Below, piece after piece: positions 1 through 35,126 of a stretch of 35,126 nucleotides of DNA. The position numbers and the translations under genes are program-made. This DNA is from an uncultured Synechococcaceae cyanobacterium (GTDB taxonomy: Bacteria; Cyanobacteriota; Cyanobacteriia; PCC-6307; Cyanobiaceae), in assembly GCA_902573335.1 (NCBI GenBank), contig CACGJI010000005.1, positions 1 through 35,126 of the forward strand. Reading direction: 5' to 3'. Every line of letters starts with the position of its first letter. Within the stretch, counting starts at the first letter, position 1. The notes below the pieces were generated by a model. That model searched no databases, had not been told where the DNA came from, and saw only the letters and a list, made by a program, of their open reading frames with translations.

Positions 1-47
1 AACAATTTCACACAAAGTGTCCATTAACTGATAAGTTCAAATAGTGG

Positions 48-129
48 GGGTCGGTGCCCGAGTGGTTAAAGGGGGCGGACTGTAAATCCGCTGGCTCTGC
101 CTACGTTGGTTCAAATCCAACCCGGCCCA
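48..129 (+). tRNA. tRNA-Tyr (GTA)
   Basis: GGGTCGG...CCGGCCC-A acceptor stem, CTGTAAATC anticodon loop, long variable arm, GGTTCAAATCC T-arm. Confidence 0.95.
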
Positions 130-140
130 CTTTAAAAATT

Positions 141-212
<72 letters not shown>

Positions 213-270
213 CTCGGGGGATAGCTCGGTATCAGTAGGTTTACCACTATCGCACAAAGAAATTTATCAG

Positions 271-306
271 AAGTGGACGTCCTTTTTCTGGTCCACTTTC
301 TGTTTT
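271..306 (+). terminator. putative hairpin terminator downstream of the tRNAs
   Basis: 8-bp stem AAGTGGAC/GTCCACTT (271-278/291-298) followed by TCTGTTTTT. Confidence 0.45.
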
Positions 307-351
307 TAAGGCAGATATCTAGAGGTGCATCACAGATACGATGACACCGAA

Positions 352-504
352 ATGGCAACAATCAGAAGAAGCGGCAGCGGCTGTCAGGTCCTTATCAAAA
401 GGAAGAATTATGTAGGCCCGAGGTCCAGAAATTTCCTTTCCAGAGATCTGGCTTAATCTTGGGCAAATGCTCTAATTAACCAAGTGTTAGTTTTATCCAT
501 TTAA
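352..504 (+). pseudogene. decayed tyrosine-integrase N-terminal (arm-binding domain) relic
   Basis: Reads MATIRRSGSGCQVLIKRKNYVGPRSRNFLSRDLA*SWANALINQVLVLSI*. This resembles integrase N-termini of the MATIRKRG..WQ..V+RKG....S+.F..K..AE.WA type, with a TAA at 454-456 and no catalytic domain following. It lies directly downstream of tRNA-Thr. Confidence 0.6.
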
Positions 505-536
505 TAAAGCGGTACAAAATCACCAAGTAATAAGTA

Positions 537-824
537 CTAATTGTTTCTATTGAACTTATTGTGTTTTTTATTATTGGGTCCGTTTCTTTTCTCAGCCTCA
601 TTAACCCTTATCTCTCTTCCCATCCATTCAACATCTTGAAGATCATCAATAGCTTTTTTTTCAGAATTATGATCATTTAAATCTACAAAAGCAATACCTC
701 TTTTTCTTCCTGTTTCTCTATCAAGAGGTAAATAACATTTCTTTACTACTCCATAATTACTAAAAAGTTGTTCAAGATCTTCAACCTCAGTTTCCCAAGA
801 TAAATTCCCAATAAAAATAGTCAT
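537..824 (-). CDS. RNA-binding protein with a single RRM (cyanobacterial Rbp type)
   Basis: IFIGNLSWETEVEDLEQLF...RKRGIAFVDL RNP motifs. Start set at MTIF rather than the longer track start. Confidence 0.9.
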   Translation of the reverse strand: MTIFIGNLSWETEVEDLEQLFSNYGVVKKCYLPLDRETGRKRGIAFVDLNDHNSEKKAIDDLQDVEWMGREIRVNEAEKRNGPNNKKHNKFNRNN

Positions 825-953
825 TTCTTTAATTTTTTTGTGAAGGTATAAATAGTTGCTTTGGACTAGTGAAGTTATCTCCAATCAAATGCTTCCATTG
901 TTCTTACTCTAGCTCTTTATTTGCTATGTAACGAGTAGAAAAACTTATATACA

Positions 954-1295
954 TCACAAACCCATTGCTCTTCTTAGCTTTGCAGCTTCATCTAAACCTT
1001 CCATAACTGTAAAAGTGGAATTTTCAGTTGCTTCATTTCTTAGCTTTGAAAGCTCTTTATATTCTTCAGATTCATAAGCTTCAACGGCTGCCCTCATTGA
1101 TGAGAATTCACAAATAACGGCTAAATTGGCATCCTCAGTCCTTTCCTTCCCTTGAGGCTCTGTATCTTTTGCAAAGACTTGGCCTCCAACCTCTTTTAGC
1201 CAAGGTCCAACTTTATTTACATATTCATCAAACAAGTCCTGATTAATTATTTTTGCCGTTGATATCCAGTAACCTTTAGCCCCTTTTTTGTCCAT
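954..1295 (-). CDS. DUF1330 domain protein
   Basis: KGYWISTAKI...YVNKVGPWLKEVGGQVFAKD... pattern. Confidence 0.75.
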   Translation of the reverse strand: MDKKGAKGYWISTAKIINQDLFDEYVNKVGPWLKEVGGQVFAKDTEPQGKERTEDANLAVICEFSSMRAAVEAYESEEYKELSKLRNEATENSTFTVMEGLDEAAKLRRAMGL

Positions 1296-1321
1296 TTATT
1301 TATATTAGTATTTCAATTAGG

Positions 1322-1456
1322 CTACATCATCTCGTATTGATCAAATTTAGTTTTTAACTTTGCTGCTTTATGGATTAATCCAACTGCCTCTTTTCTTCCA
1401 GTAGCTTTTTGAGCCTTGCGCATTAAGTCAGCATATTTTTTGTTTAGTTTTTTCAT
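1322..1456 (-). CDS. small conserved-looking basic protein (44 aa)
   Basis: MKKLNKKYADLMRKAQKATGRKEAVGLIHKAAKLKTKFDQYEMM*; below the ORF-track cutoff. Confidence 0.55.
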   Translation of the reverse strand: MKKLNKKYADLMRKAQKATGRKEAVGLIHKAAKLKTKFDQYEMM

Positions 1457-1488
1457 CAGTTTACTCTTTTAGATTTACATACACAGGC

Positions 1489-1656
1489 TTAATAAGTGAT
1501 TGTCATTTTTTGCATTTGCTCTAAGGGATAGATCATCACAATTTGTTTATCAGAAAGTATTTGACTTTTGCAGGTGGGATTCTTTTTCAAAAATTCTTTA
1601 GCTAGCCAATATTGCTTAGTCTTATCTCTACCTGAGATATAATAACGATAACACAT
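1489..1656 (-). CDS. small hypothetical protein (55 aa)
   Basis: MCYRYYISGRDKTKQYWLAKEFLKKNPTCKSQILSDKQIVMIYPLEQMQKMTITY*. Confidence 0.45.
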   Translation of the reverse strand: MCYRYYISGRDKTKQYWLAKEFLKKNPTCKSQILSDKQIVMIYPLEQMQKMTITY

Positions 1657-1683
1657 TCACAAAAATAGATCTTTGAAAGATGC

Positions 1684-1978
1684 TTAACTCTCTAGATACC
1701 TGCAAATAAGTTCAAAGTTTTCATAGTCCATAGTTATTGTCTGAAACCTATCTGTTTCTATTTTTTTATTCCCAAAATTCTGCAATTCAACTTTAATAGA
1801 TGGATGTTTTATTGAGTAAGATGGAGTAAAGCCAATACGCTTTGCACGTTTGTGCATATCCTTTTTTAAGTCGAGGATCGCATCCACAGAACAAGATAGT
1901 TGGCCTAGAAGAATAACCTATGGAAGCATCAATAATTCTTTGTTCTAAATCGGATGCGATATTTTCGAGAACTTTCAT
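1684..1978 (-). pseudogene. hypothetical protein, probably split by a frameshift near 1885-1895
   Basis: MKVLENIASDLEQRIIDASIGYSSRPTILFCG in one frame, continued by DAILDLKKDMHKRAKRIGFTPSYS... in another frame. Confidence 0.4.
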
Positions 1979-2006
1979 TCAATTTTTTTTACTTCGGGGA
2001 GCATAA

Positions 2007-2213
2007 TTAATAACCAATATTATTTCTTGGGTTAGTTATGTAAATTATTAGGTTTAGAACGTAATTAGCAGGCAAGTTTAATGGTTTCAAAAGTAGCAAG
2101 GCCATTCCTTGAGTTACGTTAAATCCTTTTTCTTTCATAAATAAAACAAGGGCACATATATACATTGTAAATAGATTGTCAATTATTAAATTGGTCAAAA
2201 GGTGTTGAATCAA
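2007..2213 (-). CDS. hypothetical small protein
   Basis: ORF only; true start may be internal (MYICALVLF...). Confidence 0.3.
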   Translation of the reverse strand: MIQHLLTNLIIDNLFTMYICALVLFMKEKGFNVTQGMALLLLKPLNLPANYVLNLIIYITNPRNNIGY

Positions 2214-2272
2214 AAACTAAGTATTTTCTTTAAATTATAAAAATCTAGTATTAGGTAAATAATTTATAGTAA

Positions 2273-2413
2273 ATGGAAATAATTTTAAAAAGAGAAACTT
2301 CATTAGGTTTGGAATCCTATGAAGATTTAGGTTTTAATTCCGAAGAGGAACTTGAATTAGAAATTTCTAAACTTACTAAATTTAGACCTGAATTTGATAC
2401 CAATTTGGAATAA
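2273..2413 (+). CDS. small acidic hypothetical protein (46 aa)
   Basis: MEIILKRETSLGLESYEDLGFNSEEELELEISKLTKFRPEFDTNLE*. Confidence 0.4.
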   Translation: MEIILKRETSLGLESYEDLGFNSEEELELEISKLTKFRPEFDTNLE

Positions 2414-2511
2414 GTTGATAGCGGTTCTAAAAGTAAAGGTTTAATTTAATATTCTCTATTTTTTAATTATTGGTTTTAATTTGATTCTCCCAAGTCAATT
2501 GCTCAATACCA

Positions 2512-2549
2512 ATTAAAAAAGTCAGCCTGTATCCCTACTAGCTGACTTT
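2512..2549 (-). terminator. rho-independent terminator of the minus-strand hli/small-protein unit
   Basis: Stem GTCAGC/GCTGAC (2521-2526/2541-2546) with a T-run on the minus strand. Confidence 0.7.
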
Positions 2550-2573
2550 CATAACGATCTAAGTTTTTAAAAA

Positions 2574-2681
2574 CTATAATAATGTAGTTGTTGTTGTGAT
2601 GCTTAAAACAACTGCAACAATGAATATGTAAGGAACCAACTTAAGAGGTACATATCCTTGTCTTTTAGATATAAAATCCAT
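2574..2681 (-). CDS. 35-aa single-TM small protein, paralog of 32924-33034
   Basis: MDFISKRQGYVPLKLVPYIFIVAVVLSITTTTTLL*; ATG immediately follows the stop of the upstream hli gene. Confidence 0.65.
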   Translation of the reverse strand: MDFISKRQGYVPLKLVPYIFIVAVVLSITTTTTLL

Positions 2682-2816
2682 TTATACAAATCCTGGAATA
2701 ATTTGTCCTGTTGTTAGATATGCGCCAATAAGTGCAATAAAGCCAATCATCGCAAATCTACCGTTAAGCTTCTCAGCTACGATTTTTTCCTTCTCAACTA
2801 TTTTTGTTTCGTTCAT
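2682..2816 (-). CDS. hli: high-light-inducible protein (Hli, 44 aa)
   Basis: MNETKIVEKEKIVAEKLNGRFAMIGFIALIGAYLTTGQIIPGFV*; chlorophyll-binding LNGRxAM motif. Confidence 0.9.
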   Translation of the reverse strand: MNETKIVEKEKIVAEKLNGRFAMIGFIALIGAYLTTGQIIPGFV

Positions 2817-3309
2817 TTCTTTGGTTGGTTGTTTAGCTAAGACGCTTCCTTATGCAATCTTGAAACAAATCTAATGATTGAAAAATATAAGTGTGAGTAT
2901 AATTACTTACTCTCATACCCTCTATAAGCTGTGCTTATTAGACTTAATGAGATTTTCTCAATTTTAATAGAACAATTATTCAATAAAGTTAAAAAGAGAA
3001 TTAATAGCTATTAATAAACAAAGGATATTAATGGAACCAAAAATCAATATAAATTTTTTAGAAAAATATATAGCTCATTTTGTAATTGATAATTGATATT
3101 GAACATAAAAGGATTACAAAAAAATTAGAAGAAGCTTTTTCATATCTCCATAATCTTTTAATTATTAGCTTCAACATTAAAAATTAATTATTGTTACATA
3201 TATGTATCATAATTGCATATAATGTACCGAAATACGCATATTCCTAACCTTTTTCTTTACATTAGTTAATAAGAATGTTACGTTTGTTAACAATTAAATT
3301 ATTTAACCA

Positions 3310-3519
3310 ATGACTAATTCTTCATACATAACTACAGAATCAGGTGGAAGGCAGAATATTTTTCCAACTGAACCTCGTCCTTATGTTGATCAATCTGTTT
3401 CTTACGATGGATATCCTCAAAACGCAGAAAAAGTTAATGGTCGATGGGCAATGATCGGTTTAGTTGCACTTTTGGGAGCTTATGCAACTACAGGCCAAAT
3501 AATTCCAGGTATTTTTTAA
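3310..3519 (+). CDS. hli: high-light-inducible protein
   Basis: EKVNGRWAMIGLVALLGAYATTGQIIPGIF. Confidence 0.92.
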   Translation: MTNSSYITTESGGRQNIFPTEPRPYVDQSVSYDGYPQNAEKVNGRWAMIGLVALLGAYATTGQIIPGIF

Positions 3520-3779
3520 TGTCTCCTCTTTCAGGTTTTTTTGCTGTAATCGTATTCTTCACAGCTATACTCGTTGCTTATCTAACCAAGCAATTTCAAA
3601 ACGAAAATTTAAACTATCTAATTTCAAATCCAATGACAAATTCAAACCCTAAAGTAAAAACAATCGAAAAAGAAAAAGTTGTTGCAGAAACTCTCAATGG
3701 CAGATTCGCAATGCTTGGATTAATTGCTGCTGTCGGAGCTTACTTAACAACAGGCCAAATAATACCAGGTTTTGTCTAA
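3519..3779 (+). CDS. hli: high-light-inducible protein with an extra N-terminal TM segment
   Basis: MSPLSGFFAVIVFFTAILVAYL...AETLNGRFAMLGLIAAVGAYLTTGQIIPGFV; start overlaps the previous stop (TAATG). Confidence 0.88.
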   Translation: MSPLSGFFAVIVFFTAILVAYLTKQFQNENLNYLISNPMTNSNPKVKTIEKEKVVAETLNGRFAMLGLIAAVGAYLTTGQIIPGFV

Positions 3780-4007
3780 ATGCTTTTACTTTCTGTACCA
3801 TTCTACGATTTTCCATCTTCGCCCATACTAATAATTGGCGCGATAGGGATTGTTGTAGCACTGGCTGTATTTTTTCTAGCTTACAAAAAGTACTTTAATT
3901 CTCCATTTAACAAAGAACTTCAATTAAAGAAAAAAGCTCTATTGAAGGAGAAAACAGAACTAAACAAAAAACTTGAGAAAATAGAGCAAGATTTAAAAAA
4001 TTTATAG
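3780..4007 (+). CDS. hypothetical TM + coiled-coil protein, co-operonic with hli
   Basis: ATG directly abuts the hli stop; ILIIGAIGIVVALAVFFLAY then a Lys/Glu-rich helix. Confidence 0.7.
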   Translation: MLLLSVPFYDFPSSPILIIGAIGIVVALAVFFLAYKKYFNSPFNKELQLKKKALLKEKTELNKKLEKIEQDLKNL

Positions 4008-4016
4008 TAAAAACCA

Positions 4017-4106
4017 ATGAACATAGACATTTTCTTAATCTCTTTCTTTACTTATCTCTTAATACCAGTAGTAATGATCGCTAAGGGGAAAAAAGCAACT
4101 AACTAA
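4017..4106 (+). CDS. 29-aa single-TM small protein
   Basis: MNIDIFLISFFTYLLIPVVMIAKGKKATN*; short gap after the previous CDS. Confidence 0.5.
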   Translation: MNIDIFLISFFTYLLIPVVMIAKGKKATN

Positions 4107-4136
4107 GAAAGATTTAGACTCCCAAAATTAGAATTT

Positions 4137-4178
4137 AAACTCTATTCAATACTTACGAAGTCGTTATAGAGTTTTTAT
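4137..4178 (+). terminator. terminator of the hli operon
   Basis: 9-bp stem AAACTCTAT/ATAGAGTTT followed by TT. Confidence 0.55.
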
Positions 4179-4201
4179 ATAAGTTTAAGGAGGGTAATCT
4201 T

Positions 4202-4360
4202 ATGACCACCCTCGCTATCGAGCTACTGGTCTTGACTGTAGTTTTAGTAAATTTTGGAGCAATCCTTACAGGTAATATCTATTCAAAATCAGTAAAGGAA
4301 TTTAAACGCAACAGATTATTTTGCAGTAAGTCTTTCAGCAATCCCTATTGCATTATCTGA
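4202..4360 (+). CDS. small TM protein (52 aa)
   Basis: MTTLAIELLVLTVVLVNFGAILTGNIYSKSVKEFKRNRLFCSKSFSNPYCII*. Confidence 0.45.
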   Translation: MTTLAIELLVLTVVLVNFGAILTGNIYSKSVKEFKRNRLFCSKSFSNPYCII

Positions 4361-4490
4361 GCAAAATTTTTGCTCCTAATTTAATAGGTCTTTAGCGATC
4401 AGCATAAAACGAGAATTTGCTAATCTTTGGCAACTTCGGAGAAGTGGGTCGCTTTTCATTTTGTAAAAATTTGACAATAATAATTAAAGT

Positions 4491-5177
4491 TTAAGCAACC
4501 CTAAATTCCCGTTTCATATTCATTTCAGGCAGGTCATTCATTGAGTCTCTCCATTCCTGGGCCCACTCACTTTGACTATGTTTATAAATTCTAATTAGTT
4601 CATCTACAGAGGAATCATGATAATCAACTCTAAGGTCTAAAAGGGGAAAGCCTAGTTCTCCACTAACTTTTAGAGCGCTTGAGGTTGAACGGAGGCTTCG
4701 TTTATCTCCACCTACACTTTCTCCCGAATTCAGAGCATCAAGTAGTCTTTTCCCTAATTTAATATTTGGATCACTTTGTTTGAAGACATCAGCCATCACC
4801 TCAAGAACTTCAATATTCTCTAGAAAATTGCCAGCTACAGAAAAGTTTTCTCCACTAATATGTCCGCTTGTCTGAAAACATTCTTGACCTGTCCAGCATG
4901 CGCTTCTCCCATACTTATCAATTAAGTGAACCTGTCTTTTTTCCCTGCCAAAATCTTCTTTAATTAAATCTTCCAAAACAATTTTCGAATCAGAGCAAGA
5001 TTGGAGTGACTCAAGACTTCTTATTCCTAAATAAGGATTAGTTTGCCCTTGAGTTGCAACAGCACCAACCTGTGATCTAACAAATGAAACTGTTGAGCCA
5101 ACAGCTATATGGCAAGAAGAAACTGCCACACCAAATCTATTTTTTAAAGGATCAAAACCAATGATTGAAAATGTCAT
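4491..5177 (-). CDS. DUF1028 protein (predicted Ntn-hydrolase-like)
   Basis: MTFSIIGFDPLKNRFGVAVSSCHIAVGSTVSFVRSQVGAVATQ and GESVGGDKRSLRSTSSAL...PLLDLRVDYH signatures. Confidence 0.88.
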   Translation of the reverse strand: MTFSIIGFDPLKNRFGVAVSSCHIAVGSTVSFVRSQVGAVATQGQTNPYLGIRSLESLQSCSDSKIVLEDLIKEDFGREKRQVHLIDKYGRSACWTGQECFQTSGHISGENFSVAGNFLENIEVLEVMADVFKQSDPNIKLGKRLLDALNSGESVGGDKRSLRSTSSALKVSGELGFPLLDLRVDYHDSSVDELIRIYKHSQSEWAQEWRDSMNDLPEMNMKREFRVA

Positions 5178-6455
5178 TTATATCATTAGAGGCTTGTCTA
5201 AAAAATTCTTATCAATGGAAAATATTGTATTTAATAAAACCTCAATACCATTAGCACATTGATCAAGAGAAGTATATTCCTTATAGGAATGACTCAGACC
5301 ATTTCTGCTTGGGACAAAGATCATAACCATAGGACAGATCCTTCCTATTTCTTGTGAGTCATGACTTGCTTTGCTTGGTAAGATTCCAGTTTTAAATCCC
5401 AACTTTTCAGATTCATGAAATGAAGAGCTCACTAATTTAGGACATGACTTAGTGGGGATCACTTCAAATTGAGGTTCTATCTGTACTACGCATCCAGTAC
5501 CTTCTTGAATTTCTGAGCATAGATTCTCAATTCTTAAGCTCATTTTCCCAATCACATCTTCATCCAAATCTCGCATATCTATTGTGAATACTGCCTCTCC
5601 TGGAATAACATTTGCCGCATTGGGATGTAATTTCAATTTACCAACAGTTGCGACTGCACTTTCAGAAGTAGTTTTAGCTATCTGTTCAATGCCAACAATA
5701 ATTTTAGAGGCGGCCAAAAGTGCGTCATTTCTATTTGACATCGGGGTAGTTCCTGCATGATTTGCCTGACCTTTAACCCTAACGGTTATTCTTTTTTGAC
5801 CTACTATTCCATTAACAATTCCGATATCCAAACCACCATCCTCAAGTACCTTTCCCTGTTCAACATGTAATTCAAGAAAAGCGAATATATCTTTTTTACT
5901 TCTTGCCGCACTTTTAATCTCAAGCCAATTTCCACCAATCCGAGAAAGATTATCAATTATTGAGCAAGAATTACTGGTAACAAAATCTTCTTCTTTAACA
6001 GATAAATTACCTGTAAAGCCTTTACAACCAATCATTGTCGATTCTTCATCAGCAAAGACAATTATTTCAAATGGTCTATTTAATTTAATGTCATTTTCCT
6101 GAAGAAAAAAAGCAATTTCAATTCCTGCAATCACTCCTAAAGTTCCGTCATACTTACCTCCCTTTGGAACAGTGTCGAGATGAGATCCGGTAACAATGGG
6201 AGGTAGATTATTATCATGCCCATTTAATCTTGCAATAATATTTCCTGCAGTATCAATTCTTATTTTCAAACCTAATTCCTTAAGGGTTTTCATAAAAAAA
6301 TTTCTTGCATATATATCTTCATCAGAAAAACCTCTTCTTGAAACAGAACCATTCTCAGAAGCTCCGATTGAAGAAAAAGAATTTATCAAGTCTTGGATTC
6401 TCTCCCTATTAATTACCTGTGGCTCTAGGATATTTAATCCAGCGCTATAACTCAT
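5178..6455 (-). CDS. M20-family Zn-dependent amidohydrolase (N-carbamoyl-L-amino-acid / allantoate hydrolase type)
   Basis: GSHLDTVPKGGKYDGTLGV, DEESTMIGCKGFTGN, LELHVEQGKVLE, GQANHAGTTPM, VPSRNGLSHS. Confidence 0.9.
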   Translation of the reverse strand: MSYSAGLNILEPQVINRERIQDLINSFSSIGASENGSVSRRGFSDEDIYARNFFMKTLKELGLKIRIDTAGNIIARLNGHDNNLPPIVTGSHLDTVPKGGKYDGTLGVIAGIEIAFFLQENDIKLNRPFEIIVFADEESTMIGCKGFTGNLSVKEEDFVTSNSCSIIDNLSRIGGNWLEIKSAARSKKDIFAFLELHVEQGKVLEDGGLDIGIVNGIVGQKRITVRVKGQANHAGTTPMSNRNDALLAASKIIVGIEQIAKTTSESAVATVGKLKLHPNAANVIPGEAVFTIDMRDLDEDVIGKMSLRIENLCSEIQEGTGCVVQIEPQFEVIPTKSCPKLVSSSFHESEKLGFKTGILPSKASHDSQEIGRICPMVMIFVPSRNGLSHSYKEYTSLDQCANGIEVLLNTIFSIDKNFLDKPLMI

Positions 6456-6549
6456 ACTTCTATTACTTAAACCTATTTAACGTCTCTTATTTTTCAAATA
6501 AAACCTGTATTGGTTTACACCTTTTCAGAAATTAATTTAAGAAACGAAT

Positions 6550-8563
6550 TCAAACTTTCCAGCCCAAATTATCAGCCATCTTTTGAGCCTTATCAGGGAT
6601 ATCCTCAATTATAAAAATCTTATATAAGATCTGAACGCTTAAAAGATGATTGATTATTGCATCCAATTGTACTTTTTCTGAGGCATCAAGCTCTGAACTA
6701 AAAAATTTATTCAGCAAATCATTTACTTCTGTTTCATCCAAAATTCCAAATTCTCTTATCCTCTCAGGACTTAAAAAATCATTCACAATTTCCTGCATAG
6801 AACTTAAATTATCTTTATCTGCATGGGAAGGGGGAGCCATGAAAGGAAATTTTTCACGTTTATATAGTGATTCAGGCAGCAATCCTGACATGGCTTCTCT
6901 TAAAACATACTTCTCGACATTGTCTTTAATCCTTAATTCAGGGGGGACAGCAACGGCAGCTTCAGCTAGGTGATGATCTAAAAATGCAGGTCTGGCTTCC
7001 ATTGAATTTGACATATCCACTCTATCTCCACCCCATGTGAGAATTTGGCCCTCAAGCATAGTCTTCATCCAAACATACTGAGCCTGATCAATTGCGTATC
7101 TATTTTCTAACTGTTCAAGATCAAGTTCTCCAAAAATTGCCGCCCCGGGATCATAAGTTTCCGTTATCTCTTTATATTTACTTGAGACTAGACTTTTCGC
7201 ATAAGTTTCACATGCAAGCCAAGGTTGAAGGCAACTTGGCGTGAATCCTAAAAATTCCTTGAAAGATTTATTACTTATCTCTTCATTAGCTAGCATCGCG
7301 CCCTTGAAAATATCATTTGAATTTTCCAGATTTTCTTTAAGATTCTCAGATTCTGAATTAGAAATTCCGACCCCCATAGGTATACATATCTTTTCTAAAA
7401 GCGGGATAGCCTCCAAACAATTCATCTGAGCCCTCTCCTGTCATAACGACCTTATAATCGAGCTCATTCACTCTTTTACTCATAAGGTACTTTGCAATTG
7501 CAAGGGTGTTATAAATAGATCTTTCAGTAAACCATAGAACCTTTTCAAAATTCCCATACAGATCATCTCCATTTATTTTTAAAATCTCATGATCTGCATT
7601 GGTGGCGACAGCCATCTCTTTTGCTATCGAAGTTTCATCATATCTTTCATCACTGAAACCAATCGTGAATGCCTTTACTGATTTTTGACTTATGGCAGAA
7701 GCCAATCCCAAAATTGAGCAACTATCAATTCCACCGGACAAATAACAGCCGACAGGAACATCAGCGACCATTCTTAATTCAACTGCTCTCAACAATTCTT
7801 TTCTAATATTTTCAATAAAATATTTTTCACTTTTATTTCTTTCATAAGTGTTTTTCTTAGGGAAATTTATATCCCAGAATTTTTCCTCTGTTATCTGAAA
7901 TTTATTATTTACTCTTTTGACCTTAAGGATATATCCGGGTTTAACTTGTTTAACACCGGCGAATGCTGTAGAGCCAGGTACCATTATCTGCATCAATTGA
8001 TGAACCAGTCCTTCACCCGTAAATTTTCTTTCAACTGATGGATGGGCGAATAATACTTTTAATTCAGAGCCAAATATTAAGGAATCATCGGTCTCAATCC
8101 AATATTGAGGTTTAATCCCAAAACGATCTCTTACAAGATAAAGACAATCCTGTTCTGCATCAAACAATGAAAAGGCAAATTCTCCTCGCAGATAAGATAA
8201 TGATTCATCAATGCCATATTTCTCATAAAGCCTAAGCAATATTTCCGAATCGCTTTTTGAAGAAAAACTTACCCCCTGTGCAACAAGATCAGCCCTGATT
8301 CTCTGAAAGTCATAAAATTCACCATTATGCGCCATCAGAATATGATTTTCGGCACCACCCACAAAAGGCTGTTTTGCTCGATTTTCATTTAAATCTATTA
8401 TTGATAATCTCGCATGACAGAATCCTACAGAGGCATCATCTGATAATTTATATCCAAAACCGTCAGGTCCACGATGGCTCTGAATAGCCGCCATATTTAC
8501 AAGAATCTGAGGTTCAACAGATTTATCTTTTGATTTATTAAAAACCCCGCCTATTCCACACAT
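6550..8563 (-). pseudogene. asnB: glutamine-dependent asparagine synthetase, split by a frameshift at ~7371-7375
   Basis: ORF 7358-8563 has MCGIGGVFN (Ntn Cys2) and YLSGGIDSCSIL (PP-loop). ORF 6550-7425 supplies the C-terminal synthetase domain in another frame. They join at a CCCCC run. Confidence 0.85.
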
Positions 8564-8567
8564 CTAG

Positions 8568-9680
8568 TTAAACGACATCCATCACTCTTGTTGTTCTATC
8601 CATCAGACAGGTAAGTAATGCCATTCTTACAAATACCGCTCCTCTTGACTGAGCAAAATACCAATTTTTTGAGGTCTGATCCAATGATGTTGACAATTCT
8701 GGACCACGAGCAAGTGGATGCAATATTATGGAATCTTTTTTAAATGGCAACTCACTGTGCAATTTAAATGAACTTCCATGAACCTCATAATTTTCTCCCA
8801 CCCATGCAATTGCATTTATATAGGTAACATCCAGAGAAGGCAATACTTTTTGCATATCCGTCTCCAGCTCAATCTTCAGATCAGATTCAATAAGTTGTTC
8901 AAGCTGGCCTTCATCAAATAAATCGCTCTGATCAATTGATTTGTCATCGTAAATGACAATAATTTTTTTTATGAAATATGGAAACTTGCAGAATAATTTC
9001 AGAAGAGATCTGACTGTTCTCATACGTGATGGAACTCCGATGATACCAATGGTTATTTTTTCACTATCATCAATTGATTTGTTAACCAGATGCGGTCTCC
9101 ATTTAAAAATCGTATAAAGATCAGACATCGCCTGAGTGGGATGTTCATCGATTCCGTTACCGGCATTGATTATTGGAATTCTCAATGATTTTGTCATTTC
9201 AAAGATCGCCTCATTGTCACTTTCTCTGAGGACAACGCAGTCACCGTAATTATTAAACATATGAGCAATATCCAGATGGGTTTCTCCTTTGGCAATTCCA
9301 GTGGAACTTTTATCGGTGATATTTATTGAATCGCCGCCCAGCCTGTGCCATGCGCTATCAAACGATAACCTTGTTCTGGTGCTTGGTTCATAGAAGGCAT
9401 TTATTAGTATCTTTCCCTTTAGGGGACTGTTATGGGAAATATATCTGTTTGGGTTACTTTCGAATTTTGCCGCCAGCCTGAAAAGTTGTAGAAGACAATC
9501 TTTACTGAAGGGGTCTATGGAAATTACGTGCCTGTCCAATAACTCATATAGAAATTCCGCTCTTTCCTTTATTTCAGATAATAAATTCTGAGGATGAGTG
9601 GAGCCGTAAATATCAGGTCCTATTCTTGAAAAAGAATATGATTTTTCCTTATGTGAGGTTTTTACTGTGTATGATCCCAA
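8568..9680 (-). CDS. aspartate/ornithine carbamoyltransferase superfamily protein, PyrB-like paralog
   Basis: EPSTRTRLSFDSAWHRLGG, KGETHLD, NAGNGIDEHPTQAMSDLYTIF, HPLARGPELS; N-terminal extension. Confidence 0.88.
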   Translation of the reverse strand: MGSYTVKTSHKEKSYSFSRIGPDIYGSTHPQNLLSEIKERAEFLYELLDRHVISIDPFSKDCLLQLFRLAAKFESNPNRYISHNSPLKGKILINAFYEPSTRTRLSFDSAWHRLGGDSINITDKSSTGIAKGETHLDIAHMFNNYGDCVVLRESDNEAIFEMTKSLRIPIINAGNGIDEHPTQAMSDLYTIFKWRPHLVNKSIDDSEKITIGIIGVPSRMRTVRSLLKLFCKFPYFIKKIIVIYDDKSIDQSDLFDEGQLEQLIESDLKIELETDMQKVLPSLDVTYINAIAWVGENYEVHGSSFKLHSELPFKKDSIILHPLARGPELSTSLDQTSKNWYFAQSRGAVFVRMALLTCLMDRTTRVMDVV

Positions 9681-9898
9681 AATATTAAAGTTCTAAAATT
9701 TGTACCGATAACTACATTTTTATAAACAAAAATCAATAAAGACAAGTAATTTCAAAGAAAAATCTCAGAAAAAGTCTAATCATTATCAATTTCTGTATAG
9801 AACTAATACAGGAAATATTTAATTCGGCTCAGAATTTAACAGCACGAACAATCACTTTCAGATTCAGGATGAGAAGATTCCAGGGCATCTGCAATATC

Positions 9899-10048
9899 TC
9901 AGAGCATGTCAGCCACATACCCCGGAGGACATTGAAACTTGGCTATATACCCGACACTCTTCTTAGCCATTTCTGTATATGAGGGAAGGATCAGATCATC
10001 AATTTGATTCTGAGTGGGTTTCCATCTCGCCTCGCAACTGTCGGTCAT
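9899..10048 (-). CDS. small hypothetical protein (49 aa); same frame is open past the TGA to 9836
   Basis: MTDSCEARWKPTQNQIDDLILPSYTEMAKKSVGYIAKFQCPPGYVADML* DIADALESSHPESESDCSCC*. Confidence 0.5.
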   Translation of the reverse strand: MTDSCEARWKPTQNQIDDLILPSYTEMAKKSVGYIAKFQCPPGYVADML

Positions 10049-10252
10049 TTATAAGCTTAGAATTTTTACAATATAATTTGAACTCCAGCTGATATCAACA
10101 TCAAAAGATACAAGTGTATAAAATCATAAATTAATTGGACTTAAGATCAGTTACTGCACTCCCTAGCAATAATTTGACAGACACAGAAAAGCCATCTAAA
10201 TTTACCATGCACACTTCAGAATCATTGTGCTGCAGGCAATCATGAATGGTCT

Positions 10253-10263
10253 AACCCGGCCCA
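10253..10263 (+). repeat. truncated 3' end of tRNA-Tyr duplicated upstream of tRNA-Thr copy 2
   Basis: AACCCGGCCCACTTTAAAA-TTGCCC matches the copy-1 junction AACCCGGCCCACTTTAAAAATTGCCC apart from one A. Confidence 0.8.
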
Positions 10264-10273
10264 CTTTAAAATT

Positions 10274-10345
10274 GCCCTTGTAGCTCAGCGGTTGAGCACT
10301 CCCTTGGTAAGGGAGAGGCCCCGAGTTCAATTCTCGGCGAGGGCA
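10274..10345 (+). tRNA. tRNA-Thr (GGT), copy 2, attL-like boundary of the integrated element
   Basis: Full cloverleaf. T-stem is CCGAG/CTCGG, a coherent stem that differs from copy 1 (TCGGG/CCCGA). Confidence 0.9.
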
Positions 10346-10403
10346 TAGCCCAAGCCCAGTTACCGCAAGGCTTTAGAAAGAATCAAGAATAAATCATAAA
10401 TAG

Positions 10404-10425
10404 CCAGATATATCCAGATATATCC
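10404..10425 (+). repeat. tandem CCAGATATAT repeats, with another copy at 12120-12131
   Basis: CCAGATATATCCAGATATATCC; CCAGATATATCC recurs after the integrase/Zn-ribbon genes. Confidence 0.7.
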
Positions 10426-10438
10426 CTTATATATGCAA

Positions 10439-10462
10439 TCTGCTCTAATTTCTGCTCTAATT
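10439..10462 (+). repeat. tandem 12-bp direct repeat TCTGCTCTAATT x2, putative integrase arm sites (left)
   Basis: TCTGCTCTAATT TCTGCTCTAATT; further exact-family copy TCCGCTCTAATT at 10534-10545. Confidence 0.8.
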
Positions 10463-10484
10463 ATAGAAATAGATATTATTTCAA

Positions 10485-11834
10485 ATGGCTAGCAGTAACA
10501 GAGTTTCATGGGAGAAAAGACTAAGAGATACAATCCGCTCTAATTATGGCCAAGGTTGGCGTGTAATAGGCGAAGATTCTGGTCGGACTAAATTAACCTA
10601 TGAATATCCAACAGATGGCAAGAAGTCCTCTAGCACCCTCTCCATAGAATGGAAGGCTACAAACGGATTACAGATATTAAAAGCTATTGAATTTATAAAG
10701 CCATTGGTGATAAATCAAAATTTATCTCTTAAAGAATCCGCTCGAAGATGGAAAGCCCAATTTGTTGGAGATGAAACTAAAACTCCTAATAAAGCATGGA
10801 AAGATTTTCTAATAATTCCTCCAAAATTTTCCTATAAAAAGAAAGAATATGAAAAAGCCTATAAAGAATATGAGGCTGAATTAAAGGCAACAACTGTCGA
10901 TCAATTTATGCAAACCAAACAAGGTTTAACGAGTAAAACTGAAAAAGATTGGCATACAAGAATTAGAAAATTTCTTGAATTAATTAATAAAAGAAATGCA
11001 CCAAAAACGGGAGAAGAGTTAATAAAAGATTTAGCTAGAGATATGGGAGATATAGAGCCAGATCAAAAGAAAAGATATTTAAATGGTTGGTGCGACATTC
11101 TAAATTATGGAATCGAAAGACATTCAATGTCTAAAAGATGGACTCCACCAGATGCAAAAATCATCAAAGAATTAAGAGGTACTTCTACAAGAACTAGAAA
11201 ACAAAAATTAACTCCTTATGTAGAAGAGCATGATTTATTTAAATTATTAGATCATCTCGAAGGAAGTGACCCTTCAATGTTTTTGGCTACTGGTTTAATA
11301 TCTATTTTTGGTTTAAGACTTTCTGAATTAGCTGCACTTCATATCATTGAAAATAAATTGTATGTTGGCCAAATTAAAAACAACGTAAATACCTCTATTA
11401 AAAATAATGATTTAAGAAGAGCTTTTGCAATGGATTTAATAGAGAAACCTAATCTCGGAAATAAATTAATTAAGTTGTATAAATCAGGATTAGTTAAATT
11501 ACCTGCAAGAGTTTTAAAGCAAATAGATTTAGTTGAGGAGAAAAGAAAATTTGGAGATGTTGGAGATGCCTTTAGAAAACTTCTATTAAAAGACAAAGTA
11601 TGGCAAGAAATAGAACAGACAAAAGGTAACGAAGATATAACTCCCTATTCGTTACGTCATAGATTCGCCCATCAATGTCATAAAGGTTCAGCCAATCCAA
11701 TAAGTATTAAAGATGCTGCCGAAGCTATGGGTCATAACACCGATACTCACATGGATTCCTATGGTTCATATACAACTGAATTAGCTATTGAAAAGGCATT
11801 TGAAAGACACGCTAAAAATAGGATTGAAGCATGA
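10485..11834 (+). CDS. int: tyrosine recombinase / integrase
   Basis: C-terminal ITPYSLRHRFAHQ...DAAEAMGHNTDTHMDSYGSY (R-H-x-x-R...H...Y pattern); adjacent to tRNA-Thr. Confidence 0.93.
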   Translation: MASSNRVSWEKRLRDTIRSNYGQGWRVIGEDSGRTKLTYEYPTDGKKSSSTLSIEWKATNGLQILKAIEFIKPLVINQNLSLKESARRWKAQFVGDETKTPNKAWKDFLIIPPKFSYKKKEYEKAYKEYEAELKATTVDQFMQTKQGLTSKTEKDWHTRIRKFLELINKRNAPKTGEELIKDLARDMGDIEPDQKKRYLNGWCDILNYGIERHSMSKRWTPPDAKIIKELRGTSTRTRKQKLTPYVEEHDLFKLLDHLEGSDPSMFLATGLISIFGLRLSELAALHIIENKLYVGQIKNNVNTSIKNNDLRRAFAMDLIEKPNLGNKLIKLYKSGLVKLPARVLKQIDLVEEKRKFGDVGDAFRKLLLKDKVWQEIEQTKGNEDITPYSLRHRFAHQCHKGSANPISIKDAAEAMGHNTDTHMDSYGSYTTELAIEKAFERHAKNRIEA

Positions 11835-12115
11835 ACTGTCGAAGTATTCCCGAGCGAGATGATTGGTTTTTGACCGATCGAAAGCCAACAATCTGCCCCA
11901 GATGCGGAAAAAAAGAAGTTAGAAAAGCTGTTGTAGGTTATCCACTCGAAGAAGATTTCTACAATGACAATATTTATTTAGTTGGCTGTATTCCAGACTT
12001 TCCTATTGATAGAACTTGGGGCTGCCGACAATGTGACGCTGCATTTTTCAAAGACACTCCAAGGAATAAAGCTGCACTTGGCGGGCTAGTTCCCCATCAA
12101 TGGCCAAAAGAGTAA
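11831..12115 (+). CDS. zinc-ribbon small protein, translationally coupled to integrase
   Basis: CPRCGKKE...GCRQCDAAFF; ATGA overlap with the int stop. Confidence 0.8.
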   Translation: MNCRSIPERDDWFLTDRKPTICPRCGKKEVRKAVVGYPLEEDFYNDNIYLVGCIPDFPIDRTWGCRQCDAAFFKDTPRNKAALGGLVPHQWPKE

Positions 12116-12284
12116 TTAACCAGATATATCCAATTAGTAGCAAAAGCCTAATTAGCTGCTATAACAGTAATATCTAAGGCCAGTAAAAGGTCTGAAGTTC
12201 AACCAGCCTAGTCCTCATTAGAACACCACTATTTAGAGATTAGGAAAGCGGAACAGGGATTATCAAGAATATTTTGAATTTTTT

Positions 12285-12470
12285 ATGGCTCACAAATTAA
12301 GGAAAAAAAGTAGATTAACTCCAGAACGTGTTTCTGCGAATGTTGATTTTCTTGGCCCTATTTTGAAGAGTTGTAGCCCTGCGGACTTCGAATATTGGAG
12401 GGAAAAGTTACCTCATTTACATAAGGCGATTAAGTCAGGCTTATTTAAAAAATACAAAATAAATTTTTGA
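12285..12470 (+). CDS. small basic hypothetical protein (61 aa)
   Basis: MAHKLRKKSRLTPERVSANVDFLGPILKSCSPADFEYWREKLPHLHKAIKSGLFKKYKINF. Confidence 0.6.
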   Translation: MAHKLRKKSRLTPERVSANVDFLGPILKSCSPADFEYWREKLPHLHKAIKSGLFKKYKINF

Positions 12471-12504
12471 TGGTCTTTTAACTTCCGTTAAGAGGAACCA
12501 AAAA

Positions 12505-12753
12505 ATGAAAAACCAGAAATGGTTTAAAACGCCCGAAGCTAAAGTAATTTTGGGCTGTTCAGATCAATATCTAAAAAAGAGCCGAGACTCCCATGGAGGA
12601 TTTCTTGAGGAGGAGGTTCATTATAGATTTGGTGCAAGTGTAAACTCCCCGATTTATTGGAATGTCGAGGAGATAATGAAAGTTTTTCACGATCGAGGGA
12701 AAACTATTCGAGTGGGTCGAGAGTTGGTTAAACAGTTACAGGAAGAGAAATAA
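12505..12753 (+). CDS. small HTH / excisionase-like DNA-binding protein
   Basis: WFKTPEAKVILGCSDQYLKKSRD...SPIYWNVEEIMKVFHDRG resembles winged-HTH/Xis-type architecture; size and position fit. Confidence 0.5.
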   Translation: MKNQKWFKTPEAKVILGCSDQYLKKSRDSHGGFLEEEVHYRFGASVNSPIYWNVEEIMKVFHDRGKTIRVGRELVKQLQEEK

Positions 12754-13472
12754 TGCCAAAAGCTACTCACAACCTGTCCCTAGGAGAGGGAAACTATTTT
12801 AGTGGCAAAAGGCCTGCCAATACTAAAAATCACTCTTCTAAAAGCCCCTCATTAGAGCCTAGATTAGAGCGTACTGGTCGATTTATCCGATCGAGTAGGA
12901 AGAATCCCTGCCCTATTTGTGACCGATCAAAAGACGATAAGTGTGCTTGGAATAGTGAAGTAATCCATTGCTATAACGGCAGTTCTAACTATCCTCCCCA
13001 AAATTTAAAACTTGGCGAAGTAGTAGAGCTAGACATACCTTGGGCATTGGTCAAAAAAAATGCGGGATTTTCTGGAAATCATTGGATTTTTATTCCTGAT
13101 AAACCAATCGGAAATGCCAAGCCATTAATCAAAAAGCATATTCCCAAAGTATCTATTCCCAGACTCAATAAATTGTTCAATGTTGTTTACGACAATGTAC
13201 AAGAGGCCCTAAAACCTGAATTAAGTTTTCTGAACTTGCAACAGTTGGAGGCGGTATCTGTAAAAACTACTGAGGCATTAGCTGAGACAAAAACTATCTT
13301 GGCAATGTCCAAACAGTTTTCGCAACAACAACTAATTAATGACATTCAATTAACCAATCTTTTTGAATGTACAAAAACTTACTATCGCCAATTATCCAAT
13401 CGGGCTGAACAGATTAAACAATTCAGAGTTGATTTCTTGGGAGAGATGGAGGTGCGAGATGACCACATCTAA
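12753..13472 (+). CDS. primase-type zinc-finger protein
   Basis: NPCPICDRSKDDKCAWNSEVIHCYNG (C-x2-C...C...C spacing as in primase CHC2/Zn modules); overlaps both neighbours. Confidence 0.6.
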   Translation: MPKATHNLSLGEGNYFSGKRPANTKNHSSKSPSLEPRLERTGRFIRSSRKNPCPICDRSKDDKCAWNSEVIHCYNGSSNYPPQNLKLGEVVELDIPWALVKKNAGFSGNHWIFIPDKPIGNAKPLIKKHIPKVSIPRLNKLFNVVYDNVQEALKPELSFLNLQQLEAVSVKTTEALAETKTILAMSKQFSQQQLINDIQLTNLFECTKTYYRQLSNRAEQIKQFRVDFLGEMEVRDDHI

Positions 13473-14745
13473 AGCCTTTGATGATGCACTATATGGAGAT
13501 AGTTCAGATAATGAAATTACTCCTGAAGTGGTTGTAGATGAAGCTACTGGAATTATTCTTTCGGGAAGTGGTAACAAACTAATCCAAAACCATGAGGCAC
13601 TAGCTCTCATTGATGGGGTAGTAGTTTCTAATCCAAAAATGCCAAACGGAAAAGAGGTTAGATATGCTCTTGGTCATAAACCCTGTCTCAATATTAGAAC
13701 TAGGTTTATTGAGGTTGGAGATTATGAATTAACTCAAGATCAACTATCTCGTTTATATCTGCAATTAAGTAACCATAAGCAAAAATGGTCAAAGCAAATG
13801 ACCATTGATGCTGTTAATACTGTTGCTGAAATAAATGCGTATGACCCAATAGCTCTTTACTTACAAAACCTAAGTTCTAAAGATGCTTTACCTGATAAAG
13901 ATTGGTTTAATTTAGATCAATTTTTATTTAATTTAGATGACCCAATAGCTCGGGCATTTATGCCTCGTTATCTTGTAGCTGCTGTCAAAAGAGCTATCGA
14001 ACCCGCCTGCCAAAATAGGCAAATCCCTGTCTTAATTGGCCCTCAGAATATTGGAAAAACTGAGCTAGGTCGATCGTTATTTGGCAAATATTATGGAGGA
14101 GGTATATCGACAAAATTCGATATAGATGACATTACTAAACTCGAAAGGCTTTGGTGTTGTGAACTGGCCGAGCTAGATGGAATCACTAGAAAGGGTCAAA
14201 TAGAGAGTTTTAAAACTTTCATTAGTGACTGTGAAAACTTCGATCGAAGAAAATATGGCCAAGGCATTGTCAAAATTATTCGAAGAAATGTTTTCTGGGG
14301 AACTTCCAATACTCCACCATTAAACGATTCAAGTGGTTCAACTAGATTTGTTTGCATACCAGTTCCCAAAAAAGAGTTACCTTACAAAAGGGTTGGAGAT
14401 GCCTTCGATCAAATTTGGTCGAGAGCTTATTGGGAATATAGAAGGGGTTATCAATGCTATTCGCCTAAAAAGGAAATGGACTCTATCGAGGAAAGGAACT
14501 TGGCTTTTGAATATGTTGATAGTTGGTTTGAAATAATTGAAGAGTTTGTAGAGAATACCACTCTCGAACTTATCCCAACTAAGAGAATCCATGAGCTATT
14601 GGATTTAGAACCTCGGCATTTGGGGAACCAACAATACGCCACTCGGATAAGAAAAATAATGGCCAAGTGTGGTTGGAAATATGACAGGCCGACAATAGGA
14701 GGAGAGCAGCGAAGAGGTTATATAAAAATTGATAAAAAAGGCTAA
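13459..14745 (+). CDS. VapE/VirE-like P-loop ATPase (satellite replication helicase type)
   Basis: PVLIGPQNIGKTELGRSLFG (Walker A), WCCELAELDGITRKGQIESFKTFISD, RNVFWGTSNTPPLNDSSGSTRFVCIPV; start set at the in-frame ATG 13459. Confidence 0.85.
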   Translation: MTTSKAFDDALYGDSSDNEITPEVVVDEATGIILSGSGNKLIQNHEALALIDGVVVSNPKMPNGKEVRYALGHKPCLNIRTRFIEVGDYELTQDQLSRLYLQLSNHKQKWSKQMTIDAVNTVAEINAYDPIALYLQNLSSKDALPDKDWFNLDQFLFNLDDPIARAFMPRYLVAAVKRAIEPACQNRQIPVLIGPQNIGKTELGRSLFGKYYGGGISTKFDIDDITKLERLWCCELAELDGITRKGQIESFKTFISDCENFDRRKYGQGIVKIIRRNVFWGTSNTPPLNDSSGSTRFVCIPVPKKELPYKRVGDAFDQIWSRAYWEYRRGYQCYSPKKEMDSIEERNLAFEYVDSWFEIIEEFVENTTLELIPTKRIHELLDLEPRHLGNQQYATRIRKIMAKCGWKYDRPTIGGEQRRGYIKIDKKG

Positions 14746-14770
14746 TTTATCAAAAAAATAAATTTATTAG

Positions 14771-14797
14771 TCGGGCTTGCCACCCGATTTTTTTATT
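14771..14797 (+). terminator. terminator after the VapE-like gene
   Basis: TCGGG(cttgcca)CCCGA followed by a T8 run. Confidence 0.7.
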
Positions 14798-14852
14798 TGT
14801 TTGGTTATTCCTTATATATGTATCTAAAAAATAAATATCTTTATAGTTATTT

Positions 14853-14870
14853 CCTTGGCAACCTTGGCAA
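14853..14870 (+). repeat. tandem CCTTGGCAA x2 in the element's intergenic region
   Basis: CCTTGGCAACCTTGGCAA, exact 9-mer tandem. Confidence 0.7.
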
Positions 14871-14994
14871 ATGGCCAACCCTTCCCATGATCTGGGAAAC
14901 CTTTTCGAATGAAACTCGTTACTATAACTAGACTCATGTTTTCGAGTGGTCAAAATTAGAGCAGTTATTAGAGTATTTGGGTTAAAATGGAGGT

Positions 14995-15189
14995 ATGAAC
15001 GCTCTTGATGTTTACACAAAAAGGAATATTTACGACTACTTAGCAAAGCCCGAAGAAAAGTACGATAAAGATTATTCAGAAGAGAGACAAAAAATTAGAA
15101 AGTACATTCGAGAAGATGATCGCAAAACAAAAGCTCAAGGAGGCGTTATTGATTGGGGTTATCTTTTAAACGCTGCTGACGGCTTCTAA
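14995..15189 (+). CDS. hypothetical protein (64 aa)
   Basis: MNALDVYTKRNIYDYLAKPEEKYDKDYSEERQK...; preceded by GGAGG. Confidence 0.6.
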   Translation: MNALDVYTKRNIYDYLAKPEEKYDKDYSEERQKIRKYIREDDRKTKAQGGVIDWGYLLNAADGF

Positions 15190-15434
15190 TTTTCCCAAAC
15201 TGGCGGGGTCTTTCTCCAACCCTGCGACAATAGTTTTTTATATTCATCTCTAGCCTTTTCAATTTTTAATTCTTCTCGTTTGGTCATTACTGGCGGTTCC
15301 TTCCCAAGGACTCCAACTATCTTTCCATAGTCAACAAACATATATTCAAAAAATCTATCTTTATTAGCTGTATTTTTTATAAATCGTCTAACTTCCGATC
15401 GGTTGGAATTGATGAGCCAGAAAGATTGAGCCAT
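15186..15434 (-). CDS. DUF1651 family protein
   Basis: FWLINSNRSEVRRFIKN...VGVLGKEPPVMTKREELKIEKARDEYKKLLSQGWRKT; similar to the host copy at 27404-27652. Confidence 0.8.
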   Translation of the reverse strand: MAQSFWLINSNRSEVRRFIKNTANKDRFFEYMFVDYGKIVGVLGKEPPVMTKREELKIEKARDEYKKLLSQGWRKTPPVWEN

Positions 15435-15574
15435 GATTCAGAGTTACCTTCAAAATCTAATATTTTTTTATTTTTATTGGGAATATCGAAAATTTTTCCT
15501 GATACATCAAGAATTTTATCCGTAGTAGGCTGTTGATCTTCCATGCTTAAATTTCTTAGCTTTAGTTTCGCCAT
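15377..15574 (-). CDS. hypothetical protein (start may be 15544)
   Basis: MEDQQPTTDKILDVSGKIFDIPNKNKK...; overlaps both neighbours in a tight operon. Confidence 0.5.
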   Translation of the reverse strand: MAKLKLRNLSMEDQQPTTDKILDVSGKIFDIPNKNKKILDFEGNSESWLNLSGSSIPTDRKLDDL

Positions 15575-15884
15575 CTAATACCAAATCTTTCATACATCTA
15601 ATCCCTGAAATAGCTGCACCATAGTTATTCTGTCGCATACTTTTCTGTATATTTAGCTCTAAAAGGTTAATTAATCGAGCAGTTATGTCTCTTTTATCGA
15701 CTTTTTTGAGGTCTTTTTGAAGCCTTAAATCCGCTTTATGTATGTAATAGAGGGCGTTTCGGCGTGTACACCCCCATTTTTCGGAAAGATGCGAAGCAAG
15801 AGTACTGGTTCCATAGCCATCAATTAAGGCTTGAAGTGCCTCTTCAATTCTTCTTTCTTTTTCTGCCTTAGTAACTCTAGTCAT
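15516..15884 (-). CDS. terminase small subunit-like protein
   Basis: TKAEKERRIEEALQALIDGYGTSTLASHLSEKWGCTRRNALYYIHKADLRLQKDLKKVDKRDITARLINLLELNIQKSMRQNNYGAAISGIRCMKDLVLDG matches the small-terminase layout (HTH then helical oligomerisation segment). Start re-set to 15884, overlapping the upstream stop. Confidence 0.6.
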   Translation of the reverse strand: MTRVTKAEKERRIEEALQALIDGYGTSTLASHLSEKWGCTRRNALYYIHKADLRLQKDLKKVDKRDITARLINLLELNIQKSMRQNNYGAAISGIRCMKDLVLDGETKAKKFKHGRSTAYYG

Positions 15885-16036
15885 TTGGGAACCTCCTTTA
15901 ATTCCAAGTCGAGGCAATACATTTGCATATCCCTAAGAGTGAAATACACGATCGAAGCAAAAACTGAGACTGTTACATGGTTAGCCCCAAATTTTGTTAT
16001 CTCGTTAGTAACGTGTAAAACCTCTTTGGAAATCAT
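15881..16036 (-). CDS. 51-aa hypothetical protein, not in ORF track
   Basis: MISKEVLHVTNEITKFGANHVTVSVFASIVYFTLRDMQMYCLDLELKEVPK*; ATGA overlaps on both sides. Confidence 0.6.
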   Translation of the reverse strand: MISKEVLHVTNEITKFGANHVTVSVFASIVYFTLRDMQMYCLDLELKEVPK

Positions 16037-16365
16037 AGAACTGACTCTATTAACTCCTTTCGGGTTTCCATCTTTGCAAGCTCTTCGGCAAGGTAAGTTT
16101 GATTTAATTCTTTTTGCCTGTTCGAGATGGATAGTTGTAGCTGCGATAAATGCTCTTCAATTCTTTTCTTATAAATTGGAATTTTTACCAATTCTTTTAA
16201 ATGTCCGTAGGCCCATTCTTCATAACCTTCGGGAATACCTGAGTTATAAGTTCCTTTAGCTATTTGCTCATCTCTCATCTGGATTAATTTGTTAAAACAG
16301 ATTCGATAATGTTCGCCCGATAAATGAAGCCAACCAAAACAAGGGTGTAATTTTGCGAGTGCCAT
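16033..16365 (-). CDS. hypothetical protein (110 aa), satellite packaging-side operon
   Basis: MALAKLHPCFGWLHLSGEHYRICFNKLIQMRDEQIAKG...; overlaps the downstream ORF by ATGA. Confidence 0.7.
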   Translation of the reverse strand: MALAKLHPCFGWLHLSGEHYRICFNKLIQMRDEQIAKGTYNSGIPEGYEEWAYGHLKELVKIPIYKKRIEEHLSQLQLSISNRQKELNQTYLAEELAKMETRKELIESVL

Positions 16366-16367
16366 AG

Positions 16368-16775
16368 TTAAATAATTGGATTACCTGTGCCTACGTTGTA
16401 GTTATTAGCCGAACGCCATTCCCTAACTCTTCTTTGTTCAGCATTTTGCTCTTTTAACTTTTCTGTTTGTTCAGCCATTCGAGTAGCTGCCTCTTTTCTT
16501 GCTTCCTCGATTTCTGCCTGTCGAGAATGATAGCCAGTATTAAATCCTAAATAACTAGCCACATGAGGTTGGTGCTTTTCGATTATGAATTTAGCGGTCA
16601 TTGATAACTTGCTTGGGTCGAAAGGTTGGCCCCATATTCTTTGAGGTAAATACTTTTTATCAAACTCGTAATTTTCTAATAATTTACTTTCGAGAGCTTT
16701 TGCCTCTTCCTCTACCTTTTCGGCGTTAATATGAGATTTAGCAATTTTTGCGTCTAGTTCATTTGGGTCAAACAT
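16368..16775 (-). CDS. hypothetical protein (135 aa), helical/charged
   Basis: MFDPNELDAKIAKSHINAEKVEEEAKALESKL...; first gene of the minus operon. Confidence 0.75.
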   Translation of the reverse strand: MFDPNELDAKIAKSHINAEKVEEEAKALESKLLENYEFDKKYLPQRIWGQPFDPSKLSMTAKFIIEKHQPHVASYLGFNTGYHSRQAEIEEARKEAATRMAEQTEKLKEQNAEQRRVREWRSANNYNVGTGNPII

Positions 16776-16840
16776 AAGCAGCTTTTAAGTTATATCTATA
16801 ATATATACACTAAATATAAGAGAATAGCTATACTAAAAGT

Positions 16841-16859
16841 GTCTCTATGACAGGCATAG
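16841..16859. repeat. 7-bp inverted repeat CTCTATG/CATAGAG
   Basis: CTCTATG acagg CATAGAG. Confidence 0.5.
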
Positions 16860-16868
16860 AGTAGCTTT

Positions 16869-16893
16869 AAGGGGTTGGCGTAGCCCCTTTTTT
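16869..16893 (+). terminator. terminator-like hairpin near attR
   Basis: AAGGGG(ttggcgtag)CCCCTT followed by TTTT. Confidence 0.65.
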
Positions 16894-16985
16894 AATGTTA
16901 ATTAGTAAGCCCTATTTATAAAGAATAAAAAGACTAGATACATTTGTATAACTTGGATATAGCTATAAAAGATAGGGGAGAGCCT

Positions 16986-17009
16986 TCCGCTCTAGTTTCC
17001 GCTCTAATT
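16986..17009 (+). repeat. tandem 12-bp direct repeat TCCGCTCTARTT x2, putative integrase arm sites (right)
   Basis: TCCGCTCTAGTT TCCGCTCTAATT; same family and orientation as 10439-10462. Confidence 0.8.
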
Positions 17010-17075
17010 GGTTAATACTTTGTAATAATTAGTCTATAAAGCTAGTCATAGCAACCACTCTTAAAACTATTGGCT

Positions 17076-17122
17076 TCCCTTGGTAAGGGAGAGGTCTGGG
17101 GTTCAAGTCCCGACGAGGGCAC
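17076..17122 (+). repeat. displaced 3' half of tRNA-Thr (attR)
   Basis: TCCCTTGGTAAGGGAGAGGTCTGGGGTTCAAGTCCCGACGAGGGCA matches the copy-1 3' half except one C-to-G in the T-stem. Confidence 0.9.
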
Positions 17123-17210
17123 TTGCGCTATTGATTAAAATAACTGGAATCTCATAGGACAGCATTTTACCTAAAATTCAGATATATTTCATAAAGCTTG
17201 TATTCCTGCA

Positions 17211-17375
17211 ATGTCACTATCTTCATACCGGAAGCACAGAATATATATTGCAGCAAACATGAATTATGGTCTTGGTTCTGATGATCCAGATGAGTTGGCT
17301 TACTACAACAAAATCAGAAATGCGATGGATGATATGAAAAAAGAACAAGTAAAAAATGGAGTACCCTTCAACTAA
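17211..17375 (+). CDS. small hypothetical protein (54 aa)
   Basis: MSLSSYRKHRIYIAANMNYGLGSDDPDELAYYNKIRNAMDDMKKEQVKNGVPFN*. Confidence 0.5.
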   Translation: MSLSSYRKHRIYIAANMNYGLGSDDPDELAYYNKIRNAMDDMKKEQVKNGVPFN

Positions 17376-17535
17376 AATGACTGCGTGAGAATTTATTTTT
17401 TTTCAATATCTTACCCATATTCAAATTCAATTGTTGATCCTTTATCCGTATAAAGGAGTTCCTCAAACCGTACATATTTATTAGTCGGATAGCTTGCCTG
17501 ACTAGTTAGAACATAATTGTAGTCGTCATGAGCAA

Positions 17536-17673
17536 ATGTCTACCAAATCCACTCTAAAAGAAAATCATAAGTCTGAGATTGAAGAAAGATCAGAGGAAGA
17601 ACTTCTTGAGGAAGAAATCAGGAATCAGCAAACATTGGATAGCTTTGTTGAATCTGATAAGAACTGGGGCTGA
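17536..17673 (+). CDS. small acidic hypothetical protein (45 aa)
   Basis: MSTKSTLKENHKSEIEERSEEELLEEEIRNQQTLDSFVESDKNWG*. Confidence 0.5.
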   Translation: MSTKSTLKENHKSEIEERSEEELLEEEIRNQQTLDSFVESDKNWG

Positions 17674-17700
17674 TCAAAACTTATTTATTAGGAGAAAGTT

Positions 17701-17886
17701 ATGAACTTAAAAAGATCACCATTCTCAATCTTGAATAAAGAAAGTAGAGAAATTGACTATATCAAAGAAGTTTACAAGAGAAAAATTCAAGCTGAAATTG
17801 AATCTTATAAAGATCCCGAAGATGAAGATAAGAGAGATACAATCCAAGCTCAAGATATATTGATGCTTGATATGATTTCAATTTAG
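17701..17886 (+). CDS. hypothetical protein (61 aa)
   Basis: MNLKRSPFSILNKESREIDYIKEVYKRKIQAEIESYKDPEDEDKRDTIQAQDILMLDMISI. Confidence 0.5.
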   Translation: MNLKRSPFSILNKESREIDYIKEVYKRKIQAEIESYKDPEDEDKRDTIQAQDILMLDMISI

Positions 17887-17906
17887 TTATTCTTTTTTTC
17901 TTCTTC

Positions 17907-18185
17907 TTATCCTTTTTTTTTCTTCTTTACCTCTTCATAAACCACATCAGCCTTCTGTTCAATATTATCCAGCTTATTTGAAAGTTCCTTTAAAGTTTCT
18001 GCTTTTCCTTCTTTTACTACGGTATTTTTTAGCTCAATAATTTTAAGGGGCTCTTCTTTAATTACAGTATCTTTTGTCTCTTCAGTTTTAATTCCAAACT
18101 TACCTTTTATAAAATTGGCCATAAAGATAAGAACAGGTACATGGGCTAGACCACCTATTACTATTCTTGTTTCTGAATAAGCCAT
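17907..18185 (-). CDS. hypothetical protein, N-terminal hydrophobic segment + Lys/Glu-rich tail
   Basis: IGGLAHVPVLIFMANFIKGKFG... then a charged tail. Confidence 0.6.
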   Translation of the reverse strand: MAYSETRIVIGGLAHVPVLIFMANFIKGKFGIKTEETKDTVIKEEPLKIIELKNTVVKEGKAETLKELSNKLDNIEQKADVVYEEVKKKKKG

Positions 18186-18327
18186 TTAATAGTTAAAAGT
18201 TCTGAGATATTTAAGCATAAATTTAATTTTTAAATTCATTTTTATTAAGCCAATAAATATTTGTAATCATTTCTTGATTCGTAGATCAAAAATCTTGCTA
18301 TTAATTAAGTAGAGACTTTTTTATTAA

Positions 18328-18417
18328 ATGCCATTAGACGTATTTCTAATGAACATGTGTGTTGTAGTTATAGCATTGCTTATCAGAAGAGAAATCAAAC
18401 TTAAAAAGGCGAGATAA
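18328..18417 (+). CDS. 29-aa TM small protein
   Basis: MPLDVFLMNMCVVVIALLIRREIKLKKAR*. Confidence 0.45.
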   Translation: MPLDVFLMNMCVVVIALLIRREIKLKKAR

Positions 18418-18420
18418 ATT

Positions 18421-18540
18421 ATGAAAACACAAATTTTAAAAGAGCATTACATTCCAAATATCCATGCTATTACTATTTTACTAATGCTTCTTCTATGTCT
18501 ATGGTTACCTCTAGCACTCAGATTCTTATTAATAATTTAG
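18421..18540 (+). CDS. 39-aa TM small protein
   Basis: MKTQILKEHYIPNIHAITILLMLLLCLWLPLALRFLLII*. Confidence 0.5.
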   Translation: MKTQILKEHYIPNIHAITILLMLLLCLWLPLALRFLLII

Positions 18541-18545
18541 TCAAA

Positions 18546-18644
18546 TTAATTAGCTTTTGTCAGTACCAAAATTTCTTCTAAAAGAGCTATGCACTGGTCC
18601 ATCTTCCCATCCTTGATTGTGAAGTGGGGATGTATAGAAACCAT
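18546..18644 (-). pseudogene. N-terminal remnant of an ABM/quinol-monooxygenase-like protein
   Basis: MVSIHPHFTIKDGKMDQCIALLEEILVLTKAN* resembles only the first strand/helix of an antibiotic-biosynthesis-monooxygenase fold. Confidence 0.4.
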
Positions 18645-18802
18645 GGTTGTATCAAGAGATATTAATTTGTAGATATTTCTCCTATCTTTTTAGCAACTAA
18701 TCTTTATGAACAAATTAAAAATATAGATTATCTAAAAATTAAGAATGTTAATTTGGTATCACATGTACCGTTTATATGTTTTTTGAAAGCTATTAATTGG
18801 AT

Positions 18803-18985
18803 ATGAGTTATTTCGCTGAACCAAACCATATTGAATATGATGTATGGTTCGATGAAAACATCGACCCAGTGGATCTTGTGAATTACTCAGATGAAAAGGA
18901 GTTTAGTGATTCGGTACACTTTAAGTTCTATAAAATGTCCACTAGAAATTTAACGATTGGTTCTTCTGATAATTTGTACTGGTAA
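18803..18985 (+). CDS. hypothetical protein (60 aa)
   Basis: MSYFAEPNHIEYDVWFDENIDPVDLVNYSDEKEFSDSVHFKFYKMSTRNLTIGSSDNLYW. Confidence 0.45.
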   Translation: MSYFAEPNHIEYDVWFDENIDPVDLVNYSDEKEFSDSVHFKFYKMSTRNLTIGSSDNLYW

Positions 18986-19021
18986 GTAAAAGATTTTTCA
19001 CTCCATAAATATTTATGAATC

Positions 19022-19399
19022 TTATGCATAATATGTTCCATCACTTTCTCTTCTTGCCTTAGCTAATACAATTTCATCTACAACTTTTTCAATCATGTAA
19101 GCACTTTTTTTACCAAAACATTTTTCTTTTTTAATACTCTCAAAATCATTTGGGATTAAATCATTATGTTCACAACAGTCGCATTTAATATCAATTTTCT
19201 TACCTCTGAAAACCTCCAAAGCTCTAGAAAAAATCCATTGCTGAACTGAAATACTTTCCCAACTATCAAAATTCGACCATTCATCAAAATCCCTATTAAG
19301 GATACCTTTTAATCCATCAACCTGATTTACATATACTAAGTATGAATCTTTTCTTGGTTCATTATTAATACCAATTGTTTTGACAGAATTTTGATTCAT
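19022..19399 (-). CDS. hypothetical protein (125 aa) with CxCC motif
   Basis: IKCDCCEHNDLIPNDFES...; coherent ORF. Confidence 0.65.
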   Translation of the reverse strand: MNQNSVKTIGINNEPRKDSYLVYVNQVDGLKGILNRDFDEWSNFDSWESISVQQWIFSRALEVFRGKKIDIKCDCCEHNDLIPNDFESIKKEKCFGKKSAYMIEKVVDEIVLAKARRESDGTYYA

Positions 19400-19469
19400 T
19401 AGATATAGATTGATTGAGTAGCCTTATAAATCTAGATGATAATTTCAAAAATATAAACAAACAAATGTC

Positions 19470-19937
19470 TCAAATAAGATCATTAATTGCTTTATCTAAT
19501 CTAGAAATATGATTTGTATTTCTGAGTAATTCAAAATCCTTAAAATCAAAGCCCGGGCCAACACAACAACTCACTAAAGTAAATTCGCCTGTACTTTTTG
19601 CAGCTTGCCAATATCCAGATGGAATCATTTCTATTGGATTATTGGAATCTAAAATTAAATTTCTTATCAACTTATTATCATTATCTAGGCACCATAAATT
19701 CAGAGGCTCGCCCCTTAGATAAATCCAAATTTCATCAGCATTTTTCACTCTATGCCAAGCACTTTTTGCATCTCTCTCCAGAAGATAATAAATTCCTGTA
19801 ATAAAGTTTCTACTTTGGCCATCTTCCCTTATTAAAGAATTCTCACTCCTTACTATCTCTCTAAACCATCCACCCTCAGGATGAGGAGATAAATTGAATT
19901 GTTTGATTATTTCTACTTTTTTTTTATTAGGATTCAC
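19470..19937 (-). CDS. cupin, DUF985 family
   Basis: FNLSPHPEGGWFREIVRS...FITGIYYLLERDAKSAWHRVKNADEIWIYLRGEPLNL. Confidence 0.9.
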   Translation of the reverse strand: MNPNKKKVEIIKQFNLSPHPEGGWFREIVRSENSLIREDGQSRNFITGIYYLLERDAKSAWHRVKNADEIWIYLRGEPLNLWCLDNDNKLIRNLILDSNNPIEMIPSGYWQAAKSTGEFTLVSCCVGPGFDFKDFELLRNTNHISRLDKAINDLI

Positions 19938-20019
19938 ATCACAAAAATATCTTTTAAATTTCTCTTATAGTTAAAAACTAACTGAAAATAAATCAAAATA
20001 AACTATATTTTCTAAAAAA

Positions 20020-20163
20020 TTAAGAACAAATAACTGACAAATCTACAAAATTTTTATTTTCATCTGCTAGTTCAGTAATGATTCTATTGAGCCATTCAGA
20101 GGTCGTTTCACAATAGCCTATATTTAAAATAGTTTTTTGCTTTGCTGTTTCTTTGTTATTCAT
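20020..20163 (-). CDS. small hypothetical protein (47 aa)
   Basis: MNNKETAKQKTILNIGYCETTSEWLNRIITELADENKNFVDLSVICS*. Confidence 0.5.
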   Translation of the reverse strand: MNNKETAKQKTILNIGYCETTSEWLNRIITELADENKNFVDLSVICS

Positions 20164-20345
20164 AGTTAAAGTATTTTTATATAAATTAGTCTTTAATTAA
20201 ATCTATGTGAATGAGTCTTAATTACTATCTGTTTTAAAAAGTTGTATTTTATACATATTTAAGAAATGCTAGTAAACAAATAAAATTAAATCGTTGACAA
20301 GAAAATGTATACAAGTAAGAGTAGAAAAAATTTATTATTTAACCT

Positions 20346-20531
20346 ATGAATAACATCAAGATTGAGGAATTGATGAAAGTAAGGTTCGATGGTATTGCTA
20401 ATAGAATTGGGCAATTAAGCAAAAGGGAAAGTGAGTCTTTATTACTTGAGCATCTTGAGTGGTTGGAGGGAGGATGGGAGACTGAAGAAATCTTATTTTT
20501 AAAAAAGCCCTACAGGAAATGGTGGTTCTAA
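20346..20531 (+). CDS. hypothetical protein (61 aa)
   Basis: MNNIKIEELMKVRFDGIANRIGQLSKRESESLLLEHLEWLEGGWETEEILFLKKPYRKWWF. Confidence 0.55.
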   Translation: MNNIKIEELMKVRFDGIANRIGQLSKRESESLLLEHLEWLEGGWETEEILFLKKPYRKWWF

Positions 20532-20549
20532 CTCCACTTCTATAAATAA

Positions 20550-21329
20550 TTAATGATGGCCTAAGGGACCAGGGCCAGAGCCTATTTTATAAGAATTGTC
20601 TAAAGATTTCTCAACAAATAATTTCGCTTTTTGTATGGAATCAAATAGATCAAAACCTAAAGCCTTGTAACCACAAATAGCAGCACTCAAAGTACAGCCA
20701 CTTCCATGGGTATTTTTTGTATTTATAAAATTATTAAATAGCCACTCTTTTCTACCATTTAAGTCAAGGAAAAAATCCTTCCCTTTCATATTTTTTAAAC
20801 CACCACCTTTTATAAGTACCGCTTTAGCTCCAAGACCAATAATTTTTCTTGCTGAATTTTCGATATCTTCTTTACTCCTTATTTCTAAACCAGAAAGTAG
20901 ATTTGCTTCATAAATATTTGGAGTTACCAAATCAGCAATTGGTAATAAGAGTTTTTTATAAGCATTAATAGCAGAATCTTCCAGTAATTTAGAACCAGTT
21001 CTTGTAACCATCACTGGGTCAATAATTTTGGTTATTTTGTATGTATTTAATTTTGAAGCAGTATCATTAATTATTCTTTCATTTAATAACATTCCAGTTT
21101 TTAAGGCATCAATTCCAAAATCAGCAAATAAAGTATCTAACTGATTTAATAAAGTATTCTTCTCTACTGGTTGAACGCATGTAACCTCTATACTATTTTG
21201 TGCGGTAATACATGTAATAACAGAACATCCATGTACTTTAAGGGCCATGAAAGTTCTCAAGTCAGCCTGTATTCCTGCTCCACCCCCTGAGTCACTACCG
21301 CCTATTGAAAGTGCAATTTTAGAATACAT
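20550..21329 (-). CDS. thiD: hydroxymethylpyrimidine/phosphomethylpyrimidine kinase
   Basis: [19 protein letters not shown]...[14 protein letters not shown]...VLIKGGG...[13 protein letters not shown]. Confidence 0.95.
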
Positions 21330-21378
21330 AATTTATTAACTCGTTTTTGAAAGTACTATAAATAAATTTTAATTTAAA

Positions 21379-22002
21379 TCAGAAATCTGAATATGCATTA
21401 AAAAAATCTAACTCCAATTCCATAGCTCTCCTGTATAAATATTTGGCCTGATTAATGTCATATAATTCTTTATTAGTCTCAATAAGATTTTCAAGTGAAG
21501 ATGCTAGCTTTTCAAAGCTCTCATCAGAATAAGTAATTATCCATTCTTTATATTTAATATCAAAATCCTCTTCATACAAACTTTTTCCTATCCAAGAATA
21601 AAGTCGCATACATGGAGTCATTGCAAACATTATTTCAACGGAGCTAAGTCTTTTGGAAGTATCATCAAGAAAATCTGTATAATTTTTAGTGGCTTTTTTT
21701 ATATAGTTATTAGACAAATCAATATCCCATTCTTTTGCATACGTTTCATGAAGTATTAACTCCTCTGAAACCCCCATTAACAGTTCACTTAACTTCCTTA
21801 TTGAGTACTTATCTTTTGATTTGGAAACAGCAAGACCATAAGCCTTAGCAAAAGTCTCTAAAAAGAAATAATCTTGAGCTAAATATTCTTGAAATATTTT
21901 TTTAGGGAGACTTCCATTCTTTAAACCTTGAACAAATTTTGTATTTAAACTTAGTAAAGCAATCTCATAATTATCCTCCCAAAGTTTTTTTGTTATTTTC
22001 AT
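21379..22002 (-). CDS. tenA: TenA-family thiaminase II-like protein
   Basis: FQEYLAQDYFFLETFAKAYGLAV...AMTPCMRLYSWIG. Confidence 0.9.
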   Translation of the reverse strand: MKITKKLWEDNYEIALLSLNTKFVQGLKNGSLPKKIFQEYLAQDYFFLETFAKAYGLAVSKSKDKYSIRKLSELLMGVSEELILHETYAKEWDIDLSNNYIKKATKNYTDFLDDTSKRLSSVEIMFAMTPCMRLYSWIGKSLYEEDFDIKYKEWIITYSDESFEKLASSLENLIETNKELYDINQAKYLYRRAMELELDFFNAYSDF

Positions 22003-22088
22003 TTTTTTGATTTTTAGTTATTCTAAAATTTTTAATATTTTTTAACTACAAACTTAATCTTATTTTTCTAGGATTAAAAGAAAAAATT

Positions 22089-23585
22089 ATGAAAGAAATA
22101 AATATCTTATGGTTTAAGAAAGATTTAAGAATTTTTGATAACGAAGCTCTCTGTGAGGCTATAAAAGATAATGATATTTTACCTATTTATATTATTGAGT
22201 TAGATATTTGGAGCCAAAATACTCATTCAAATAGACAATGGCAATTTTGCAAAGAAAGTTTAATAGATTTAAGAAATGCATTTGCTGAGATTGGACAACC
22301 ATTAATTATTAGGACTGGTAATGTTATTAATATATTTGATGAAATTAGTTCAAAATTTAAAATCAAAGGTATATATAGCCATCAAGAAACCGGAGATTGG
22401 CTTACTTATAAAAGAGATCAAAAAGTAAGAGAATGGGCTTTAAGCAAAAATATTATTTGGAAGGAATTTCTACAATTTTCAGTTTTTAGAGGAAATTTAG
22501 ATAGGAATAATTGGTCTAAAAAGTGGCAAAAAAATGCCGAAAAAAACTTTTTAAAGGCTCCATTAAGAATTAATGCTATTGACTTTGATGTTGGAGAAAT
22601 ACCCTCAGATGGAATTTTTCCCTTTAAAAAAGAAACTTGTCCAGGAAGAATGCAAGGTGGAAGAAAGAGAGGTTTAGAGAGAATGCAATACTTCTTTAGT
22701 AAAAAATTATATTCTTATTCAAAAGATATTTCTAGCCCAGAAAAATCATTTGATAGTTGTTCAAGACTATCCCCATATATTTGTTGGGGATGCATTTCAT
22801 TAAAAGAAATATTTAATAAAGCAAATATATCAAAAAACAATAATTCTAGGATGTTAAAAAGTAGGTTAACTTGGCATTGTCATTTTATTCAGAAACTTGA
22901 AAGTGAACCAGAACTAGAGTTTAGGGAATTCCATCCTTTTTTTAAAAACATTAGAGAAAAAAATAATGAATTACTTTATTCATGGAGTTCAGGTAATACA
23001 GGCTTTCCTTTTATAGATGCATGTATGCGCTCATTAAATTTCAATGGATGGATTAACTTCAGGATGAGAGCTATGTTAATGTCTTTTGCTAGCTATAATT
23101 TATGGCTACCATGGCAAGATTCAGGTTCAGAATTAGCAAATAAATTTGTAGATTATGAGCCTGGAATACATTGGAACCAATGCCAAATGCAATCTGGAAC
23201 TACATCTATAAATACCAATAGAATTTATAATCCTATTAAGCAGGGAAAAGATCATGATCCTCAAGGAAAATTTATAAAAAAATGGATACCAGAATTAAAG
23301 GATATATCACTTAATTTCATTCATGAACCATGGCTATTATCTAGATTTAATAAAGAAGAATATGAACAAATTAACTACATAAGACCAATAATTGACATCC
23401 CAAATAGCACTAAAACTGCAAAGAAGAAAATTCAGGAAATCACTAAAAAGGATGGATATTGGGATATCTCAAAAGAAATTTATTTAAAACATGGTTCTAG
23501 AAAAAGGCTTAGAAAAAATATAAGTAATAAAAAAATTGTTTCTAAAGAAAAGGAAATACAATACGAACTGAAATTAGATTTCTAA
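22089..23585 (+). CDS. deoxyribodipyrimidine photolyase / cryptochrome family
   Basis: ILWFKKDLRIFDNEAL...GNTGFPFIDACMRSLNFNGWINFRMRAMLMSFASYNLWLPW. Confidence 0.93.
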   Translation: MKEINILWFKKDLRIFDNEALCEAIKDNDILPIYIIELDIWSQNTHSNRQWQFCKESLIDLRNAFAEIGQPLIIRTGNVINIFDEISSKFKIKGIYSHQETGDWLTYKRDQKVREWALSKNIIWKEFLQFSVFRGNLDRNNWSKKWQKNAEKNFLKAPLRINAIDFDVGEIPSDGIFPFKKETCPGRMQGGRKRGLERMQYFFSKKLYSYSKDISSPEKSFDSCSRLSPYICWGCISLKEIFNKANISKNNNSRMLKSRLTWHCHFIQKLESEPELEFREFHPFFKNIREKNNELLYSWSSGNTGFPFIDACMRSLNFNGWINFRMRAMLMSFASYNLWLPWQDSGSELANKFVDYEPGIHWNQCQMQSGTTSINTNRIYNPIKQGKDHDPQGKFIKKWIPELKDISLNFIHEPWLLSRFNKEEYEQINYIRPIIDIPNSTKTAKKKIQEITKKDGYWDISKEIYLKHGSRKRLRKNISNKKIVSKEKEIQYELKLDF

Positions 23586-23712
23586 ATTTTATTGTAAGAA
23601 ATTTCCAGATTCTTTTTAGTGAATAGGTAAGTTTTTTAAATTTTGAAATTGAATATATAAATCCACGATGAAGTAATGCAAGCTTTAATGTATTTATTAG
23701 AATTTATTAATT

Positions 23713-23886
23713 ATGTCTGAAAGATTTGAATGGGACGATACCAATAGTTCAGGTATATGGTGGAGTACTAATGTAAGTATTAGAGACGAGTGCATTTTGC
23801 TTAAAGAAGATACTCAATGCGAAGATTCTGATATCGTCGAACTTCTTAGGAGTATTGCACAAAATATTGAAGATAATGGCCTTTAA
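23713..23886 (+). CDS. small acidic hypothetical protein (57 aa)
   Basis: MSERFEWDDTNSSGIWWSTNVSIRDECILLKEDTQCEDSDIVELLRSIAQNIEDNGL*. Confidence 0.5.
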   Translation: MSERFEWDDTNSSGIWWSTNVSIRDECILLKEDTQCEDSDIVELLRSIAQNIEDNGL

Positions 23887-23909
23887 TTTTTAAATGAATA
23901 TTCTCTCTT

Positions 23910-24860
23910 TTAGAGATTTTGAATTCCTTTTACAGCTTTTATTAATTCGATAGTAATACCTTTTTCACTCATTGAATGACCAGCATCATTAACAATAATT
24001 AATTCAGAATTCTTTAATTTCTTATTTAGATCCCAAGCACTCCTAACAGGACATACAACGTCATACCTCCCTTGAATTATTTTTGTTGGAATCGATTCTA
24101 TTGCTCTTATACTTTTTAAAATAAAATCATCTTCTAAGAAAATATTATTAATAAAATAATGACATTCGATCCTTGCAAAGGCATCTGAAAAAGAATTAAC
24201 TTGAGACTTATCAAAATCAAATTTTTTATTTATTAAATGACTAGTTGAGAGTTCCCATTTTGTCCAAGCTGCTGCTGCTTTTGATCTAAGATTTGCATCT
24301 GAAGATGTTAGATATTTATAAAAAGAACTTATTAAATCATTTCTTTCTTCTTTTGGTATTACAGAAATATATTCTTCAAATTCATCAGGGAATATCTCAC
24401 TTGCACCATATTGATAGAACCACAATAATTCAAACTTTCTACATAAAAATATTCCTCTCAAAGTTAAGCTCGTAACTCTTGAGGGATTTTTAATTGCATA
24501 TATAAGTGAAAGTGTTGAGCCCCAAGATCCACCAAACAAATGCCAACTATCTATTTTTAATAGAATCCTTAATTTCTCAATATCATCAACTAAATGATTA
24601 GTCGTATTTTCTTTTAATTCGGAGAAAGGAGTTGAAGAACCGCAACCTCTTTGATCAAATTGTATAATATCAAATTTATCTGGATCAAAGTATCTTCTAT
24701 ATCTTGGTTGACTTCCTCCTCCTGGGCCTCCATGAATAACTAGTATTTTTTTACCATTTGGATTGCCAGATCTTTCCCAATAAATCGTATGAATATCACT
24801 TACTTGTAAAAAACCCTTTTCACGAACTTCAATTTTAGGAAACAAGACTTGATCTTTCAT
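23910..24860 (-). CDS. pip: proline iminopeptidase
   Basis: ILVIHGGPGGGSQPRYRRYFDPDKFDIIQFDQRGCGSSTPF...LFGGSWGSTLSLIYA. Confidence 0.95.
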   Translation of the reverse strand: MKDQVLFPKIEVREKGFLQVSDIHTIYWERSGNPNGKKILVIHGGPGGGSQPRYRRYFDPDKFDIIQFDQRGCGSSTPFSELKENTTNHLVDDIEKLRILLKIDSWHLFGGSWGSTLSLIYAIKNPSRVTSLTLRGIFLCRKFELLWFYQYGASEIFPDEFEEYISVIPKEERNDLISSFYKYLTSSDANLRSKAAAAWTKWELSTSHLINKKFDFDKSQVNSFSDAFARIECHYFINNIFLEDDFILKSIRAIESIPTKIIQGRYDVVCPVRSAWDLNKKLKNSELIIVNDAGHSMSEKGITIELIKAVKGIQNL

Positions 24861-24937
24861 TGTGAAATATTTTTAAACACTTAATAAATCCATATTATCC
24901 AAAAAGAAGTCTAGTTTAGAAGTAGTTTATTAAAAAA

Positions 24938-24964
24938 AAAAGGACTGGTGGTACAGTCCTTTTT
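24938..24964. terminator. bidirectional terminator hairpin
   Basis: AAAGGACTG/CAGTCCTTT stem flanked by A- and T-runs. Confidence 0.75.
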
Positions 24965-25044
24965 GATATTTGATTTCCTTCTAATAGGATATAAAATTAC
25001 ATATTTTAAAGTCTATTTACTCATAAACCTTGAATACGTGAATT

Positions 25045-25225
25045 CGGGGATTTCTCTCGATAATTTCAGTCCCTATTGTCGCTAGTAATTATAAAGCGAA
25101 GTCTTATCAGACTAATTGATTGAACTTTAATTTTCGAATAATCCCATTCTCAGGAATACGCTTCCTATATTTTGGAATTTGCTAAATTTCAGGCGGACTA
25201 TCAATCATTTAGATTGCCTCCGAAC
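25045..25225. other. structured intergenic region, candidate ncRNA (strand undetermined)
   Basis: Series of short perfect hairpins: TCGCT/AGCGA, AGTCT/AGACT, AGGAA/TTCCT, CAATC/GATTG in a ~400-nt gap without ORFs. Confidence 0.35.
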
Positions 25226-25369
25226 TCAACATTTATAAATTACTCCTTTTTATATTTTCAGTAAATCCGTAAATATGCTGATTTACTTTTTTCTTAATTT
25301 ATAAGAGGATTTTAATGATCCTTTGTTTTTTATAGATAAATATAAATAATAAAGTCTATAATCTCTTAG

Positions 25370-25561
25370 TTATTCAGATTCATAGAGCAAAATAGATTCA
25401 ATTATTCTTTTATCACTATCAGAAAGTTTATAATCTTCCAATTTCCACTGAACGAATTTTACACACTCATCAATAGAAGGATTCTTATCCCGGCACTTAC
25501 GCCACTCTCTAATCCAATCTGCCAAGGCAAAAGTTATTTTTGTAGTAAGCATATTTACCAA
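25370..25561 (-). CDS. hypothetical protein (TTG start, or ATG slightly downstream)
   Basis: TTKITFALADWIREWRKCRDKNPSIDECVKFVQWKLEDYKLSDSDKRIIESILLYESE. Confidence 0.55.
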   Translation of the reverse strand: MVNMLTTKITFALADWIREWRKCRDKNPSIDECVKFVQWKLEDYKLSDSDKRIIESILLYESE

Positions 25562-25695
25562 TCAGAGTAATTAAAATCTCCGCCTATAGGTTCTTCATAA
25601 AATTCCTCTTCTTTTATACCTTTATCATATTTTTCAATTATCTTTTTATAAGAAGCTATTGAGGGAAGTAAATCTCCTACATATATGGGTTCCAT
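25555..25695 (-). CDS. small acidic hypothetical protein (46 aa)
   Basis: MEPIYVGDLLPSIASYKKIIEKYDKGIKEEEFYEEPIGGDFNYSDW*. Confidence 0.5.
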   Translation of the reverse strand: MEPIYVGDLLPSIASYKKIIEKYDKGIKEEEFYEEPIGGDFNYSDW

Positions 25696-26073
25696 TCTAA
25701 TTGTTATAATAATTTTAATTATTTATTATTTTATATAAGAATTGAATAAATAGATTATTAATATGCATTATGGATTTCATCAAAAAGAACAAGATCTTAA
25801 CAGTAATGGCCGTAATTGCAGTTTTATCATTTGCATTAGAAAAAGTAGGCATAATACACCCTTAAAATAATTAATTTCATTTGTTAAATACTTCCTAATG
25901 AAATAAGTAAACCGATACTATTACTGCAAAAATAAGCAATGGAGATAATAATGTAAAAATTAAAGTTGAAAGATTAATAAGCATAAATTTTAAATAAATA
26001 AACAAATTTAATAAACATCACTTTTAAGCATTTGCAATAAGTAAAATTTAAATTATTACGATATAAAAAAAAT

Positions 26074-26271
26074 TTGGATAAAGAAAGATATAAAGAAGAA
26101 TATGAAGAGGGGTCAAACTTACTATGGCCTAGTGATAAAGAAGATAAAATAACTCGGCAATTTTATAAAGATTTATCTGATCTTTCAAAAAACATAAACT
26201 ATAGTAAAAAGAAAAAGCTAAAACTTTTTGAACAAGTAGTTAGAATAATTAAATTCAAAGGCTGGGGTTAA
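26074..26271 (+). CDS. hypothetical protein (65 aa, TTG start)
   Basis: DKERYKEEYEEGSNLLWPSDKEDKITRQFYKDLSDLSK... Confidence 0.5.
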   Translation: MDKERYKEEYEEGSNLLWPSDKEDKITRQFYKDLSDLSKNINYSKKKKLKLFEQVVRIIKFKGWG

Positions 26272-26288
26272 TTAATATTCAAACTAAA

Positions 26289-27149
26289 ATGAAAAATTTA
26301 ATGATATTAATTAAAAGTTTTTTTCTTTTAAGACCAAGATTTTTATCCACTATATTTTTTATTCCAATTCTTTATGGCATTGGCTGGGCTTTATCTCAGC
26401 CACTTTTATTGTTTAATTTTGAAGAAGAAAATTTATCCTTAATTGGAACTATTATTACTTTCTTTCTTTTTATCTTTTTACTCCCATATTGGTTTTATAT
26501 CAAACGAAACAAATCAAGTGCTTGGGTACTTCTTGGGATAACTAAAGACAAATTTTTAAAAAACTTTGTCAATTTGTCTAAAGGTATCTTATTTTCCTTA
26601 GTTTTAATAATTCTAATTCTGGTACCACTATTGCAAAAAAATTATATTTCTTGGATAGGTGAATTCTCGCCAATAATATTATTAAATTCTATTGTACTGG
26701 GATTAGGTGTTGGATTCGCAGAGGAAATAATTTTTAGAGGATGGTTACTAGAAGAACTAAAATTTGAATATGGTACAAAAATATCAATAGCTTTACAAGC
26801 TATAGTTTTTAGCATTGTTCATAATTTATCAAATGACATATTTTGGAACATAATAGGATTACGTTTAGGATTTATTTTACTTGGGATATTTCTATCATTA
26901 GTCAAAATTAGAGATAAAGGTTCTCTATGGAATTGCATAGGACTTCATGGGGGACTTGTGGGTATTTGGTTTTTTATAAATAACGGATTAATAGAATTCA
27001 AAGAAAATACACCTTCTTTTTTAGCAGGTCCTTTTACACAAAATATTCCAAACCCAATCGGAAGCTTCAGTGCAATTTTAATATTACTTTTGTTATGTAT
27101 TTTTTATGCAGTAAAATCAAAAAAAAATTTCCTTAGACGTTTTAATTAG
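26289..27149 (+). CDS. CPBP-family intramembrane metalloprotease
   Basis: GFAEEIIFRGWLLEEL, FSIVHNLSND, CIGLHGGLVGIWF; multiple TM segments. Confidence 0.9.
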   Translation: MKNLMILIKSFFLLRPRFLSTIFFIPILYGIGWALSQPLLLFNFEEENLSLIGTIITFFLFIFLLPYWFYIKRNKSSAWVLLGITKDKFLKNFVNLSKGILFSLVLIILILVPLLQKNYISWIGEFSPIILLNSIVLGLGVGFAEEIIFRGWLLEELKFEYGTKISIALQAIVFSIVHNLSNDIFWNIIGLRLGFILLGIFLSLVKIRDKGSLWNCIGLHGGLVGIWFFINNGLIEFKENTPSFLAGPFTQNIPNPIGSFSAILILLLLCIFYAVKSKKNFLRRFN

Positions 27150-27211
27150 ATATAAATACCGATTGATTTTTGATTAGTAATTGTCAGATTAAAATAAAGC
27201 TTAATTCTCAT

Positions 27212-27376
27212 ATGAACTTTGAGGCAGGAATAAGATTTATTGTCTTTTTAGTAATTTTTGGAGTTACAAACTATCTAATGATGTTGAGAAGATATGAAAA
27301 CGCCATCAAAAAAAAGAAATATTTACAACAGGAAAAAATTTCCAGGCTATACCCTAAAGGTTCATTTATTTTCTGA
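27212..27376 (+). CDS. small TM protein
   Basis: MNFEAGIRFIVFLVIFGVTNYLMMLRRYENAIKKKKYLQQEKISRLYPKGSFIF; internal ATG preferred to track start. Confidence 0.5.
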   Translation: MNFEAGIRFIVFLVIFGVTNYLMMLRRYENAIKKKKYLQQEKISRLYPKGSFIF

Positions 27377-27403
27377 AATTAAAAAAGTTTTTGTAAAATC
27401 TAA

Positions 27404-27652
27404 TCACCATTTTTTATTAGTTTTTTGCCAACCTTCATTTAACAAATTTTGCCACAATAATCTTGCTTCTTCTATAAAAATTTTTTTTCTAGTTTTCATC
27501 AATGGAGGATTTTCTCCATATATTCCCATAATAATTCCTTCTTCAATAAACATATAATCAATAGATTTATCAGAATGATCTTTATCTTTGTAGAAACGCA
27601 CCACCCCTACAAAATTGGAGTCTATTAACCAGAAATCATTAGTTGAATTCAA
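27404..27652 (-). CDS. DUF1651 family protein
   Basis: FWLIDSNFVGVVRFYKD...GIYGENPPLMKTRKKIFIEEARLLWQNLLNEGWQKT. Confidence 0.8.
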   Translation of the reverse strand: MNSTNDFWLIDSNFVGVVRFYKDKDHSDKSIDYMFIEEGIIMGIYGENPPLMKTRKKIFIEEARLLWQNLLNEGWQKTNKKW

Positions 27653-27724
27653 TAAACCAAAAATTAAATTAAATTTATCACATATTTAATTGCAATCTGC
27701 GAGGAAAATATTTATTTGGTTTAT

Positions 27725-28153
27725 TCATATTTGATACGTTTTTTCTTTTTGTCTACTTTTTTTCAATTCGCCACGTTTTTTCTTAACCTCAACTCTTTTC
27801 TTTTGTGATGCTTTAGTGGGTTGTGTAGATTTTCTTAATTTAAATTGTTTATTTAAAGCATTTTTTAGGATTGAACTAAATTTCATTAAAGCTAGCTGCC
27901 TATTTAATAATTGGTTTCTGTGTTTTTGAACCGCTAAACATAAGCTATTATTCACTAATTTGGTTTTCAAGTTTCTCTTAAGAATTTCTTTCTGATAATC
28001 ATTTAATACTTTGGAATCTTCTAAATTAAAAATAATCTCTACTCTACTTTCAATTTTATTTACATTTTGTCCTCCAGGACCGGAGGATCTGGAAAATCGC
28101 CACTTAATTTCCTTTGATGGTATTACTAATGTTTTAGTAACTTTTAAATCCAT
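27725..28153 (-). CDS. arfB: peptide chain release factor-like protein (ArfB type)
   Basis: RSSGPGGQNVNKIESRVE GGQ motif and C-terminal KKRVEVKKKRGELKKSRQK tail. Confidence 0.9.
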   Translation of the reverse strand: MDLKVTKTLVIPSKEIKWRFSRSSGPGGQNVNKIESRVEIIFNLEDSKVLNDYQKEILKRNLKTKLVNNSLCLAVQKHRNQLLNRQLALMKFSSILKNALNKQFKLRKSTQPTKASQKKRVEVKKKRGELKKSRQKEKTYQI

Positions 28154-28219
28154 TTTTATTTGTTTTTGATTTAGATCTTTAGAATCATTTCCTTAATACT
28201 TTAAAACATATCTTTAAAT

Positions 28220-28594
28220 TTGATCGGTAAATACTGGGCGGTTAAGTTAGGTAAACCGAAATTCGGTGTATTTGCCGTATCAATATCTTCGGTATTTATC
28301 CTTTTATATTTCAAAGAATTATCAGATATTGAGTTTGTACTAATTCAAAGGTCACTTATGTACTCAATGTTTGATCTTCTTTTTGAAACACCTTCATATC
28401 GCCCAGTATATGTTATTTCCGATAGTGAAATGAAGGAGTTAAAGAAAAACCAACATCAAGAAGAGCTTGATGAAATTACAAAACAAAAAGTAAGACTTGA
28501 AGATGCTTTTAAGGCTCAACTAAAACATCTTGAAGAGAGAGAAAAAGAAGTAAAAAAAGAACTTAAAGTACTCTCAGCTTCAAAAGATAAATAA
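28220..28594 (+). CDS. hypothetical TM protein with coiled-coil tail
   Basis: FAVSISSVFILLYFKEL...LKHLEEREKEVKKELKVL. Confidence 0.65.
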   Translation: MIGKYWAVKLGKPKFGVFAVSISSVFILLYFKELSDIEFVLIQRSLMYSMFDLLFETPSYRPVYVISDSEMKELKKNQHQEELDEITKQKVRLEDAFKAQLKHLEEREKEVKKELKVLSASKDK

Positions 28595-28617
28595 TTTATT
28601 TTTAGAGAAATTATTTT

Positions 28618-28649
28618 TTCCAAAGACGGTTTTTAACCGTCTTTTTTAA
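28618..28649 (+). terminator. rho-independent terminator
   Basis: AAAGACGGTT TTT AACCGTCTTT followed by TTT. Confidence 0.85.
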
Positions 28650-28713
28650 TTCTTTTAATCTTAAGGAATCCATTAAATCCACAGATTTTAAAAATATTTT
28701 CCATAATTAAAAA

Positions 28714-28818
28714 ATGAATAACAATAAAGAAAAAATAAGAATGTTCTTACCCTTTAGCTGGGTAATTTGTGCAGCAATATCTTTTGCATATATAAATTCG
28801 CATTTAATAAATACCTAA
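28714..28818 (+). CDS. 34-aa TM small protein
   Basis: MNNNKEKIRMFLPFSWVICAAISFAYINSHLINT*. Confidence 0.45.
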   Translation: MNNNKEKIRMFLPFSWVICAAISFAYINSHLINT

Positions 28819-28823
28819 TATAG

Positions 28824-29168
28824 ATGTCTTATCCCTCAAGAGACGAAATACTTGCATCTTCAAAAGGGTGGGTAGCATCTTTTTTAAATTTTCTTCCTGG
28901 TTTAGGATCGGGTTACTTATATCAAAGAAGATGGAAACCCTATTTTTTTACCATCACTGCTAGTACTGCATGGTTCGCTTTAGGTTTTTTTTTACAAGGA
29001 GATTCAGAACCCTCTCAAAGCGAACAAATAATTGGAATTTCTGGTCTTTTTTTTATATCAATAGTTACAGTTATAGAAGCCAACTTGGCTTTCAAAAAAG
29101 CAAGTAATAAAACAAAAGCTGAAAAAGAGAAAATAATCTCGTCTGAAAAAAAAGGATGGTTTAAATAA
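28824..29168 (+). CDS. small integral membrane protein
   Basis: FLNFLPGLGSGYLYQRRWKPYFFT... and hydrophobic segments. Confidence 0.75.
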   Translation: MSYPSRDEILASSKGWVASFLNFLPGLGSGYLYQRRWKPYFFTITASTAWFALGFFLQGDSEPSQSEQIIGISGLFFISIVTVIEANLAFKKASNKTKAEKEKIISSEKKGWFK

Positions 29169-29209
29169 TTTCCATAAATGATTTTTAATATAATTAAAAA
29201 AGATTTTTT

Positions 29210-29482
29210 TTAGTTATAAAAAAATAAAATTTCCTTTTCTTTAAGACCTTCCCATCCCGAGTCTATTAATAATTGATTCAATGTTTCTTTATCAAAATGC
29301 TTAGAACCTGTTTTGACGCATCTATTTCTCATTGATTTTTTAACACCACTCCTTTGTCTTTTATTCTCCTCATCCATTATTCTATTGTATAGATCTAGCA
29401 TTTTTTGAGGGATTGGAGTACCGTCAAGATCCACTCCATTTTCAATAGCAAGATCAACAGCCTGCATTCCCATTTTCTTCAT
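29210..29482 (-). CDS. hypothetical protein (90 aa)
   Basis: MKKMGMQAVDLAIENGVDLDGTPIPQKMLDLYNRIMDEENKRQRSGVKKSMRNRCVKTGSKHFDKETLNQLLIDSGWEGL. Confidence 0.7.
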   Translation of the reverse strand: MKKMGMQAVDLAIENGVDLDGTPIPQKMLDLYNRIMDEENKRQRSGVKKSMRNRCVKTGSKHFDKETLNQLLIDSGWEGLKEKEILFFYN

Positions 29483-29549
29483 ATATTAAAAAAAAGCTGA
29501 AACCATAATAAAACAAAAGTTATTAATCTAAAATTCTTTGAATAATAAT

Positions 29550-29999
29550 TTATTGATTTTGAATTTCCTTAAGTACTCTAATAGCCTCTTTAATATGTTC
29601 AGGACCATTCAATAAATCTCTAAAAATATGCCTAACTGTCCCTTTGCGATCAATAACGTAAGTTACCCTACCATCCATAAAACCTAATACTTTAGGAACT
29701 TTAAAAGTTTTCCTAAGAGAGTCATTTGTGTCGCAAAGTAATGGATATTGTAATTTATTTCTATTAGCAAATGCCAAATGACTTGAGGTGCTTCCATTAC
29801 TTACTCCCCAAACTTGCGCACCTAATACTTTAAATAAGTCATATTTATCTCTAAATCCGCAAACTTCTATAGTGCAACCAGGTGTATCATCTTTTGGATA
29901 AAAAAACAAAACGAGGGGACTTTTTAATCCGTTATTTGATCTTTTAACTCCATTTTGATCCAGTAAAGAAAATTCTGGAATTTTATCTCCAATCTTCAC
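29550..29999 (-). CDS. bcp: peroxiredoxin, Bcp/PrxQ type
   Basis: FYPKDDTPGCTIEVCGFRDKYDLF. Confidence 0.95.
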   Translation of the reverse strand: MKIGDKIPEFSLLDQNGVKRSNNGLKSPLVLFFYPKDDTPGCTIEVCGFRDKYDLFKVLGAQVWGVSNGSTSSHLAFANRNKLQYPLLCDTNDSLRKTFKVPKVLGFMDGRVTYVIDRKGTVRHIFRDLLNGPEHIKEAIRVLKEIQNQ

Positions 30000-30149
30000 A
30001 ATGACTCTTATAAAGTTCCATATTAGAGGTTAATATGTTTTTTTTGTGGCCTTCAAAGTAAATAACTAATATTAAAGTCAGTTTTTTTGTTTTAAAAGAT
30101 ACTAAAAAATTATTGAATTAAACTAGGGTGGTTTTATTAATTCAATATT

Positions 30150-30284
30150 ATGGAATTAATAATTTATATTTTTTTATTTCTTATTCTTTTTTTGGGAGTT
30201 ATTTTTAATTTAAAAATAACTAATTATAAAAAAGTTAAAGAAATACGAAACAAAGCTAAAGATTATTCAAAAAAAAATCTTTAA
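30150..30284 (+). CDS. 44-aa TM small protein
   Basis: MELIIYIFLFLILFLGVIFNLKITNYKKVKEIRNKAKDYSKKNL*. Confidence 0.5.
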   Translation: MELIIYIFLFLILFLGVIFNLKITNYKKVKEIRNKAKDYSKKNL

Positions 30285-30300
30285 ATATGTATTACTAAGA

Positions 30301-30540
30301 TTAAAATTCAATTTTTTCATTTGGAGTAAATACTGAGCAATATTTTTTAACTAGGTCCTTTGGCTGATTGATGGAAGAATTCGTTAATTTTAAATTTAGT
30401 TTTTCTATAGCCTCATTAGCTTTAATCTCACCGAGTCGATATCTTGCACACGTATCCAATACTTTAAACATTTTTGTGGTGACGGCTTCAGCTGGATAAA
30501 TTAGAAAAAATAGGTAAAAAACAACAACTAAGTACTTCAT
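30301..30540 (-). CDS. small predicted secreted protein
   Basis: MKYLVVVFYLFFLIYPAEA signal-like N-terminus. Confidence 0.65.
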   Translation of the reverse strand: MKYLVVVFYLFFLIYPAEAVTTKMFKVLDTCARYRLGEIKANEAIEKLNLKLTNSSINQPKDLVKKYCSVFTPNEKIEF

Positions 30541-30719
30541 TTTTTTTAATAAATTGGATATTTAGCGAATAGTTTCAATAATTTAGAAAAAAATTAATTA
30601 AGAAAAAGATTAAAATTTAATAGAATAATCGAATTTAAGTTGGATCTAGGATTTCTATAAAATAATAATAAAAGAAATTAAGATAAAATAAGTGAAAGTA
30701 ATAAATAATTTCGGTGAAA

Positions 30720-30857
30720 ATGAGAAAATTAATAGATAAACATAAAACTCTTATAAATTGTTACCAAAAAAAATTCAAATTGAGTGATTATCAATTACTT
30801 TGGTTAGTTTTCTTTAAAGGAGTATTAATAACAATAATATTTTTCAAAATTTTTTAA
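30720..30857 (+). CDS. 45-aa small protein
   Basis: MRKLIDKHKTLINCYQKKFKLSDYQLLWLVFFKGVLITIIFFKIF*. Confidence 0.4.
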   Translation: MRKLIDKHKTLINCYQKKFKLSDYQLLWLVFFKGVLITIIFFKIF

Positions 30858-30941
30858 TAAAGCTATTCCAAGAATGAAATTTTCGCATGATTTGACTATA
30901 TTTAATGATAGATTTCCTAATTAGTTAAATAGTTATCAGCT

Positions 30942-31217
30942 ATGAATATTTTTGGTGTAGGTTTGCCTGAAGTTACCGTAATACTTATCTTAGCTCTTTT
31001 AATTTTTGGCCCAAAAAAGCTTCCAGAATTAGGAAAACAGCTTGGCAAAACTTTGAAAAGTCTTAAAAAAGCGTCGAATGAATTTCAAAATGAAATCGAT
31101 CAAGTTATGAACGAAGAAGATAAAGATGAATCTCTTAAATCTATAGAAAGCAATCAAACCAATGAAATTAATCAAGAAAAAATAGATTCAGAAAACAATA
31201 ATTTTTCAAATAAATAG
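30942..31217 (+). CDS. tatA: Sec-independent translocase TatA/E
   Basis: IFGVGLPEVTVILILALLIFGPKKLPELGKQLGKTLKSLKKASNEF. Confidence 0.95.
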   Translation: MNIFGVGLPEVTVILILALLIFGPKKLPELGKQLGKTLKSLKKASNEFQNEIDQVMNEEDKDESLKSIESNQTNEINQEKIDSENNNFSNK

Positions 31218-31236
31218 AATAGCAACAACTAATATC

Positions 31237-31629
31237 TTGGATAGGCCCATAACACCAATAGACGAATTTGAAAGAGCATTAAATAAAGCAGCTCTTACTA
31301 AAGAAGAATATGAATTGATAGACTACATCCGCTATACAAGTGTTTTTACACAGCCTAGTCTTATTAAAGATTTAAAAAGGCCATCAAAGCCTCCTCTTTT
31401 GTCAGTTCTATGTCAAATTTGCAGAAAAATTGGTTCGGAGATGCCAGATCATTTTAAAAAAGTAATTGAGTGGTCAATTGAAATAAGTGATCACGACACA
31501 AAATGGGATGCTCATTTAATTTGCGCAGAAGCATTGAATATAGACAAAATCCCATTAAGTCCTATTCATGGAACAACTTTATTTGATGTTCTTGTTGTAC
31601 ACAAAGAATTATTTCTTGGCTTTGATTAA
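31237..31629 (+). CDS. conserved-looking hypothetical protein
   Basis: Coherent 130-aa ORF ending FDVLVVHKELFLGFD. Confidence 0.65.
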   Translation: MDRPITPIDEFERALNKAALTKEEYELIDYIRYTSVFTQPSLIKDLKRPSKPPLLSVLCQICRKIGSEMPDHFKKVIEWSIEISDHDTKWDAHLICAEALNIDKIPLSPIHGTTLFDVLVVHKELFLGFD

Positions 31630-31635
31630 ATTAAA

Positions 31636-31953
31636 TTAATCATCTAAAGGCACAGAATCAGTATCTATAACTTCCGAATCATCATACTTATTTATTTTAT
31701 TTTCAATCCAGTTATTTATATAACTAACTAAAGGCAATGACCCTCTAAAAATAAAAATAGAGGTAGGCAAAGCGCTTACTAAACCGAATACTGGACTTTT
31801 AAAAAGTAATCTTCCGGCTTTAATATTAAATAAAATAATAAGCGCTGAGGGAACTATAACTTTAACTACTGTTTTGAGAGCCTCAAGCCAACCAACACGA
31901 TATGTCCACCATATTAAAACTATGCCAACTATATATAGGAATAAGTAAGTCAT
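31636..31953 (-). CDS. hypothetical membrane protein
   Basis: Hydrophobic segments YLFLYIVGIVLIWWTY, VIVPSALIILF. Confidence 0.7.
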   Translation of the reverse strand: MTYLFLYIVGIVLIWWTYRVGWLEALKTVVKVIVPSALIILFNIKAGRLLFKSPVFGLVSALPTSIFIFRGSLPLVSYINNWIENKINKYDDSEVIDTDSVPLDD

Positions 31954-32044
31954 AAAAATAGTATAATGATTATCTATTTATCTTGTTCTTACTAAGAAAA
32001 AGATTTTATAATTTTTTTTAACATCAATCATTCAAATTCTAGTA

Positions 32045-32260
32045 ATGAGTTTTTCTGAAATAAGAAAATTTTTAATTAAGATGCAATCTGATGAAGACTT
32101 AAAAGAGCAGGTTACTACATCCTCTACAGCGGATGATGTAGCCCTAATAGGTCAAAGCTTAGGTTATGACTTTTCAGGAGATGATCTCTTAAGATTTAAT
32201 GGACAAAAAGTTGATAAAGTTACCGTTAGAAAGGTAGACCATCCAGGAGAATACCACTAA
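32045..32260 (+). CDS. Nif11-like leader-domain protein
   Basis: MSFSEIRKFLIKMQSDEDLKEQVTTSSTADDVALIGQSLGYDFSGDDLLRF. Confidence 0.8.
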   Translation: MSFSEIRKFLIKMQSDEDLKEQVTTSSTADDVALIGQSLGYDFSGDDLLRFNGQKVDKVTVRKVDHPGEYH

Positions 32261-32264
32261 TAAA

Positions 32265-32750
32265 TTAAGACTTAACCCATATTGCAAGCCCTCCACCCCT
32301 GCCTCGAGCACATAACCAATTATCTTTAGTGCTAATTCCTACAAGTGAGAAAAAAGGCATTTTTTTATCTTCTGGTTTTTTTAATTCCTTATTAAATATT
32401 GGAAAACTACTAATACTAATTTTTAATTCTTCAAAATAAAAAGCCAATAAAGGTCTAAGCCCTTTTAATTCTGCGCTACCCACAAAAGTAATATTTAATA
32501 TTCCGAAATTAATTGAATTTTTTATTTCATAATTTATTTGATCCTCTTTATTTTTACTGTTTAATTCGAGTCTTGCCGACAATACTTGGAGAATCGAACT
32601 GGGTACATTTTTGATTTCATCTGACTCCTTTCCCCATACATAATTAAACTTCCATATTCCTAACAATTCCTCATATACTATTCCGCTACCATTTTTTTGA
32701 GAATTTTTTTCTAATATTTTTAGCTCCTTGATATCAGGTAAGTCTTTCAT
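32265..32750 (-). CDS. conserved-looking hypothetical protein (161 aa)
   Basis: Coherent ORF ending WLCARGRGGGLAIWVKS. Confidence 0.65.
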   Translation of the reverse strand: MKDLPDIKELKILEKNSQKNGSGIVYEELLGIWKFNYVWGKESDEIKNVPSSILQVLSARLELNSKNKEDQINYEIKNSINFGILNITFVGSAELKGLRPLLAFYFEELKISISSFPIFNKELKKPEDKKMPFFSLVGISTKDNWLCARGRGGGLAIWVKS

Positions 32751-32923
32751 AATAGATTTTTTCTAGGAATTTAATATTAAGATAACTTCATAAAAAATGT
32801 TCAAAACCAAAAAGATCACCTCAAAAATATTTCTTTGTTTCAATATATTTCTAAAAAAATAATTTTTTGGCACACATAAGGAACAAGATCTCGTTAATAT
32901 GTTTACATAAAGTTATTAATTCA

Positions 32924-33034
32924 ATGGATTTTATTTCTAAAAGCCAGGGATACATTCCTCTAAAAGCAGTCCCTTACATATTTTTTCTAGCTGTTGTACT
33001 AAGTATCACAACTTCAACAAATACATTTGTCTAA
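32924..33034 (+). CDS. 36-aa single-TM small protein, paralog of 2574-2681
   Basis: MDFISKSQGYIPLKAVPYIFFLAVVLSITTSTNTFV*. Confidence 0.65.
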   Translation: MDFISKSQGYIPLKAVPYIFFLAVVLSITTSTNTFV

Positions 33035-33073
33035 AACTAATTAGTTTTGCGTGAAGAGTAAAGTAAATATTTG

Positions 33074-34603
33074 ATGAAAAAGTACGATGTTGTAATAGTC
33101 GGTAGTGGAATAGGGGGATTATGTTGCGGTTCTATTCTGGCTTTATCGGGTAAGAAAGTTCTTATATGTGAAGCACATACCCAACCGGGAGGTGTTGCTC
33201 ACAGTTTCAAAAGGAAAGGCTACACTTTCGAATCAGGCCCTTCATTGTGGAGTGGGATAGGTAAATGGCCGACAACTAATCCCTTAGGGCAAATCCTTAA
33301 ATTACTCGATGAAAAAGTTGAACTATTTCAATACAAAGGTTGGCAAGTAATTGTCCCAGAAGGCAATTTTAATCTTGATGTGGGGGAAGAACCTTTTAAA
33401 CAAACAATAAAAACTTTAAGAGGTGAGAAATCTGTTAAAGAATGGGAATCATTTATTTCCGAAATAAAACCTCTTAGCCAAATAATAAATGAAATACCTT
33501 TACTCTCATTTTCTCCCGAATCAATAAATTTCTTAGATCTAATAAATTTAACCTCAAAATTTTTACCTAATATCAATCAAATACCAAAAATTAATAAAGG
33601 CTTTGGGAATTTAGTAAATAATCATCTAGAGGATCCTTTTCTCAGAAATTGGGTTGATTTATTGAGCTTTTTGATAAGTGGTATGTCAATGCATGATACA
33701 AATACAGCTGCGATGGCTACTTTATTTAACGAATGGTTTGAACCAAATTCATACCTTGAATACCCTAAAGGAGGTAGTGAATCTATCGTGAAAGCCTTAA
33801 TTAATGGATTTAAAAAAAATGGAGGAGAATTAATTCTCTCTTCGAGAGTAAAGTCAATTAACTTCAATAAAAATTTAGCGACAAGTATAACTCTTAATAA
33901 TGGTTCTAGTTATGGTTGCGATACTATTGTCACTAATACTGATGTTTGGAATTTAAAACAGTTAATTCCAAATGGAATTTCAAAAAAATGGAATACAAAA
34001 GTTTTGAACCCAAATAAATGTGATTCTTTCCTTCATATACATCTAGGTTTTGATGCTGATGGTCTTGAAGATTTGCCAATACATGCGATACATGTTGATG
34101 AGTGGGAAAAAGGTATAACCGCAGAAAGAAATATAGCCGTATTTTCAATCCCATCTGTTTTAGATAAAAATATGGCCCCTAAAGGGAAACATGTTCTTCA
34201 TGGATATACTCCCGCAAATGAACCTTGGGAAATTTGGGAAAACCTAAATCCAAAAGAATTAGAATATAGAAATTTGAAAGAAGAAAGATGTTCAATATTC
34301 CTTAATGCAGTGCGAAAATTCATCCCTGACATAGATGAAAGGATTGATTTAAAGATGCTTGGAACCCCAATCACTCATAAAAAATTCACCAATACCTATT
34401 GCGGTAGTTACGGCCCTGCATTATCTGCAGCAAAAGGTCTTTTCCCAGGCTGCAAAACTCCAGTAAAAAATCTATTTACTTGCGGAGCAAGTACATTTCC
34501 AGGTATTGGAATTCCTGCTGTTTCAGCAAGTGGTGCTTACGCAGCTGAAAAAATTATTGGTAAAAAAGAATTTAAAACTCTTCTTAAGAAAATAAATTTA
34601 TGA
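33074..34603 (+). CDS. CrtISO/phytoene-dehydrogenase-like FAD oxidoreductase
   Basis: DVVIVGSGIGGLCCGSILALSGKKVLICEAHTQPGGVAHSFKRKGYTFESGPSLWSG; C-terminal GIGIPAVSASGAYAAEKI. Confidence 0.92.
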   Translation: MKKYDVVIVGSGIGGLCCGSILALSGKKVLICEAHTQPGGVAHSFKRKGYTFESGPSLWSGIGKWPTTNPLGQILKLLDEKVELFQYKGWQVIVPEGNFNLDVGEEPFKQTIKTLRGEKSVKEWESFISEIKPLSQIINEIPLLSFSPESINFLDLINLTSKFLPNINQIPKINKGFGNLVNNHLEDPFLRNWVDLLSFLISGMSMHDTNTAAMATLFNEWFEPNSYLEYPKGGSESIVKALINGFKKNGGELILSSRVKSINFNKNLATSITLNNGSSYGCDTIVTNTDVWNLKQLIPNGISKKWNTKVLNPNKCDSFLHIHLGFDADGLEDLPIHAIHVDEWEKGITAERNIAVFSIPSVLDKNMAPKGKHVLHGYTPANEPWEIWENLNPKELEYRNLKEERCSIFLNAVRKFIPDIDERIDLKMLGTPITHKKFTNTYCGSYGPALSAAKGLFPGCKTPVKNLFTCGASTFPGIGIPAVSASGAYAAEKIIGKKEFKTLLKKINL

Positions 34604-34719
34604 ATCAAGTTCTTTTTATAACTCTACAAATACATAGTTAAGAAATAAGAATAAAGAAAGCAAAAACGTTCAATAATGATAATCTTTATCTGGACATAAA
34701 CTTAACTTATAGCTCTTAT

Positions 34720-34923
34720 ATGTTTTTCTTATCAATTCCTCAAGCCTGGCATTTAGTTGGCACTTGGACAGAACAACTTCCAAGCGAGTCAAATCTTATA
34801 GGAATGGGCCAAACAGAATTAATGATGACTTTACATTCAATATTCGTTCCTCTCTTACTTATAATTTCATATTACCTATTCCATAGACTTAATAAAAACG
34901 AATCAAAGAAAATTAAAGGATGA
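34720..34923 (+). CDS. small membrane protein
   Basis: ELMMTLHSIFVPLLLIISYYLFHRLNKNESKK. Confidence 0.5.
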   Translation: MFFLSIPQAWHLVGTWTEQLPSESNLIGMGQTELMMTLHSIFVPLLLIISYYLFHRLNKNESKKIKG

Positions 34924-34934
34924 TCGTTTAAGGT

Positions 34935-35126
34935 TTATTTAGCTGAACTTCTTCTAACTACTTTTCTGCCTGTAGAAGTATCAACTCCGCTTGAATCTTT
35001 TGTTTGTGAATTAGTTTCAACATTATCGAAATCACTCTTATCCATTTCTGCACAAACACCTACTACCATGGCTGCTTGCATTTGATCTGGTAAATCTCCA
35101 ATAGTTAATAAAGCCTTTAAAACTAA
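34935..35126 (-). CDS. hypothetical protein, partial at window edge
   Basis: Open frame ...VLKALLTIGDLPDQMQAAMVVGVCAEMDKSDFDNVETNSQTKDSSGVDTSTGRKVVRRSSAK*. Confidence 0.6.
   Translation of the reverse strand, partial: LVLKALLTIGDLPDQMQAAMVVGVCAEMDKSDFDNVETNSQTKDSSGVDTSTGRKVVRRSSAK

Follow-up and report, generated by a model that had tools for sequence, protein, structure and literature searches.

A Gene Cluster Shared by Picocyanobacteria and Gammaproteobacteria as a Candidate Pathway for the Osmolyte N-Carbamoyl-Glutamine Amide

N-carbamoyl-glutamine amide (CGA) is a salt-protecting compound that has been known since 1991. A review describes its accumulation in Ectothiorhodospira marismortui (PMC1224877), and another review lists it among the minor solutes found in purple sulfur bacteria (PMC7824335). 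The formation of CGA needs one carbamoyl transfer and one alpha-amidation. The accessible text of the searchable literature that mentions CGA, which excludes subscription papers, names no CGA genes, and no report of CGA from picocyanobacteria was found in the searchable literature. A comparable system is that of N-acetylglutaminylglutamine amide (NAGGN), in which an asparagine-synthetase-type amidotransferase likewise caps a glutamine-based osmolyte and whose cluster likewise combines synthesis genes with a peptidase. In the present study, we analyzed a window (the whole stretch of DNA under study, 35,126 nucleotides) from an uncultured picocyanobacterium, probably of the Prochlorococcus type to judge from the size, GC and genes of its genome, and the analysis suggested that four adjacent genes form a carbamoyl-amino-acid-amide osmolyte pathway, most likely that of CGA. 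The cluster differs from the NAGGN system in that a carbamoyltransferase takes the place of NAGGN's own synthetase, and its amidotransferase reached 301.6 bits against the NAGGN amidotransferase model TIGR03104, under the cut-off of 570.1.

The four genes lie on the minus strand where the original prediction had placed them, and all of the families were recovered by domain and profile searches. They encode a PyrB-like carbamoyltransferase (8568-9680; PF02729 and PF00185), an asparagine-synthetase-type glutamine amidotransferase (6550-8563; GATase_7 and Asn_synthase), an M20 N-carbamoyl-L-amino-acid amidohydrolase (5178-6455) and a DUF1028 protein (4491-5177). The junctions were as tight as had been claimed: the M20 stop abuts the ATG of the DUF1028 gene (5178/5177), and a 4-base gap separates positions 8563 and 8568. 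The clustering of these genes was far beyond chance expectation. In the window, the cluster stands between two tRNA-Thr copies; in two same-genus genomes, it stands between the polA-cysS-dxr and pnt transhydrogenase genes (called by eye), and its position therefore varies within the genus.

The flanking tRNA-Thr(ggt) pair was located at 141-213 and 10273-10346, and the final 20 bases of the first copy were repeated at 17103-17122. A remnant resembling a tRNA-Tyr 3' end precedes the second tRNA-Thr and adjoins an integrase-like gene (10485-11834). Judged by their sequences, the tRNA-Thr repeats, the tRNA-Tyr remnant and the integrase-like gene appear to constitute a tRNA-targeted island structure. 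Near the integrase, a mobile-element gene encodes a VapE-like domain protein (13363-14745; PF05272, 5.3e-42), and a small ORF at 3444-3779 was judged by eye to be high-light-inducible-protein-like.

The PyrB-like protein shares its fold and its carbamoyl-phosphate site with the aspartate carbamoyltransferase PyrB. The best 50 solved matches of its predicted structure (pLDDT 80) were all ATCases, with a target TM of about 0.8. The protein nevertheless scored 186.6 bits against the PyrB model TIGR00670, under the curated cut-off of 236.95, and 86.9 bits against the ornithine carbamoyltransferase model TIGR00658, under the cut-off of 280.85. Its TTG start is uncertain, and conservation sets in near residue 25. 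We compared 34 PyrB-like proteins from both phyla in E. coli PyrB numbering. The equivalents of the carbamoyl-phosphate site residues S52-T55 (STRT), K84, R105, H134 and Q137, together with that of R167, were invariant in 34/34. In contrast to PyrB, the R229 equivalent was replaced by A in 23 of these proteins and by S in the other 11, the Q231 equivalent was A in 33 and V in one, and the next loop was shorter; we take R229 and Q231 of E. coli PyrB to be aspartate-binding residues. In the tree, the PyrB-like proteins formed a single clade (98/93) separate from PyrB and ArgF, within which the cyanobacterial members were nested as one clade (96/100).

The PyrB-like protein was found to be a third paralog beside PyrB and ArgF. 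Seven complete genomes, six of them with the PyrB-like gene, were used for the paralog test, and in each of them a canonical PyrB exceeded the TIGR00670 cut-off, which was reached neither by the PyrB-like protein (about 186-195 bits) nor by an ArgF-like protein. For the complete same-genus genomes, this ruled out the concern attached to the original prediction that the carbamoyltransferase might be the only pyrB. In the genome of the window itself, a match (C16) was tried as a second PyrB and rejected, being ArgF-like. Among the matches listed from plasmid and phage collections, none was more than 38.4% identical, and the annotated ones were ordinary carbamoyltransferases. Because complete relatives carry a separate PyrB and the R229 and Q231 equivalents are lost, we conclude that the PyrB-like gene is not PyrB. 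We propose that the protein may act as an L-glutamine (or glutamine-amide) N-alpha-carbamoyltransferase.

The amidotransferase is encoded in the window by two overlapping ORFs (7358-8563 and 6550-7425), the frame being broken by one additional G in a homopolymer. The run at 7371-7375 is GGGGG in the window vs. GGGG in two same-genus genomes (L032 and L033), where the amidotransferase is intact as one 670-aa frame. The source assembly (908,915 bases in 74 contigs) is rated 57% complete, so that the extra G could reflect either faulty assembly or a genuine lesion. The disruption of the gene in the window is a point against the CGA reading. The intact L032 copy scored 429.9 bits over the whole protein against the asparagine synthase model TIGR01536, and passing this general cut-off (267.1) is a further point against the CGA reading. 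With regard to a possible use of aspartate as acceptor, the glutaminase and PP-loop residues were retained in 30 members, but the equivalents of T321, S346 and V401 were changed to N, T and P, respectively, in 30/30. We propose that the enzyme amidates the alpha-carboxylate.

The M20 protein scored 383.9 bits against TIGR01879 (cut-off 204) and 434.3 against NF006771 (cut-off 399), and its best solved relative was an N-carbamoyl-L-amino acid hydrolase (3n5f, 2.2e-74). It is a putative decarbamoylase of the breakdown arm. The DUF1028 protein matched PF06267 over its full length (4.8e-58; 196.6 bits vs. a gathering score of 26.2) and had 2imh as a relative. In the searchable literature, which excludes subscription papers, no paper linking DUF1028 to Synechococcus or to amidohydrolase was found. 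The DUF1028 gene was present in 20/20 cyanobacterial and 0/20 gammaproteobacterial loci, and a gene for an isochorismatase-family hydrolase was present in 0/20 and 20/20, respectively. By this distribution, a single slot in the cluster is filled by two unrelated hydrolases, and we propose DUF1028 as the candidate CGA amidase of the breakdown arm. The gammaproteobacterial enzyme in this slot belongs to the same family as biuret amidohydrolase and other isochorismatase-family amidases; however, its score against NF050097 (81.4 bits) was far under the biuret-hydrolase cut-off of 370.

The original prediction had called for the gene order to be sought in other genomes, and it was found there. The cluster is common to the window, marine Synechococcus and halophilic purple bacteria. 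A sample of 300 genomes from the cyanobacterial family yielded the PyrB-like gene in 55, only three of which belonged to the same genus (own genome counted). In a phylum-wide sample (n = 340, E <= 1e-60), it was confined to that one family. Among the 20 picocyanobacterial loci examined, all contained the four genes, 16 had them in the order of the window, and 4 had the DUF1028 gene inverted between the AsnB and M20 genes. A sodium:solute symporter gene stood ahead of the cluster in 18/20; the two loci without it were those of same-genus genomes, which speaks against the CGA reading. In one Synechococcus-type genome, acetolactate synthase AlsS and acetolactate decarboxylase genes were noted a few kb from the cluster (L034:14029-16591).

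Related clusters were found in gammaproteobacteria, where 20/20 loci contained the PyrB-like, M20 and isochorismatase-family hydrolase genes. AsnB was present in 19/20, the remaining contig (L183) ending within the PyrB-like gene before the AsnB position, and the symporter was present in 16/20. Close symporter relatives (69%) were found away from the cluster in 4/4 tested genomes of one halophile family (G937, G988, G721 and G987). In 16/20 loci (e.g., L182:546-1058), M20 is preceded by a conserved protein without a Pfam match, about 170 aa in length. The PyrB-like gene was carried by 41/47 genomes of that halophile family vs. 21/369 in a class-wide sample, with which the family set overlaps. 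We also searched 22 halophile genomes, the named ones coming from a scan with a glycine-methyltransferase alignment. The gene was detected in Thiohalophilus thiocyanatoxydans DSM 16326 and one gammaproteobacterial MAG, and it was not found in the named Halorhodospira and Halochromatium genomes among the 22. The sequences themselves show the gene families, the conservation of the cluster in two phyla, an active site altered in the PyrB-like proteins, the exchange of hydrolases and the occurrence of the cluster in a genome, described next, that matches E. marismortui.

The cluster was further linked to a CGA producer through one purple phototroph genome. The published genome of E. marismortui DSM 4180 comprises 35 contigs, 2,624,954 bp and 68.2% GC (PMC8877833), and GMT plus GMT-B are reported for this strain (PMC7824335). 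The genome G937, which carries the cluster, has 35 contigs, 2.6 Mb, two glycine methyltransferases and reaction-centre genes. Its GC content was 68.5% over the 18-kb cluster region and stood at 62-63% where the reaction-centre genes and one of the methyltransferase genes lie. Its relative G721 (2.0 Mb) also has photosynthetic reaction-centre genes, and no glycine methyltransferase of the kind seen in G937 was found in it. From the assembly statistics and gene content, there is a strong inference that G937 is E. marismortui DSM 4180, and the presence of the cluster in a CGA-producing species follows with the same strength. A point against the CGA reading is that the accessible literature describes CGA mainly from E. 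marismortui, yet the cluster is nearly universal in that family.

The genomic surroundings were then considered. In one picocyanobacterial locus (L042, from a Synechococcus-type genome), the symporter and the cluster are immediately preceded by genes for parts of an OpuA-type transporter (an OpuAC-domain protein, an ABC ATPase), for a glycine/sarcosine methyltransferase that exceeded its cut-off and for a sarcosine/dimethylglycine methyltransferase-like protein that scored under its own. In two other genomes (G115 and G275), the methyltransferase gene was likewise placed some 3 kb away from the PyrB-like gene, as judged by distance, the neighbourhood itself having been read in L042. An MscS-type channel gene was found near the cluster in 2/20 gammaproteobacterial loci, identified in L167 and represented by a 61.5% relative in L172. 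The small number of loci with such a channel or with the glycine-betaine neighbourhood is a point against the CGA reading. Mutual exclusion with glycine-betaine synthesis was rejected: among 300 genomes, 55 had the PyrB-like gene, 33 had GMT and 16 had both, which was more than expected by chance, not less, in a count uncorrected for phylogeny. Osmoprotection is favoured because the hosts include a halophile family, a glycine-betaine locus adjoins the cluster in one picocyanobacterium, and mechanosensitive channels occur in two gammaproteobacteria.

We consider it likely, judging from the genes and their partners, that the cluster makes and recycles CGA, and our inferred scheme for its chemistry, substrate and physiological role is as follows. 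The PyrB-like enzyme would use carbamoyl phosphate to carbamoylate L-glutamine at its alpha-amino group. The asparagine-synthetase-type enzyme would activate the alpha-carboxylate with ATP and amidate it with glutamine-derived ammonia, giving CGA; either carbamoylation or amidation could come first. The dedicated sodium:solute symporter, where present, would serve for the uptake or retrieval of CGA. Once salt stress is over, DUF1028 in cyanobacteria or the isochorismatase-family amidase in gammaproteobacteria would remove the amide, and M20 would then take off the carbamoyl group, yielding glutamine, CO2 and ammonia. It counts against the CGA reading that synthesis and breakdown genes are adjacent, so that regulation would be required.

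As originally predicted, the cluster would form and turn over an N-carbamoyl (ureido) compound and serve neither pyrimidine nor arginine formation, and this was supported by the conserved cluster and the separate canonical PyrB. The acceptor could differ from glutamine, since the sequences establish an amidotransferase and a carbamoyltransferase for a substrate other than aspartate and leave the acceptor free. The same make-and-break scheme might then act on another neutral acceptor, giving, e.g., N-carbamoyl-asparagine amide as a solute or signal. However, CGA is the one natural product found with exactly both modifications, and the genome matching its producer's type strain has the cluster; we regard another acceptor as unlikely, with a small but appreciable chance. 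Spare housekeeping copies making asparagine and carbamoyl-aspartate would agree with the family-level annotation as asparagine synthase and aspartate/ornithine carbamoyltransferase. This is very improbable: separate PyrB and ArgF are present, the loss of the R229 and Q231 equivalents in all members contradicts it, and the proteins form a single deep clade across two phyla with fixed partners.

The original prediction had also put forward nitrogen storage or scavenging, in which the symporter would import ureido compounds, the hydrolases would free ammonia, and the synthetic genes would store surplus nitrogen. M20 enzymes of this type are carbamoylases, and a sodium:solute symporter adjoins the cluster. 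A perfect GTAN8TAC (NtcA-like) palindrome was also noted at 9702-9715, upstream of the PyrB-like gene. Control by NtcA was rejected, however, as neither near relative has a perfect copy of the palindrome and the Synechococcus loci do not retain it at that position. Several nameable neighbours are osmotic and the best hosts form a halophile family, so nitrogen supply was not supported as the main role and has a slim chance of being correct. A secondary nitrogen role is possible because breakdown would return nitrogen.

Returning to the CGA pathway, we judge the chance to be somewhat better than even, on the genomic evidence, that the cluster is the missing CGA gene set, that it was transferred horizontally between halophilic gammaproteobacteria and marine picocyanobacteria, that widespread ocean Synechococcus and some Prochlorococcus produce the solute, and that DUF1028 is its amide hydrolase. 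If this is true, genes would be assigned to an osmolyte described in 1991, and DUF1028 would gain a testable function. The stock of compounds that marine picocyanobacteria may retain and release would also gain a solute rich in nitrogen, with four N in each molecule by its structure.
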